DNA of 64,000 nucleotides, from assembly GCF_022832435.1 (NCBI RefSeq), contig NZ_JALHLF010000003.1, positions 1 through 64,000 on the forward strand, read 5' to 3'. Source of the stretch: Novosphingobium organovorum (GTDB lineage Bacteria > Pseudomonadota > Alphaproteobacteria > Sphingomonadales > Sphingomonadaceae). Position numbers and translations under genes: made by a program. The notes under the pieces are model-generated. The model was not told the origin of the DNA. It saw only the letters and a program-made list of their open reading frames with translations, and searched no databases. Numbering within the stretch: the stretch's first letter is position 1; the number at the start of each line of letters is the position of its first letter. Positions 1-64,000 of this stretch are shown here, one piece after another.

Positions 1-1
1 C

Positions 2-952
2 GCCGCGCCGGCACCCGCCGCGCCTGCCGGTGCAAGCGGTGAGCGTATCGCCGCCTCGCCGCTCGCGCGCCGTCTCGCCGCCGGCAAGGGCATCGACCTT
101 GCCAGCGTCACGGGCTCGGGCCCCAAGGGCCGCATCGTCAAGGCCGATATTGAATCGTTCCAGCCGGGTACGGCCCCCGTGGCCGCTCCGGCTGCGGCGG
201 CCCCCGCGTCTGCGCCTGTCGCCGCTTCGGCCGGTGCCGCTGCGATCCTCGATGCGCGCGTGCCGCACACCATCGAGACGCTTTCGGGCATGCGCAAGAC
301 CATCGCCAAGCGCCTCACGCAGTCCAAGCAGGAAGCGCCGCATATCTACCTGTCGGTCGACGTCCAGCTCGATGCGCTCATGGCGCTGCGCGTGCAGGTC
401 AACGAGACGCTCGCCAAGCGCGGGCTCAAGGTCTCGGTCAACGACATGCTGGTCAAGGCGCTCGGCCTCGCGCTGATCGAAGTGCCCGAGTGCAACGTCT
501 CGTTCGCCGGAACCGAACTCATCAAGTATGAACGCGCGGACATTTCGGTTGCGGTGTCGATCCCGGGTGGCCTGATCACCCCGATCGTGCCCGATGCGAA
601 CAACAAGTCCTTCTCGCAGATCGCCACGATGACCAAGGACCTGGGCAAGCGCGCCAAGGAAGGCAAGCTCAAGCCCGAGGAATACCAGGGTGGTACGGCC
701 TCGATCTCGAACATGGGCATGATGGGCATCAAGTCCTTCTCGGCGGTGGTAAACCCGCCGCAGGGCATGATCCTGGCGATCGGTGCGGGCCAGAAGCAGC
801 CCTGGGTCATGGAAGATGGCTCGCTCGGCGTTGCGACCGTGATGAGCGCGACCGGCAGCTTCGACCACCGCGCGATCGACGGTGCCGACGGCGCGCGCCT
901 GATGGCCGCGTTCAAGGAACTGGTCGAGAACCCGCTGGGGATGATCGCCTGA
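2..952 (+). CDS. pdhC: Pyruvate dehydrogenase E2, dihydrolipoamide acetyltransferase (5' truncated by window edge)
   Basis: This is the E2 core of the pyruvate dehydrogenase complex, which moves the acetyl group from lipoamide to CoA. The reading frame is open from base 2, so the N-terminal lipoyl domain lies outside the window. About 316 residues remain. They hold an Ala/Pro linker, a peripheral E1/E3-binding domain (near residues 15-55, with SPLARRLA and GSGPKGRIVKADI), a second Ala-rich linker, and the acyltransferase domain ending in the catalytic DHRAIDGADGA motif near the C-terminus. The next gene starts 2 bases after the stop, so the gene heads an operon with two thioesterases and lpdA. 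The E1 genes pdhA and pdhB lie about 54 kb away in the same window. The internal Met at 179 is not the true start. Confidence 0.95.
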   Translation, partial: AAPAPAAPAGASGERIAASPLARRLAAGKGIDLASVTGSGPKGRIVKADIESFQPGTAPVAAPAAAAPASAPVAASAGAAAILDARVPHTIETLSGMRKTIAKRLTQSKQEAPHIYLSVDVQLDALMALRVQVNETLAKRGLKVSVNDMLVKALGLALIEVPECNVSFAGTELIKYERADISVAVSIPGGLITPIVPDANNKSFSQIATMTKDLGKRAKEGKLKPEEYQGGTASISNMGMMGIKSFSAVVNPPQGMILAIGAGQKQPWVMEDGSLGVATVMSATGSFDHRAIDGADGARLMAAFKELVENPLGMIA

Positions 953-953
953 G

Positions 954-1373
954 ATGACCACAGGGTCGGTGGAGCGCGGTGCGGGTGACCTGGTCATTCG
1001 CGTCACCGCGATGCCCACCGACCTCAACCCCTACGGCGGCGTCTTCGGGGGCTGGCTCATGGCCCAACTGGCGCTGGGTGCGGCTTCGCTGGTGACCCGG
1101 CGCACGCGGCTCAAGGCGGTCGTCGTGGGGGCCACGGATTTCGCCTTTCCGGACACGATGCAGGTCGGCGACGAACTCAACGTGTTCGCCGAGGTGCAAC
1201 GGATCGGGCGCACTTCGATGACCGTGCGCACGCGGGGCTTCGGGCGCGCGCGGGCTGGCGAGACACAGCGCGAAGTCGCCAACGGGACATTCACGTTCGT
1301 GGTGCTGGGAGACGATGATCGCCCTTGCCGCATCGTGGACGGGACAAAGGAGAGTGCGGGTGACAGAGGATAA
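954..1373 (+). CDS. Hot-dog fold acyl-CoA thioesterase paralogue, probably catalytically degenerate
   Basis: This 139-residue protein resembles the YciA/Acot class of hexameric hot-dog acyl-CoA thioesterases. It keeps the FGGWLMAQ core and the VGDELNVFAEV and GRTSMTVRT strands. YciA enzymes carry the catalytic acid in a QMD motif. Here that segment reads QLALGA, so the Asp is missing, and the preceding Gly-Asp is Gly-Gly. The gene downstream keeps both residues. The ATG lies 2 bases after the pdhC stop, and the 3' end overlaps the next gene by 14 bases, so the two paralogues are probably translationally coupled. I infer a structural or regulatory partner of its neighbour rather than an active thioesterase. 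The fold is clear, the loss of activity is inference. Confidence 0.8.
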   Translation: MTTGSVERGAGDLVIRVTAMPTDLNPYGGVFGGWLMAQLALGAASLVTRRTRLKAVVVGATDFAFPDTMQVGDELNVFAEVQRIGRTSMTVRTRGFGRARAGETQREVANGTFTFVVLGDDDRPCRIVDGTKESAGDRG

Positions 1374-1740
1374 TCGCGAGCCGACCATTCGCGTGTCGGC
1401 GATGCCGGCGGACACCAACGCCTATGGCGATATTTTCGGTGGCTGGCTGGTCAGCCAGATGGACATGGCGGCCGGTCTCATCGCAGCGCGCTTCTCGCGC
1501 GGGCGTGCGGTAACGATCGCCATGGATTCCATGCAGTTCCACAAGCCGGTCAGCATCGGTGACGAAGTGACCGTCTATGGTGAAATCAAGAGGGTGGGGC
1601 GCACGTCGATGACCATCGCGGTCGAGGCCTGGCGCCGCCATCGTTACGAAGAAGAGCGGGTGAAAGTGACCCAGGCGGTCTTCACCTTCGTCGCCATCGA
1701 CGACGAGGGCAGGCCCCGCGCAATCGAACAGGAGAGTTAA
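1360..1740 (+). CDS. Acyl-CoA thioesterase, YciA-like hot-dog protein
   Basis: This is a 126-residue cytoplasmic acyl-CoA thioesterase of the YciA type, which hydrolyses short to medium acyl-CoA to the free acid and CoA. The diagnostic segment MPADTNAYGDIFGGWLVSQM is followed directly by the catalytic Asp, then a helix and the KPVSIGDEVTVYGE strands. I chose GTG at 1360 because AAAGGAG at 1346-1352 sits 7 bases upstream. An ATG at 1315 would add 15 residues with no family similarity and deeper overlap with the previous gene. It lies between pdhC and lpdA, so it may drain excess acetyl- or acyl-CoA made by the complex. Substrate is not visible from sequence. Confidence 0.88.
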   Translation: MTEDNREPTIRVSAMPADTNAYGDIFGGWLVSQMDMAAGLIAARFSRGRAVTIAMDSMQFHKPVSIGDEVTVYGEIKRVGRTSMTIAVEAWRRHRYEEERVKVTQAVFTFVAIDDEGRPRAIEQES

Positions 1741-1744
1741 GACA

Positions 1745-3157
1745 GTGGCAGCTTCCTACGACGTCATCGTCCTCGGTTCCGGTCCGGGCGGCTATGTTGC
1801 GGCGATCCGCAGCGCGCAGCTCGGCCTCAAGACCGCCATTGTCGAGCGCGAGCTGCTCGGCGGCATTTGCCTCAACTGGGGCTGCATTCCGACCAAGGCG
1901 CTGCTGCGCTCGTCGGAAATCTTCCACCAGATGAAGCACGCCAAGAACTACGGTCTGGCTGCCGACAACATCACTGCCGACCTCGACGCCATCGTCAAGC
2001 GTTCGCGCGGGGTTGCCAAGCAGCTCAACCAGGGTGTCACCCACCTGATGAAGAAGAACAAGATCGAGGTCCACATGGGCACCGGTACGCTTCTGGGTGG
2101 CGGCAAGCTTGAAGTTGCGGGCGAGAAGGGCAAGGAAACCCTCACCGCCAAGCACATCATCGTCGCCACCGGCGCGCGGGCCCGCGAACTGCCGTTCGCT
2201 CCGGTCGACGGCAAGCGCGTGTGGACCTACCGCCACGCGATGACCCCGACCGAGATGCCGACCAAGCTGCTGGTCATGGGCTCGGGCGCGATCGGTGTCG
2301 AGTTCGCGAGCTTCTACAACGATATGGGCGTGGACGTGACGATCGTCGAGATGCTCGACCGGATCATGCCGGTGGAGGACAAGGACGTCTCCGCGTTCAT
2401 GAGCAAGGCGCTCACCAAGCAGGGCATGAAGATCCTCACCGAAGCGGCGGTGCAGGAGGTCAAGGCCAGCGCGAAGGACGTCAAGGTCACGATCAAGGCC
2501 AAGGACGGCTCGGTCAGCACCGAAAGCTACAGCCATGTCATCTCGGCGGTGGGCATCGTTCCCAACACCGAGAACGTCGGGCTCGAGAAGGTCGGCGCCA
2601 AGATGGACCGCGGCTTCATCCAGATCGACGATTTCGGCCGCACGGGCGTGGCGGGTTTGTGGGCGATCGGCGACTGCACGCCCGGACCCTGGCTGGCGCA
2701 CAAGGCGAGCCACGAAGGCGTCACCACCGCTGAGGCGATCGCCAAGGAACTGGGCAACAAGGACGTCCACCCCCACGGCCTCGATCGTGCCAACATTCCG
2801 GGCTGCACTTACTGCCACCCGCAGGTTGCCTCGGTCGGGCTGACCGAAGCCAAGGCCAAGGAAGCGGGCTACACCGTCAAGGCGGGGACCTTCCCGTTCA
2901 TCGGCAACGGCAAGGCGATCGCGCTGGGTGAGCCCGAGGGCTTCGTGAAGACCGTGTTCGACGCCAAGACCGGCGAACTGCTCGGTGCACACATGGTCGG
3001 CGCGGAAGTGACCGAGATGATCCAGGGCTTCGTGGTGGGCAAGACGCTCGAGACGACCGAGGCCGAACTGATGCAGACGGTCTTCCCGCACCCCACGATC
3101 TCGGAAGCGATGCACGAATCGGTGCTCGCCGCTTACGGGCGCGCGCTGCACATCTGA
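1745..3157 (+). CDS. lpdA: Dihydrolipoyl dehydrogenase (E3)
   Basis: This flavoprotein of 470 residues reoxidises dihydrolipoamide of E2 and passes electrons to NAD+. It has the N-terminal FAD-binding GSGPGGYVAA motif, the redox disulfide in GGICLNWGCIPTKALL (Cys42 and Cys47), a second nucleotide-binding GSGAIGVEFA motif, the FAD segment GLWAIGDCT, and the C-terminal dimerisation domain with the catalytic His-Glu in FPHPTISEAMHE. Length is normal for the family. Translation starts at GTG, 4 bases after the thioesterase stop. It is the last gene of the pdhC operon and is followed by a hairpin terminator. The enzyme may also serve 2-oxoglutarate dehydrogenase and glycine cleavage. Confidence 0.97.
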   Translation: MAASYDVIVLGSGPGGYVAAIRSAQLGLKTAIVERELLGGICLNWGCIPTKALLRSSEIFHQMKHAKNYGLAADNITADLDAIVKRSRGVAKQLNQGVTHLMKKNKIEVHMGTGTLLGGGKLEVAGEKGKETLTAKHIIVATGARARELPFAPVDGKRVWTYRHAMTPTEMPTKLLVMGSGAIGVEFASFYNDMGVDVTIVEMLDRIMPVEDKDVSAFMSKALTKQGMKILTEAAVQEVKASAKDVKVTIKAKDGSVSTESYSHVISAVGIVPNTENVGLEKVGAKMDRGFIQIDDFGRTGVAGLWAIGDCTPGPWLAHKASHEGVTTAEAIAKELGNKDVHPHGLDRANIPGCTYCHPQVASVGLTEAKAKEAGYTVKAGTFPFIGNGKAIALGEPEGFVKTVFDAKTGELLGAHMVGAEVTEMIQGFVVGKTLETTEAELMQTVFPHPTISEAMHESVLAAYGRALHI

Positions 3158-3185
3158 CCGGTCTTGGGTTCTATCCCAGGCAGTG

Positions 3186-3214
3186 AAAGGGCGGGCCTTG
3201 CGGTCCGCCCTTTT
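3186..3214 (+). terminator. Intrinsic terminator after lpdA
   Basis: A 9-bp stem AAAGGGCGG / CCGCCCTTT with a 10-base loop ends in a short T run, 28 bases after the lpdA stop. The A run on the other side means it could also act on the minus strand, behind the convergent SIMPL gene. Confidence 0.8.
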
Positions 3215-3262
3215 GCGTTTGCGGGCACGCGCTTCACCGCCTGCGCCCCCCCGATGGCCGGT

Positions 3263-4039
3263 TCAGTTAGCCAGAGCGTAGGCGACCGAGATCTGGACGC
3301 TGGTGGTGATCGGTGCGGGGCGCAGCGCGATGGCCACGGCCGGAGGCGCTGGCGGCGCGGGCGGGGGCGGGGCCGCGCGGGCCGGCTCGATCATGGGCCT
3401 TTTCACCTCGCGGTAGTTGGCATCCTGGATGCGCAGCACCGGGCCGAGCTTCGCCCCTGTGCCTTGCGCAATCAGGTCCGCCTGCTCATGCGCATCGCCA
3501 AGGGCCTTGCGCATGGCCTCGCGCTGCGCAGCGCTGGTGTCCGAAAGCTCGAAGCGCACGATGCGCGGGTTGAGCCCTTCGTGCCGCCCGATCAACCCGG
3601 TCAGCGTGCCCGCCTGATCGACCCGGTCCGTGCGCAGCGTCATCGCCAGATCGGCGACATAGCCCTGGATGGCGCAGGCGTCCGTCGAGAGCCGGGCTGG
3701 TCCGTAGGTGGTGAGCGTACACTTCTCTCCGCGGACCGCCCGGATCGAAAGGTCTCCCGTGTGCAGGTCGGGCTTGGCCTTGAGAAAGCGGGCCAGCGCG
3801 CCCTCGATCGCGGTCGCGCGTTGCTGGAGGTGGGTCAGCGCGGCGTCCGAGGTCTGCCCCTCGCCGTGGAGGGTATACGTCACGATTGCGAGGTCGGGCG
3901 GCGTCTCGACGCTACCCCTGGCCGAAACCAGGATGCGCGCGGAGGGTTCGTCCTGTGGCGTGTCACGGGCCTGCGCCGCCGCAGCAACGGAAAGGCCCAC
4001 CGCGCCCGCCAAAGCCATGCTCACCATGGTTCGCTGCAT
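3263..4039 (-). CDS. SIMPL-domain (DUF541) secreted protein
   Basis: This 258-residue exported protein belongs to the SIMPL/DUF541 family (E. coli YggE and relatives), oligomeric periplasmic proteins linked to oxidative-stress tolerance whose biochemical role is unclear. A signal peptide is visible at the N-terminus (MQRTMVSMALAGAVGLSVAA, cleavage near AQA-RD). The mature part opens with ILVSARGSVETPPDLAIVTY, the typical start of the SIMPL domain, and continues through RMYGNEEL-free but family-like alternating strands and helices. A Pro/Ala-rich stretch lies near residues 225-237. The gene stands alone and converges on lpdA, with the terminator between them. Confidence 0.85.
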   Translation of the reverse strand: MQRTMVSMALAGAVGLSVAAAAQARDTPQDEPSARILVSARGSVETPPDLAIVTYTLHGEGQTSDAALTHLQQRATAIEGALARFLKAKPDLHTGDLSIRAVRGEKCTLTTYGPARLSTDACAIQGYVADLAMTLRTDRVDQAGTLTGLIGRHEGLNPRIVRFELSDTSAAQREAMRKALGDAHEQADLIAQGTGAKLGPVLRIQDANYREVKRPMIEPARAAPPPPAPPAPPAVAIALRPAPITTSVQISVAYALAN

Positions 4040-4167
4040 CGTCTTCCCCTTGTGTTCCGCCAGGGTGTGGCGGCATCAGGCAGTCTTGCGAAGACGCGCC
4101 GCGATGGCAAGGGCGCGTTCATTACGCTGTTGGCCTGCGGCGAGAGGACGCCCGATGGTGAAAGGGC

Positions 4168-4446
4168 TCAGACGCACGCCTGGCGCGCGATATGTTCGAA
4201 CACCGCGACATGGAGCGGTTCGGCGAATTCGCAGCCGATGGCACCGTCGCGCTGCCAGCATATCCGCGCGCTCAGCAGGTGCATTCCGGGGATGCGGATG
4301 CGCAGCGGCACTTCGCGCCGCGCCTCGGGCATGGCGGCAATGCGAAAGCCGCCGACCGAAAGATCCTCCAGCTGCACGCGCTTCCACGGTCGCGTGCCCT
4401 GACGCACTTCGCATAGCAGCGCGACATCGGCGCGTGGCATCCGCAT
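4168..4446 (-). CDS. PilZ-domain protein, N-terminus uncertain (probable frameshift upstream)
   Basis: From ATG 4446 this gives 92 residues forming a PilZ domain, a small beta-barrel that typically binds cyclic di-GMP. The DLSVGGFRI segment matches the D/NxSxxG motif. The Arg-rich entrance motif is only partly evident (RMPRAD), so c-di-GMP binding is not assured. Open frame continues upstream with coding-like composition but no good ATG. A separate ATG at 4561, one frame off, encodes MFDRKGLFAQSGEPLALSPP and would join the PilZ frame exactly if the G6 run at 4502-4507 had one base less, giving about 130 residues. Either the start is internal or TTG, or the gene is frameshifted (mutation or sequencing error). 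Confidence 0.7.
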   Translation of the reverse strand: MRMPRADVALLCEVRQGTRPWKRVQLEDLSVGGFRIAAMPEARREVPLRIRIPGMHLLSARICWQRDGAIGCEFAEPLHVAVFEHIARQACV

Positions 4447-4514
4447 CGTCTGCGCCGGATGGGCTGGGGCGTCCCCCGTCGCGAATGGAGCGGTGTCGAA
4501 TGGGGGGCGATAGG

Positions 4515-4551
4515 GCAAGGGGCTCTCCGCTTTGCGCGAAGAGCCCCTTGC
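4515..4551. repeat. Perfect 12-bp inverted repeat near the PilZ gene start
   Basis: GCAAGGGGCTCT and its exact complement AGAGCCCCTTGC flank a 13-base loop. Neither side has a T run, so a simple terminator is unlikely. It lies between the ATG at 4561 and the PilZ domain, so it would fold in the mRNA leader or the first codons. Confidence 0.7.
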
Positions 4552-4618
4552 GATCAAACATCTTGCCGCCCGGTTAGGGCGATCCTGCGTAGAGTGTCTC
4601 AGCCTGCGGGGAAGGCGC

Positions 4619-4658
4619 AAAAAGCGGGGTGGACCACGTCTGGCCCACCCCGTTTTTT
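4619..4658 (-). terminator. Bidirectional intrinsic terminator after the GNAT gene
   Basis: Stem CGGGGTGG / CCACCCCG with A-rich and T-rich flanks (six T on the plus strand, a run of A giving T on the minus strand). It lies 24 bases beyond the GNAT stop and separates that gene from the PilZ gene. Confidence 0.8.
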
Positions 4659-4681
4659 CCGCTCGTGTGCAAGCCAGCGGC

Positions 4682-5197
4682 CTAGCGGAAGCTCTTCGAC
4701 AGGATGACCAGCGTGGGATCGCCTTCGAAGGCTTCGGGGACAAAGCCCTTTTCGCGTTCGAGTTCGATCGCGGCGTGGTTGTCGCGGCTTTCAATCGAGA
4801 TCGCCCGGCGGCATCCCCGCTCCTGCGCCTGCTTGGCCAGGAAATCGAGCATGGCCCAGCCGATGCCCTTGTTGCGATAAGCGCTGCTCACCGAAATCGC
4901 GATCTCGCCGGTGTCGAGCGGACCGTCGCAGGCGAGCAGGCCCGAGGCGACGAGTTCGCCGGTCCCGGTCGCGAAGCCGAGCCAGGATTCGGTACGAAAA
5001 TGATCGGCCTGGACCATCGGCGCGAGCTGGGCCTGGCTGACGTGTTCCGCCGCGGCCAGGAAGCGGAAGCGGCGGTCTTCCTCGCTCACGCGATCGAAGA
5101 AGGCAGCCAGCAGAGCCTCGTCGGCCTCGCTGGCGGGGCGTACGTCCAGTTCGATACCCGAACGGGTGGGAAGGGTCACGGTGGTCGAAAGGGTCAT
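4682..5197 (-). CDS. GNAT-family N-acetyltransferase
   Basis: This 171-residue protein is a GCN5-related acetyltransferase that transfers acetyl from acetyl-CoA to an unidentified amine. It carries the N-terminal DVRPASEADEALLAAFF segment, a central beta region, the acetyl-CoA pyrophosphate loop SSAYRNKGIGWAMLDFLAK (Q/RxxGxG/A type) and a C-terminal ERGCRRAISIES strand followed by NHAAIELEREKGF. I chose ATG 5197 because GGAG lies 8 bases upstream. A longer frame to 5302 adds low-complexity sequence. It resembles acetyltransferase domains fused to acyl-CoA synthetases in protein acetylation systems, so a role in protein acetylation near acs is possible but unproven. Confidence 0.85.
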   Translation of the reverse strand: MTLSTTVTLPTRSGIELDVRPASEADEALLAAFFDRVSEEDRRFRFLAAAEHVSQAQLAPMVQADHFRTESWLGFATGTGELVASGLLACDGPLDTGEIAISVSSAYRNKGIGWAMLDFLAKQAQERGCRRAISIESRDNHAAIELEREKGFVPEAFEGDPTLVILSKSFR

Positions 5198-5248
5198 CGT
5201 GGGTACTCCGATGGGAGAAGGAATTGACAGGGGGCTTAAAACAGCGGG

Positions 5249-5284
5249 CCCCGCCGCGCCTTGATTGAGATCAGGCGGGCGGGG
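5249..5284 (-). terminator. Possible terminator hairpin after the MHS transporter gene
   Basis: CCCCGCC at 5249-5255 pairs with GGCGGGG at 5278-5284, with extra internal pairing CCT/AGG. On the minus strand it is followed within about ten bases by GTTTTA. It lies just beyond the transporter stop. Confidence 0.45.
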
Positions 5285-5318
5285 AGCATTTCGAAAGATC
5301 ATCCAGGTGGCGGGGCGC

Positions 5319-6995
5319 TCATGCGTCGATGTTCCGGCGGAAGGTTTCGGGCAGGAAGAACACGCCCACGAGCACGGTCACCAGCGCCACCACGACAGGA
5401 TACCACAAGCCGTAGTAGATATCGCCCGTCGCCGCGACCATGGCGAAAGCGGTGGTCGGCAGGAAGCCACCAAACCAGCCGTTGCCCAGGTGATAGGGCA
5501 GTGACATCGAGGTGTAGCGGATGCGGGTCGGGAACAGTTCGACCAGCATTGCGGCGATCGGCCCGTAGACCATCGTTACCAGCACCACGAGGTAGAACAG
5601 CACCGCGACCACGGTCACGGTGTCCATCTGCTCGGGATCGGCGGCGGCGGGATAGCCCGCATCGGCAAGGGCGGACTTGATGCTCTGCTGGTAGGCGGTG
5701 ATGGCCGCCGCGCGCGCCTCGCCCGAGACTTCGGCCGGGTTGGGCGCGACGAGCGCAACCCCGCCGATCGATACCGAGGCGATCGTGCCTGCGGGCGCGG
5801 CCCGGTTGGTGTAGTTGATGCCGTTCCTGGCGAGAAAGGCCTTGGCGATGTCGCAGCTGGTGGTGTCGAAGGTGTTCTTGCCGATCGGGTCGAACTGGAA
5901 CGAGCACTCGCCCGCGTTGGCGCTCACCACGACCGGAGCGGTCTGGCCCGCGCGGGCAAGCGCCGGATTGGCCGCTTCGGCAAGCGTGTGGAAGGCCGGA
6001 AAATAGGTCACAGCGCCCAGCAGGCAGCCGCCCAGGACGATGTATTTGCGCCCGATCTTGTCCGACAGCCACCCGAAGAAGACGAACAGCGGGGTGCCCA
6101 GCGCCAGCGCGATGGCAATCAGGTAATTGGTCGTCGCCCCGTCCACCTTGAGTATCTTTTCAAGGTAGAACATCGCGTAGAACTGGCCCGTGTACCAGAC
6201 CACCGCCTGGCCGGCGACCGCGCCGAACAGCGCGATGATGACGAACTTGAGATTGCCCCAGGTCCCGAACGCCTCGGTCAGCGGCGCCTTGGAAGTCGTG
6301 CCTTCCTCCTTCATCTTCTGGTAGACCGGGCTTTCGTTGAGCTGGAGGCGGATCCACATCGAGACCGCCAGGAGGATCGCCGAGAGCAGGAACGGCACGC
6401 GCCAGCCCCAGCCCGCGAAGCTGTCCTCGCCCATGCCGGTGCGCACGCCCAGCACCACCAGCAGCGCGGCGAACAGACCGAAGGTCGCGGTGATCTGGAT
6501 GAAGCTGGTGTAGAGCCCGCGCCGGTTGTGCGGGGCGTGTTCGGCGACATAAGTCGCCGCACCGCCGTATTCGCCGCCCAGCGCCAGCCCCTGCACGATG
6601 CGCAGCGCCACCAGGATGATCGGCGAGGCGATGCCGATGCTGTCATAGCCCGGCAGCAGGCCCACGGTGAAGGTGGACAGGCCCATCAGGCCCATCGTCA
6701 CCAGGAAGGTATACTTGCGCCCGACCAGATCGCCCAGTCGCCCGAACACCAGCGCCCCGAACGGGCGCACCGCGAAGCCTGCGGCGAACGCGCCCAGCGC
6801 CAGAATGAAACCCGTGGTCTCGTTCACGCCCGAAAAGAAGACTTTCGAGATGAAACTGGCGAGCAGGCCATAAAGATAGAAGTCATACCACTCGAACACC
6901 GTCCCCAGCGAGGAGGCGGTGATGACCAGCTTTTCGTTCCCGGTCGCCTTGTGGTGTTTGGGCAGCTCGTCGTACGGTTCGTAAGTCGTTGCCAT
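5319..6995 (-). CDS. MHS-family MFS transporter with large periplasmic loop
   Basis: This 558-residue inner-membrane protein belongs to the metabolite:H+ symporter branch of the major facilitator superfamily, whose members import organic acids, betaines and amino acids. It shows the opening SSLGTVFEWYDFYLYG, the loop motif GRLGDLVGRKYTFL, GLALGGEYGGAATY, and a second-half loop LSDKIGRKY. About 110 extra residues between helices (near residues 340-450) form a soluble loop with two Cys (GECSFQFDPIGKNTFDTTSC) that may form a disulfide. The ATG at 6995 has GGGAG about 8 bases upstream and is preferred over 7010. It lies next to a porin, acs and a CrbSR-like pair, so acetate or another short carboxylate is the likely substrate. 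Confidence 0.88.
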   Translation of the reverse strand: MATTYEPYDELPKHHKATGNEKLVITASSLGTVFEWYDFYLYGLLASFISKVFFSGVNETTGFILALGAFAAGFAVRPFGALVFGRLGDLVGRKYTFLVTMGLMGLSTFTVGLLPGYDSIGIASPIILVALRIVQGLALGGEYGGAATYVAEHAPHNRRGLYTSFIQITATFGLFAALLVVLGVRTGMGEDSFAGWGWRVPFLLSAILLAVSMWIRLQLNESPVYQKMKEEGTTSKAPLTEAFGTWGNLKFVIIALFGAVAGQAVVWYTGQFYAMFYLEKILKVDGATTNYLIAIALALGTPLFVFFGWLSDKIGRKYIVLGGCLLGAVTYFPAFHTLAEAANPALARAGQTAPVVVSANAGECSFQFDPIGKNTFDTTSCDIAKAFLARNGINYTNRAAPAGTIASVSIGGVALVAPNPAEVSGEARAAAITAYQQSIKSALADAGYPAAADPEQMDTVTVVAVLFYLVVLVTMVYGPIAAMLVELFPTRIRYTSMSLPYHLGNGWFGGFLPTTAFAMVAATGDIYYGLWYPVVVALVTVLVGVFFLPETFRRNIDA

Positions 6996-7058
6996 TGCGC
7001 ACTCTCCCAATGTGCCCCGTGCGACGTGCGCGCGCGCGGGGTGTTTTGAACGTTCCTA

Positions 7059-8477
7059 TCAGAAGCTGTACCGCGCGGCGAATTCGAGGCGGTCGAGCGC
7101 GCCGTCATCGCCGTTGACGAGCTGGCGCGTGCCGTGGCGGATCTCGACCCCGAGATCGACGCTGGGCACGGGCGAGTAGAACAGGTTGGCCGCCACGCTC
7201 CAGGCCTGCCTGTTGTACGTGCCGATCATCGCTTCGGAGAGCGCGTCGGCGTAGAACACGCGCTGGTAGCTCGCCATCACGTTCGTGCGCAGCGTCCCGC
7301 CGAGCGGGACCTTCACGGCGAGCAGCCCGGCCAGCACGTCGACATCTTCGAGCCGGTTGGTCGCCGCGACGTAAACCGCATCGGGCGCGAAATTGAGCCC
7401 GATGTAGCGGCTCGCGTTGTGCCCGTAGGTGACCATGGCGCGCAGGTCCGCCGAGCGGGCGGGGTTGAGGAAGAGCTTGCCGCCCGCGCTCACGCCCCAT
7501 CCAAAGGCCGTGTCGCCAAGCCCGGCATCGTCCACCCGCACCTGCCGGGCGAGCACCGCAAGCGACGCCTCGCCCGCCTTTCCGGCGAGCGCGAGGCGGG
7601 CGGCGAAATCGGGCAGGCGATCGTCGCCATTTTCGGTGAGCGTGGCCGAACCCGCGTTCGCGGTGCCCGATTCCGGTTCCTCGAGCGCGGCGTGCAGCGT
7701 CAGCGCGCGAGAAAGCGGCGCGCTGTAGCGTATGAGAGGCTGGCGCACGAACACCGTCCCCTCGGTCGTCCCGACGAAATCGGTGCTTTCGGGCAGCGCG
7801 CCGGTGTACTGGAAGGTTGACCAGTCCTGGCCCATGGTCACTCGTCCGAGCTTGATCCAGGCGCGGCGCAGCGCGAGGTTGTAGCCGTTGGTGGTGCGCT
7901 GCGAGCCTTGCGATCCCGGCGAGGTCTGAAAGTCGACCTCGATGTAGCTGTTGAGCGAATGGCCCGCGACGAGCGTGTCGAAGTTGAGCCACAGGCGGGT
8001 CTGCTTGGCGGTAAAATCCTCGACCCGCTGCGCCGATCCGCCACCGGTCGGGATGGTCTGGGGCAGGTAGAAATCGCGTCCCAGCGAATTGGTCGCCACT
8101 TCGCCGTCGCTGAAGCGGCTCGTGCTGGCGACCATCTTGATGAAGCCGCCGAGCCGAATGCGCGTCGCGCCGTTGCCCGCGGTAAAGCCGTCCGTTGCTG
8201 GCGGCGGACTTGCCGGCGGTGTGGGGGGCGGCGCCAACGACACCGCCGATGCCACCGCGGGGGCAGACGACGCTGGCAGGCTGGGCGGCGCAGCGCCGGG
8301 CGTCTCCTCGCGCGCAGCAGCAAGATCGGCGCGCAAGGCGGCCATTTCGCTTTCGAGCTTGGCGAGGCGCGCCTCCAACACGGCCTCGCGATCGCTTGCC
8401 TGCGCCAGGGCGACGTGCGGGACGACAAGCCCGCTCGCGGCCAGAAGGGCGCAGGACAAACGCCGTTGGTTCGACAT
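7059..8477 (-). CDS. DcaP-like outer-membrane porin
   Basis: This 472-residue exported protein has a signal peptide (residues 1-25, ending VALAQA), a short coiled coil (EAVLEARLAKLESEMAALRA), a Pro/Ala-rich spacer, and a C-terminal beta-barrel. The barrel opens with GATRIRLGGFIKMVA and contains QTRLWLNFDT and WSTFQYTGALPES. It ends in the aromatic residue expected of an outer-membrane protein (ARYSF). This layout (coiled coil then barrel) is that of DcaP-type trimeric porins that take up organic acids. It is transcribed away from acs across a 238-bp shared promoter region and just upstream of the MHS transporter, suggesting an outer- plus inner-membrane uptake pair. Confidence 0.85.
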   Translation of the reverse strand: MSNQRRLSCALLAASGLVVPHVALAQASDREAVLEARLAKLESEMAALRADLAAAREETPGAAPPSLPASSAPAVASAVSLAPPPTPPASPPPATDGFTAGNGATRIRLGGFIKMVASTSRFSDGEVATNSLGRDFYLPQTIPTGGGSAQRVEDFTAKQTRLWLNFDTLVAGHSLNSYIEVDFQTSPGSQGSQRTTNGYNLALRRAWIKLGRVTMGQDWSTFQYTGALPESTDFVGTTEGTVFVRQPLIRYSAPLSRALTLHAALEEPESGTANAGSATLTENGDDRLPDFAARLALAGKAGEASLAVLARQVRVDDAGLGDTAFGWGVSAGGKLFLNPARSADLRAMVTYGHNASRYIGLNFAPDAVYVAATNRLEDVDVLAGLLAVKVPLGGTLRTNVMASYQRVFYADALSEAMIGTYNRQAWSVAANLFYSPVPSVDLGVEIRHGTRQLVNGDDGALDRLEFAARYSF

Positions 8478-8715
8478 TTTCCCTCTCCTAATGTCGTCCC
8501 GACCAGCTCCATTCTCTTGGGCCGAACCAATGGAACGGCCCCTTGGGATTGTCCCGGGACACGCCTATATTCGAAGAGCGTTCCGCCGCGCACTATCCCG
8601 ACCATCGGCGCAGGCATTCGACCATTGTCTAATGTCGTGACGCCGCGCGGGATGTGTTAGGACCCGTCCAAACCCGGGTTAACCGGAGCGCAACACACCG
8701 GAGAGGAGTTTACTG
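8478..8715. promoter_or_regulatory. Divergent control region between porin and acs
   Basis: This 238-bp gap must hold the promoters of the minus-strand porin and plus-strand acs. It contains a 10-base direct repeat CTAATGTCGT at 8488-8497 and 8629-8638, the first close to the porin start. It also holds an inverted repeat GGGCCG (8519-8524) / CGGCCC (8536-8541) flanked by two CTTGGG copies. These are candidate regulator sites, possibly for the CrbR-like protein. I found no convincing sigma-54 promoter. The acs ribosome site GAGAGGAG lies 7 bases before its ATG. Confidence 0.5.
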
Positions 8716-10665
<1,950 letters not shown>

Positions 10666-10688
10666 AGCCAAGCTGCTAAACCCGGAGG

Positions 10689-11333
10689 ATGACTCGCAGC
10701 ATCCTCATCGCCGATGACCACCCGCTCTTCCGCCAGGCGCTTGCCCTCGCGGTCGGGCAGGTGGCGCCCGACGCGACCGTGCTCGAGGCCGGGACGCTTG
10801 TCGCCGCCTCGGGGATGGTGGCCGAGCGCGGCGATCTCGCGCTCATCCTGCTCGACTTGAAGATGCCCGGAGCGGTGGGCTTCTCGGGCATCGCGCTGCT
10901 CCACGCCGAGCGGCCCGACGTGCCCATCCTCGTCGTTTCGAGCGCGGAAGGCGACCACGCGGCCGACGAGGCCCGCGCCTTCGGGGCGCGGGGCTTCCTG
11001 CGCAAGGACGCCGATCTGGCTGTAATCGAAGACGCGATTTCCGCTGCGCTCGCCGGACGCACTCCCGCCACGCGGCGAAGCGTGTCCTCGAGTGATGGCG
11101 CGTCCGATCTCGACCCGATCCGCGAACGCGTCGCCGATCTGACACCCACGCAGCTCAAGGTGCTGCTCGCCGTGCTCGACGGTCAACTCAACAAGCAGAT
11201 CGCGCATAGCCTCGGCATCAGCGAGGCGACCGTGAAGGCGCACATGACCGCGATCATGCGCAAGCTCGACGTCAGCAACCGCACCCAGGCCGCGCTCGTC
11301 GCGCGCTCGCTAGGATTGCATCTCAGACACTGA
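10689..11333 (+). CDS. crbR: NarL/LuxR-family response regulator, CrbR/ErdR-like
   Basis: This 214-residue response regulator has a receiver domain with the acidic pocket IADDH (Asp9, Asp10), the phosphoacceptor Asp56 in ALILLDLKMPG, and the Lys in GFLRKDA. A C-terminal LuxR-type helix-turn-helix follows (LTPTQLKVLLAVL ... KQIAHSLGISEATVKAHMTA). The 3' end overlaps the convergent hybrid kinase by 24 bases. In Vibrio cholerae and Pseudomonas, CrbR/ErdR is paired with an SLC5-domain sensor kinase and activates acs. Here the same three genes are adjacent, so I assign that role by context. GGAGG touches the ATG directly, an unusually short spacing, so translation may depend on coupling or the start may be slightly off. 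Confidence 0.8.
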   Translation: MTRSILIADDHPLFRQALALAVGQVAPDATVLEAGTLVAASGMVAERGDLALILLDLKMPGAVGFSGIALLHAERPDVPILVVSSAEGDHAADEARAFGARGFLRKDADLAVIEDAISAALAGRTPATRRSVSSSDGASDLDPIRERVADLTPTQLKVLLAVLDGQLNKQIAHSLGISEATVKAHMTAIMRKLDVSNRTQAALVARSLGLHLRH

Positions 11334-14300
11334 GATCGAAGCCAGAAAGCGCTCGATCGCCTCGGGCGGGACCGGCTTGGCGTAGATGCGCACACCCAGC
11401 GCCTCGGCGCTCTGGCGGACCTCGCCCTGTGGCTCTGCGGTCAGGATCGCGGCGGCTAGCCCCGGCCGCCGCGCGCGCAGCGCCTCGATGAGAGCGAGGC
11501 CGGTTTCGCCATGGTCGAGCCGGTAGTCGGCCAGCACCGCATCCGCCGTATCGGCCACCGCCAGCGCCTCGGCCGTGGTGCGCACGCCGATGGCGCGGTG
11601 TCCGAGCTGTTCGACCAGCGCACCCGTCGCCTCGACGATGCGCTGGTCGTTATCGACCACAAGGACCGTCAGGCGATGCGTCCGGGAAGCCGGAGCGGCG
11701 GGCAGCTCGACCGCCGCCGCGCTGGGAGCCCGCGTCGCGTGCGCGCGAAGCAGCAGGCTGAACCGGCTGCCGCGTCCCTGGTTCGAGGACACCTCCAGCC
11801 GCCCGTCCAGCAGGCGCACGATCCGTTCGACCAGCGCGAGGCCGAGCCCGAGACCTTCCGCCTCAATGGTGCCGAGCCGGGTGAACTCGCCGAAGATGGT
11901 CTCGGCCTCCTCGGGCGCGAAACCGACACCGGTGTCGACAACGTCGACACGCAGCCAGCCGCCGCGCCGCCGCACGCCCAGCACCACGCCGCCCTTGCGG
12001 GTATAGCGCAAGGCGTTCGACAGGAAATTCTGCATGACCGACCGCAACAGGCCAGGGTCGGTCTCGACCGTGCCGAGCAGCGATCCGATGGTCAGCCGCA
12101 AGCCCTTGGCCTCGGCGCTCGGCCGGAAGCTCTCGGCCAGATCCTTGAGAAACGGTGCGAGGTCGAGCACTTGCGGCTCGGGGACGATCCCGCCCGCATC
12201 GATGCGCGAGATGTCGAGCAGGGCGCGCAGCAATTCCTCTGCCGCGACGATGGCGTTGTCGACACGGGTGACGAGGCCGAGCGCTTCGGGTGTGGCCTTG
12301 CGGCCCAGTGCGGCGGTGAACAGGCGCGCGGCGTGGAGGGGCTGGAGCAGGTCGTGGCTGGCCGCGGCCAGGAAGCGCGTCTTGTCGCGCGTGGCCCGCG
12401 CCAGCTGCTGGTTCGCCTCGCGCAGTTCGCGGGTGCGATCCTCGACCCGCTGCTCGAGTTCGGCCAGCGTGCGGCCCAGTTCGTCGCGCACGGCTGCTTC
12501 CTCGGTCACGTCGGTGAAGGACATGACGTAGCCGCCGCCCGGCATCGGGCCGCCCACGGTCTTGATGACGCGCCCGTCGTCGCGGCGGCGTTCGAAACTG
12601 TGGGGCTGGCGCGCGCGCAAGTGGTCGAGCCGGCGCGCGATGCTGGTCTCGACGTCATCGCCGCCAAAGTCGCCGCGCAGCGCGTTGTGGCGGATCAGCG
12701 CCTCGATCGGCATTCCCGCATGGACCAGGCCGGGCGGGTACTTGAGGATCTCCTCATAGCGTGAGTTCCACGCGATGAGGTTGAGTTCGGCGTCGACCAC
12801 GCTGATCCCGGCGTCGATGTTCTCGAACGTGGCGGCGAGCAACTGGCGCGAAAAGCGCAGCGACTGGCCCCCTTCGTCGAGCAGACGGGTCACGTCGGCA
12901 AGGTCCATCTGTCCACTCGCCAGCGCCGAGGCGACGAGCGTACGGGCCGAGGAGGCACCGACCACTTGCGCGATCCGTGCCTGAGCGCGAGTGGCGGCGC
13001 GCCGATCCACCGGCAACCCGTGGAGTTCTTCGGGAAACTCGCCCCGCGCTGCGTCCTGGCCAACGAAACTGGCAAGGAAACGCTCAAGTTCTCCCAGGTT
13101 CGTCACCCGTCGCGACCCGCCAAGACGCCGCGGCGCGTTGGGCGCGGGCATCGTGCGCGCGGCGACGAGGGCGTGGACCGCAAGGTTGAGCCCCAGGCTC
13201 CACAGCACGCCATGGACAAAGGGGCCGGCGGCGCCGATGCCGAGCAGATGAACCGGGTCGAGCTGGGTATGCGCCAGGGCGGCGAGCCAGGGCGCGGGCA
13301 GGATCGGGGGCAGGGCCAGCGTGTAGGCCCAGGCGATGAGCCCCACCGTCAGGCTCGCTCGGGCGGCCACCGGATCGCGGTCGCGCCCCAGCGTCGCCAG
13401 GATCAGGTGCGGGGTGAACTGGGCCATCGCGGCAAAGGCCACGAGCCCCATCGAGGCAAGCGATTGCTGCCCGCTCACCAGCAGGGCAAAGGCAAGCGCG
13501 AGCGCCATGATCCCGGCGATCGACAGGCGACGCGTGAACAGCAAGCGCCGTCCGATCGTGCCCGAGCGCGACCGTTCGGGCGCACCGATCACGGCCCGCG
13601 CGAACAGGTCGTTCGAGACCATCGTGGCAAGCGCCGTCGTATCGACGATGGCCATCGAGGCCGCAGCGCCGATCCCGCCGAGCAGGGCAGCGGCCAGCGC
13701 CAGGTTCGACCCTGCCCAGTCGGGCAGGCTCAGAACGTAGAGATCGGGCGGCGTGGCGTCGGGCAGCAGCGCACGCCCGGCCAGCGCGATAGGCACGATG
13801 AGCAGCGCCATCGCGCCCAGATACGCGGCGAGACCGAGCCGCGCGCGGCTCATGTCTTCCTCGTCGAAGGCTTCGACCAGCCCCATGTAGAACTGTCGCG
13901 GCAGCGCGATAATGGCGAACGTGGAGACGAGCAACGTGGCGAGCACGTCGAACGAGAGGTGCTGCGGGGCAAAAGTCTGCGCCACCGCGTGAAGGCCATG
14001 CGCGATGCGTTCGTTATCGCTGGTGACGAGCAGCACACAGGCCAGCACGGCGACGATGGCCATCGCCGCGAGCTTGATCAGCGAATCAAGTCCGACGGCG
14101 TAGAGCAAGCCTTCGCTGCGCCCCGCCAGTTCGAACCGGCGCGCACCGAACAGCACCGCGAAAAGTGTCAGCAAGCCCGCCGAGACGATCATCGCCGGGG
14201 TTGCGATGGTGCTTCCCGAAACGATGGTCAAGGCGCTGCCGATCGAGCGCAGCTGGAGCGCGAGATAGGGGATCGTGCCCAGCAGCGCGATCAATGTGAC

Positions 14301-14657
14301 GAGCCGGGCGACTCCGGCGTCGTGCCCGAAACGCGCGGCGATGAAGTCCGATACGGTGGTGGCCCGCTCGTGCGCGACCGCTTGTCCCAGACGCTGGAGA
14401 AAGCGCGGGGCAAGCACCAGCAGCAGGATCGGCCCCAGATAGATCGGCAGGAACGACCAGCCCGCGCGCACGGCCGTCCCGGTCGAACCGTAGAACGTCC
14501 AGCTGGTGCAATAGACGCCGAGCGCAAGGGTATAGGCGCGGCGGCGCAGCCGCGAATTCTGCCGCCGCCGGTGGCCGGTCCGCTCGACCAGTGCGGCCAC
14601 CACGAAGAGCAGCCCCACCAGTGTGAGCGCGGCGAGGATCGACATCGGCAGGCTCAT
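11310..14657 (-). CDS. crbS: SLC5-domain hybrid sensor histidine kinase, CrbS/MxtR-like
   Basis: This 1115-residue membrane protein joins a sodium:solute symporter-like domain of about 13 helices (residues 1-500) to signalling modules. These are a linker, a PAS domain (about 605-720), a coiled coil, a HisKA domain with phosphoacceptor His768 (AASHDLLQPLHAARLF), a HATPase with N box MQNFLSNALRYT and GLGLGLALV, and a C-terminal receiver with Asp1044 (VLADYRLD). This order matches CrbS/MxtR kinases, which control acetate use through acs and whose transporter part may sense or move a solute. It is encoded opposite crbR with overlapping 3' ends. Regulation of acs is inferred from context and family knowledge. 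Confidence 0.88.
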   Translation of the reverse strand: MSLPMSILAALTLVGLLFVVAALVERTGHRRRQNSRLRRRAYTLALGVYCTSWTFYGSTGTAVRAGWSFLPIYLGPILLLVLAPRFLQRLGQAVAHERATTVSDFIAARFGHDAGVARLVTLIALLGTIPYLALQLRSIGSALTIVSGSTIATPAMIVSAGLLTLFAVLFGARRFELAGRSEGLLYAVGLDSLIKLAAMAIVAVLACVLLVTSDNERIAHGLHAVAQTFAPQHLSFDVLATLLVSTFAIIALPRQFYMGLVEAFDEEDMSRARLGLAAYLGAMALLIVPIALAGRALLPDATPPDLYVLSLPDWAGSNLALAAALLGGIGAAASMAIVDTTALATMVSNDLFARAVIGAPERSRSGTIGRRLLFTRRLSIAGIMALALAFALLVSGQQSLASMGLVAFAAMAQFTPHLILATLGRDRDPVAARASLTVGLIAWAYTLALPPILPAPWLAALAHTQLDPVHLLGIGAAGPFVHGVLWSLGLNLAVHALVAARTMPAPNAPRRLGGSRRVTNLGELERFLASFVGQDAARGEFPEELHGLPVDRRAATRAQARIAQVVGASSARTLVASALASGQMDLADVTRLLDEGGQSLRFSRQLLAATFENIDAGISVVDAELNLIAWNSRYEEILKYPPGLVHAGMPIEALIRHNALRGDFGGDDVETSIARRLDHLRARQPHSFERRRDDGRVIKTVGGPMPGGGYVMSFTDVTEEAAVRDELGRTLAELEQRVEDRTRELREANQQLARATRDKTRFLAAASHDLLQPLHAARLFTAALGRKATPEALGLVTRVDNAIVAAEELLRALLDISRIDAGGIVPEPQVLDLAPFLKDLAESFRPSAEAKGLRLTIGSLLGTVETDPGLLRSVMQNFLSNALRYTRKGGVVLGVRRRGGWLRVDVVDTGVGFAPEEAETIFGEFTRLGTIEAEGLGLGLALVERIVRLLDGRLEVSSNQGRGSRFSLLLRAHATRAPSAAAVELPAAPASRTHRLTVLVVDNDQRIVEATGALVEQLGHRAIGVRTTAEALAVADTADAVLADYRLDHGETGLALIEALRARRPGLAAAILTAEPQGEVRQSAEALGVRIYAKPVPPEAIERFLASISVSEMQS

Positions 14658-14995
14658 CGCGGGACACCCTCGCGTTCACGCCTCATGGGCCACCTTGCGT
14701 GCCACTCTGCCCCTTCCTCTCCTGTCCCTTGCACCGCGACCCTAGCTGCGTGCGAGGCGTCTGTCATGCCCGCAGACATCGGGCTGGCTATACTCATGGA
14801 TAGTTCCGCGCGCCCATCGCGAAAGGGCGCCTAAGCGCTGGCACGGGCCCGATGCGAACAGGGGTCGTTCGAAAGCTTTTCGAATCGATCGAAAAGATGG
14901 GATGAAATTATCCCTCTGAACAGAAAGGCTCGACCCACGCAAAAGGGGGGCATCGGCCTGTCCCGGCCTTGCCATTCGATGAAAGGACTTTTCCC
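14658..14995. promoter_or_regulatory. Intergenic region with a palindrome upstream of the chloroperoxidase gene
   Basis: This 338-bp gap separates the divergent crbS-like gene and the hydrolase gene. It has no credible gene. A perfect inverted repeat TTCGAAA-gct-TTTCGAA lies at 14868-14884, followed closely by a similar TCGATCGAAAAG, about 110-130 bases before the hydrolase ATG. It is a plausible operator. AAAGGA at 14982-14987 is the ribosome site of the hydrolase. Confidence 0.45.
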
Positions 14996-15832
14996 ATGCC
15001 CACCGTCACCACCACCGATGGCGTCGATATCTTCTACAAGGATTGGGGGGCGAAGGATGCCCAGCCGATCGTGTTTCACCATGGCTGGCCGCTGTCGTCG
15101 GACGATTGGGACACGCAGATGCTGTTCTTCCTTGCCAAGGGATACCGCGTCGTCGCGCATGATCGCCGGGGCCACGGCCGCTCGGCGCAAGTGAGCGAAG
15201 GCCACGACATGGACCACTACGCGGCCGATGCCGCGGCGGTCATGGAACACCTCGATCTCAGGAACGCGGTCCACATCGGTCACTCGACCGGCGGCGGCGA
15301 AGTTGCCGCTTATGTCGCGCGTTACGGCATCCCGCAGGGCCGTGTCGCCAAGGCCGTGCTGGTGAGCGCGGTGCCGCCGATCATGCTCAAGACTGAGGCC
15401 TATCCCGGCGGCCTGCCGATCGACGTCTTCGATGGCCTGCGCGCAGGTCTTGCCGCCAACCGCGCGCAGTTCTTCCGCGACGTGGCGGCAGGCCCGTTCT
15501 ACGGCTTCAACCGGGACGGCGTGGCCCCCATCGAAGGCGTGATCCAGAACTGGTGGCGCCAGGGCATGATGGGCAGCGCCAAGGCCCATTACGAGGGCAT
15601 CAAGGCCTTCTCCGAGACCGACCAGACCCAGGACCTCAAGGCCATGAGCGTGCCCACGCTGGTGCTTCATGGCGATGACGACCAGGTCGTGCCTTACACG
15701 AATGCGGGCGTGCTCCAGGCCGAGATCCTGCCGGATGCAACGCTCAGGATCTACGAGGGCTTCTCGCACGGGATGCTCACTGTCAACGCCGACGTGATCA
15801 ACCCCGACCTGCTCGCCTTCATCGAGGCCTGA
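14996..15832 (+). CDS. Alpha/beta hydrolase, non-heme chloroperoxidase / perhydrolase type
   Basis: This 278-residue cytoplasmic hydrolase matches cofactor-free chloroperoxidases (bacterial perhydrolases and esterases), which can form peracids from acids and hydrogen peroxide. Visible features are the oxyanion region HHGWPLSSDDWD, the nucleophile elbow GHSTGGGE, the catalytic Asp in HGDDDQVVP and the His in FSHGML. VAHDRRGHGRS is also typical. ATG 14996 has AAAGGA 8 bases upstream. An earlier in-frame Met at 14969 has no ribosome site and breaks family length. It sits 303 bases before katG, suggesting a shared link to peroxide. The true substrate may be an ester or lactone. Confidence 0.87.
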   Translation: MPTVTTTDGVDIFYKDWGAKDAQPIVFHHGWPLSSDDWDTQMLFFLAKGYRVVAHDRRGHGRSAQVSEGHDMDHYAADAAAVMEHLDLRNAVHIGHSTGGGEVAAYVARYGIPQGRVAKAVLVSAVPPIMLKTEAYPGGLPIDVFDGLRAGLAANRAQFFRDVAAGPFYGFNRDGVAPIEGVIQNWWRQGMMGSAKAHYEGIKAFSETDQTQDLKAMSVPTLVLHGDDDQVVPYTNAGVLQAEILPDATLRIYEGFSHGMLTVNADVINPDLLAFIEA

Positions 15833-18331
<2,499 letters not shown>

Positions 18332-18373
18332 GGATCGGACACCAAGGGGCGTGCCCCTTGCGTCCGACAGGGC

Positions 18374-18420
18374 AAACCGCACGCTTTCGCCACCGCAAGG
18401 TGGCGAAAGCGTGCGGTTTT
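18374..18420 (+). terminator. Long perfect hairpin terminator after katG
   Basis: A perfect 21-bp stem (18374-18394 with 18399-18419) is closed by a GCAA tetraloop of the GNRA class and ends in TTTT. It lies 43 bases after katG and between katG and the minus-strand tRNA-Ser. The AAA at the left gives TTT on the other strand, so it may also stop transcription past the tRNA. Confidence 0.88.
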
Positions 18421-18503
18421 CCGTGGGCGCCGTAAAGGGCGCTGCCTTGCGCAAGTCGAGCCTGTTTCCGGTTGCCTTAAACAGCGCTAAAATGCGCACG
18501 ATC

Positions 18504-18593
18504 TGGCGGAAGCGGTGGGATTCGAACCCACGAACGAGTTACCCCGTCGCTAGTTTTCAAGACTAGTGCCTTCAACCACTCGGCCACGCTTCC
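18504..18593 (-). tRNA. tRNA-Ser (anticodon UGA)
   Basis: On the minus strand this 90-base region starts GGAAGCG and ends CGCTTCC-G-CCA, so the acceptor stem is complete and the CCA is encoded. The anticodon arm CTAGT-CTTGAAA-ACTAG gives anticodon TGA, which reads UCA codons. The T arm has GTTCGAATC. A long variable arm (GCGACGGGGTAACTCGT) is typical of class II tRNA-Ser. Confidence 0.97.
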
Positions 18594-18871
18594 ATACCCG
18601 ATCGGGCCCGTACCGCGAGCGCGTGCGAGGGTGGTTTTGGCCCATCGCGGCGTTTTCCTGCGGCGTTGCCCTGCGCATAGACAAACCCGCCGGGAGTGCA
18701 AGCGTCTTTGCGCCCTGGGCAAACGAGGGGCCAATGGGGAGCCCGACCCGCGGCCGGGCGCAAGCGTGGCGCCGCCCCATCGGCCAGCGGGCCTGTGAAT
18801 GCGGCCATCCGCAAGGCCTTGCCCTTGCACCCGGTTTGCAAGGCCGCGCGCATGTGCGAGAACCATCGGCG

Positions 18872-19921
18872 ATGAATTTGCGATTCCATGTCCCGCTCCC
18901 CCGTTCTGTGCGTCACGCGCCGACGCTCCTGGCCGCGATGGCTGCCGTGCTGCCGCTCACCGCCATGCACGCCTGCGCGCAAGGGGAGACCTTTGGCAGT
19001 TACATGACGACCGTCGCCGCCCACGCCCGTCAGCAGGGTGTGAGCGAGGCGACAATCCGCAGCACGCTCTCGGGGCTCACGCCCAACCAGCGGGTGATCG
19101 AGCTCGACACCGCGCAGCCGGGCCGTTCGAACACGCCTCCGCCGATGTCGGGGTATCTCTCGCGCCATCTCCAGCCCTCGCTGATCGCGCGCGGACGGGC
19201 CAAGTACCAGAGCCTTGCCTCGATCCTGCCGGGCATCGAGCGGCGCTTTGGCGTTCCGGCCTCGATCCTTTTTGCAATCTGGGGACATGAGACCAATTAC
19301 GGCGGCTATACCGGGGATTTCGACACCGCGCGTTCGCTGGCCACGCTGGCCTGGGAAGGGCGCCGACGCGATCTGTTCGAAGGCGAACTGATCGCGCTGA
19401 TGAAGATGATCGATCGCGGGGTTCCGGCCAGCCAGATCAAGGGCAGCTGGGCGGGGGCTATCGGCAACCCCCAGTTCCTGCCCAGCGTGTACCTGCGCCT
19501 TGCCACCGATGGCGATGGCAACGGAACGACCGACATCTTCAACAGCCCGGCCGACACCATCGCGTCGATCGCGCATTACTTCCAGGACGCAGGCTGGCGG
19601 CCCGGGCAGCCCTGGGGCGTTCGCGCCAGCGTTCCCGCCGGGCTCGATCCCGATCGCTACGCCACCAAGCTCAAGGCGCCGTCGTGCGAGCGCGTTCATG
19701 CCCGCCACTCGCAGTGGAAGACGGTGGCCGAATGGCGGGCGCTGGGCGTGCAGCCGCGAGGCTACCTTGCGGACGATGTCCTCGCCTCGCTGTTCCAGCC
19801 CGACGGGCCCGGTACCAACGCCTATCTGTTAACCGGGAATTATCGAGTGATCCTGCAATACAACTGCTCGAACTATTACGCGTTGTCGGTGGGATTGCTT
19901 GCAGATGAAATTGCCCGTTAG
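18872..19921 (+). CDS. Lytic murein transglycosylase, MltB family
   Basis: This 349-residue exported enzyme cleaves peptidoglycan glycan strands with formation of 1,6-anhydro-muramic acid. It has a signal peptide ending near HACAQG and the catalytic Glu in AIWGHETNYGGYTG. It also has SWAGAIGNPQFLPSVYLR, typical of MltB-type enzymes, and DIFNSPADTIASIAHYF. ATG 18872 opens the signal peptide. The frame is open further upstream to 18566 but that part overlaps the tRNA and is not protein-like. The gene starts a co-directional run whose next two members, a DPBB-SPOR protein and a D,D-carboxypeptidase, also act on the cell wall. Confidence 0.9.
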   Translation: MNLRFHVPLPRSVRHAPTLLAAMAAVLPLTAMHACAQGETFGSYMTTVAAHARQQGVSEATIRSTLSGLTPNQRVIELDTAQPGRSNTPPPMSGYLSRHLQPSLIARGRAKYQSLASILPGIERRFGVPASILFAIWGHETNYGGYTGDFDTARSLATLAWEGRRRDLFEGELIALMKMIDRGVPASQIKGSWAGAIGNPQFLPSVYLRLATDGDGNGTTDIFNSPADTIASIAHYFQDAGWRPGQPWGVRASVPAGLDPDRYATKLKAPSCERVHARHSQWKTVAEWRALGVQPRGYLADDVLASLFQPDGPGTNAYLLTGNYRVILQYNCSNYYALSVGLLADEIAR

Positions 19922-20984
19922 GCCCGCTCTGGGGCTGATTACCGCGCTTGTCCTGATTTCGAATTCAGCCCCCGGCGCACTTGCGCGCGAACGCGCGAAG
20001 GACGAGCCGGCCCTGCCGCGCACCGGTCCCGCTGCCGACTATCCCGTGGTGATCGGCGATCCGTTTACCATCGATGGTACCGTGTGGACCCCGCTCGACC
20101 AGATGAACTACGATGCCGTCGGGCTGGCCAGCGTGGGGGACGCCTCGCTTGTCGGCGTGACCGGCGCGAGCAAGACGCTGCCGTTGCCAAGCTATGTCGA
20201 AGTGACCAATCTCGATACCGGGCGCACGGCCCTGGTGCGGATCGAGCGGCGTGGACCGATGGTCAATTCGCTGCTGATCGAACTTTCGCCGATGGCCGCA
20301 AGGCAACTGGGCATTTCGGGCGCGAAGGGCGCTGCCGTGCGCGTGCGCCGGGTCAATCCGCCGGAGCCCGAACGCGCTCTGCTGCGCCAGGACAAGGAAG
20401 CGCCGCTGCGCATGGACACGCCGCCGGGCCTGCTTCAGGTGCTGCGCTCCAAGCTGGCCGAACAGTCACCGCTGCTGCCTCCGCCGTCGACCCCGCCGAT
20501 CCCGCCGCAGGTGACCGAGCAGATGATCGAGCAGCTCGATCACACCGCGCCGAAACCGGCCGCCACGCCGCTGCCCAAACCCCAGAGCAAGCCGCAGGCG
20601 CAGGCCAAGACGCCGGTCGCGCCCATCCCGGCGCCCGCTTCGGCACCCCTTGCCCCCAGTCCCAGGATGGAGGCCGTCACCGTGCACAAGGGCGCAGCCC
20701 CGTTGGCGCCTGTCCCGGCGCCTGCGGTCAAGCCCGCCGCTCAGCCCGCACCCAAGTCGGCCGGGCCGGGGCTCAAGAATGGCTTCGTCGTTCAGGTCGG
20801 CGCGTTTTCGGTCGAACCCAACGCGCGCGAACTGGCGGCCAAGCTGGGCGGTTTCGTCGCCCATCCGGGCAAATTCTGGCTTGTGCGGATCGGACCTTTC
20901 GCCGATCGTGCAAAAGCCGCTGCGGCGCTGGAGAAGGCGCAGCGGGCCGGGTATAGGGATGCCCGAATCCAGCATACCGATTGA
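19905..20984 (+). CDS. RlpA-like DPBB and SPOR-domain protein
   Basis: This 359-residue exported protein has a signal peptide (cleavage near ALARE), a divergent double-psi beta-barrel (about residues 40-155), a Pro/Ala-rich linker and a C-terminal SPOR domain (about 285-357, FVVQVGAFSVEPNARELAAK ... YRDARIQ). SPOR domains bind denuded glycans at the division site. The barrel aligns with RlpA at YDAVGLAS, YVEVTNLDTGRTALVRIERR and IELSPMAARQLGI. The ASWYG motif and the usual acidic residue are missing, so lytic activity is doubtful. No lipobox Cys is present, unlike classic RlpA. The gene overlaps the transglycosylase by 17 bases. ATG 19905 is preferred over TTG 19899. Confidence 0.8.
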   Translation: MKLPVRPALGLITALVLISNSAPGALARERAKDEPALPRTGPAADYPVVIGDPFTIDGTVWTPLDQMNYDAVGLASVGDASLVGVTGASKTLPLPSYVEVTNLDTGRTALVRIERRGPMVNSLLIELSPMAARQLGISGAKGAAVRVRRVNPPEPERALLRQDKEAPLRMDTPPGLLQVLRSKLAEQSPLLPPPSTPPIPPQVTEQMIEQLDHTAPKPAATPLPKPQSKPQAQAKTPVAPIPAPASAPLAPSPRMEAVTVHKGAAPLAPVPAPAVKPAAQPAPKSAGPGLKNGFVVQVGAFSVEPNARELAAKLGGFVAHPGKFWLVRIGPFADRAKAAAALEKAQRAGYRDARIQHTD

Positions 20985-21089
20985 CGGTTCGGGCGCGTGG
21001 GCGTGGCGTTGCAGCCCCCGCGCACCGCCCGCCAGTCGCGTGTCGGCAACGGACAAGGCACCGGTCAAGGTGCTGTGGAGTAGCGGGTC

Positions 21090-22301
21090 TTGGTATCGTA
21101 TCGTAAGTTCATGCGCGCATCGGCGGTAACGCTGGGTGCGCTGGTTTCGGTTTCATCGGGTGGCGCGCTTCTTGCCGCGCCTGCGGCAAAGACACCCGGC
21201 GCAGGCACGGTGGGCAATCCGGTCCCGCCCGCCGAAGTCGCGCCGGTTCCTGTCAGCATCCTCGTCGACCTGGGGTCCGGGCAGGTGCTCGAACAGCGTC
21301 AGCCCGACGTGCCGTTTCTGCCCGCGTCGGTGACGAAGGTGATGACCGCCTTCGTTGCCTTCGAGGAGATCGATGCGGGCCGCCTCTCGCTCCAGCGCCG
21401 GTTTCGCATGGACAAGGAAACCGAGAAGGAATGGTGGGCCAAGGGCTCGACCATGTACATCACCTCGAACGACAATCCGACGACCGAGGAACTTCTTCAC
21501 GGCATCATGACCGCTTCGGGCAACGATGCGTGCATCGTTCTGGCCAAGGGGTACGCGGGCAGCGTCAAGGCCTGGACGGACAAGATGAACGCGGCGGCGC
21601 GCAGCCTGGGCATGAGCCGCAGCCACTACAACACCCCCAACGGGTGGATGGACGATGGCCAGACTTACGTTACCGCCAGCGACATGGTGAAGCTGGCCGA
21701 CGCGATGATCATGCGCCACCCCACGCTCTATCACGAATTTTCGGGGGTCAAGACCTACCACTGGCGCGACGTCGCGATGCGCAGCCACGATCCGACGGTG
21801 GGCGTGGTGCCCGGCGCCGACGGCATCAAGACTGGCTATACCCACGAGGCGGGCTACAACTTTGTCGGCACCGCCATTCGCGATGGCCGCCGTCTGGTGA
21901 TGGTGCTGGCCGGATCGTCGACCTTCAAGATCCGCGATGCCGCGGCGCACAAGTTGCTCGAATGGGGTTTTGCCGACTGGACGCCGCGCCACCTGTTCGA
22001 CAAGGGGCAGACTATCGCCACCGCCAAGGTTCAGGGCGGGGTCGACCTTTCGGTTCCGCTCGTCGCCGATCGCGAGGTCCACGCCACGCTTCCCGCGTCG
22101 GCGCCGGGGCGCAAGGTCACGCTTTCGGTGCATTACCGTGGCCCGATCGCCGCTCCTGTCACCAAGGGTGAGCGCATCGGCGACCTTGAAATCGCGGTCG
22201 AAGGATTGTCACCGGGGCACGTCCCGCTCTACGCAGCGGCCGATGTCGGCAAGGGCGGCGCACTGGACAGGCTGCGCAACGGGCTTATCACCCTGTTTTG
22301 A
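21090..22301 (+). CDS. dacC: D-alanyl-D-alanine carboxypeptidase, PBP5/6 type
   Basis: This 403-residue penicillin-binding protein trims the terminal D-Ala of peptidoglycan pentapeptides in the periplasm. The active-site motifs are all present: SxxK in PASVTKVMTAF (Ser80, Lys83), SGN in MTASGNDACIV and KTG in GIKTGYTHEAG. A signal peptide covers about the first 30 residues. A C-terminal PBP5-associated beta domain follows, and the end (LDRLRNGLITLF) looks like an amphipathic membrane anchor. Translation likely starts at TTG 21090, with GTGGAG about 9 bases upstream. ATG 21111 is the alternative and would shorten the signal peptide. The family identity is certain, the exact paralogue name less so. 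Confidence 0.9.
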   Translation: MVSYRKFMRASAVTLGALVSVSSGGALLAAPAAKTPGAGTVGNPVPPAEVAPVPVSILVDLGSGQVLEQRQPDVPFLPASVTKVMTAFVAFEEIDAGRLSLQRRFRMDKETEKEWWAKGSTMYITSNDNPTTEELLHGIMTASGNDACIVLAKGYAGSVKAWTDKMNAAARSLGMSRSHYNTPNGWMDDGQTYVTASDMVKLADAMIMRHPTLYHEFSGVKTYHWRDVAMRSHDPTVGVVPGADGIKTGYTHEAGYNFVGTAIRDGRRLVMVLAGSSTFKIRDAAAHKLLEWGFADWTPRHLFDKGQTIATAKVQGGVDLSVPLVADREVHATLPASAPGRKVTLSVHYRGPIAAPVTKGERIGDLEIAVEGLSPGHVPLYAAADVGKGGALDRLRNGLITLF

Positions 22302-22317
22302 TGAAGACGGGGTTGTG

Positions 22318-22977
22318 ATGAGGACGGGACAGTTCATTGCGTTCGAAGGCGGGGAAGGGGCTGGCAAGTCTACCCAGACCCGCCTGTTGGCGCAGGCCCT
22401 GCGCGCACGCGGGATCGAGGTGGTGACCACGCGCGAGCCGGGCGGGACACCCGGCGCCGAGGCCATCCGCAGTCTGCTGCTCGACGGGGTCGAGGGGGAC
22501 GAGGCAGGCTGGGGTCCGCGCGCCGAGGCGCTGCTGTTCGCCGCCGCGCGCGCCGATCACGTCGACCGCCTGATCCGGCCCGCGCTGGCGCGCGGCGCCT
22601 GGGTCATCTGCGACCGTTTCCTTGATTCGAGCCGGGCCTATCAGGGCGGCGGGAGCGGGCTGTCCGATGGCGATATCCTGACGCTGCACCGGATCGGCAG
22701 CGAAGGGCTCATGCCCGATCGCACGCTGCTCATCACCGTCGCGCCCGAGGAGGCGATGCGCCGTCTCGCGCAGCGCGATGTCGATGGCAGCGACCGCATC
22801 GGCGGACGCGATCCCGCCTTCCACGCGCGCGTCAACGCGACTTTTGCTACCTTTGCCGAGGAAGAAGCGTCCCGTTTTGCCCGGATCGACGGCAACGGCA
22901 CGCCCGAGGCAATCCACCAGCGGGTGCTCGATGCGCTCGCCTCGCTGCTCGGCGAACCGGGTGACGCGCGTGGCTGA
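22318..22977 (+). CDS. tmk: Thymidylate kinase
   Basis: This 219-residue enzyme phosphorylates dTMP to dTDP for DNA synthesis. It has the P-loop EGGEGAGKSTQT, the TREPGGTPGAEAIR segment, the DRFLDSSRAYQG nucleotide-binding motif (DRY/F type) and the LID loop near DRIGGRDP. ATG 22318 lies 16 bases after dacC. A longer in-frame extension overlapping dacC is not part of the enzyme. The 3' end overlaps holB by 8 bases, the common tmk-holB pairing. Confidence 0.95.
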   Translation: MRTGQFIAFEGGEGAGKSTQTRLLAQALRARGIEVVTTREPGGTPGAEAIRSLLLDGVEGDEAGWGPRAEALLFAAARADHVDRLIRPALARGAWVICDRFLDSSRAYQGGGSGLSDGDILTLHRIGSEGLMPDRTLLITVAPEEAMRRLAQRDVDGSDRIGGRDPAFHARVNATFATFAEEEASRFARIDGNGTPEAIHQRVLDALASLLGEPGDARG

Positions 22978-23944
22978 CAGCGCGTTTTTCGGTCAGGATG
23001 CCGCGTGGCAGGAATGGCTGCGCTCGATCGCCTCCGAGCGCATGCATCATGCATGGCTCTTCGCCGGCGCCCGCGGGCTTGGCAAACAGGCCTTCGCGCG
23101 CGCGGCGGCGGCCCGGCTCGTCGGCGGGGTCGATCCGGCCGACGATGCCGCGATCGACAGCCATCCCGACATCCACGTCCTGACCCCGCTTCCCGCGAGC
23201 GATGACGACGCCAAGAAGAAGGCGGAAGGCAAGCCCTACCAGACCAAGCGCAACATCTCGGTCGATCAGGTGCGCGAGATGATCCGCAAGCTCGCCACAC
23301 GCCCCACGCTTGGGGACCGGCGCGCGATCATCGTCGATCCGGCCGACGATCTGGAGAAGGGCGCGGTCAACGCCCTGCTCAAGGTGCTCGAGGAACCACC
23401 GGCGGGAACCTACTTCATCCTTCTCGCGCATCAGCCGGGGCGGCTTCTGCCCACGGTGCGTTCGCGTTGCCGGGTATTGCGTTTCGCTCCGCTCGACGAG
23501 GCCGCGCTCGACACGATGCTGCGCCGCGAAGTGCCCGAGGCCGATGCACCGAGCCGTCAGGCCGCGATCCGCGCCGCGCAGGGCTCGCCAGGGCTCGCGC
23601 GGACCTTCGTCTCGCTCGATCTCGGCACGATACACGATCTGATGGTGCGTATCGTGGAGCGGGGCGATGGCGACTATGTGCTGCGCGGCGCGCTCGCGCG
23701 GGAGATGGGGCCGCGTCCCGCCCGCGAGCGCCAGCTTGCCGCAATCGAGCTGGCCCGTGCGGTGCTGCTGGGCTGCATCGGCGAAACGACGCGGCGCCAC
23801 CAGCTGGCGGTTATCGAGGCGCACCAGAGCCTGGGCCAGCTGCTGGTGCGCGCGCCAACCTACAATTTCGATCCCGGCGTGCTTATAATGGACATTGGCG
23901 GGTTGCTGGCTTCGTCGGCAATGCCTAGAGACAGCCGCACCTGA
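22970..23944 (+). CDS. holB: DNA polymerase III subunit delta'
   Basis: This 324-residue AAA+ clamp-loader subunit helps place the sliding clamp on DNA. Recognisable parts are HHAWLFAGARGLGKQAFARA (degenerate Walker A), RRAIIVDPADDLEKGAVNALLKVLEEPPAGT (sensor and SRC-like region, quoted in part: VNALLKVLEEPP) and LPTVRSRCRVLRF. The zinc-binding Cys cluster of gamma-proteobacterial enzymes is not evident. I chose GTG 22970, which opens as ADSAFFGQDAAW after the start residue. GTG 22961 is equally possible. It overlaps tmk and is followed 32 bases later by metG. Confidence 0.93.
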   Translation: MADSAFFGQDAAWQEWLRSIASERMHHAWLFAGARGLGKQAFARAAAARLVGGVDPADDAAIDSHPDIHVLTPLPASDDDAKKKAEGKPYQTKRNISVDQVREMIRKLATRPTLGDRRAIIVDPADDLEKGAVNALLKVLEEPPAGTYFILLAHQPGRLLPTVRSRCRVLRFAPLDEAALDTMLRREVPEADAPSRQAAIRAAQGSPGLARTFVSLDLGTIHDLMVRIVERGDGDYVLRGALAREMGPRPARERQLAAIELARAVLLGCIGETTRRHQLAVIEAHQSLGQLLVRAPTYNFDPGVLIMDIGGLLASSAMPRDSRT

Positions 23945-23976
23945 TCTCCCTCGAACACAGAAAGCGCGACGCCGCC

Positions 23977-25536
23977 ATGGGCGAGCCCTATTACATCACC
24001 ACCGCCATTTCCTATCCCAACGGAAAGCCCCACATCGGCCACGCCTACGAGGCGATCGCGGCCGACGTCATCGCCCGCCACCGCAAGGCCGAGGGCTTCG
24101 ACGTCCGCCTGCAGACCGGGACCGACGAGCACGGCCTCAAGATGATGCAGAAGGCGCGCGACCTGGGGATGGAGGTGGCCGATCTGGCTACGGAAATGTC
24201 CGGATATTTCCGTGATATGTGCGACGCTCTTAACATCGATTACGACGTATTTATCCGTACCACGGAACCGCGTCATCACGCGGCCACGCAGGAATTGTGG
24301 CGGCGCATGGAGGCCAATGGCGACCTCTACCTCGATCGCTACGAGGGCTGGTATTCGGTGCGCGACGAAGCCTATTACGACGAAAGCGAACTGGTCACCG
24401 GGGAAGGGGGCGAAAAGCTCTCGCCCCAGGGCACACCGGTTGAGTGGACCGTCGAGGAATCCTGGTTCTTCCGCCTGTCGAAGTATCAGGACAAGCTGCT
24501 CGCGCTTTACGCCGAGGGTGATTTCATCCGCCCCGAAAGCCGCCGCAACGAAATCGCCCGCTTCGTCGAGGGTGGCCTGCGCGACCTGTCGATCTCGCGC
24601 ACGAGCTTCGACTGGGGCGTGAAGGTGCCGGGCTCGGACAACCATGTCATGTACGTGTGGGTCGATGCTCTGACCAACTATCTGACGGGCCTTGGTTTTC
24701 CCGATGAAAGCGGCGATTATGCCAAGTTCTGGCCGGCCAGCCTGCACCTGATCGGCAAGGACATCGTGCGTTTCCACACGGTCTACTGGCCCGCGTTCCT
24801 GATGAGCGCGGGCGTGCCGTTGCCGAAACAGGTTTTCGGCCATGGTTTCCTGCTCAACCGTGGCCAGAAGGAATCGAAGTCGCTCGGCAACGTGACCGAT
24901 CCGATCACGCTGGCTGAGGCCTATGGCGTGGATACGCTGCGCTATTTCTTCCTGCGCGAAGTGGCCTTCGGGCAGGACGGCTCCTGGTCGCACGACGCCA
25001 TCGTGACCCGCTGCAACGCCGAGCTTGCCAACAGCTTCGGCAACCTCGCGCAGCGCAGCCTCTCGATGATCTTCAAGAACATGGGCGGCACGATCAAGGC
25101 CGGTCTTGCGGTGGCCCCGGCCGATACCGCGCTGTTCGAAGCCGTCGCGGGCGGCATCGCCGAGCTGCGCGCCCGTTTTGCCGAGCTCGCCTTCAGCGAA
25201 GGGCTCGATGCCTGGATGCGCGCGGTCTTCGCGTGCAACCAGTATGTCGATGAACAGGCCCCCTGGGCGCTGCGCAAGAGCGATCCCGAACGGATGGAAG
25301 CGGTCCTCATGACGCTGTTCCAGGTCGTGCGCGATCTTGCCATTGCCGTGCGCCCGGTCGTCCCGCAGGCCATCGACGCGCTGCTCGATCAGATGGGCGT
25401 GAGCCCCGAAGCCCGCGACTACGCCGCACTTGCCGACACCGAGTGGTTCGCCACGCTGGCGGCCAGTGGCTACGCTGTCGACAAGCCGCAGGGCGTGTTT
25501 CCGCGCCTTGAACTGCCCGCCGACCAGAGCGAATGA
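23977..25536 (+). CDS. metG: Methionyl-tRNA synthetase
   Basis: This class I synthetase of 519 residues charges tRNA-Met. The HIGH motif is in PNGKPHIGHAYEAIAAD and the KMSKS equivalent is KESKSLGN, with the usual LQTGTDEHG segment between. It is the short form without the C-terminal tRNA-binding extension, as is common in alphaproteobacteria. The four-Cys zinc knuckle of the long form is absent. ATG 23977 follows a short gap after holB, and the stop overlaps tatD in an ATGA arrangement, indicating coupling. Confidence 0.97.
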   Translation: MGEPYYITTAISYPNGKPHIGHAYEAIAADVIARHRKAEGFDVRLQTGTDEHGLKMMQKARDLGMEVADLATEMSGYFRDMCDALNIDYDVFIRTTEPRHHAATQELWRRMEANGDLYLDRYEGWYSVRDEAYYDESELVTGEGGEKLSPQGTPVEWTVEESWFFRLSKYQDKLLALYAEGDFIRPESRRNEIARFVEGGLRDLSISRTSFDWGVKVPGSDNHVMYVWVDALTNYLTGLGFPDESGDYAKFWPASLHLIGKDIVRFHTVYWPAFLMSAGVPLPKQVFGHGFLLNRGQKESKSLGNVTDPITLAEAYGVDTLRYFFLREVAFGQDGSWSHDAIVTRCNAELANSFGNLAQRSLSMIFKNMGGTIKAGLAVAPADTALFEAVAGGIAELRARFAELAFSEGLDAWMRAVFACNQYVDEQAPWALRKSDPERMEAVLMTLFQVVRDLAIAVRPVVPQAIDALLDQMGVSPEARDYAALADTEWFATLAASGYAVDKPQGVFPRLELPADQSE

Positions 25537-26327
25537 TGCTGATCGATTCCCACTGCCATCTCGAATACGAAGGCGTCGTCGAGGACCAGGCAGGCGTGCT
25601 CGATCGCGCGCGCGCGGCCGGGATCAAGGGCTTCCTCAATATCTCGACCCGCCAGTGCGAGTGGGATCGCGTGATCGCGACCGCTGCGCGCGAAACGGAC
25701 GTGTGGGCTTCGGTGGGCATCCATCCGCATGAGGCCGACGCCCACGCCGACCTTGGTGCAGCCGTCCTGCGCGCGGCGACCGCGCATCCCAAGGTCATCG
25801 CGATCGGCGAAACCGGGCTAGACTATTATTACGACAAGTCCGATCGCGCGGTGCAACAGGCGCTGTTTCGCATGCACATCGGCGTGGCGCGCGAGACCGG
25901 TCTGCCGATCGTGATCCACACCCGCGATGCCGAAAGCGACACGATTGCGATCCTGCGCGAAGAGATCGGGAAGGGGGCGTTCCCGGCGCTCATCCACTGT
26001 TTCACGGCGAGCGCCGGGTTCGGGCGCGCGGTGCTGGACCTGGGCCTAACGATCAGCCTGTCGGGCATCGTGACGTTCAAGAACGCGGCCGATCTGCAAG
26101 CCTTCGCGGCGGAAATTCCGGCCGGGCGGCTGCTCGTGGAAACCGATTCCCCGTTCCTGGCTCCCGTACCGCACCGGGGGCGCAAGTGCGAACCGGCGTT
26201 CACGGCGGACACCGCGCGGTTCGTCGCGCAGCTTCGCGGCGTGAGCGTTGAGGACCTGGGCGAAACGACGACGCGCAACTTCTTTGCCCTGTTCAGCAAA
26301 GCTCAGCCGCAGGACAGCGCCGCGTGA
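25533..26327 (+). CDS. tatD: TatD-family metal-dependent DNase/hydrolase
   Basis: This 264-residue TIM-barrel metal hydrolase matches TatD/YcfH proteins, with 3'-5' nuclease activity reported in some members. Metal ligands are visible in DSHCHLE (HxH), GETGLDYYY (Glu), PIVIHTRDAE (His), ALIHCFTAS (His) and LVETDSPFLAP (Asp). Its start overlaps the metG stop by 4 bases and its stop overlaps the next gene by 4 bases. The metG-tatD-metallo-hydrolase order recurs widely in proteobacteria. The physiological role is unsettled. Confidence 0.93.
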   Translation: MMLIDSHCHLEYEGVVEDQAGVLDRARAAGIKGFLNISTRQCEWDRVIATAARETDVWASVGIHPHEADAHADLGAAVLRAATAHPKVIAIGETGLDYYYDKSDRAVQQALFRMHIGVARETGLPIVIHTRDAESDTIAILREEIGKGAFPALIHCFTASAGFGRAVLDLGLTISLSGIVTFKNAADLQAFAAEIPAGRLLVETDSPFLAPVPHRGRKCEPAFTADTARFVAQLRGVSVEDLGETTTRNFFALFSKAQPQDSAA

Positions 26328-27103
26328 AGGTCACCATCCTTGGCTGCGGCACGTCGACCGGGGTCCCGCGCCTTGGCGGCGAACACGGTGCTGACTGGGG
26401 TCTGTGCGATCCGAACGAGCCGCGCAACCGCCGCACGCGCGTTGCCATCCTGCTCGAAAGCGAAGCGGGCAAGCGCATCCTCGTCGACACGCCGACCGAC
26501 CTTCGCGCGCAATTGCTCGCAAACGAGATCCATCGCCTCGATGCGATCTTCTGGACCCACGATCACGCCGATCACTGCCACGGCATCGACGACCTGCGGC
26601 CGCTGCGGTATGGCCGGGCCGGGCCGATGGCCGGTTTTGCCGCTTCGGAGACGGTGCGACGGCTGCGCCAGCGGTTCGGGTATGTCTTTGCCGGACAATA
26701 TGGCTATCCCACGCTTGTCTCGCTCGACAATCTCGACAACCTGCGGTTGTGCGAAGGGTACCGCATCGATCATACCCAGATGCCGCATGGCCCGGCGCAG
26801 TCGACCGGATTTCGCTTCGATTGTGACGGAAAATCTGTCTGTTACATGACAGACTTCAGTGAAATTACGAGGGACATGGTCGATCTGTGCGACGGCGCCG
26901 ATCTGCTGATCGTCGACTGTCTGCGCCGTGAACCGCATCCCACCCACGCGCACCTTGGCATGGCGCTTGAACTCGCGCAGCGCAGCGGCGCACAGCGCAC
27001 CGTCCTGACCCATCTCGACAAGAGCATGGACTACGCAACTTTGAGCGGCGAAGTCCCCGAGGGCGTCGAAGTCGCTTACGACGGGCTGGTTATCGCGCCG
27101 TGA
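26324..27103 (+). CDS. MBL-fold metallo-hydrolase, PhnP-like
   Basis: This 259-residue metallo-beta-lactamase-fold enzyme resembles PhnP-type phosphodiesterases. It opens KVTILGCGTSTGVPRLGG, carries the metal motif FWTHDHADHCHGIDDLRPL (HxHxDH), then CYMTDFSE and a distal HLGMALELAQ region. Start is GTG 26324 in a GTGA overlap with tatD. PhnP acts on cyclic ribose phosphodiesters in phosphonate use, but no phn genes are nearby, so here it is probably a housekeeping phosphodiesterase. Substrate unknown. Confidence 0.88.
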   Translation: MKVTILGCGTSTGVPRLGGEHGADWGLCDPNEPRNRRTRVAILLESEAGKRILVDTPTDLRAQLLANEIHRLDAIFWTHDHADHCHGIDDLRPLRYGRAGPMAGFAASETVRRLRQRFGYVFAGQYGYPTLVSLDNLDNLRLCEGYRIDHTQMPHGPAQSTGFRFDCDGKSVCYMTDFSEITRDMVDLCDGADLLIVDCLRREPHPTHAHLGMALELAQRSGAQRTVLTHLDKSMDYATLSGEVPEGVEVAYDGLVIAP

Positions 27104-27294
27104 GCACGATGGGCACGATAAGCGGGATCATCGCGATCCTGTGCTGTCTGTTCCTGGTCTCGGGCCATTCGGGCTTTCGGCGTCTGGGACTGGGACGCAC
27201 GGCGAGGCTCGCGTTGATCTGGGCGGTCATCATCGTCGCGCTGGTCATCGTGATCAATCTGTTTCAGGGCGCCGGCGTCCAGTCGTCGCTGTAA
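27100..27294 (+). CDS. Small two-helix membrane protein
   Basis: This 64-residue protein starts at GTG 27100, overlapping the metallo-hydrolase stop by 4 bases. It has two hydrophobic segments, about residues 7-22 (GIIAILCCLFLVSG) and 38-56 (LIWAVIIVALVIVINLF), separated by a basic loop (FRRLGLGRTAR) that should face the cytoplasm. I do not recognise a family with a known function. Translational coupling to the previous gene supports that it is expressed. Confidence 0.7.
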   Translation: MSTMGTISGIIAILCCLFLVSGHSGFRRLGLGRTARLALIWAVIIVALVIVINLFQGAGVQSSL

Positions 27295-27475
27295 GCTTGT
27301 TCGTCCGTGTAAGCTGCGCGAATGAATGTGTGGGGGATGGCTTTCGCAGGCTAACGACAGACTTCGTTTTTGCCTCCTGATTTAACATAATATATATTAT
27401 CAATCTATCGTGTGCCGCAGTGGGGGGCTATCCGGTTCAGTTGCCCCCATTGCCGTCAGTCCCGAACGGCCGGGT
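27295..27475. other. AT-rich intergenic segment with a palindrome
   Basis: This 181-bp gap between convergent genes has an AT-rich island unlike its surroundings. It contains a perfect 14-base palindrome ATAATATATATTAT at 27387-27400. A weak hairpin, TGGGGG (27421-27426) with CCCCCA (27444-27449), lies close to the end of the minus-strand kinase gene and could help terminate it. Confidence 0.5.
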
Positions 27476-29095
27476 TCAGCACGGTGCCAAACCCAGCACG
27501 GCAAAAGCCTTTTCGCGCAGCGTGCCGCGCTCTGCGGCGCTCTCAACACCATGCCACCCCGTCAGGTCTCCCGGCGTGCCGGACAGTTGCTGGTCGAGCA
27601 CGGCGACATTGGCATCGGAGGCATCGCCGCGTCGTTGGGCGATCCGTTCGGCCAGCACCGCGCGCTCGGCCGTCAGCCACAGGCCGTCGAACCGCGCCCG
27701 ATGCGCCTGGGCCAGATCCTCGACTGCGCGCCGCTCATCCGGATCGGCAAAGACGCCATCCATCAGAACAGAGCCGCCATGGCGCAGCACGGCATCGGCC
27801 GCTGCGAGCATCCTCGCGTAGACCGCCTGAGAACTCGCACGGGTATAGGCTTGCGGCGGCAGCGGCGTTTCGGGCGCCTGACCCGCCATGCGCTTGCGCA
27901 GGACATCGGTGCGCAGCCAGCGCGCTCCGGCTGCGCCGCCAAGGTGCGCGGCAAGCTGGGCCGACAGCGTTGATTTGCCTGAACCCGACACCCCGCCGAC
28001 GGCGACCACGCGCGCGCTGTCCGGTCTCAGGAAGTCGCGTGCCCGCGCAAGGTAGCGGCGCGCTTCGGTGACGCGGGCCTGGCGCGCATCGGGGGCTTCG
28101 ATCCGCAAGGCCGCGCTGGCGTTGACATGCGCGCGCACCGCCGCGCGCATGGACAGGAACAGGGGCATGACCGCAAAAGCCTCGCCATCGGTGTCGGTCA
28201 TGTCGAGATAGCGGTTGAACACCAGGGCCGCGCCGTCGCGTTCACCGCGATGCCACAGATCCATGACAAGGAAGGCAAGATCGTAGAGCACGTCGCCGCT
28301 CGCCAGTTCGTCGTCGAACTCGAGACAGTCGAACAGCGTCGGCCTGCCCTCCCACAGGCAGATGTTGCCCAGGTGCAGATCGCCGTGGCCAAGGCGGACG
28401 AGCCCCCTTCCCCCGCGCGCCTCGAGGATTGGCGCACAGCCCTCCAGCGCGCCCAGGCTCAACGCGAGAAGCGCGTCGCATTCCTGCGGAGGCAGGATAT
28501 CGGGGCCGGTGGCCGCCATGCTGGCCCGATTGCCCTCGATGACCGCCCGAACCCGGTCGGCGGCCGCATGGGGCGGCGTGCATGCAACCGTGTCGGCACG
28601 GGCGTGAAAGCGCGCGATGGCATCGGCCAGATCGCGCAGCATTGCGGGTGTCAGCCGCCCCTCGTGGGCCAGGGTGTCGAACAGGTCATGCGCGGCGAAA
28701 CGGCGCATTTCGATCACCCAGTCAAGCGCGTCCGGCCAATCAAGCACGTGGTGCTCGGCCTCACCGCCGCACGCGGGCGAAATCGGCGGCCCCAGCTGCA
28801 CCGCCCCATCGCCACCGCGCAGCAAGGGCCGGACCGCACGATAGAGCTCTGGCGCTGTCCGGCGGTTAAGCACGAGTTCGCGCAGGCACATTGCGCGGCG
28901 CCTCTCGCGGGTCGAGAAATCAAGGTAGGGATAGCGCACCGCGCGCTTGAGCTTGAAGGCGCGCTCGCCCGTCAGGAAAACGCTCGCACCATGGGTGTCG
29001 ATCCGTTCGACCGGCTCCCCCCAGATCGCGTCGTCTCCCAGAAAGGCGAGCGCATCGCGTTGGTCGTCATGCGGGGCGGAATTGGCGTTGGGCAT
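27476..29095 (-). CDS. Fused aminoglycoside-phosphotransferase-like and P-loop kinase protein
   Basis: This 539-residue cytoplasmic protein joins two kinase-like halves. The N-terminal part (about 1-330) has an APH/choline-kinase fold with RLGHGDLHLGNICL (catalytic loop) and FDCLEFDDELASGDVLYDLAF (metal site). The C-terminal part (about 350-539) is a P-loop nucleotide kinase of the Zeta/gluconate-kinase type with VGGVSGSGKSTLSAQLA. The family is common in proteobacteria as AAA-family ATPase / APH fusion, without an established substrate. I start at ATG 29095, whose N-terminus (MPNANSAPHDDQRDA) fits the family. The frame is open to 29185. It is followed upstream by a cytochrome c gene on the same strand. 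It is not a proven antibiotic-resistance gene. Confidence 0.82.
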   Translation of the reverse strand: MPNANSAPHDDQRDALAFLGDDAIWGEPVERIDTHGASVFLTGERAFKLKRAVRYPYLDFSTRERRRAMCLRELVLNRRTAPELYRAVRPLLRGGDGAVQLGPPISPACGGEAEHHVLDWPDALDWVIEMRRFAAHDLFDTLAHEGRLTPAMLRDLADAIARFHARADTVACTPPHAAADRVRAVIEGNRASMAATGPDILPPQECDALLALSLGALEGCAPILEARGGRGLVRLGHGDLHLGNICLWEGRPTLFDCLEFDDELASGDVLYDLAFLVMDLWHRGERDGAALVFNRYLDMTDTDGEAFAVMPLFLSMRAAVRAHVNASAALRIEAPDARQARVTEARRYLARARDFLRPDSARVVAVGGVSGSGKSTLSAQLAAHLGGAAGARWLRTDVLRKRMAGQAPETPLPPQAYTRASSQAVYARMLAAADAVLRHGGSVLMDGVFADPDERRAVEDLAQAHRARFDGLWLTAERAVLAERIAQRRGDASDANVAVLDQQLSGTPGDLTGWHGVESAAERGTLREKAFAVLGLAPC

Positions 29096-29249
29096 TGCAT
29101 TGGCCTGTCTGGTCTCGGATCGCCGTGAGCGTGCCACACTGGCCGCCGCCACGCCATGATCGAGATCAGCGCCCAGGCCGTGCAAGCCGGTAACGCGCGG
29201 ATGCGCTGGAGTGCCGGGGGCAATCGCCCCAGCGCATCCGCGAACGGAC

Positions 29250-29636
29250 TTACTTGCCCGGATTCTTCAGGTAATCGATCAGCGACTGGCGGTCTTCGGC
29301 CTTGGGCAGACCGGCAAAGGCCATCGAGGTGCCCGGAACAAGCGCGGCCGGCTTGGTCAGCCACTTGTCGAGATTGGCTTCGGTCCAGGTTAGCTTGGCC
29401 TTGCTCATCGCCGCGGAGTACTTGAAGCCCTTCTCCGTGCCCGACTTGCGCCCGACCACGCCCGACAGGTTCGGACCGATGCGGTTGGCACCGCCCTTTT
29501 CGACCGTGTGGCAAGCCATGCAGCGGGTGAACAGCGTCTTGCCGCGCGCCGCATCAGCCGACGCGACCGAAGGCATCAGCGCCACGGTCATGGCTGCCGC
29601 GAATGAAAGCGACGAGATTGCGTGCATCTTCCTCAT
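29250..29636 (-). CDS. Class I cytochrome c (c2/c550-like)
   Basis: This 128-residue periplasmic electron carrier has a signal peptide (cleavage near ASADA), one heme-binding motif RCMACHTVEKGG (Cys39, Cys42, His43), GPNLSGVVGRKSG after it, and the sixth-ligand Met in VPGTSMAFAGL. The C-terminal helix SLIDYLKNPGK is typical. It probably shuttles electrons between the bc1 complex and terminal oxidases. AGGA lies 5 bases before the ATG. The gene is apparently monocistronic. Confidence 0.93.
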   Translation of the reverse strand: MRKMHAISSLSFAAAMTVALMPSVASADAARGKTLFTRCMACHTVEKGGANRIGPNLSGVVGRKSGTEKGFKYSAAMSKAKLTWTEANLDKWLTKPAALVPGTSMAFAGLPKAEDRQSLIDYLKNPGK

Positions 29637-29981
29637 GGAAATCCTGTATCCTTCTTCTTTCGTTAGGCGCTCTTATGCCGCCTGGACCCTACGAACTGCA
29701 GCCGTCTGCAAGCTGAACGAACACCGTGCCCGCGAAACCGCCGGGCGTTGAATGCACCAGAGCGGGCATCGGCGCAACGAATGATCGTACATCATCACGG
29801 CTACGAAGCTATTGTATTTAAGGCCAAGGTGAGCCGATCCGGGCATCGCGGCCCGCCAAGCTTGCGAATTGTCCCGATCGGGCATGGACGCGCGGCAGCC
29901 CGCCCGGCTAGTGGATGGATGGTACCATTTTCGATGCCCTGGCCGACCGGTTCGGCCCTGCCCCAGCCTTCAAGGAGAATC
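29637..29981. other. Divergent intergenic region, cytochrome c / mazG
   Basis: This 345-bp gap separates the minus-strand cytochrome gene and plus-strand mazG. The mazG frame is open through much of it but has no ribosome site or homology there. A short AT-rich stretch (ATTGTATTTAAGG near 29811) may be part of a promoter. I see no RNA gene and no clear operator. Confidence 0.4.
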
Positions 29982-30773
29982 ATGACCCGTCCCGCGCCGC
30001 ACCAGCAACTCGACCGCCTGCTTGCGATCATGGCGCGACTGCGCGATCCGGTGAACGGATGCGAGTGGGACCGCGCGCAGGATTTCGCCTCGATCGCGCC
30101 CTACACGATCGAGGAAGCCTACGAAGTGGCCGATGCGATCGAGCGCGCGGACCTTTGCGCGCTGCGGGAGGAACTGGGTGATCTTCTGCTCCAGGTGGTG
30201 TTCCACGCTCGCATGGCCGAGGAAGGCGGCGTCTTCGCCTTTGCCGATGTCGCGCAGGCCATTGCCGACAAGCTCGAAGCGCGTCACCCGCACATCTTTG
30301 GCGAGGGCGACGAGGAGACCGGCCAGACCGAACGTTGGGAGAAGCTCAAGGCGAGCGAACGCGCGGCCAAGGGCGAGACCAGCGCGGTCGATGGCGTGGC
30401 GCGCGCCCTGCCCGCCCTGATGCGCGCCGAAAAGCTCCAGAAACGCGCCGCGCGCGTCGGCTTCGACTGGCCCGACCCGACCGGCGCCGAGGTCAAGGTG
30501 CACGAGGAAATCGCCGAACTGCGTGAGGCTGAAGCGGCAGAAAAGCTTGAGGAAGCGGGTGATCTGCTGTTCGCTGCGGTCAATCTGGTAAGGCTGAACG
30601 GCCTTGCCCCCGAAGACGCGCTGCGCGCGGCCAACGCCAAGTTCGAGCGCCGCTTCCGGGCGATGGAAGCGCTCGCCCACCAACGGGGCGAGACCTTTGC
30701 GGCGCTCGATCTTGATGCGCAGGAAGCGCTCTGGCAGGCGGTAAAAGCCTCAGAGCGCGCGAAAACGGCCTAG
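29982..30773 (+). CDS. mazG: Nucleoside triphosphate pyrophosphohydrolase MazG
   Basis: This 263-residue cytoplasmic enzyme hydrolyses nucleoside triphosphates to monophosphates and pyrophosphate, cleaning the nucleotide pool and modulating ppGpp in E. coli. Two tandem MazG domains are visible. The first has CEWDRAQDFASIAPYTIEE and LREELGDLLLQVVFHARMA (the ExxE and ExxD metal sites). The second has HEEIAELREAEAAEKLEEAGDLL quoted here by its core EEAGDLLFAAVNLVR. ATG 29982 has AAGGAG 4 bases upstream. Its 3' end overlaps convergent hflX by 24 bases. mazG next to hflX-hfq-ntr is the usual alphaproteobacterial order. Confidence 0.95.
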   Translation: MTRPAPHQQLDRLLAIMARLRDPVNGCEWDRAQDFASIAPYTIEEAYEVADAIERADLCALREELGDLLLQVVFHARMAEEGGVFAFADVAQAIADKLEARHPHIFGEGDEETGQTERWEKLKASERAAKGETSAVDGVARALPALMRAEKLQKRAARVGFDWPDPTGAEVKVHEEIAELREAEAAEKLEEAGDLLFAAVNLVRLNGLAPEDALRAANAKFERRFRAMEALAHQRGETFAALDLDAQEALWQAVKASERAKTA

Positions 30774-32105
30774 TTCGCGTTCGGCGAGGCGCACTTCGAT
30801 CCGCATCAGCGGACCGTTCTCGTCCTCGCCCGCAGCCTCTTCGCGAAGCACTTCGCCGCGTGCGTGAAGGAAGGCCAGACGCTGACCATCGGCTGCCGGG
30901 AGGACGAAGCTGTAGACCCTGGCATCGGCGTTGAGGCCATGGCCCACCACGTCGAGCAGGGTGTCACACCCTTCCCCGGTTACCGCCGAAAGCGGGATGA
31001 TCGTTTCCTCGCTGCGGTGCGCGATGACGTCGCGCAGGGCATCGGCCTGTTCTTCGCTCAGCAGGTCCCACTTGTTCCAGACCTCGACGATCGGGATTCC
31101 GGGCTCGGCACCCTCTTCCTCGTCGATGTCATCCCCTTCGCCGGGCAGCACGCCGAGATCGGCCAAGACGGCCAGGACCTGGCGCTTTTGCGCTTCGGTG
31201 TCCGGGTTGGCGATGTCGCGCACGTGAAGGATCACGTCCGCTGCGGTCACTTCCTCAAGCGTTGCGCGAAACGCCGCGACCAGCTGGGTGGGCAGATCGG
31301 AGATGAAACCCACCGTGTCGGACAGGATCGCCTTCTCGACGCCGGGCAGGCGCACCGCGCGCATGGTCGGGTCAAGGGTGGCGAACAGGAGGTCCTGTGC
31401 CATGACATCCGCGCCCGTCAGGTGATTGAAAAGCGTTGATTTTCCGGCGTTTGTATAGCCAACGAGGGCAACCACCGGCCACGGCGCCTTCTCGCGCCGG
31501 TCGCGGTGCAGGCCACGCGTACGGCGCACCTGTTCGAGCTCGCGGCGAATGCGGCTCATGCGGTCACGGATCATCCGGCGGTCCGCCTCGATCTGCGTCT
31601 CGCCCGGCCCGCCCAGGAACCCGAAACCGCCACGCTGGCGTTCGAGGTGAGTCCAGCTGCGCACCAGACGCCCGGCCTGGTAATCAAGGTGCGCCAGTTC
31701 GACCTGCAGGCGCCCTTCGGCGGTCGCCGCGCGTTCGCCGAAGATCTCAAGGATAAGCCCCGTGCGGTCGATCACCTTGCGCTTGAGCTTTTCCTCGAGG
31801 TTGCGCTGCTGGATCGCCGAAAGCGAACCGTCGACGACGACGAGTTCGGCCTCGTTCAGCGTGCAGGCGATCGAAATATTCTCGATCTGGCCTTCGCCGA
31901 ATAGCGTACCGGCGCGCGGCTCGCGGATGGGAATGATGAGAGCGTCGGCAATCTCGAGGCCAATCGCCAGGGCCAGGCCCTTGGCTTCCTCGAGACGCGC
32001 GTCGGGGTCCAGCTCGCCGCTGCCCCGGTTGCCACGCATGTGCGGATAGACGACGAGGGCACGCGCACCGCGCGTGACCTCGCCCTTCAGGTCTTCGTCG
32101 TTCAA
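30750..32105 (-). CDS. hflX: Ribosome-associated GTPase HflX
   Basis: This 451-residue GTPase binds the 50S subunit and rescues or splits stalled ribosomes under stress. The N-terminal HflX domain (about 1-190) ends in an arginine-rich coiled coil (RRELEQVRRTRG). The G domain has G1 ALVGYTNAGKSTLFNHLTG, the switch segment TLDPTMRAVRLPG, G3 DTVGFISDLP and G4 NKWD. A C-terminal domain follows. It lies 7 bases downstream of hfq in the same operon. Slight length over the E. coli protein comes from an acidic insert (EGDDIDEEEGAE). Confidence 0.96.
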   Translation of the reverse strand: MNDEDLKGEVTRGARALVVYPHMRGNRGSGELDPDARLEEAKGLALAIGLEIADALIIPIREPRAGTLFGEGQIENISIACTLNEAELVVVDGSLSAIQQRNLEEKLKRKVIDRTGLILEIFGERAATAEGRLQVELAHLDYQAGRLVRSWTHLERQRGGFGFLGGPGETQIEADRRMIRDRMSRIRRELEQVRRTRGLHRDRREKAPWPVVALVGYTNAGKSTLFNHLTGADVMAQDLLFATLDPTMRAVRLPGVEKAILSDTVGFISDLPTQLVAAFRATLEEVTAADVILHVRDIANPDTEAQKRQVLAVLADLGVLPGEGDDIDEEEGAEPGIPIVEVWNKWDLLSEEQADALRDVIAHRSEETIIPLSAVTGEGCDTLLDVVGHGLNADARVYSFVLPAADGQRLAFLHARGEVLREEAAGEDENGPLMRIEVRLAERELGRFRAL

Positions 32106-32112
32106 GACAGGA

Positions 32113-32712
32113 TCAGTCTTCGGCCTCTTCGTGGCTCTGCAGATCGACCGGGGTTACCGGCTGGATCGTCGAGACCGCGTGCTTGTAGGCCAACTGGACG
32201 TAACCTTCGCGTTCGAGCAGCATGCAGAACAGGTCGTAGGCGGCAACGCGCCCCTGGAGCATGACGCCGTTGATGAGGAACATGGTCACCTGCACACCCG
32301 CGCTGCGGATGCTGGAGAGGAACACGTCCTGGAGCGCGCGCGTCTTCTTCGAACCTTCACCGCTGCTGAACTGCGCGGCATCGACCGGGGTCGAGGGCAT
32401 GATCGTCGAGATCGCGTGCTTGTAGACCAGCTGCGACTGACCATCGCGACGCAGCAGGATCGAGAAGTTGTCGAACCACGTCACGATGCCCTGCAGCTTG
32501 ACGCCCTTGACCAGGAACATGGTCACCGGTGTCTTGTTCTTGCGCAGCAGGTTCAGAAACTGGTCCTGAAGATTTTGTCCCTTTCCGGCAGAGACAGCCG
32601 GTGTCGCACCCGCGGTGCTTGTCGTAGGTGCCGATGCCGGAGCGGGCTTGGGTTCCGCCGCCGCCGTCGCTGCACTCGCTCTCGGCCTCGCTGAAAGCGT
32701 CCGACCAGCCAT
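32113..32712 (-). CDS. hfq: RNA chaperone Hfq with two tandem Hfq domains
   Basis: This 199-residue protein is twice the normal Hfq size. A flexible Ala/Pro-rich N-terminus (1-44) is followed by domain 1 (about 46-106, [15 protein letters not shown] ... YKHAISTI) and domain 2 (about 125-185, [14 protein letters not shown] ... [10 protein letters not shown]), then an acidic tail. Both domains keep the proximal U-binding residues: Gln49, Phe83, Lys98 and His99 in domain 1, and Gln128, Phe162, Lys177 and His178 in domain 2. The basic rim patch (RRER in E. coli) is RKNK in domain 1 but RSAG in domain 2. Three chains could build a pseudo-hexameric ring. The start has AAGGAG 7 bases upstream. As far as I recall, double Hfq has been noted in sphingomonads. 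Confidence 0.96.
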
Positions 32713-32847
32713 TGGTATTCTCCTTCTTTTTGGCGGCCGCTAATGCGGTCCGCGATCTGGCATGCCCGACCCCCGGATCATGCCGTAAGCGAATCGAAAT
32801 TACCCGCTCGCTGCAGTGCAGTAAATCGCAAAGTTGTGTCAGGCGCG

Positions 32848-34245
32848 TTACGCGTCGCCCTCACCGCCGCCCTCGCCTTCCTTGCCACTGGACATTCCCA
32901 GCAGCTTGAGCTTGCGGTGAAGCGCCGAGCGTTCCATCCCGATGAACGAGGCGGTCTTCGAGATATTGCCGGAAAACCGCCGGATCTGGACGCGCAGATA
33001 TTCGCGCTCGAAGCTTTCGCGCGCTTCGCGCAGAGGCGCGCTCATCATCACCGTCACGCCGCCGTCACCGCCCGGACGGTTGCTGAAAATTTCCGGGGGC
33101 AACATGTCTTGCTCGATCCGGGCCAGTTTCTCGCGCGGGGCCATGATGACCGTTCGCTCGACCACGTTGCGCAGCTGACGCACATTGCCCGGCCATTCGT
33201 AGGCCTGCAGCGCGGTCATCGCCTCGGGCGTGACCTGCGGCGGGGCAACGCCCTGTTCGTTGGCATAGCGGGCAAAGAAATGGTCGACCAGCGCAGGGAT
33301 GTCGTCGCGCCGTTCGCGCAAGGCAGGGATCGCCACGGGCACGACGTTGAGACGGTAGAACAGGTCCTCGCGAAAGCGCCGCTCGGCAATTTCCTTTTCG
33401 AGGTCGCGCGAGGTCGAGGACACCACGCGCACATCGACCCGGATCTGGCGCGTGCCACCCACGCGCACGAAAGCCTGATCGGTCAGCACGCGCAGGATGC
33501 GCGCCTGGGTCGAGAGCGGCATGTCGGCCACTTCGTCGAGATAGAGCGTGCCGCCATCGGCGGTTTCGAGCAGCCCCGGACGCACCAGCGCACCGTCGCT
33601 TTCCTCGCCGAACAGCTCCTGTTCGAAGCGCTCGGGCGTGATCCGCGCCGAATTGACGCTGACGAAGGCCTTGTCGGCGCGTGGGCTCCAGGCGTGGAGC
33701 AGGCGCGCGGCCACTTCCTTGCCCGACCCTGCGGGACCGGTAATGAGCAGGCGGCTGCCGGTGTTGGCCACGCGCTTGAGCGTCGCGCGGACCTGATTGA
33801 TCGAACCGCTGGACCCGGTGAATTCCTCGCCGGTCGAATAGTCCTGCTTGAGCTGGGCGTTCTCGCGGCGCAGGCGCTCGGTTTCGGTCGCCTTGCCGAC
33901 GAGGTGGATCAGCCGCTCGGCCTCAAACGGCTTCTCGATGAAATCGACAGCGCCGCGCCCGATCGCGGCGACCGCGGTGTCGATGTTGCCGTGGCCCGAG
34001 AAGATGATGACCGGCAGTTCGGGCTCGCGCGCCTTGATCGCGTCGAGCACTTCGAGCCCGTCGAGCCGGCTGCCGTGGAGCCACACGTCGAGCAGCACCA
34101 GCGAGGGGCGCCGCTTGTCGATCTCCTCAAGCGCGGCGGTGCTGTCTCCGGCGGTGCGGCATTCGTAGCCTTCGTCGCTCAGCACGCCGGCGACCAGTTC
34201 ACGAATGTCGCGTTCGTCGTCGACGATCAGGATTTCGAGTGCCAT
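32848..34245 (-). CDS. ntrX: Nitrogen response regulator NtrX
   Basis: This 465-residue response regulator partners NtrY in control of nitrogen and redox genes. It has a receiver domain with phosphoacceptor Asp53 (LVLLDVWLHG), an AAA+ domain with Walker A ITGPAGSGKEVAARLLH and Walker B GGTLYLDEVADMP, and a C-terminal Fis-type HTH (GNISKTASFIGMERSALHRKL). The GAFTGA loop that contacts sigma-54 is missing: the region reads ELFGEESDGALVRPG. This is a known feature of alphaproteobacterial NtrX, so it probably acts without sigma-54 remodelling. It lies 64 bases after ntrY in the same operon. Confidence 0.94.
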   Translation of the reverse strand: MALEILIVDDERDIRELVAGVLSDEGYECRTAGDSTAALEEIDKRRPSLVLLDVWLHGSRLDGLEVLDAIKAREPELPVIIFSGHGNIDTAVAAIGRGAVDFIEKPFEAERLIHLVGKATETERLRRENAQLKQDYSTGEEFTGSSGSINQVRATLKRVANTGSRLLITGPAGSGKEVAARLLHAWSPRADKAFVSVNSARITPERFEQELFGEESDGALVRPGLLETADGGTLYLDEVADMPLSTQARILRVLTDQAFVRVGGTRQIRVDVRVVSSTSRDLEKEIAERRFREDLFYRLNVVPVAIPALRERRDDIPALVDHFFARYANEQGVAPPQVTPEAMTALQAYEWPGNVRQLRNVVERTVIMAPREKLARIEQDMLPPEIFSNRPGGDGGVTVMMSAPLREARESFEREYLRVQIRRFSGNISKTASFIGMERSALHRKLKLLGMSSGKEGEGGGEGDA

Positions 34246-34309
34246 GGCCGTGTCTTCTTCTGCTTGATCGATGGATTTGAACGAAGGGTGGTGACGATCG
34301 GGAGAGGTC

Positions 34310-36526
34310 TCATTCGGCCGCTTCCTGCTTTCTCTGGCGCGCCACAGGGTCGCTGGCGAAGCGCATGGTCACACAGGTCCCTCCCCCCTCCGCCGGGGAG
34401 AAGGTCATGTCGCCGCCATGCTCCTCGACGATCTTGTTCACGATCGCAAGGCCAAGGCCAGTGCCCTTTTCGCGGGTGGTGACGTAAGGTTCGATCAGCC
34501 GTTCGCGCGATTGGGTAAGGCCGATGCCGTTATCGACGATGCGCACCACGATCGTCTCGTCGTCGAGTGAGACGTCGACCGCAATGCTGCCGCGATAACC
34601 TTCGGGCGCGTCCTTGGCCTTGGCCTCGGTCGCTTCCACGGCGTTCTTGAGCACGTTGGTCATCGCCTGACCGAACTGATGACGGTCGCAGTCGATCATG
34701 CCGATGTCGGGCTCGGCGTGGAAACGGAACGAGACGTCGGGCCGCGCGACTTCCTGGAGAAACAGCGCCTGGCGGGTCAGTGCGACCGGGTCTTCGGTGC
34801 GGAACACCGGCTTGGGCAGCCGCGCGAAGGAGGAAAATTCGTCGACCATGCGCCGCAGATCGCCGACCTGGCGGATGATCGTCGCGGTCAGGTCCTCGAA
34901 CAGCTCGGGATTGTCGGTGATCTGCTTGCGGTAGCGCCGGCTCAGGCGTTCGGTGGCGAGCTGGATCGGGGTCAGCGGGTTCTTGATCTCGTGCGCGATG
35001 CGCCGCGCGACGTCCGACCAGGCAGCGGTGCGCTGGTCGAGCAACTGGCGGGTGATGTCCTCGAAGGTAATGACATAGCCGGTCGCATCGCGGCTCGTCT
35101 TGACCGCAAGGGTAAGGAGTTCGCCGCCCCGGCTGAACTGGACGATGCCGTTCTGGTCGCCCTTTTCGATGAGCGCGCCGATCGCGGGGGCAAGATCGCT
35201 GATCGGCATACCTTCGGGCACGGCGGTCTGGGCGGTGAGCTTGAGCGCGGAACTGTTCATCAGCAGGATCGCGCCCGTCGCATCGAGCGAGATGATCCCC
35301 GAGGTGACCGATTCGAGCACCGCCTCGATGAACAGGCGCCGCTCGTGCAGCTGGAGGTTGGCGCCGAGCAGCGCCTGGGTCTGCTTGTCGATCTGCGCGG
35401 TCATGCGGTTGAAGGCGCGGTTGAGCAGGCCGATCTCGTCGGTCCCGGTGCGCCCTTCAAGCTGGAGCGCGTAGTTGCCCGCCCCCACCCGGCGCGCCGC
35501 TTCGACGAGTTCGTAGAGCGGCTGCACCTGCCGGTCGGCAAAGCGCAGCGCGAACCACACCGACAGGCCCACCAGCACCAGCGCGACGATGAACAGCGCG
35601 ACGTTGAAGCGCAGCTGCGTCACCCGCGCCCGGCTCGTCTGGAATTCGTAGGCTTGCACGATGCTCTCGGCGCGCTGGCCCTGACTGAGCGAAAGCAGTT
35701 CGGAACTGCGCGCCACGAGCAGATAGACGCCCGCGTTCATCTCGATCGGTGCGGCCGCTACGATGCGGTCCTTCTTCGCCTCCACCGCATAGGGCTGCCC
35801 CTTGGCGAGGTGGTCGAGCATGTCCTTGCTGAGCCGATTATTTTCGGATTCGTTGTCGGGGTCTGCGATGATCGGGGTGCGCTGCTCGCCGCTCGCATCG
35901 ATCTGGATGATCGCGGCGAAGGACAGGCTGCGGCGCAGCACCTCGGACGCCAGGAAGCGCTGGAAACGCGGGCTGACGACCGGCGACTTTTCCATTTCCT
36001 TACGCGCATCGATCGCCGCAGCGACCGACTGGTAGCCAACGTCGAGCACCGTCTGTTCGTAATAGCCGCGCGCCAGCTTGTTCGCGTTTTCGAGCAGCCC
36101 GCGCGAATTTTCCGAAAACCAGAACTCGACACCCGACTGGAACAGCCAGGACGCAAAAATCACCACCAGGAGCGTGGGAATGGCCGAAATCAGCGAGAAG
36201 ATGAACACCAGGCGCACGTGCATCTGGCCCGTGCCGCCAATGCTCTGCGCGGCGCGTTGCAGGGCGATGTAGCGCCCCAGCAGGACCACCAGCGCCATGG
36301 CCGGAACCAGCATCCCCACCAGCAGCGTTGCCGTGAGGTTGGAGGGCAGCGGCTTGGTCGAATTGGTTCCGCCGTTGAGCGCAATCCAGGTGATCGTGCT
36401 CATGACCACGAAGGCGACGACGCAGACCGCCGCGATAACGGCAAAAAAATTGGCGCGGTGGGCGGCGATCTGGAAGCGCCGCCACCACCGTGGCCAATTG
36501 CGTCGAAGTACGGGCGAGGCAGTCAT
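34310..36526 (-). CDS. ntrY: Nitrogen sensor histidine kinase NtrY
   Basis: This 738-residue inner-membrane kinase phosphorylates NtrX. The N-terminus has several membrane segments (about residues 25-120) and a further one near 300 (ALFIVALVLVGLSVWFAL) around a periplasmic sensor region, followed by a HAMP domain (RFADRQVQPLYELVEAARR), a PAS domain and a HisKA domain with [19 protein letters not shown]. The HATPase has MTNVLKNAVEATEA and TREKGTGLGLAIV. Family length is about 730-770, so it appears complete. ntrC ends 101 bases upstream, with a modest CAGACG/CGTCTG inverted repeat in the gap. Confidence 0.94.
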   Translation of the reverse strand: MTASPVLRRNWPRWWRRFQIAAHRANFFAVIAAVCVVAFVVMSTITWIALNGGTNSTKPLPSNLTATLLVGMLVPAMALVVLLGRYIALQRAAQSIGGTGQMHVRLVFIFSLISAIPTLLVVIFASWLFQSGVEFWFSENSRGLLENANKLARGYYEQTVLDVGYQSVAAAIDARKEMEKSPVVSPRFQRFLASEVLRRSLSFAAIIQIDASGEQRTPIIADPDNESENNRLSKDMLDHLAKGQPYAVEAKKDRIVAAAPIEMNAGVYLLVARSSELLSLSQGQRAESIVQAYEFQTSRARVTQLRFNVALFIVALVLVGLSVWFALRFADRQVQPLYELVEAARRVGAGNYALQLEGRTGTDEIGLLNRAFNRMTAQIDKQTQALLGANLQLHERRLFIEAVLESVTSGIISLDATGAILLMNSSALKLTAQTAVPEGMPISDLAPAIGALIEKGDQNGIVQFSRGGELLTLAVKTSRDATGYVITFEDITRQLLDQRTAAWSDVARRIAHEIKNPLTPIQLATERLSRRYRKQITDNPELFEDLTATIIRQVGDLRRMVDEFSSFARLPKPVFRTEDPVALTRQALFLQEVARPDVSFRFHAEPDIGMIDCDRHQFGQAMTNVLKNAVEATEAKAKDAPEGYRGSIAVDVSLDDETIVVRIVDNGIGLTQSRERLIEPYVTTREKGTGLGLAIVNKIVEEHGGDMTFSPAEGGGTCVTMRFASDPVARQRKQEAAE

Positions 36527-36627
36527 CGTTGCGCCTATACAACACCCCTGTTGCTCAAGAGCAAGGGTGAAATGACAGGCAGACGACCAAATGCCCCGAT
36601 TGCCCGTCTGGCCGACCTAGACCATCG

Positions 36628-38049
36628 TTAGCGGCGCGTAAACTCTTCCGGGTCGAGCGCGAGTTCGCTCAGCCGTTTGCGCAAGGTATTGCGGTTGATG
36701 CCGAGCGCCTGCGCGGCGCGCAGCTGATTCCCGGCGGTTTCTTTGAGGATCGAGGCGAACAGCGGCCGCTCGAGCGCGGCGAGCGCGCTGGCGTAGATCG
36801 TGCCCGAGGCGGGATGCTCGCGCTCGAGCCAGCGGCCGATGGCGGTCTCGATATCGAGCGCGGCGACGCTGCCCCCCTCGTCCTCGGGCGGGGCGTCCCG
36901 GCGCAGCAGCGGCGCGACGGCGTCGGCATCGATGGTGTCTTCGCGCGCGAGGAGGACGAGGCGGTAGATGAAGTTCTTCAACTCGCGCACGTTGCCCGGC
37001 CAGGCCTGCTGGCTGAGCAGCTGGGCCGCCGATGCGGTCAACTGGCGACGCGGCAGCCCTTCCCTGGCGGCGAGCTGGAGGAAGTGGCGGGCGAGGACCT
37101 CGATATCGTCGCTGCGTTCGCGCAGCGGTGGCATGTCGATCGGCACCACGTTGAGCCGGTAGTACAGATCCTCGCGAAAGCGCCCTGCGGCAATTTCGGG
37201 TTCGAGATCCTTGTTGGTCGCCGCGATGATGCGCACGTCGAGCCGGACTTCCTCCTGCCCGCCCACGCGCCGGATCGTACCCGACTGGAGCGCGCGCAAC
37301 AGCCGCGTCTGCGCCTGCATCGGCATGTCACCGATCTCGTCGAGGAACAGCGTGCCCCCGGCGGCCTGTTCGAACTTGCCGATATGGCGCGCGACCGCGC
37401 CGGTGAAGGCGCCCTTCTCGTGCCCGAACAGCTCGCTTTCGATGAGCTCGGCAGGAATTGCGGCGGTGTTCACCGCAATGAACGGCCCGTCGCGGCGGTT
37501 GCCGAGCTGGTGGATGGCTTCGGCGACAAGCTCCTTGCCGGTGCCCGATTCGCCCAGCACGAGCACGGTCAGGTCGTTGCGCAGCACGCGGGTTATCATG
37601 CGAAAGACCGACTGCATGGCCTGGCTGCGCCCGACCAGCGGCAGCCCTTCGGTCACCAGCGGGTCGTTCTCCAGCGTCTCGCCCGTGGCCAGGTTGCCCG
37701 CCGCCTTGCGCACGGTGCGCGCCAGTTCGTCGATGTCGAAGGGCTTGGGAAAATACTCGAAGGCCCCGGTGTCGGTCGCGCGCACTGCGGTGTCGAGCGT
37801 GTTCTGCGCGGACAGGATCACGATCGGCATGTCCGGGCACACCGCGCGCACCGCGCCGATCGTCTCGATCCCGTCGCCGTCGGGGAGCATCACGTCGGTC
37901 ACCAGCGCGTTGAAGCGCCGTTCGCGCAGCATACGGTCGCGTTCGGCCAGGGTGTGGACGTGGGTGACCCGTGCGCCTTCGGCACCAAGCGCGGCGTCGA
38001 TGACGATGGCGATCGAGGGATCGTCTTCGACCAGCAGAACCTCGATCAT
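36628..38049 (-). CDS. ntrC: Nitrogen regulation response regulator NtrC (NR-I)
   Basis: This 473-residue sigma-54 activator turns on nitrogen-assimilation genes when phosphorylated by NtrB. The receiver has phosphoacceptor Asp52 (ALVTDVMLPDGDG). The AAA+ domain has Walker A VLGESGTGKELVAEAIH, an intact GAFTGA loop (FGHEKGAFTGAV) and Walker B GGTLFLDEIGDMP. The Fis-type HTH is at the C-terminus (NQLRAAQALGINRNTLRKRL). ATG 38049 overlaps the ntrB stop by 4 bases. A longer in-frame extension inside ntrB is spurious. Confidence 0.96.
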   Translation of the reverse strand: MIEVLLVEDDPSIAIVIDAALGAEGARVTHVHTLAERDRMLRERRFNALVTDVMLPDGDGIETIGAVRAVCPDMPIVILSAQNTLDTAVRATDTGAFEYFPKPFDIDELARTVRKAAGNLATGETLENDPLVTEGLPLVGRSQAMQSVFRMITRVLRNDLTVLVLGESGTGKELVAEAIHQLGNRRDGPFIAVNTAAIPAELIESELFGHEKGAFTGAVARHIGKFEQAAGGTLFLDEIGDMPMQAQTRLLRALQSGTIRRVGGQEEVRLDVRIIAATNKDLEPEIAAGRFREDLYYRLNVVPIDMPPLRERSDDIEVLARHFLQLAAREGLPRRQLTASAAQLLSQQAWPGNVRELKNFIYRLVLLAREDTIDADAVAPLLRRDAPPEDEGGSVAALDIETAIGRWLEREHPASGTIYASALAALERPLFASILKETAGNQLRAAQALGINRNTLRKRLSELALDPEEFTRR

Positions 38050-39173
38050 CGCGGTGTCTCTCCCATCAGCGATTTTCGCGTTTCGGTGGCGAGTGGCAGG
38101 TGGACGCGGAAATGGGTCAGCCCCTGGTCCTCGTCGCGTTCGTGGGTGATGCGCCCGTTCATCTCGCGCACGAGCTTGCGCACCAGTGGCAGGCCAAGCC
38201 CCTGCCCGGTCTTCTTGCTGCTCACGAACGGTTCGAAGATATGCTCGCGAAGGCTGGGCGCGACCCCTTCGCCGTTGTCGGTCACGCGCAGTTCGACCGG
38301 CAGGCGCAAGGGGGCGCCATCGGTCGCGGTGTGGAGCTGCAGGCCGCTGGCAAAACGCGTGCGCACCGCCACGCGCGGCGCACGTGCGTGCCCCTCGCAC
38401 GCCTCAAGCGCGTTCGACAGCAGATTGATGATGACCTGGACGAGCGCATCGGGGCTGCCCAGCACCGGCGGGAGCGAGGGGTCGAACTCTTCGACGATGC
38501 CGGTGAAGTCGGGGCTCTGGCTGCGCCCGGCACCGATCACGTCAATCGCCCGGCGCGCCGATTCGTGCAGATTGCAGGGCACCACCGGAGGCGCCGTGCG
38601 GCGGCTGAGGTCCTGCATGCGCCCGATCAGGTCGGCAATCCGGTCGACCTCTCCGGTGATGAGATCGGTCAGCGCGCGGTCCTTGTCCGCGACCTTGCGC
38701 GCGAGCAGCTGTGCGGCGCCGCGAATGCCCGCCAGCGGGTTCTTGATCTCGTGCGCCATGATCTCGGGCCCGCGCAGCGCGGCGGCATCCACTCCGCCCG
38801 AATCGTCGCCCAGCGCCTCGGTCGCGCTGTTGTCGTGGATGGTCAGGATCTGCCAGCCCGGCATGTCCGAAATCGGCGCGACGTTGAGATCGATCCGGCG
38901 CCCGCCCATGCCCTTGACCCCGACCACCAGCTCGTGCGCGGAGACCGGCGTCTCGTAGTCGCTCAGCCGGTCCAGTACCCGTGGACTGCCCACCTCGAGC
39001 AGATCACGCAGGTCCATCCCCACCACCCGGCGCAGCGACTGGCCGAAGAACTGCTCGGCCGCCGGATTGAGCGAGGCGATGCGCAGGCCCGGTTCGAGCA
39101 GAACCACCGCCAGCGGCAGGCTGGCGAGGACCCGGATCGCTTCGGGCAAGGCCGTCCCCGCGCCCTGCGTCAT
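38046..39173 (-). CDS. ntrB: Nitrogen regulation histidine kinase NtrB (NR-II)
   Basis: This 375-residue soluble kinase/phosphatase acts on NtrC under control of the PII protein. It has an N-terminal PAS domain (about 10-115), the phosphoacceptor His141 in [20 protein letters not shown], and a HATPase with [12 protein letters not shown] and [15 protein letters not shown] 39173 overlaps the dusB stop by 4 bases. A frame open to 39719 runs inside dusB and is not used. Position after dusB (nifR3) is the canonical alphaproteobacterial arrangement. Confidence 0.96.
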
Positions 39174-40198
39174 GCCGTCTGCGTGTTGCGGTAGGGGGCG
39201 TAGAATTCGGCGAGCGCGTCGAGCACCGCGCGGGGGTCCTCGATGAAGTTGGCGCGGTTGCGGAACTCGGCCGAACCCTTGATGCCCTTCACGTACCAAC
39301 CCAGGTGCTTGCGCGCCATCTTCACGCCGGTGTCCGCGCCGTAGTGCGAAAGCATGGCCTCGTAATGTTCGCGGATGATTTCGTACTGCTGGCCAAAGCC
39401 GGGTTCGTCCATCACCGTCTCGCCGCGCCACCACTGCATGATCTGCGCGAGCACCCAGGGTTTGCCGTAAGAACCGCGCCCGATCATCACCCCGTCCGCG
39501 CCCGACTGTTCGAGCGCCTGCGCGGCGTCGTCGATCCCACAGATGTCGCCATTGACGATGACCGGGATCGACACCGCCTGCTTGACCCGGCGCACGAAGC
39601 CCCAGTCGGCCTCGCCCTTGTACATCTGGTTGCGGGTGCGGCCATGGACGGTAATCATCCGAGCGCCCAGATCTTCCGCAATCCGCGCAAGTTCCGGGGC
39701 GTTGAGGCTGTCGTGGCACCAGCCCATGCGCATCTTGACGGTGACCGGCACCTGGACCGCCTTGACCGTCGCCTCGATCAACCGGGTGGCGAGCGGCACG
39801 TCACGCATCAGCGCCGAGCCGGCATCGCCGTTGACGACCTTGCGCACCGGGCAGCCCATGTTGATGTCGATGATCGCCGCGCCGCGATCCTCGACCAGCT
39901 TGGCGGCCTCCGCCATCTGTTCGGGCTCGCAGCCGACCAGTTGCATCGAGACCGGGTCCTCGATCGGGTCCCACATCGCCTTTTGCACCGAAACGCGCGT
40001 CTCCCGGATGGCGGCCGGACTGGCGATCATCTCGGTGACGTTGAGGCCCGAGCCGAAGCGGCGCACCATCGTGCGGAACGGCAGGTCGGAAACCCCCGTC
40101 ATCGGCGCGAGCACGACCGGACAGTCGATCCGGATCGGACCGACGTGGATGGGCTTGAGCGCCGGGGCCACCGGCTGGGGGATCATTTCACGAGTCAT
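39170..40198 (-). CDS. dusB: tRNA-dihydrouridine synthase (NifR3/DusB)
   Basis: This 342-residue flavoenzyme reduces uridine to dihydrouridine in tRNA. It has the FMN-binding [13 protein letters not shown], the catalytic Cys in [33 protein letters not shown] and [13 protein letters not shown] 40198 (TREMIPQPV after it) gives normal length. A further open extension to 40288 is unlikely. It heads the dusB-ntrBC-ntrYX-hfq-hflX run and is divergent from ispDF. Confidence 0.95.
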
Positions 40199-40278
40199 AT
40201 TTTGCGCAACTGTGCCTAAAAAACAGGCAGCGCATAGTGGATTGCCCTCGTCGCAGCAAGCGATTACCCGGTGGCGCG

Positions 40279-41478
40279 ATGTCCGCAAGCGCCCCAGCCC
40301 CGTCCCCTCCCCCCCTTTCCCGCCCCCGCGTCGCCGCGATCGTCGTGGCCGCAGGCCAGGGTTTGCGCGCGGGACAGCCGCTGCCCAAGCAGTTTGCGCC
40401 CTGGCGCGGCAAGCCGGTGGTGCGCCATTCGGTCGAATCGCTCGCCTCGGTGGGAATCGCCCCGATCGTCGTCGTCATCCCCGCCGATGCGGAGGAAACG
40501 GCGCGCAGGCTTCTTGCCGGGATCGACGGCCTCATCTTCACCGCCGGCGGGGCGACCCGCCAGGAATCGGTACGGATCGGGCTTGAGGTGCTGGCCGGTT
40601 CGCAGCCCGACAAGGTACTCATCCACGACGCCGCGCGGCCCGTGCTCCCCGAAGCGGTGATCGCGCGGCTGATCGCCGCGCTCGATCGCCATCGCGGCGC
40701 CATTCCCGTGCTGCCGGTGGTCGATAGCTTGGCCCACTGCGAGGCCGGGGCAGACGGAGCGATGATGGGCGCTGCCGCCCGCCGCGAGAACCTGCGCCGG
40801 GTGCAGACCCCGCAAGCCTTCGATTACGCCACGATCCTCGCCGCCCATCGCGAATGGGAAGGCCCCGCCAGCGCCGGGGACGATGCCCAGGTCGCGCAGG
40901 CCTGGGGCTGCGCCGTCGCTCTCGTCGAAGGAGACGAAGCCCTGCACAAGCTCACCTACGGTCACGATTTCGCCCCGTCCGGCGGCTCCGCCCCCCTGCC
41001 CGCGTTCCGGGTCGGCACCGGCTACGACGTCCACCGGCTCGAAGCGGGCGAAGACCTGTGGCTGTGCGGGGTGAAGATCGACCACAGCCACGGCCTGGCC
41101 GGGCACAGCGACGCCGATGTCGCGATCCACGCCCTCGTCGATGCGCTGCTCGGCGCGATCGGCGCGGGCGACATCGGCCAGCATTTCCCACCCAGCGACG
41201 CGCGCTGGAAAGGCGCGGCCTCGGACCAGTTCCTGTCCCATGCCGGGACACTCGTGCGCGAGGCCGGATACGCCCTTGGCAACGCCGATGTGACCATCAT
41301 ATGCGAAGCGCCCAAGATCGGACCGCACCGCGATTCCATGCGCGCGCGCCTGGCCGAAATCCTGGGCGTCGAAACCGATCGTATCAGCGTCAAGGCAACC
41401 ACGACCGAAAAACTGGGTTTCACCGGGCGGCGCGAGGGCATTGCCGCCCAGGCCGCGGTAAGCCTCATTCGGGCGTAA
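40279..41478 (+). CDS. ispDF: Bifunctional isoprenoid enzyme IspD/IspF
   Basis: This 399-residue fusion carries out two steps of the MEP isoprenoid pathway. The N-terminal half (about 1-235) is 2-C-methyl-D-erythritol 4-phosphate cytidylyltransferase, with [18 protein letters not shown] and [11 protein letters not shown]. The C-terminal half (about 242-399) is 2-C-methyl-D-erythritol 2,4-cyclodiphosphate synthase, with metal ligands in [11 protein letters not shown] and [19 protein letters not shown], and the end [20 protein letters not shown]. Fusion of these non-consecutive steps is common in alphaproteobacteria. I use ATG 40279. A GTG at 40237 would add 14 residues without a ribosome site. 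Confidence 0.95.
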
Positions 41479-41514
41479 TCAGGGCGCAAGGAGAACCTTT
41501 CGTGGTGCAGTTGC

Positions 41515-42114
41515 ATGATCGTTCCTGACCAAATCCGGCCCTCGCGTCGCTGCCTGGCTGGCCTGGTCGCCTTCGCTGTGGCGCTGTGTCCGGCGCTTGC
41601 CAGCGCGGCGCAGACAAGCCTCGACACCGCTTGCCTGACCCGTGACGAAGCCCGTTCTGTACTGACTTATTCGCTGCCCCAGGTGATCGACGGAACGGCG
41701 CGGCGCTGCCGGGCGGTGCTGCCCGCCAACGCTTTCCTGACCACCCATGGACAGGACGTTGTCCAGCGCTATTCAACCAACCGCCAGGCCTACTGGCCCG
41801 ACGCCCGTGCCGCGTTCGTCAAACTGGCTGCCCGGCGCGACGCCAGCTTTGGCCGGATCGCCGCGCAGATGGACGATGCCGCGCTCAAGCCCCTCGTCGA
41901 TGCGACGGTCTCCGGACTGGTCGAGCAGGCGATCAAACCCGAAACGTGCCAGCAGATCGATCTGGCGATCGACCTTCTCGCTCCCCTCCCCCCCAGGAAT
42001 ACCGCAGGCCTCATCACGCTCTTCATCGAGCTGGCCGCCCGCGCCGACAAGCTCGCCACGCAGCACGCCGAAAAGCCCGTGCTTCCGCGCGAACTTGCGA
42101 TTTGCAAGGACTGA
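41515..42114 (+). CDS. Secreted hypothetical protein
   Basis: This 199-residue protein has a signal peptide (GLVAFAVALCPALASA, cleavage before AQTS) and a helical mature part with four Cys after cleavage (near residues 40, 65, 145 and 197) that could form disulfides. I do not recognise the family. Its ATG overlaps an 8-codon GTG frame (41502-41528) that has the better ribosome site, AAGGAG, so translation may be by coupling. It lies between ispDF and cinA and its stop is one base before the cinA ATG. Confidence 0.75.
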   Translation: MIVPDQIRPSRRCLAGLVAFAVALCPALASAAQTSLDTACLTRDEARSVLTYSLPQVIDGTARRCRAVLPANAFLTTHGQDVVQRYSTNRQAYWPDARAAFVKLAARRDASFGRIAAQMDDAALKPLVDATVSGLVEQAIKPETCQQIDLAIDLLAPLPPRNTAGLITLFIELAARADKLATQHAEKPVLPRELAICKD

Positions 42115-42115
42115 C

Positions 42116-42616
42116 ATGGGCAAACAACTTCTCTTCCCGACCGACCTGTTCGAGCTTGCCGAGCGGGTCATCATCGAAAACAAGGCGCTTGGCCGGATGA
42201 TCGCGGTGGCCGAAAGCTGCACCGGGGGTCTCGTCTGCGCCGCGCTTACCGAAGTGCCCGGCTCCTCGGCGGTGCTCGATCGCGGGTTCGTGACCTATTC
42301 GAACGAGTCCAAGCAGGACATGCTCGGCGTGCAATCGGACCTGATCGATGCCTTTGGCGCAGTCTCTCCAGCTACGGCCTGGGCCATGGCACAGGGTGCG
42401 ATCAAGAAGAGCAAGGCGGACGTCGCTGTCGCGATCAGCGGCATTGCCGGTCCCGATGGCGGCACCGAGCTCAAGCCCGTGGGCACCGTGGTCTTTGCCC
42501 GCGCCTTTCGGGGTGACGACGAGGTCAACGCCGAACAGCAGCACATCGAGGGTGAGGATCGCGCCGCGATCCGCCACAAGGCGGCGCTGACCGCGTTGAA
42601 TTTGCTGCTTCCGTAG
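42116..42616 (+). CDS. pncC: CinA-family nicotinamide-nucleotide amidohydrolase
   Basis: This 166-residue enzyme is the stand-alone C-terminal CinA domain (PncC), which deamidates nicotinamide mononucleotide in pyridine-nucleotide salvage. It has VAESCTGGLVCAALTEVPGSS, YSNESKQDMLGV, the ISGIAGPDGGTELKPVGTV core and the C-terminal helix RHKAALTALNLLL. AAGGA lies about 5 bases before ATG 42116. It is followed by a cluster of hairpins. Confidence 0.92.
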   Translation: MGKQLLFPTDLFELAERVIIENKALGRMIAVAESCTGGLVCAALTEVPGSSAVLDRGFVTYSNESKQDMLGVQSDLIDAFGAVSPATAWAMAQGAIKKSKADVAVAISGIAGPDGGTELKPVGTVVFARAFRGDDEVNAEQQHIEGEDRAAIRHKAALTALNLLLP

Positions 42617-42624
42617 AAAAACTC

Positions 42625-42641
42625 TGCCTGAAAAACAGGCA
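42625..42641. repeat. Short hairpin with A5 loop after pncC
   Basis: TGCCTG and CAGGCA flank an AAAAA loop, a few bases after the pncC stop. It is the first of three inverted repeats in 140 bases. A similar TGCCT/AGGCA pair lies near 40214, upstream of dusB. Confidence 0.6.
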
Positions 42642-42673
42642 GATGGAAGTGTTCGGTTACTCTTGGCAACCGC

Positions 42674-42720
42674 AAACGGCAGGGGCCGGGTTACACAATG
42701 TAACCCGGCCCCTGCCGTTT
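42674..42720. terminator. Bidirectional terminator, perfect 21-bp hairpin
   Basis: Bases 42674-42694 pair perfectly with 42700-42720 around a 5-base loop ACAAT. The stem begins AAA and ends TTT, so it can serve both pncC on the plus strand and the coq10-like gene on the minus strand. Confidence 0.8.
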
Positions 42721-42736
42721 CAGTCACTTTTTCCCA

Positions 42737-42761
42737 CTTCAGTTACAAAGTATAACTGAAG
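42737..42761. repeat. AT-rich 9-bp inverted repeat
   Basis: CTTCAGTTA (42737-42745) and TAACTGAAG (42753-42761) flank a 7-base loop. It lies 8 bases beyond the end of the minus-strand coq10-like gene, just before the 21-bp hairpin in that direction. Confidence 0.65.
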
Positions 42762-42768
42762 CGCGCGT

Positions 42769-43215
42769 TCACTCGCCCGCCGGCGCACCGTAAAGTTCCG
42801 CGGCGCGGGTCTCGAACGCGGCGACCATCTTGCGGAAGGCCTTGTCGAAGTACTGTCCGGCCAGCTTCTCGAACAGCGCGTTACGGAACGAGAAGCGCAC
42901 GTCGAACTCGACATCGCAGGCGTGGTCACCCGCCGGATGGAACCGCCACACGTTGTCGAGGTCCTTCATCGGGCCATCGACGTAGTGGACGCGCAATTCC
43001 TGCGGACGGATCTTCTCGACCCGCGAGGTGAATTTCTCGCGCAGCGCCTTGAAGCCCACGAGCATGTCCGCGATCATCTCGGTCCCGCTGTCCGAACGGA
43101 CCCGCGTGGCGACGACCCAGGGCAGAAACTCCTGGTAGCGCCCCACGTCGGCGACGAGATCGAACATCTGCTCCGCACTGTAGGGAAGGCGGTGCGTTTC
43201 ATGAATTCCGGGCAT
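42769..43215 (-). CDS. Coq10/RatA-family START-like protein
   Basis: This 148-residue protein has the START/polyketide-cyclase fold of the Coq10 (ubiquinone-binding) family, also annotated RatA in E. coli. Typical features are HETHRLPYSAEQMFDLVADV, YQEFLPWVVATRV, LRVHYVDGPMKDLDNVWRF and the C-terminal YFDKAFRKMVAAFETRA. In alphaproteobacteria it is thought to assist ubiquinone function in respiration. The gene follows lipA on the same strand after a 74-base gap, as in many relatives. Confidence 0.9.
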   Translation of the reverse strand: MPGIHETHRLPYSAEQMFDLVADVGRYQEFLPWVVATRVRSDSGTEMIADMLVGFKALREKFTSRVEKIRPQELRVHYVDGPMKDLDNVWRFHPAGDHACDVEFDVRFSFRNALFEKLAGQYFDKAFRKMVAAFETRAAELYGAPAGE

Positions 43216-43289
43216 GTGTCAGGCTTTCCACGCGCCTTTGGACGCGCGCCGTTGTCCAGCGTGCGCCCGAACCTGTCCAAGGGTGGACA

Positions 43290-44216
43290 TCAGCGCTTTT
43301 CCTTGGCGAGACGCGCTTCGCGCGCGGCGCGCATCTGGGCGAAATCGTCGCCCGCATGATAGCTCGAACGCGTCAGCGGCGAGGAGGCAACCTGGAGGAA
43401 GCCCTTCGCGCGGGCAATCGCGCCGTAGGAGTTGAACGCCTGCGGGGTCACGAATTCCGCGACCTTGGCGTGCTTGGGCGTGGGCTGGAGGTACTGGCCC
43501 ATGGTCAGGAAGTCGATGTCCGCACAGCGCATGTCGTCCATCACCTGGTGCACTTCGAGACGCTGTTCGCCCAGCCCCAGCATGATACCCGACTTGGTGA
43601 AGATCGAAGGATCGTGGGCCTTCACTTCCTCGAGCAGACGCAGCGAGGCGTAGTAGCGCGCGCCCGGACGGATCGTGGGATAGAGGCGCGGCACGGTTTC
43701 GAGGTTGTGGTTAAACACGTCGGGACGCGCCGCGACGATCGCCTCGATCGCAGCGCGCATCTTGCCACGAAAGTCAGGCGTCAGGATCTCGATGGTGGTC
43801 TTGGGCGTCGCCGCGCGCAGCGCCTCGATGACTTTCACGAACTGCTGCGCACCGCCGTCGGGCAGGTCGTCGCGGTCGACCGAGGTGATGACGATATGTT
43901 CGAGCCCGGTCTTGAGCGCCAGCTCGGCAACATGATCGGGCTCGGCCGGATCGACCCGGCCGGGCATCCCGGTCTTCACATTGCAAAAAGCGCAGGCGCG
44001 CGTGCAGGTATCGCCCAGGATCATCACGGTGGCGTGCTTCTTGGTCCAGCACTCACCGATGTTGGGGCAGGCGGCTTCCTCGCACACGGTGTTCAGATTG
44101 AGGTCCCGCATGAGCTGGCGAGTCTCGCCGTATCCCTTGCTGGTCGGCGCCTTGACGCGGATCCAGTCGGGCTTGCGCTGACGTTCGGGCTTGGGAGCGG
44201 AGGACAGATCGTTCAT
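43290..44216 (-). CDS. lipA: Lipoyl synthase
   Basis: This 308-residue radical SAM enzyme inserts two sulfurs into octanoyl groups on E2 and H proteins. The auxiliary iron-sulfur cluster ligands are in [16 protein letters not shown] and the radical SAM cluster in [16 protein letters not shown]. The C-terminal Ser ligand lies in [16 protein letters not shown] 44216 gives normal length. ATG 44237 would add seven residues and cannot be excluded. The gene is divergent from the carbonic anhydrase. Its product modifies the lipoyl domains of pdhC and pdhB encoded in this window. Confidence 0.96.
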
Positions 44217-44373
44217 TCCGCCCAGATAGTCGCTCATGGCCGGGCTTGCCACCCCCAATATGAAGCCTATTTGGATTGCGCTGTTGCTTTGTTTCGGCCC
44301 CGCAACGATCAGCAAGAAAGCCTGTTGTATCGTTTGCAGCCCAACCCATCGAGAATTCCAAGAAGGAGCCCCC

Positions 44374-45027
44374 ATGAGCGAAACCCTGTCCCCCGTGCTG
44401 GATGGCCTGATCGACGGCTACCGTCGCTTCCGGTCGACCGGCTGGACACCGCACCGCGAACGCTGGGCCAAGTTGAAGGACGGCCAGGAGCCGCAGGTCA
44501 TGGTGATCTCGTGCTCGGACAGCCGTGTCGACCCGACCCAGATCTTCGACGTCGATCCCGGTGAGATCTTCGTCGTACGCAATGTCGCCGCGCTCGTTCC
44601 GCCCTATGAAACGACGCCGGGCCATCACGGTGTTTCGGCCGCGCTCGAATTCGCGGTCCAGGTGCTGGGCGTGAAGGAAGTCGTGGTCATGGGCCACGGG
44701 ATGTGCGGCGGCTGCAAGGCGGCGCTGAGCCAGAGCGTCAAGGACAAGGAGCCCGGTGCGGGCGGCTTCGTCGCCAACTGGATCGCGCTGCTCGACGAGG
44801 CGCGTGAAGCGGTCGTCCACGAGCACGGCACCACCGGCCGCCCGGCCGAAATCCAGATGGAGCAGGCTGGCGTGCGTGTGAGCCTGGCCAACCTGATGAC
44901 CTTCCCCTGGGTGCGCGAGAAGGTGGAAAGCGGCGAACTGACGCTGCGGGGCACGTTCTTCGCCATCTCCGACGGTGTTCTGCACCTGATGGACAAGGAA
45001 ACCGGCGCGTTCGAACCGATCACCTGA
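44374..45027 (+). CDS. can: Beta-class carbonic anhydrase
   Basis: This 217-residue zinc enzyme interconverts carbon dioxide and bicarbonate. Zinc ligands are Cys47 ([11 protein letters not shown]), His108 and Cys111 ([12 protein letters not shown]), with the Asp49-Arg51 dyad. ATG 44374 has AAGGAG 5 bases upstream. An in-frame upstream extension to 44236 covers the lipA promoter side and is not coding. It is followed by a strong hairpin terminator. Confidence 0.94.
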
Positions 45028-45112
45028 CCGGCAGGCCGCGCCCTTTGTCCTACGCCTGACAGGGTTTTCGTCGCACGCAGGACAAGCACTGCAGAACACG
45101 GCGCATCGCCAA

Positions 45113-45162
45113 AAAAAGGGGCGCTGCGAGACCTGATGAAGGTCCTCGCAGCGCCCCTTTTT
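45113..45162. terminator. Bidirectional terminator after the carbonic anhydrase gene
   Basis: An 18-bp perfect stem (45113-45130 with 45145-45162) of the form A5-GGGGCGCTGCGAG has T5 on each strand and a 14-base loop. Confidence 0.88.
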
Positions 45163-45195
45163 CGTGTCTGGATCGAACCGATCCCCGCGCATGGC

Positions 45196-45210
45196 GGGGG
45201 GGGGGGGGGG
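45196..45210. repeat. G15 homopolymer
   Basis: Fifteen consecutive G residues lie between the terminator and the 3' end of the TPR gene. This is by far the longest homopolymer in the window. It lies outside any gene I trust. Confidence 0.9.
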
Positions 45211-45251
45211 AGCAGCGCCGCAGCGCCCTGCCCCCCGCGCCGTGTTCGCAA

Positions 45252-46577
45252 TCAGGCGCCCTTGCTGGCGGCGAAGGCTGCCCACAGGTCCGCGACCGGC
45301 TTGGTCGCGCCGGTCACCTTGGCGAAGCTCGCCTGCGCGTCGGCGTACTTGCCTTCGCGAACCTGCGCGATGCCCAGGCGCATGGCGACCTTGTTGGCAT
45401 CGACGCCAGGCATGGCCAGAGCGCGCGCATAGAACCCTTCGGCCTTGGCGGGCTGGTCGTAGCTCAGGAACACGTCGCCCGCATCGGTCAGCACCTTGAC
45501 CGAGGCACCGGGCTTGTTGGCTTCGGCTTCCTGGCCGGGAAGCGAGGCCCTGTCGGACTTGGCGCGCGCTTCGGTGTCGGCCTTTTCGGTGCCCAGATCC
45601 GATGCGGCCAGCTTGCCCTTGGCAAGGCCGGCGTCCATCACCTTGAGCGCTTCGCCCGGATAGGCGCGCGGATCGGCATCCTCGAGGTATTCGAGGAAGT
45701 CACGCTTTTCCTTGAGCGCGCCGGCATCGAACATCAGGCGCATGAGATCGAGGTTCTGCGCGGGCGGCAGGCTGGTCAGCTCGCGGATCATCGCGGCGGT
45801 CACGTACCATACGTCGGGCGAGGGATAGTTCTTGCCCAGCAGCGGCGAATACTGTGCGACGGTGGCCAGGTCCTTGGCGTCGAACGCGGTCTGCAGCGCG
45901 CGGCGCAGCAGCGTTTCGTTCGGCTTTTCGCCCGCGGCGATCTCGGCGTCGAGCTTGGCCTTGATGATCTGGTTGGCCGAGGCGGTGTCGCCGCTCTGGC
46001 GGTAGGCTTCGGCGATCAACATGTCGATATCGTTCTGCTGCGCGACGAAACCGGCGTCCTTGGCCGCCTTGAGGTACTGGATCGCGTGCGGCCAGTCCTT
46101 GGTGTTGAAGTAGCTCGCGCCGATTTCGTAGTTGAGCGCGCCGGCATCCTTGGCATCGACCTTGCCGCTCTCGAGGCGCAGCTGCGAGGCGTGGATCTTG
46201 AGCGCGTCATCCTGCGAGACGATCGCGAAGAAGCGCATCATGTCACCCAGCAGGTTCTTCTCGTCACCCGACTTGGCCAGTTCCTCGGCCTTCGCGAACG
46301 CGCCCTTGGCATCGCCGCCAAGCTCGGTGTTGATCGTGTCGGCGGCGGCCTTGATGGTGGTCTCGTTCGGGGTCGCGGTCAGCGCGGTGCGCCCCGCCTG
46401 CACGGCCTTCTGGATCGGCATCACCGCTTCGACGAACGGCTTGGAGTATTCGCCGGCGGCGCCCTTCTGCTCTTCCTTCTTCTTCGCGAAGGCGGCGGTG
46501 GGAGCCATGGTGGCGATCATGCCGCCCGAAAGAGCGACAGCCAGGGCAACTCGGGAAATCAGGAACGTGCGAGCCAT
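45252..46577 (-). CDS. Secreted TPR-repeat protein
   Basis: This 441-residue exported protein has a signal peptide (cleavage near AAFA-KKK), a Lys/Glu-rich start, and helical repeats of the tetratricopeptide type. Clear examples are ALNYEIGASYFNTKDWPHAI and FLSYDQPAKAEGFYARALAM. TPR proteins act as scaffolds, and no enzymatic motif is visible. It is probably periplasmic, with no Cys or lipobox. The gene is divergent from gyrA over a 374-bp gap and appears to be single. Function unknown. Confidence 0.8.
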   Translation of the reverse strand: MARTFLISRVALAVALSGGMIATMAPTAAFAKKKEEQKGAAGEYSKPFVEAVMPIQKAVQAGRTALTATPNETTIKAAADTINTELGGDAKGAFAKAEELAKSGDEKNLLGDMMRFFAIVSQDDALKIHASQLRLESGKVDAKDAGALNYEIGASYFNTKDWPHAIQYLKAAKDAGFVAQQNDIDMLIAEAYRQSGDTASANQIIKAKLDAEIAAGEKPNETLLRRALQTAFDAKDLATVAQYSPLLGKNYPSPDVWYVTAAMIRELTSLPPAQNLDLMRLMFDAGALKEKRDFLEYLEDADPRAYPGEALKVMDAGLAKGKLAASDLGTEKADTEARAKSDRASLPGQEAEANKPGASVKVLTDAGDVFLSYDQPAKAEGFYARALAMPGVDANKVAMRLGIAQVREGKYADAQASFAKVTGATKPVADLWAAFAASKGA

Positions 46578-46951
46578 AAACAGGCTAACTCCTCTTGTGC
46601 GACAGGAAGGCGCGCCGTTGCGCGATACTCCCGGAAAAAATCGGCTTACGTGCCGCGTGATGGCGGCGAAATTTCAAATTGGCAACCGTTGCGGCGCAAT
46701 AGGCTTCACCGGCTGAACGCGTATTGAATGCCGCTGGTCGCATCAACGGGGCTCGGCTCGTCGCACCGGCAAGGCGGCGTAGCCTTGCAGGTACCCCTTT
46801 CGGCGCGAAAAAGCGGCGCTCCGCCCTTGAATTTGTGGAAAAGAGCGCCCCAAACGGCCCCTCGGGCAAGGTTGCAGTGGCAATCGCCCATGCCATGCCC
46901 TAGGGCAGACTATCCGTTCTGGAAAATTGCAGCAAAAGACGACAAAAGCGC
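46578..46951. promoter_or_regulatory. Divergent region between the TPR gene and gyrA
   Basis: This 374-bp gap should hold both promoters. Visible structure includes an inverted repeat GCAAGGC (46769-46775) / GCCTTGC (46782-46788) and a perfect 10-base palindrome GCCCTAGGGC (46897-46906), 45 bases before the gyrA start. TTGCAG at 46872 could be a -35 element, but no convincing -10 follows. The small open frames here are not supported. Confidence 0.45.
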
Positions 46952-49738
46952 GTGAGCGACGACACCGAAAAGACACCGCCGAGTGGCCCCGAGGGCGAAT
47001 ACGCCCGCGTCGACATCGTCGATGAAATGAAGTCGAGCTATCTCGATTACGCGATGAGCGTGATCGTGAGCCGCGCGCTCCCCGACGTGCGCGACGGTCT
47101 CAAGCCGGTGCACCGGCGCATTCTCTACGCGTGCCAGGAAGCGGGCTATGTCGCGGGCAAGCCGTATCGCAAGTCGAGCCGCATCGTCGGTGACGTCATG
47201 GGTAAGTACCACCCCCATGGCGACAGCGCGATCTACGACGCGCTGGCCCGTCTGACCCAGCCCTGGTCGATGCGCCTGCCGCTGGTCGATGGCCAGGGCA
47301 ACTTCGGTTCGATGGACCCCGATCCGCCGGCCGCGATGCGTTACACCGAGGCCCGCCTCGACAAGAGCGCCAACGAACTGCTGTCCGACATCGACAAGAA
47401 CACGGTCGATTTCGCAGACAACTACGACGGTTCGGAAAGCGAACCCACCGTTCTTCCCGCCCGCTTCCCCAACCTGCTGGTCAACGGCGCGGGTGGTATC
47501 GCGGTCGGCATGGCGACGAACATTCCGCCGCACAATCTGGGCGAAGTGATCGACGGCTGTTTTGCCCTGATGGACAATCCCGCGACCACGGTCGAGGAAC
47601 TGTGCGAAATCATTCCGGGCCCCGACTTCCCGACCGCACCGCTGATCCTGGGCAAGAGCGGCGCGCGCAACGCCTATGTCACCGGGCGCGGCTCGATCGT
47701 CCAGCGCTGCCGCCATGAAATCGAGGAAGGTCGCGGCGATCGTCGCTCGATCGTGCTCACCTCGATCCCCTATCAGGTCGGCAAGAACAACCTCGTCGAA
47801 AAGATCGCCGAAGCGGCCAAGGACAAGCGCATCGAGGGTGTCTCGGACATTCGCGACGAGTCCAACCGCGAAGGCGTGCGCGTGGTCATCGACCTCAAGC
47901 GGGACGCTTCGCCCGAGGTCGTGCTGAACCAAGTCTGGCGCAACACGCCCGCGCAGTCGAACTTCGCGGCCAACATGCTCGCCATTCGCGGTGGCCGCCC
48001 GGAAATCATGTCGCTGCGCGACATCCTCAAGGCCTTCATCACCTTCCGCGAGGAAGTGATCACCCGGCGTACCAAGTTCGAATTGAACAAGGCGCGCGAC
48101 CGGGCGCATATCTTGCTCGGCCTCGTCGTCGCGGTGTCCAACCTCGATGAAGTGGTGCGCATCATCCGTGGCTCGCCCAACCCGGCCGAAGCGCGCGCCA
48201 AGCTGATCGCCAAGGAGTGGCCGATCGGCGAGATCGCGCCCTATATCCGCCTGGTCGAGGCGATCGAGCCCAACGCCGAGGAATCGGGCGGTGTCTACCG
48301 CTTGTCCGAAATCCAGGTGCGCGCCATCCTCGACCTGCGCCTGCACCGCCTGACCGCGCTCGGCCGCGACGAGATCGGCGACGAGCTCAAGCAGCTGGCC
48401 GCCGCGATCGAGGAATACCTCTCGATCCTGGCCGATCGGGTAAAGCTCTACGAAGTCATGCGCGGTGAATTGAAGGCCGTGCGCGACGCCTATGCGACCC
48501 CGCGCCTGTCCGAGATCACCGCCGCTTTCGACGGGATCGACGACGAAGACCTGATCGAGCGCGAGGATATGGTCGTGACCGTCACCATGGACGGCTACAT
48601 CAAGCGCACCCCGCTTTCGACCTTCCGCGCCCAGGCGCGCGGCGGCAAGGGCCGTGCGGGCATGGCGACCAAGGACGAGGATGCGGTGACGACGATGTTC
48701 GTCACCTCGACGCACAACCCCGTGCTGTTCTTCTCGACCGCGGGCAAGGTTTACCGTCTCAAGGTCTATCGCCTTCCCGAAGGCGGTCCGGCAACGCGCG
48801 GTCGACCGATCGTCAACATGTTGCCAGCGCTGGACAAGGACGAAACGATCCAGACCGTCCTCGCCCTCCCCGAGGACGAGGACGAGTGGGGCAAGCTTTC
48901 TGTCGTGTTCGCCACTTCGAAGGGCAACGTGCGCCGCAACTCGATGGATTCGTTCGCGAACATTCCCTCGAACGGCAAGTTCGCGATGAAGTTCGACACC
49001 AATCCCGACGGCACCCCCGGCGACGACTGGCTGATTGGCGTGGCCCTGCTCGACCCAAGCGACGACGTGCTGCTCGCCACGCGCAAGGGCAAGGCCATCC
49101 GCTTTGCCGGTGACGACGTGCGCGAGTTCACGAGCCGCACCTCGACCGGTGTTCGCGGCATGACGCTCAAGGACGACGACCGGGTGATCTCGCTCTCGAT
49201 CCTGCACCGCGTGGGGACCGATTCGGACGAACGCGACGAGTACCTGAAGTTCGCGCCGTGGAAGGGCGAACGCGAAGGCACCTGCGCCCTCCCCGATGAT
49301 CGCTTTACCGAGCTCGCCGAGCGCGAACAGTTCATCCTCACCGTCTGCGCCAACGGTTACGGCAAGATGTCCTCGGCCTACGAGTACCGCCGCACCGGCC
49401 GTGGCGGCCAGGGCATCACCAATATCGATAACATCGCCCGCAACGGCGACGTGGTCGCAAGCTTCCCCGCCACCCGTGAGCAGCAGCTCATGCTGGTCAC
49501 CGACCAGGCCAAGATGATCCGCCTCCCGCTCGAGACGATGCGGGTGATCGGGCGCGGTTCGGCCGGTGTTCGCCTGTTCAACGTTGCCAAGGACGAGCAT
49601 GTCGTCAGCGCGGTCAGCCTGAACGAAACGAGCGAGGACGACGAAGCCGAAGCGGGCGCCGCCGTCGATGCACCGGTTGCGGGCGACGGACAGGCTCTGC
49701 CTCCGGCCAGCGAAAGCGAAGGAGACGCCGAGGCATGA
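46952..49738 (+). CDS. gyrA: DNA gyrase subunit A
   Basis: This 928-residue type II topoisomerase subunit breaks and rejoins DNA during supercoiling. The catalytic Tyr131 is in [11 protein letters not shown]. The quinolone-resistance region reads [16 protein letters not shown], with Ser92 and Asp96 at the positions of E. coli Ser83 and Asp87, the susceptible-type residues. The C-terminal beta-pinwheel contains the GyrA box-like segment [12 protein letters not shown], and the tail is acidic. Start is GTG 46952. The ATGA overlap at the 3' end couples it to a DUF952 gene. Confidence 0.97.
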
Positions 49739-50103
49739 ACGAAATCGCCTCGACCGGGATCGCCTACAAGATCCTGACCGCCGAGCAGATGGACGAACTG
49801 TTGGGCAAAGGCACCTTCGCCGGCGCACCGATCGACGTCACCGATGGGTACATTCACCTGTCCGATGCAGGACAGGTGAATGGCACGCTGGACAAGCATT
49901 TTGCCGGACAGGACAATCTGTTCCTCGCCGCGGTCAACCTCGACGCGCTCGAAGGCGCGATCCGTTGGGAAGTCGCGCGTGGCGGGGCGCTGTTCCCGCA
50001 CCTTTACGGCGAACTGCCGTTGAGCGCGATCATCGGCTATGGCCCGGTGACGCGTAGCGAAACCGGTGAACTTGTGCTTCCCGGACACGCCGGACAGGCT
50101 TGA
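49735..50103 (+). CDS. DUF952-family protein
   Basis: This 122-residue cytoplasmic protein belongs to DUF952, recognisable by [51 protein letters not shown] and the final strand. No biochemical role is established. Its ATG overlaps the gyrA stop by 4 bases, so it is translated with gyrA. A hairpin follows. Confidence 0.88.
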
Positions 50104-50104
50104 A

Positions 50105-50156
50105 CCGCCCGGTTCCACGGGGCCGCGCGCCGCGTGAACCGGCGGAGGCAGCCTTT
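50105..50156 (+). terminator. Hairpin terminator after the DUF952 gene
   Basis: CCGCCCGGTTC (50105-50115) pairs with GAACCGGCGG (50136-50145), with one bulged C, followed by a CCTTTT run. It lies between convergent genes. Confidence 0.55.
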
Positions 50157-50842
50157 TAGAAGTTGTCCCAGTCGGTCAGTGCGCGCGCGTGGCGCAGACG
50201 CAGTTCGCCGGTCACGCCTGTCGCCAGGACAAGGTTGCCGAAATAGAACGCCAGCCAGGCAATCGGCGCCTGTCCGTTCTGGGCCGAGAGGTAGTCGGGC
50301 ACGGTGATCTGCAACACCCCGCCGAAGACCACCAGCACCCCGCCGATCCCGACGCGCCCTTGCGCGAACGTGCTCATCCACGCGCTCGCAGCCAGGGCGC
50401 CGAGCAGCAGGCCATAGAACAGCGGCACGCTGGCATCGCTCTGGCTGGCCGCGACATAGCACATGGCCGGGGTCCCCAGCAGCAGCGCCGCAGCGCCTAT
50501 CCGCCGGTTGAGATCGGGTGTTGCCGCGCGGTGGCGCAGGAAAAGCGTCAGCCCGGCTGCCCAGCCAAACAGCATCACCATCATCGTCGCGTCGGGAAAG
50601 ACAGATGAAAGCCCGGTCGCCACGCCTTCGAGGCCCAGCATGAGCCCGAGCCCTTGCGTGTCGCTGCCCTTGTGGCGCAGCAGCGCATAAGCGGCCAGCA
50701 AGCCGAACGGCGCGCCCGACAGCGCCATCAGATAGAGCCCTGCAAGCGGCGTGCGGGTCAGCAGGACCCACCCGTAGAGGAACGCCAGCGCCAGGCTGCA
50801 AAGCAGCCATGGCCGGCGTTCGATGAGCGCGCGTCTGGGCAT
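50156..50842 (-). CDS. YhhN-like integral membrane protein (lysoplasmalogenase family)
   Basis: This 228-residue protein has about eight hydrophobic segments and basic cytoplasmic loops. Its length and layout (FLYGWVLLTRTPLAG, LMALSGAPFGLLAAYALLRHKG, ending in VTGELRLRHA) fit the YhhN/TMEM86 family, some members of which hydrolyse lysoplasmalogens. Catalytic Asp residues of that family may correspond to those in VFPDATMM and VPDYLSAQ. The family assignment is moderate and no substrate is known in bacteria of this kind. Confidence 0.6.
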   Translation of the reverse strand: MPRRALIERRPWLLCSLALAFLYGWVLLTRTPLAGLYLMALSGAPFGLLAAYALLRHKGSDTQGLGLMLGLEGVATGLSSVFPDATMMVMLFGWAAGLTLFLRHRAATPDLNRRIGAAALLLGTPAMCYVAASQSDASVPLFYGLLLGALAASAWMSTFAQGRVGIGGVLVVFGGVLQITVPDYLSAQNGQAPIAWLAFYFGNLVLATGVTGELRLRHARALTDWDNF

Positions 50843-51043
50843 GGACCTTCGACCCCTTCTTCATTCGAGCGAGCGCCGGTGACGCGCGCCCGTTTGCGCG
50901 TCATTCCATGCGCTGTCCTTCAGGACAAGTCCCAGGGCGGCAGAAAGCCCCCGCGGCGCCTCGACCAAAGGGGGGGGTAAGCGGTACGTCCCCCACCAAT
51001 CAGTCCCTTCCCGTCGGCTTGCAGAAGGGCTAGGCGCGATTTC

Positions 51044-52405
51044 ATGACACAGAAGGTTCACATCATCGGCGGCGGCCTCGCCGGAAGCGAAGCCGCCTGG
51101 CAGCTGGCGCGGCGCGGGTTTTCGGTGCGCCTGTCCGAAATGCGCGGCACGGGCGAGCGCACGCCGGCCCATCAGGGGGACGGGCTTGCCGAACTCGTCT
51201 GCTCGAACTCGTTCCGTTCCGACGATGACGAAAAGAACGCGGTGGGCTTGCTCCACCATGAAATGCGCGCCTGCGATTCGCTCATCATGGCCGCCGCCCA
51301 TGTCGCCGCGGTCCCCGCCGGGTCCGCGCTTGCGGTCGATCGCGAGGTCTTTTCGGCCGAAGTCGAACGCCGCCTGACCGCGCTGCCCAACGTCGAGATC
51401 GTGCGCGAGAGGATCGACGTCCTGCCCACGCAAGGCACCACGATCATCGCCACCGGGCCGCTCACCGCCGAGGCGCTGGCGCACAGCATCGGCGCGGCGA
51501 CGGGATCGGACAGCCTCGCCTTCTTCGATGCCATCGCCCCGATCGTCTACCGCGACAGCGTGGACATGGACGTGTGCTGGATGGCCTCGCGCTGGGACAA
51601 GCCGTCCAAGACCGGCGGCGGGACCAAGGACTACATCAACTGCCCGATGAACAAGGAGCAGTACCTCGCCTTTCACCAGGCGCTGATCGACGGCGAAAAG
51701 ACCGTGTTCAAGGACTGGGAAGCCAGCACCCCCTATTTCGACGGCTGCATGCCGATCGAGGTCATGGCCGAACGCGGGGTGGAAACGCTGCGCTTCGGGC
51801 CGATGAAGCCGGTCGGGCTCGACAACCCGCACTGGGCGACCGAGGAACACCCCAACGGACGCTGGCCCTACGCCGTCGTCCAGCTGCGCCAGGACAACAA
51901 GCTGGGCACGCTGTTCAACATGGTCGGCTTCCAGACCAAGCTCAAGCACGCCGAACAGGTGCGCCTGTTCCGCACCATCCCAGGGCTTGAAAACGCCGAA
52001 TTCGCGCGGCTTGGCGGCCTGCACCGCAACACCTTCCTCAACTCGCCGGTCCTGCTCGACCGGCAGCTGCGGCTCAGAAGCGCGCCGCACGTTCGCTTCG
52101 CCGGCCAGATCACCGGATGCGAGGGCTATGTCGAAAGTTCGGCCGTAGGGCTCATGGCCGGTCTGATGACGGCCGCCGAACTCGCCGGTCGTCCCTGGAC
52201 CACGCCGCCGCGCACCACCGCGATGGGTGCCCTGCTCGCGCACATCACCGGCGATGCCGAGGCCGAGACCTTTCAGCCGATGAACGTCAATTTCGGACTG
52301 TTTCCGCCACTCCACGACGTCAAGAAGAAGGCCCGCAAGGAAGCCTATACCGCCCGTGCCAAGGACGAAATCGGTCCCTGGCTCGAAACGCTCACCCACG
52401 CCTGA
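51044..52405 (+). CDS. trmFO: Folate/FAD-dependent tRNA uridine-54 methyltransferase TrmFO
   Basis: This 453-residue flavoprotein makes ribothymidine at tRNA position 54 using methylene-tetrahydrofolate, the alternative to SAM-dependent TrmA. It begins with the FAD-binding [20 protein letters not shown] and has [12 protein letters not shown], whose Cys is a conserved active residue. It also has [13 protein letters not shown] (second Cys), FEGCMPIE-like [14 protein letters not shown], and [19 protein letters not shown]. It appears monocistronic, downstream of a G8-containing gap (50970-50977). Confidence 0.95.
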
Positions 52406-52495
52406 GGCCCTTGGCGGGGCGGCTGTCCAGCGCAAGACCGATTCGCCCTGCCCCCTGTCCAGCGGCAGACACCGTGTGGACAGCCCCCCGCGCGG

Positions 52496-52972
52496 TCACT
52501 TGCACGAACAGCGCGGCTTGGGTTTGGACGGAGGCGGTGCGGTACGGCGAAATTCGGCCGGGGTCAGCCAGTCGTCATGATTGGTATCGGCGTGATCGAA
52601 CTTGTCGACCGTGGCCACCGCCCATTCCTCGAACGTCAGCAGGTTGTTGCCGTCCTTGTCGAGCTTGCGGAAAGCCTCGGTGCGGGGCGATAGCATTTCG
52701 TTGCGGGTAATGCGGCCGTCGCTGTCGCGATCGTAGCGGCCAAAACGCTTCTGTTCACGGCTGAGCTCGGTCGCCTCGGGCGGGGCGGGGCCGACCAGCC
52801 CGACCATGTCATCGCTGGCGACCGATGGGAGCGCATCGGGATCGCCGCTCCGGGTGGGCGCGGCTTCGGGCGGGGGCGCGGCGCGTTCCACTTCCGCGCG
52901 TCCCTGCCACCAGAACAGCCCCAGCCCGACGAGGCACAACGCCCCCAGAGCGCCCAGGACAACCCGGTTCAT
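52496..52972 (-). CDS. Membrane-anchored EF-hand protein
   Basis: This 158-residue protein has an N-terminal membrane segment (VVLGALGALCLVGLGLFWW), a Pro/Ala-rich spacer and three EF-hand-like calcium loops: DRDSDGRITRNE, DKDGNNLLTFEE and DTNHDDWLTPAE. A C-terminal RCSCK follows. No enzymatic domain is present. It is probably a periplasmic calcium-binding or signalling protein. It is followed on the other side by a hairpin, CTGTCCA (52455-52461) / TGGACAG (52477-52483), beyond its 3' end. Confidence 0.82.
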   Translation of the reverse strand: MNRVVLGALGALCLVGLGLFWWQGRAEVERAAPPPEAAPTRSGDPDALPSVASDDMVGLVGPAPPEATELSREQKRFGRYDRDSDGRITRNEMLSPRTEAFRKLDKDGNNLLTFEEWAVATVDKFDHADTNHDDWLTPAEFRRTAPPPSKPKPRCSCK

Positions 52973-53038
52973 CGCACACCCCCCTGCTTGCCCGGCAAGG
53001 GTGGCGAAGAACGTGCCTTACGTAAAATTACAGATCGT

Positions 53039-53752
53039 TCACCGCCCCAGCAGGCCAACGCGAAGCGCCAGCAAAACCGCCCTCGGGGAGCGTGCCGCTT
53101 CTTCGGAGCCCTTTGCGTGGCGCCGTGCGGAGAGAACTTCAAGCACCTTGAGCGGGCGCAGCGCCCTGGGAACTGCCCCGGTGCCCGCGCCGTGCCCCAG
53201 TTCGATCAGCGCGGCGACATGCGCGCGCTCCTCGGCGTTGCGCAGCCGCACGGAAAGATCGGTCAAGCCCCAGGCCAGCCCCATCCGGCGCGCGGCCTCT
53301 TCATGTGGCGCACAGCCAACGCAGCGGGCAAAGGCCGCGAACGCGTCGCCGCGTCCCTGCGCCATCGCCAGGAGCGCCTCGGGCGCGAGCGGTGCCGGAC
53401 GGGTCAGCGCTTCCCAGCCATCGACCAGCGCGATCGCGCCGCGGTGATCGCCATCCCAGTGGCGCATCGCGGCGAGCAGCGGTTCGCCGCCCGGCCAGGC
53501 CTCGCGGTCCTGCCCCAAGGTCTCGCGCCACCACGACAGGCGCAACTGCGCGAGCATCGGCTCCTTGGAGTGGCGCAGCAGATTGGCAAGCCGCGCGTCG
53601 AGCGCGAACAGACCCAGCGTCGCCATGCGATGGGGCTTGGGGGCATAGGCCAGTGCCAGGCGTGCGAGCGGCGAGAGCGATGCGCTGAGCGCATCCTCGA
53701 TCTGTTCGTCGGACAGGACGGACGGGCGGGGAGCGGGGCTATCGGTAGACAC
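53039..53752 (-). CDS. Squalene/phytoene-synthase-like protein lacking the Asp-rich motifs
   Basis: This 237-residue all-helical protein resembles the trans-isoprenyl diphosphate synthase fold of squalene/phytoene synthases, with FALDARLANLLRHSKEPMLAQL and RLSWWRETLG as the best matching region. The two DxxxD motifs that bind substrate magnesium in active enzymes are not visible, so it is likely non-catalytic, like the assembly-factor branch (NDUFAF6-like). Start GTG 53752 (STDSPAPRP after it) is chosen. The longer frame to 53857 lacks support. Complex I assembly or carotenoid work is only a guess. Confidence 0.65.
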   Translation of the reverse strand: MSTDSPAPRPSVLSDEQIEDALSASLSPLARLALAYAPKPHRMATLGLFALDARLANLLRHSKEPMLAQLRLSWWRETLGQDREAWPGGEPLLAAMRHWDGDHRGAIALVDGWEALTRPAPLAPEALLAMAQGRGDAFAAFARCVGCAPHEEAARRMGLAWGLTDLSVRLRNAEERAHVAALIELGHGAGTGAVPRALRPLKVLEVLSARRHAKGSEEAARSPRAVLLALRVGLLGR

Positions 53753-53970
53753 AGTCCGCCTCTTACCCGTGCGCGTTAAGGTTTCAAGAGCCGTCAACCC
53801 CACGACCGCCACAAGCGGGTGCGTGCGCGACCCCGCCGAAAGCGGCCTTGTCTGCAATGTTTGACTGCAATCGATATCATTCGCCCTTTCCCTAGCTGCC
53901 CAAGCCTCCCTGTTAACCGTTGTTTTGGCGCTATTGTTAGGGTTTTAGGCCTATCGCCGGGGGCGACATC

Positions 53971-55920
53971 GTGGCGGACGTTTACCAAGCAATGATTTTC
54001 AAGGGGCGCAGGCGGATAGGGTTCGCGACCGGGCGGGCGAAGCGGGGCGTGCGCGCCCTGCTGCGGAGCCTTGCGGGCAACACGTTCATGATCTTTGCCG
54101 CCGCCATCGCGCCGCTGCTTGCCCTGGTCGGCGGCGGGATCGACATGGGGCGCAGCTATCTTTCCGAAACCCGCCTCCAGCAGGCCTGCGATTCGGGTGT
54201 GCTTGCAGCGCGCAAGGCGCTCGGTTCGCAAGTGGTCACCACCGGCACCGTCCCTTCGAGCGTGTCGGTGATCGGCAACCGTTTCTTCAATCTCAATTTC
54301 GCCAGCGGCGCCTACGGTTCGACCGCGCGCCGCTTCGCCATGACGCTGGGCAGCGACTACACCCTCTCGGGCACGGCCAGCGCTTCGGTGCCGACAACCA
54401 TCATGCGCGTGTTCGGACAGGACGCCATCGACGTAAAGGTCGCCTGCGCGGCCAAGCTCAACTATTCAAACACCGACGTGATGATGGTGCTCGATACCAC
54501 CGGATCGATGGCGCAGACCAATTCGGGCGACAGCCAGTCCAAGATCGCGATCCTGCGTCAGGTTGTGAAGGACTTCTACGCCCAGCTCGAAGGCAGCAAG
54601 ACCCCCGGCGTGCGCATCCGCTTCGGCTTCGTGCCCTATTCGACCAACGTCAACGTCGGCTACCTGCTCAAGTCCGAATGGCTCGTCGACACCGGGTCCT
54701 ACGAAGGGCGCGTGGCCAAGGACACCGGCAAAGTCGAGACGGTGACCAAGTACAAGTACACCTATACCACGATGAGCGGCACGCAGAGCGCCATCGCCGC
54801 CTATTTCGCCGCCGCCTGTCCCGGCAGCACCGCGACCTGGACGATGATCGCCTACGGATCCGGCAACGGCTACGAAGTATGGGACACCCGCGTCACCGGG
54901 ACCAGCTACAGCTGCACCAACCACGATGGCGGCTACACCGTCACCGGCACCAACTACAATACCTACGTCTACCGCACCCTGAAGCAGCAGGACGGGACCG
55001 AGACCAAGGAGGTCTACAAGTGGCAGTACAAGGCGCTCGACGTCGACGTCAGCGCGCTCAAGGGCTCGACCGGCAGCGCGGCGTACAACGGCGGCACGGT
55101 GTGGGTGCGCATGTACGGCAACCCCTCGCCTACGCCGGACTACATGTCGGCCACGTTCAAGGGCTGCGTCGAGGAACGCGCGACCTACACGATCTCCGAC
55201 TATGACAATGTCGACCTGACCAAGGCGCTCGACCTCGACATTGATGCGGTGCCCGATCCGAGCAAGCCGTCGACACAGTGGACCCCGATGCTCCACGAAA
55301 TCTCGTTCGAGCGCGCGTGGAAGCCGACCGGAGGCGCCTGGTCGAAGACCCCGGTGATGACCACCGACGATTACCTCCAGGCCAGCAACTACGGCTTCAC
55401 CACCTGCCCGGCCAAGGCCCGCAAGCTGGCCGAGATGACCGCGAGCGAGGTTGCCGCCTACGTCGATGCGCTCAGCCCCGATGGCAATACGTACCACGAC
55501 GTCGGCATGATCTGGGGCGGCCGCCTGCTCTCGCCCACCGGGCTGTTTGCCGCGGAAAACGCCGATCTCGGCAGCGCCGCAACCTCGCGTCACATGATCT
55601 TTCTGACCGATGGGGAAACCGCGCCGTCCGAGTTCAGCTACGGCACCTATGGCATCGAGCCGCTGAGCCAGCGGCGCTGGTCATCCTCCTCGCCCTACAC
55701 GCTCACGCAAACGGTCGAGAAGCGCTTCACCTTTGCGTGCAACGAGGTCAAGAAACGCAACATCACGGTGTGGGTGATCGGCTTTGGCACGCAGATGACC
55801 GACATGCTCAAGAACTGCGCGGGCAACGGCCACTGGTACCAGGCGGACAACGCCGTCCAGCTCAACGCCGCCTTTGCCTCGATCGCCAAGTCGATGGGCG
55901 ATATCAGGATCGTGAAATGA
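53971..55920 (+). CDS. Tad-type pilus protein with von Willebrand A domain (TadG-like)
   Basis: This 649-residue protein has a TadE/TadG-like N-terminal membrane helix (GNTFMIFAAAIAPLLALVGG, with GIDMGRSYLSETRLQQACDS after it) and an extracytoplasmic vWA domain. The MIDAS motif DTTGSM is near residue 175 and FLTDGE near 545. Between them lies a large insertion rich in Tyr, Thr and Ser (about 230-480) with several Cys, far above a normal vWA length. Start GTG 53971 has a weak ribosome site. ATG 53992 is an alternative. It overlaps the TadE-like gene by 4 bases. Secretion ATPase and platform genes are not in the window. Confidence 0.85.
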   Translation: MADVYQAMIFKGRRRIGFATGRAKRGVRALLRSLAGNTFMIFAAAIAPLLALVGGGIDMGRSYLSETRLQQACDSGVLAARKALGSQVVTTGTVPSSVSVIGNRFFNLNFASGAYGSTARRFAMTLGSDYTLSGTASASVPTTIMRVFGQDAIDVKVACAAKLNYSNTDVMMVLDTTGSMAQTNSGDSQSKIAILRQVVKDFYAQLEGSKTPGVRIRFGFVPYSTNVNVGYLLKSEWLVDTGSYEGRVAKDTGKVETVTKYKYTYTTMSGTQSAIAAYFAAACPGSTATWTMIAYGSGNGYEVWDTRVTGTSYSCTNHDGGYTVTGTNYNTYVYRTLKQQDGTETKEVYKWQYKALDVDVSALKGSTGSAAYNGGTVWVRMYGNPSPTPDYMSATFKGCVEERATYTISDYDNVDLTKALDLDIDAVPDPSKPSTQWTPMLHEISFERAWKPTGGAWSKTPVMTTDDYLQASNYGFTTCPAKARKLAEMTASEVAAYVDALSPDGNTYHDVGMIWGGRLLSPTGLFAAENADLGSAATSRHMIFLTDGETAPSEFSYGTYGIEPLSQRRWSSSSPYTLTQTVEKRFTFACNEVKKRNITVWVIGFGTQMTDMLKNCAGNGHWYQADNAVQLNAAFASIAKSMGDIRIVK

Positions 55921-56534
55921 CGCCGCGCGCCCTGCCCCTGTTCGTCCTGCGGCGGGCCAGACGCCTCGCCCGTGCGCAAGACGGCGTGAGCGCGGTCGAA
56001 TTCGCGCTGATCGCACCGATCATGCTCATCACCCTGTTCGGGCTCTTCGATCTTGCCTACAACGTCTACACCGCCGAATTGCTCGAAGGCGCGATCCAGC
56101 AGACCGCGCGCGATTCGACGATCGAAGGCGCCTCAAGCAAGGCCGCGGCGCTCGATGCGCGGGTGTCCACGATGATTCACGCCGTCGCGCCCGCCGCCAC
56201 GCTGACCTTCACGCGCAAGGCCTATGCCTCGTTCGGCGACGTGGGCAAGCCTGAAGATTTTACCGATCTCAACGGCGATGGCCGCTGCGATGCGGGCGAG
56301 CCGTTCGAGGATGCCAACGGCAACGGCGCCTGGGACGAAGACCAGGGCAAGACCGGCCAGGGCAGCGCCCGCGATGCGGTGCTCTATACCGTGCGCGTGA
56401 CCTACCCCCGCCCCTTCCCGGTGACCGCGCTGTTCGGTTTCGAGGACACATACACCATGGTCTCGCGCACGGTCCTGCGCAACCAGCCTTACGACATCAG
56501 CGAGACCAGCCCGAGCATAGGAAACTGCCCATGA
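55917..56534 (+). CDS. TadE-like pseudopilin with an Asp-rich calcium-type loop
   Basis: This 205-residue protein has the TadE signature near its N-terminus (DGVSAVEFALIAPIMLITLF, with the conserved Glu), a single membrane helix, and an outer domain. At about residues 116-140 a double Asp-rich loop (DLNGDGRCDAGEPF, DANGNGAWDED) looks like a dockerin or EF-hand calcium site, unusual for TadE. ATGA overlaps link it to both neighbours, so the three genes form one operon. Confidence 0.87.
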   Translation: MTPRALPLFVLRRARRLARAQDGVSAVEFALIAPIMLITLFGLFDLAYNVYTAELLEGAIQQTARDSTIEGASSKAAALDARVSTMIHAVAPAATLTFTRKAYASFGDVGKPEDFTDLNGDGRCDAGEPFEDANGNGAWDEDQGKTGQGSARDAVLYTVRVTYPRPFPVTALFGFEDTYTMVSRTVLRNQPYDISETSPSIGNCP

Positions 56535-57208
56535 GCCCGCTTACGCCGCTCTGCGCCGCTGCGCTGCGCCAGCTCTGGCGCGATCGCAGCGGCCTTGCGG
56601 TCACCGAAACCGCACTGGTGCTGCCGTTCTTTCTGGGCGCGGGGCTGTGCGGGGTGGAGCTGGCCAACTATTCGCTCGAGACGATGCGCGTGGGCCAGCT
56701 GGCGGTCTCCATCGCCGACAACGCCTCGCGCATTGGCGACACCTCGACGCTCGAGAACCGCAAGATCTACGAATCGGACATCAACGACCTGCTGCTCGGC
56801 GCGTCGATCGAGGCCGCTCAAGGGATGGGGCTCTTCGAGCATGGCCGGGTCATCGTGAGCAGTCTCGAGGTCAATGCGAACGGCAACCAGTACATCCACT
56901 GGCAACGCTGCATGGGCAAGCTCGCCGCGTCTTCCAATTACGGCAACCAGGGCGACGTGCTGACCAACGGGATGGGGCCAAGCGAGCGCGAGGTCATCGC
57001 CCTCACCGGCGAAGCGGTGATCTTCGTCGAACTGCAGTACGATTATCAGCCGCTCGTCTCCGACGCTCTGATCGGCACACCCCGGATTTCCACGGTCGCC
57101 TCCTTCACCGTGCGATCGAGCCGCGACCTGACCCAGATCTACCAGGCGGACAGCGACAAGCCGGACCCGATCTACACCTGCAACCTCTTCATCGACGCCT
57201 TTGCCTGA
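56531..57208 (+). CDS. TadE/TadG-like pseudopilin
   Basis: This 225-residue protein has a TadE-like N-terminal helix (GLAVTETALVLPFFLGAGLCG, quoted to its core TETALVLPFFLG) with the conserved Glu, then LANYSLETMRVGQLAVSIADN and a mostly beta outer domain. It overlaps the previous gene by 4 bases and is followed by a terminator. A minor pseudopilin role with its two neighbours is inferred. Confidence 0.85.
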   Translation: MSPLTPLCAAALRQLWRDRSGLAVTETALVLPFFLGAGLCGVELANYSLETMRVGQLAVSIADNASRIGDTSTLENRKIYESDINDLLLGASIEAAQGMGLFEHGRVIVSSLEVNANGNQYIHWQRCMGKLAASSNYGNQGDVLTNGMGPSEREVIALTGEAVIFVELQYDYQPLVSDALIGTPRISTVASFTVRSSRDLTQIYQADSDKPDPIYTCNLFIDAFA

Positions 57209-57229
57209 CGCGCAGGGGACGCCGGAACG

Positions 57230-57270
57230 AAAAAGGGCCGCGCGGGGATTGCCCGGCGGCCCTTTTTTTT
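57230..57270. terminator. Bidirectional terminator between Tad operon and pdhB
   Basis: AAAAAGGGCCG (57230-57240) pairs with CGGCCCTTTTT (57257-57267), with further pairing inside the loop. T8 follows on the plus strand and T5 on the minus strand, so it ends both convergent operons. Confidence 0.88.
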
Positions 57271-57316
57271 CGGCCGAACATGCCCGGACCGCAAGGCCCG
57301 AGCGGCTCGTTTCGGA

Positions 57317-58684
57317 TCAGCGGTAGCACACCTTCTTGACCGCCGCGATCACGCGGTCGGTGTCGATCAGCGCGGCGTGCTCGAGGTTCGCGGCGTAGGG
57401 CAGCGGCACGTCCTCGTTGCACACGCGGGTGACCGGCGCATCGAGGTTGTCGAACCCTTCCTCCATGCAGATCGCCGCGATTTCCGAAGCGATCGAGCAG
57501 ACCGGGAAGCCCTCTTCGGCCACCACGATGCGGTTGGTCTTGGCAAGGCTCTCCAGAACCGCTTCCTTGTCGAGCGGACGCAGCGTGCGCAGGTCGATGA
57601 CTTCGGCGTCGATGCCTTCCTCGGCCAGCTTCTCGGCGGCTTCGAGTGCGAGCCCGACGCCGATCGAATACGACACGATGGTCACGTCCGAACCTTCACG
57701 CATGGTGCGCGCCTTGCCGATAGGCAGGACGTGGTCGTCAAGCTCGGGCAGTTCGAACGAACGGCCGTAGACCAGCTCGTTCTCAAGGAACACGACCGGA
57801 TCGTCGCTGCGGATCGCGGCCTTCATCAGGCCCTTGGCGTCCGACGCGTCATAGGGCGCGATGACCACCAGGCCGGGAACGTTGGCGTACCACGGCCCGT
57901 AGTTCTGCGAGTGCTGCGCGCCCACGCGCGACGCAGCGCCATTGGGACCACGGAACACGATCGGGCAACGCATCTGGCCGCCCGACATGTAGTTGGTCTT
58001 GGCGGCCGAGTTGATGATGTGGTCGATCGCCTGCATCGCGAAGTTGAAGGTCATGAACTCGATCACCGGGCGCAGGCCGCCCATCGCGGCGCCGGTGCCG
58101 ATGCCGGCAAAGCCGTATTCGGTGATCGGCGTGTCGATCACGCGCTTGGGGCCGAATTCGGCGAGCAGGCCCTGGGTCACCTTGTAGGCGCCCTGGTACT
58201 CGGCAACTTCCTCGCCCATCACGAAGACGCGTTCGTCACGGCGCATTTCCTCGGCCATGGCATCGCGCAGCGCGTCGCGCACGGTCGAGGTCTTCATGTT
58301 GGTGCCGTGCGGGATCTCGGGGTCAGCGGCGCGCGGCTTGGGTGCCGGAGCGCTGGCGGCCGAAACGTCCTGGATCACCGCCGAAGCGGGCGCAGCGACC
58401 GGAGCCGAAGCGGCAGGCGCTTCGATCGCCGAGGCGTCCTCGCCTTCACCAGCCAGCATCGCGATCACGGTGCCGACCTTCACCCCGTCGGTGCCTTCGG
58501 GGATAAGGATCTTGCCCATGGTGCCTTCGTCGATGGATTCGAACTCCATCGTCGCCTTGTCGGTCTCGATCTCGGCGAGGATGGTGCCCGAGGACACCTC
58601 GTCGCCTTCCTTGACCAGCCACTTCGCGAGCTTGCCCTCTTCCATCGTGGGAGAGAGCGCGGGCATCTTCAGTTCAATCGCCAT
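57317..58684 (-). CDS. pdhB: Pyruvate dehydrogenase E1 beta with N-terminal lipoyl domain
   Basis: This 455-residue subunit pairs with pdhA to decarboxylate pyruvate using thiamine diphosphate. Residues 1-80 are a lipoyl domain with the modified Lys43 in [13 protein letters not shown]. An Ala/Pro linker follows, and then the transketolase-type beta domain (from about 130) with [34 protein letters not shown] and the C-terminal [15 protein letters not shown]. The lipoyl-E1 beta fusion is characteristic of alphaproteobacteria. TGATG overlap with pdhA shows coupling. Confidence 0.97.
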
Positions 58685-59772
58685 CAGTAGCGCTCCACCA
58701 GGACGTCAGTATAGAGTTCGGACATTTCGGGCTCGGGCGAGCTTTCGGCGAAATCGGCGGCTTCAGTAACCAGCTTGCGGACCTGCTTGTCGAGATCCTT
58801 GAGAGCCTCCTCGCTCACGCCCATGCCGACCAGTTCGGCCTTGGCGTGTTCGATCGGGTCGCGCTTGTCGCGCACGCCCTGGACTTCCTCACGGCTGCGG
58901 TACTTGGCCGGGTCCGACATCGAGTGGCCACGGTAGCGGTAGGTGTTGAGCTCCATGAGCACCGGACCATTGCCGGCGCGCACGTATTCGAGCGCGACTT
59001 CGGCGGCCTTGCGCACTTCGAGCACGTCCATGCCGTCGACCTGCATGCCCGGAATGCGGAACGCGGTGCCGCGGCGGTAGAAGTGGGTCTCGGCCGACGA
59101 ACGGTTGACCGCGGTGCCCATCGCGTACTGGTTGTTCTCGATCACGAAGATGATCGGGAGCTTCCACAGCGCCGCCATGTTGAAGGCTTCGTAGACCTGG
59201 CCCTGGTTGGCCGCGCCGTCGCCGAAGTAGGCCATCGCGACGCCGCCGTCCTCGTTGTACTTGTGCGCAAAGGCGAGGCCCGCGCCGAGCGGAACCTGCG
59301 CGCCGACGATGCCGTGGCCGCCGTAGAACTTGTGCTCGACGCTGAACATGTGCATCGAGCCGCCCTTGCCCTTGGAAATGCCGGCGGCACGTCCGGTGAG
59401 CTCGGCCATGATGACCTTGGGGTCAATGCCGTAGGCCAGCATGTGACCGTGGTCGCGGTAGCCGGTGATTACCGAATCCTTGTCGCCGTCGAGCGCCGAC
59501 TGCAGACCGACCGCAACCGCTTCCTGACCGATGTAGAGGTGGCAGAAGCCACCGATCAGGCCCAGGCCGTACAGCTGGCCGGCCTTTTCCTCGAAGCGGC
59601 GGATGAGCAGCATCTGCTCGTAGAGCTTGAGCAGCTCTTCCTGGCTCGCCTTGTAGCGCTTGTCCGCAGCAAGGGCGGTCTGCAGGGTGTCGAGGGCGAA
59701 ATCGTCTTCGGCGGCTGGCGTTACCGTCGTCTCCGGCGTGCCGGACGCGGCGTCAGTCTTTGTTTTACGCAA
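58684..59772 (-). CDS. pdhA: Pyruvate dehydrogenase E1 alpha
   Basis: This 362-residue subunit holds most of the thiamine diphosphate site: [19 protein letters not shown] (GDG...N motif), [19 protein letters not shown] and the regulatory loop [16 protein letters not shown] choose TTG 59772 (RKTKTDAAS after the start). It has GGGGGAG 5 bases upstream. The next in-frame Met upstream (59865) has no ribosome site and adds a stretch unlike the family. It is followed by pdhB. The FtsB/DivIC-like gene lies upstream in the same direction, the usual alphaproteobacterial neighbour. Confidence 0.95.
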
Positions 59773-59951
59773 TGCTGCTCCCCCTGGGGTAAGGATGGCT
59801 TGTGCCAGTCGATATAGGAAAATCGACCGCGCAGAGAAAGCGTTCCAAGCCCGAAATTGCGCCATTTCATAGCACTTTTTGTACCATTCGACGCAACTAT
59901 GGTTGCAATAAAGTGCATCATCGCGGTTTTGTGCGGGGCGCGCCCACCCGA

Positions 59952-60257
59952 TCAGTGGGGCAGCAGGAGAACCTTTTCGTCCGGACGGGCGACATTGAGA
60001 TTGCTGCGCAGCAATTCGCCCGCCAGATCGGGATCGACGTGATCGGGCGCAAGCAGGTTCACACGATTGCGCAACTGGTCGCGCTGATCCTGCAACTGCA
60101 CCAGACTGAGCTTGCGGGCTTCGAGCAGGCGCTGGTTCTCACCCCAGGCGAGCAGCCCACTGGGCCCGGCCACCGCGAAGCCGCCCATGAGCAGGAGCAG
60201 CGCCAGAGGCAGCCCCTGGACAAGCCGTTCACGGATGATGGAAGTGTCGCGGTGCAT
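59952..60257 (-). CDS. Septum formation initiator, FtsB/DivIC family
   Basis: This 101-residue bitopic membrane protein has a short cytoplasmic start, one membrane helix (LALLLLMGGFAVAGPSGLLAW) and a coiled coil (RLLEARKLSLVQLQDQRDQL). It ends LNVARPDEKVLLL, as in FtsB/DivIC proteins that join the divisome FtsL-FtsQ complex. The start may be ATG 60257 or 60266. The gene lies 179 bases upstream of pdhA on the same strand. Short length is normal for the family. Confidence 0.87.
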   Translation of the reverse strand: MHRDTSIIRERLVQGLPLALLLLMGGFAVAGPSGLLAWGENQRLLEARKLSLVQLQDQRDQLRNRVNLLAPDHVDPDLAGELLRSNLNVARPDEKVLLLPH

Positions 60258-60415
60258 CGTCCTCATGCAATCGATAGAATCACAAGCGATTCGCGCTTGC
60301 AAGCCTTAATTCTAGGCGATTCGCAAAATCGGCGACAGAGCCCGGCGGTTCGGTCCGGCCCATCCGCGAAACGATTTGTGTCGATAACTGGCTCACAACC
60401 CCGAAACTGTTCCGC

Positions 60416-60434
60416 TCCCGCCCTGGGGGCGGGA
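60416..60434 (-). terminator. Hairpin after the outer-membrane factor gene
   Basis: TCCCGCCC (60416-60423) pairs with GGGCGGGA (60427-60434), an 8-bp stem with a TGG loop, directly beyond the stop of the minus-strand gene. No T run follows, so termination is only likely. Confidence 0.45.
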
Positions 60435-60437
60435 CCA

Positions 60438-61958
60438 TCACTTGGCCGGTTCGCCGTCGGTTCGCGGCCCGTTGCCGATCGCCTTGTTGATCGCGATGAA
60501 GCGCGTGCGCAGATCGCCCTCGCACGCGACCAGATCGCGGCGGGCGGCGAGGACGCCGCGCTGCGCGTCGAGCACGGGCAGCGCGTTGACGTTGCCTGCC
60601 GCGTTCTGCGCCTCGACCAGCGCGAGGGTGCGCTCCGCGCTGGCGAGGCGCGCGGACAGCGCGGCATGGCGCTGGCGCTCGGCGGCATAGCCGTTGAGCG
60701 CATCGTCGATGTCCTGCCAGGCCTTGAGCACGGTGTTCTGGAAAGCGACCGCCGCCTCGCGCTGTTCGAGCTTGCGCAGCTTGACGACGGCACGCCGCCG
60801 CCCGCCATCGAACAGCGGCAGGTCGAGGCTCGGCCCGATCGACCAGCTACGGCTGCCCCAGTCGAACAGGTTTTCGCTCTTGTACGATTCGAGTGCAAAG
60901 CTCCCGCCGAGCCGGATGCTGGGATAGAGGTCGGCCTGCGCCACCCCGATCTGCGCTGTCGCCGCATGGAGCTGCGCCAGGGCGGCGCGCACGTCGGGCC
61001 GCGCGAGCGCCACTTGCGAGGGCAGGCCGGGTGAGAAGTCGGGCTCGGTGCGGGGCAGCGCGGCCCCCGCGTCGCCGAGCAAGCCCTGAAGGGTTCCGGG
61101 ATGATCGCCCACCAACACCGCCAGCGCGTTGAGCCATTGCGCCTCGCTGGCCTGAAGCGTGGGCAGGTTCGCGCGCAGTGCGGCGAGCTGGTTGTGTTCG
61201 GTCTCGAGCGCGGTGTGATCCTCGAGTCCGCCCGCAACGCGCGCGTCCACGATCGCCTCACGCTCGCTCAACGCGGCGATATCCTGCCGGGTGTAGCCGA
61301 TCTGGCGCTGGACCGTGCGCAACGCGACGTAGGCGCGCGCCACTTCGCTCGCCACTGAAAGCCGGGTGAGGTCGAGCAGCGCGGCCTCGCCCGCGACGTG
61401 CGCATCCCCGGCCTCGAGCGAGCGGCGCACCTTCCCCCACAGGTCGGGCTCCCACCCCGCGTCGAACCCACCCTGAAACAGCGTGAACGGATTGGCGAGG
61501 AACTTGGCCATCTCGTCACGCTCCGCCGAGGTGCCGATGACGTCGAACAGACGGGTGGAGGAACCGTTCTCGCTCAGGCGGTTGCGGGTGACGGACCCTT
61601 TGGCGTCGACCTGGGGCAGGAGCGCGGAGCCCGCGCTCTGGCGTTCGAGGCGCGCCTCGGCGAAATGCAGCGCGGCGCTGGCAAGATTCGCGTTGGCGGC
61701 CAGCGCCCGCGCTTCGAGCCCGTCGAGCACGGGATCACCCCAGAGCGTCCACCAGCTTTCGGGCAAAGCCGCGCCGTGCGGCAGGGCCTCGTGCAGCGCC
61801 GCGTCACCTGAACGCCAGCTCGACCAGTCGGCCGGCGCCGCGACCTGCGGCTTCGCGAAGTCCGGCCCCATGGTGCAGGCTCCGACCAGCAGCAGGGCCG
61901 CCGCCGCGACCGTACGGCGCAGACCGGGCGCGGAACGAAGGAGGAGAAGCGAAGGCAT
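60438..61958 (-). CDS. NodT-family outer-membrane efflux lipoprotein
   Basis: This 506-residue protein is a TolC-type outer-membrane channel of the RND/ABC efflux class. A lipobox is visible (ALLLVGACTMGPDF, Cys28), followed by the NodT opening FAKPQVAAPADW. Two repeats of the periplasmic helical domain follow. Typical text includes ESWWTLWGDPVLDGL and IGVAQADLYPSIRLGGSFAL. I place the start at ATG 61958 with AGGA 8 bases upstream. ATG 61967 and 62003 are possible. It ends a minus-strand operon with two ABC-2 permeases. Confidence 0.9.
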   Translation of the reverse strand: MPSLLLLRSAPGLRRTVAAAALLLVGACTMGPDFAKPQVAAPADWSSWRSGDAALHEALPHGAALPESWWTLWGDPVLDGLEARALAANANLASAALHFAEARLERQSAGSALLPQVDAKGSVTRNRLSENGSSTRLFDVIGTSAERDEMAKFLANPFTLFQGGFDAGWEPDLWGKVRRSLEAGDAHVAGEAALLDLTRLSVASEVARAYVALRTVQRQIGYTRQDIAALSEREAIVDARVAGGLEDHTALETEHNQLAALRANLPTLQASEAQWLNALAVLVGDHPGTLQGLLGDAGAALPRTEPDFSPGLPSQVALARPDVRAALAQLHAATAQIGVAQADLYPSIRLGGSFALESYKSENLFDWGSRSWSIGPSLDLPLFDGGRRRAVVKLRKLEQREAAVAFQNTVLKAWQDIDDALNGYAAERQRHAALSARLASAERTLALVEAQNAAGNVNALPVLDAQRGVLAARRDLVACEGDLRTRFIAINKAIGNGPRTDGEPAK

Positions 61959-62024
61959 GGCAGGCATCCTGGTTACGCGGTTCGTGGCGAAGGGTTCGAA
62001 CATGGTCAGACAGGCCCCTTGCGA

Positions 62025-63137
62025 TCAGGCCAGGCGGTGGCGGAACAGCCAGCCCGCCAGTGGAAGCGTGACCGCCGCCACCGCGAACATGGGCAGGAAG
62101 TCGGGGTAGATATCGCCGAGCCCGGCGCCTTCGAGATAGACCCGGCGAACCAGATCGACCCCGAACCTCAAGGGGTTCACGTAAGTCGCGATCTGGAGCA
62201 CCTGGGGCATGTTGCGGATCGGCGTGATGAGGCCCGAAAGCAGGGTCAGCGGCATAATCAGCAGGAAGGTGTAGAGCATCGCCTGCTGCATGTTGAGCGC
62301 CAGCGCCGAGAGCGACATGCCGATCCCGACCGAGGCTCCGGTAAAGGTGACGAGGCCCAGATAGAGCAGCGCGACCGAGCCGCTCATCGGGATGTGGAAC
62401 CAGAACAGCGAGATCATCAGCACGATCGTTGATTGCAGCATACCCACCATGATCGAGGGGATCGACTTGCCGATGAGGATCTGGAGCGGGGTCAGCGGGG
62501 TGACCAGAAGCTGGTCGAATGTTCCCTGCTCGCGCTCGCGCGCGACCGACAGCGCGGCGAGCAGGAGCGTCTGGAGCATACTGAGGGTCGCGACCATCGC
62601 GGGCACGATCTGCCAGCGCGACTGCAGGTTGGGATTGTACCAGGCCCGGCGCACCAGCGTCACGCCGCCGCCGCCGCCGTGCCGCGCGTTGAACGCCGTG
62701 GCAACTGAGGCGACATAGCCCGAAGCGGAACCCGCCGTAGTCGAATTGCGCCCGTCGAGGATCAGTTGCACCGGAGCGCTGCGCCCCTGCGCGAGCCGGT
62801 CCGCAAAATCGGCCGGGATGCTGATCGCCATGAGCGCGCTGCCCCCGTCGATGACCCCGGCGATCTGATCGGGGGTAGTCAGCGTGGCGGTGCGGCGGAA
62901 CACGCCCGTTCCGTCGAGATGCGCAAGCAATTCGCTCGAGGCCGCGCTGCGGCTCTGGTCGAGCACGGCGTAGGGCACGTTGGTCAGGTCGAACGAGGCG
63001 GCGTAGCCGAACAGCAGCGTCTGCACGAAAGCCGGGGCAAACAGCACGATGCGGTTTGCCGGGTCCTTGAAGATCGCCAGCAGTTCCTTGCGGATCAGCG
63101 TCAGGATCATGAACAGGACGGAAAGGATGCGGTCCAT
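62025..63137 (-). CDS. ABC-2 type transporter permease
   Basis: This 370-residue inner-membrane permease belongs to the YhhJ/YbhR group of ABC-2 exporters. It has an N-terminal helix (ILTLIRKELLAIFKDPANR), a large periplasmic domain (about 45-185), and then a bundle of helices with ALSVAREREQGTFDQLLVTPL, a hallmark cytoplasmic loop. Family members export drugs or cell-envelope components with an HlyD-like adaptor and an outer-membrane factor. Adjacent genes on the same strand are another permease 12 bases away and NodT. Confidence 0.9.
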   Translation of the reverse strand: MDRILSVLFMILTLIRKELLAIFKDPANRIVLFAPAFVQTLLFGYAASFDLTNVPYAVLDQSRSAASSELLAHLDGTGVFRRTATLTTPDQIAGVIDGGSALMAISIPADFADRLAQGRSAPVQLILDGRNSTTAGSASGYVASVATAFNARHGGGGGVTLVRRAWYNPNLQSRWQIVPAMVATLSMLQTLLLAALSVAREREQGTFDQLLVTPLTPLQILIGKSIPSIMVGMLQSTIVLMISLFWFHIPMSGSVALLYLGLVTFTGASVGIGMSLSALALNMQQAMLYTFLLIMPLTLLSGLITPIRNMPQVLQIATYVNPLRFGVDLVRRVYLEGAGLGDIYPDFLPMFAVAAVTLPLAGWLFRHRLA

Positions 63138-63149
63138 GGATCGGCTCCC

Positions 63150-64000
63150 TCAATCGAGCCGCTTGCGCACGGTGCGCCGGGTCAGCACGGTGAGCACGAG
63201 CGCGTAGCCCCCCAGGATCAGCACGCTTCGCATGACCATCGCCCAATCGGTCCCGGCAAGGAACAGCGTCTTGATGACCGCCATGAAATGCGTCGCGGGT
63301 ACGATCTGCGCGGCAATCTGCACGCCCACGGGAACGTTGCGCAAGTCGAACACGAAGCCTGAAAGCATCATCGCGGGCATGAAACTGGTCAAGAGCGCGA
63401 CCTGGCTCGCGGCGAACTGGTTGCGCGTGGTGCCCGAGATGAACAGCCCGAGGAGCAGGGAAACGATGAGGTACATCGTCGAGGAAAGCAGCACCGCGAA
63501 CAGCGAGCCCCGGATCGGCACGTCGAACAGCAGCCGCGCGGCGACCAGACACATGGCCAGATCGATCAGCCCGACGAGCACGTAGGGAACCAGCTTGGCG
63601 AGCACGATCTCGAGTGGGCGCACCGGGGTCACGAACAGCGATTCGAGCGTGCCGCGCTCCCACTCGCGCGCGACCAGCAACGAGGTGAGGAACGCGCCCA
63701 CGAGCGTCATGATGAGCACGACGAGGCCCGGAACCAGATACCACGTGCTGTTCGAGGTTTCGTTGAACCAGATGCGCTGGACGATCTCGACCTGCCCCGC
63801 TTCGCCGCCTGTCGCCTGCCCGCGATCCATACGGTGCGCCAGGGCCTTGCTCACCGCGCCCGCGATATAGGCCTCGAGCGTGCTGGCGGTAACCGAATCG
63901 ATGCCGTTGAGAATGAGCTGGACCGGCGCGTGTCCCTGCCCCTCGCGGCGCGCGAAGTCGACCGGAATGCGCACGATTGCATCGACCTTGCCACTGCCAA
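63150..64000 (-). CDS. ABC-2 type transporter permease (5' truncated by window edge)
   Basis: The reading frame stays open to the last base, so the N-terminus lies beyond the window. The visible part has a periplasmic segment (VRIPVDFARREGQGHAPVQL), then about five helices with LLVAREWERGTLESLFVTPV, the loop shared with the next gene. This is the second permease of a YbhS/YbhR-like pair. The ATP-binding protein and membrane-fusion protein would be expected just beyond the window edge. The GTG at 63974 is internal, not the start. Confidence 0.9.
   Translation of the reverse strand, partial: GSGKVDAIVRIPVDFARREGQGHAPVQLILNGIDSVTASTLEAYIAGAVSKALAHRMDRGQATGGEAGQVEIVQRIWFNETSNSTWYLVPGLVVLIMTLVGAFLTSLLVAREWERGTLESLFVTPVRPLEIVLAKLVPYVLVGLIDLAMCLVAARLLFDVPIRGSLFAVLLSSTMYLIVSLLLGLFISGTTRNQFAASQVALLTSFMPAMMLSGFVFDLRNVPVGVQIAAQIVPATHFMAVIKTLFLAGTDWAMVMRSVLILGGYALVLTVLTRRTVRKRLD

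Follow-up and report, generated by a model that had tools for sequence, protein, structure and literature searches.

The window, by which we mean the whole 64,000-nucleotide stretch of Novosphingobium organovorum DNA analysed here, carries a single hfq gene whose product joins two asymmetric Sm/Hfq domains in one chain. Read from the alignments, the fixed asymmetry is on the distal face, K28/K31 in domain 1 (D1) against N28/M31 in domain 2 (D2), and is sharper than the difference between the two rims. On balance we lean, though only slightly, towards an alternating ring of three chains, in which the linker between the domains would replace the D1 tail and the D2 tail would gate the rim of the next D1; the arguments come from a predicted structure, from sequence comparison and from analogy. 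The data show two domains, a single origin, conserved asymmetries, one free tail per chain and, in a predicted model, confident packing of the two domains; that three chains close the ring, that the domains alternate in it, which course linker and tail take and how annealing is affected are what we infer.

The gene lies at 32113-32712 on the minus strand and specifies a tandem two-domain RNA chaperone of 199 residues, identified as an open reading frame with two Pfam Hfq matches and a match to a tandem NCBIfam model. Residues of both domains are numbered as in E. coli Hfq. The Pfam model PF17209 matches the protein in two stretches with 185.3 bits in all (gathering score 27), and both modelled halves have the Sm fold, with an N-terminal helix and five strands. 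An earlier note on this DNA, which had read two full Sm/Hfq domains in one chain, was therefore right. About 45 residues, rich in Ala and Pro, extend the N-terminus ahead of D1 (32383-32571, minus strand; basic rim RKNK, K28, K31, N41 and R47). A 21-residue linker with a net charge of +1 (32332-32394, minus strand), running from P64 of D1 to Q8 of D2, stands in place of a D1 C-terminal tail. It leads into D2 (32146-32334, minus strand; rim RSAG, N28, M31, L41 and E47), both domain stretches being those of the Pfam matches. The chain ends in an acidic tail of 14 residues (32116-32157, minus strand), its sole free C-terminal tail.

The next gene downstream is hflX (30750-32105, minus strand; TIGR03156, 431 bits) and the next upstream is ntrX (32848-34245, minus strand; NF051870, 741 bits). 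Among 195 loci, an HflX match was found inside the fetched stretch in 193, duplicate loci counted, and an NtrX match in 172. Only two Hfq matches were obtained in the assembly at E ≤ 0.001, both inside the 32113-32712 open reading frame, which makes hfq single. A scan of positions 30600-34400 gave two terminator-like sites, where 3.1 were expected, and no promoter-like site. At gathering scores Rfam matched nothing near hfq within the 64-kb window; its only match in the window was a tRNA gene at 18507-18593 (minus strand).

The protein belongs to an already known tandem Hfq family. It scores 298.4 bits against the curated tandem model NF010691 (PRK14091; cut-off 270), residues 36-199 aligning to positions 11-175 of the 176 in the profile, and the closest named relative found, at 99%, is Novosphingobium profundi. 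Two Sm-like domains were reported in 2010 for ZMO0347 of Zymomonas mobilis and for six other Sphingomonadales species (PMC2877685, in excerpt), which together with the curated model confirms the earlier suspicion that the architecture might already be noted in sphingomonads. In the accessible part of the same paper, Yang et al. called for a test of whether a ring is formed from only three proteins. The accessible parts of further Zymomonas papers yielded no statement on the tandem architecture, and a Novosphingobium fitness paper names Hfq in its reference list only. Searches limited to open-licence PMC papers gave no description of the D1/D2 asymmetry. The action of the sRNA SuhB on thnR mRNA in Sphingopyxis granuli depends on Hfq (PMC6563040, in excerpt). 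A record named 'Actinobacteria bacterium 21-64-8' contains a tandem hfq 90% identical to that of the window, and looks like a misassigned Novosphingobium bin.

The distribution of the tandem form was surveyed in 296 genomes drawn evenly from the order, 213 of them from the window's family (GTDB family f1 in the survey, whose named members place it as Sphingomonadaceae). Two Hfq matches were present in 202 of the 213 and one in the other 11, whereas among the 83 genomes of other families 76 had one match, six had none and one had two on separate contigs. In a genome of another family, locus L134 (G001:C82:5514-5630) is a second, partial Hfq fragment, a 51-residue frame on a separate contig, and is possibly contamination. 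A survey of the class covered 289 evenly drawn genomes, of which 237 gave a match. Both halves were matched in all four genomes of the window's family; the other 233 matching genomes had best E-values of 2.7e-41 or weaker and, among the matches listed, mainly the first half was aligned. No tandem Hfq outside the family was scored in this 289-genome sample, from which a strongly diverged tandem could escape.

For residue comparisons we read 163 tandem records, made up of 80 named loci, 82 further genomes and the window itself, which are no count of independent genomes, some sequences being present in both collections, and 28 single-domain Hfqs from the window's family and other families of the order. 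The duplicates L001, L002 and L131 and the fragment L134 were excluded before counting. In a tree of HflX/NtrX fragments (114 sequences, 95 with NtrX), a single clade (support 0.866) takes in all 86 tandems and no single-domain sequence. Eleven single-domain members of the family lie outside the tandem clade, and L091 adjoins L005 of another family. In a tree of the separate domains, made without nine divergent loci of genus g13 that are described below, the D2 sequences form one clade (support 0.993), and the D1 sequences also group together, without support. As all tandems form one clade with no singles inside, one duplication is indicated and no reversal is seen. A single in-gene duplication within the Sphingomonadaceae explains the tandem lineage as these trees depict it.

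The two domains differ more strongly at sites that the earlier note did not name. K28 and K31 in D1 are found together with N28 and M31 in D2 in 153 of the 163 tandems, and all 28 single-domain Hfqs have N28 with K31. Thus Lys28 of D1 (32506-32508, minus strand) is Asn in D2 and in the single-domain relatives, and Met31 of D2 (32260-32262, minus strand) is Lys in D1 and in the same relatives. In the 141 tandems outside g13, position 38 is W in every D1 and A in 116 D2 domains, position 63 is M in 139 D1 domains and Q in every D2, and D2 has L41 in 133, the window's D1 having Asn41. The proximal pocket had been described as intact in both domains. Q8, F42, K56 and H57 are indeed present in D1 and D2, but position 41, a pocket site for Gln or Asn, had been overlooked: the window's D1 has Asn there, and D2 keeps the other four residues with Leu at 41. 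In E. coli Hfq, Q41 probably hydrogen-bonds uridine, and a figure legend points to the Q41 main chain (PMC4337610, in excerpt).

Mean entropy over the compared distal positions is 0.01 bits in D1 and in D2 alike, and the distal and proximal positions compared are together almost invariant in D2, in new fixed states. Uncorrected pN/pS, calculated from 53 sequences, is 0.14 for D2 and 0.09 for D1; by these measures D2 is under purifying selection. The low pN/pS and the near-invariant distal sites, set against a variable rim, point to a constrained D2 whose rim is relaxed and whose RNA faces have new fixed residues. Two neighbouring subunits form the purine site of Pseudomonas Hfq (PMC6422490, in excerpt), and by analogy each such site in an alternating ring would combine both domain types.

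The rim tetrads at positions 16-19 are RKNK in D1 (32533-32544, minus strand) and RSAG in D2 (32296-32307, minus strand), as the earlier note had stated. Alignment of both domains across relatives had been set beforehand as a check on the rim asymmetry, and the asymmetry is kept. The net charge of positions 16-19 and 47 is higher in D1 than in D2 in 160 of the 163 tandems, equal in two and smaller in one; this asymmetry is not chance. Its direction is thus conserved, but the rim is not the most constrained difference between the domains, the mean rim entropy being 1.89 bits in D2 against 0.62 bits in D1.

In the 141 tandems outside g13, R16 and R47 of D1 are invariant and positions 17 and 19 are K or R throughout. 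In D2 of the same tandems one of D, E, K, N and R usually stands at position 17 and E or G at position 19, while 104 have E and 27 have Q at position 47. R16 is kept in D2 of 104 of the 141, which counts against the mechanism proposed below, and many Sphingomonas-type relatives keep both R16 and a basic residue 17, often K17, in this domain. The window's D2 still has R16 and R48, so that its rim is weakened and not absent. Rim charge changes gradually across the family, from +5 to -3 (a sum that includes position 48), and among the aligned tandems the rim asymmetry is graded. Positions 17 and 19 of the D2 rim are the most variable sites compared (2.7 and 2.5 bits), and the D2 rim positions appear to vary as under relaxed constraint. 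In E. coli Hfq, R16A nearly abolishes chimera counts and K31A lowers them almost four-fold, loss of R16 hitting pairing hardest of the four mutants compared (PMC12262471, a preprint, in excerpt).

In the mechanism towards which we lean, three chains would close a six-domain ring with D1 and D2 alternating. D1 would be the RNA-active rim subunit, with R16, K17, K19 and R47, and would present a lysine-rich distal face (K28, K31). D2 would keep most U-pocket and A-site residues, lose the rim lysines, have E in place of R47, and carry M31 and L41. In crystals of Caulobacter Hfq each rim, at R18, K19 and K21, is contacted by the acidic tip of a neighbouring protomer (PMC6561178, in excerpt). The linker would take this tail path over the neighbouring D2 rim and, we propose, the D2 rim would then no longer need a basic patch. 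The acidic D2 tail would reach the basic rim of the next D1 and gate it, giving one tail per working rim. A linker on the D2 rim and a tail on the D1 rim would fit where the basic patch persists. Such a ring could, as the earlier note suggested, offer three annealing sites instead of six. The tails of the single-domain Hfqs are acidic in all 28 cases (net -1 to -8), and the free D2 tail has at least three acidic residues in 153 of the 163 tandems, nine of the ten exceptions being the divergent g13 loci. For the linker, the median net charge is 0 and the length is 21-23 residues in 145 of the 163 tandems.

Charge covariation does not support tail gating in a three-chain ring. Independent contrasts were calculated for the 162 of 163 tandems on the tree, with rim sums that include position 48, as in the raw correlations. 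No correlation was found between linker charge and D2 rim charge (r -0.08, p 0.31), or between tail charge and D1 rim charge (r 0.007, p 0.93). A nominal correlation of linker with D1 rim charge (r -0.16, p 0.04; sign test 20 to 20; r -0.19, p 0.02 without the nine g13 loci) is not what the tail and linker reading predicts. The charges of the D1 and D2 rims were also nominally correlated (r 0.21, p 0.009; sign test null; r 0.15, p 0.06 without the nine g13 loci). We take neither nominal signal as evidence, but they lower our trust in the mechanism slightly. Two candidate couplings were rejected: a raw rank correlation of -0.32 between linker and D2 rim charge and a raw correlation of +0.42 between tail and D2 rim charge both vanished under independent contrasts.

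These results bear on an explanation in which the three-chain ring alternates in the same way and the rim asymmetry is neutral drift, one rim per pair being enough, with neither gating by the tail nor any special annealing. Drift is consistent with the lack of covariation of linker with D2 rim and of tail with D1 rim, with the gradual shift of rim charge and with the high variability of D2 positions 17 and 19. It accounts less well for D2 position 47, which is non-random, with E in 88 of the 88 members of one clade, and for the same direction of asymmetry in 160 tandems. The distal and pocket changes are fixed, and drift alone does not give fixation. We therefore regard drift as an unlikely explanation, but one with a real claim.

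Structures were predicted with AlphaFold2 as single chains. The core model (A1), made from 37 sequences (36 of the 80 named loci and the window), has a pLDDT of 88.5 and a pTM of 0.83. The full-length model has a pTM of 0.68, three of its five models having mean pLDDT of 38-45, and its N-terminal extension is of low confidence. Two freely oriented domains would give a pTM of about 0.4, by a hand estimate from the definition of pTM. A value of 0.83 is too high for free orientation, and hence defined packing of D1 and D2 is predicted; with its domains so confidently packed, the chain could serve as the repeating unit of a ring of three. In a fold search against solved Hfq chains, Z scores reached 10.1 for D1 and 9.1 for D2, and a stretch of the model that reaches into the linker, residues 8-80, superposes on residues 6-76 of Caulobacter Hfq at 0.9 Å. 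No two-domain chain was among the best 50 matches listed in the fold searches, and no tandem Hfq was found among solved structures, where 35 distinct Hfq sequences were matched, the longest of 114 residues.

The predicted packing argues against an arrangement of six chains and twelve domains, in which each domain would form its own homohexamer in stacked or linked rings. D1 and D2 are both complete Hfq folds, a 21-residue linker would allow such rings, and a head-to-tail double ring is seen in Aquifex Hfq crystals (PMC5379935, in excerpt). However, one ring would then have six K28+K31 pairs and its partner would have none, which would be an odd outcome of duplication, and we consider this arrangement quite improbable. 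Cutting of the chain in the linker, to give two separate Hfq-like subunits that assemble freely, is most improbable of all: model confidence between the domains is lowest in the linker (block means of 61 and 68 in the core and full-length models), but linker length is tightly kept and the tandem clade contains no single-domain sequence.

Nine small-genome g13 loci (L124-L130, L132 and L133) have a strongly diverged tandem Hfq. In these nine the tail is lost, 1-5 residues remaining, and the D1 rim has decayed, position 19 being basic in three and position 47 in five. D1 also has W38G and, in all nine, K31R, and H57Q is present in four. These lineages may have an Hfq whose RNA binding is being lost or altered. 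Loss of the tail together with decay of the D1 rim was counted in favour of tail gating, as one lineage only, in which many other sites have decayed too.

The disordered Ala/Pro-rich extension of the window protein includes the motif RTLSARPR at residues 4-11 (32680-32703, minus strand). Matches to the pattern (R/K)TL(S/T)(A/P)RP, in 76 of the 163 tandems, are confined to one clade with 88 members (support 0.54), and by eye 11 of the other 12 members of that clade have a near variant. In the window and in loci L011-L062 the motif sits on a flexible spacer of variable length; one Arg codon of the window motif is AGG. Model A2 was made from 26 of the 47 named loci with a motif start found and the window, and the invariant L6 and R9 partly reflect that choice. 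A DNA pattern search of both strands gave three matches, one of them in hfq, where the control gave five; with matches below the control count, there is no sign of other proteins sharing the motif. Docking of the motif onto the ring is not supported, since the full-length model leaves the motif disordered and at low confidence. Gain of the motif and of D2 rim acidity on one branch was also rejected, as the nearest nine outside tandems have E47 and a near-neutral D2 rim without the motif.

A broader reading, which we put forward tentatively and would not yet rely on, is that Sphingomonadaceae with a tandem Hfq have a naturally three-fold Hfq. Covalent joining would have allowed a division of labour: D1 would provide the annealing rim and a cationic distal site, D2 would be a rim-weak spacer with a gating acidic tail, a modified pocket (L41) and a modified distal site (M31), and the RTLSARP motif on its flexible tether in the Novosphingobium/Erythrobacter clade would dock a partner. 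In most work on Hfq the six subunits of the ring are identical, and any mutation then alters every site at once. If a natural ring has two kinds of subunit on each chain, one rim, distal site or pocket per pair could be changed at a time, and the number of rim patches and acidic tails required for annealing could be probed. For this purpose the fixed split of K28/K31 against N28/M31 is a sharper handle than the rim.

Among known systems, the tandem Hfq ZMO0347 of Z. mobilis has the same two-domain architecture as the window protein (PMC2877685, in excerpt). Asymmetry of the halves is undescribed in the accessible text of that paper, which also has an alignment in Additional file 1. E. coli Hfq and the window's domains have in common the Sm fold, Q8, F42, K56 and H57, the rim positions 16-19 and 47, and an ARN-binding distal face. 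All six subunits of the E. coli ring have the RRER rim, N28, K31 and Q41. The best match to the window protein among solved structures is Caulobacter crescentus Hfq (PDB 6gwk, 1.5e-32), which resembles the window's D1 in the type of residue at the rim, in the pocket and on the distal face, and has a short acidic tail, DADD. Caulobacter Hfq has one domain per chain and forms a hexamer of identical chains with six rims and six tails, whereas the window's chain has two domains.
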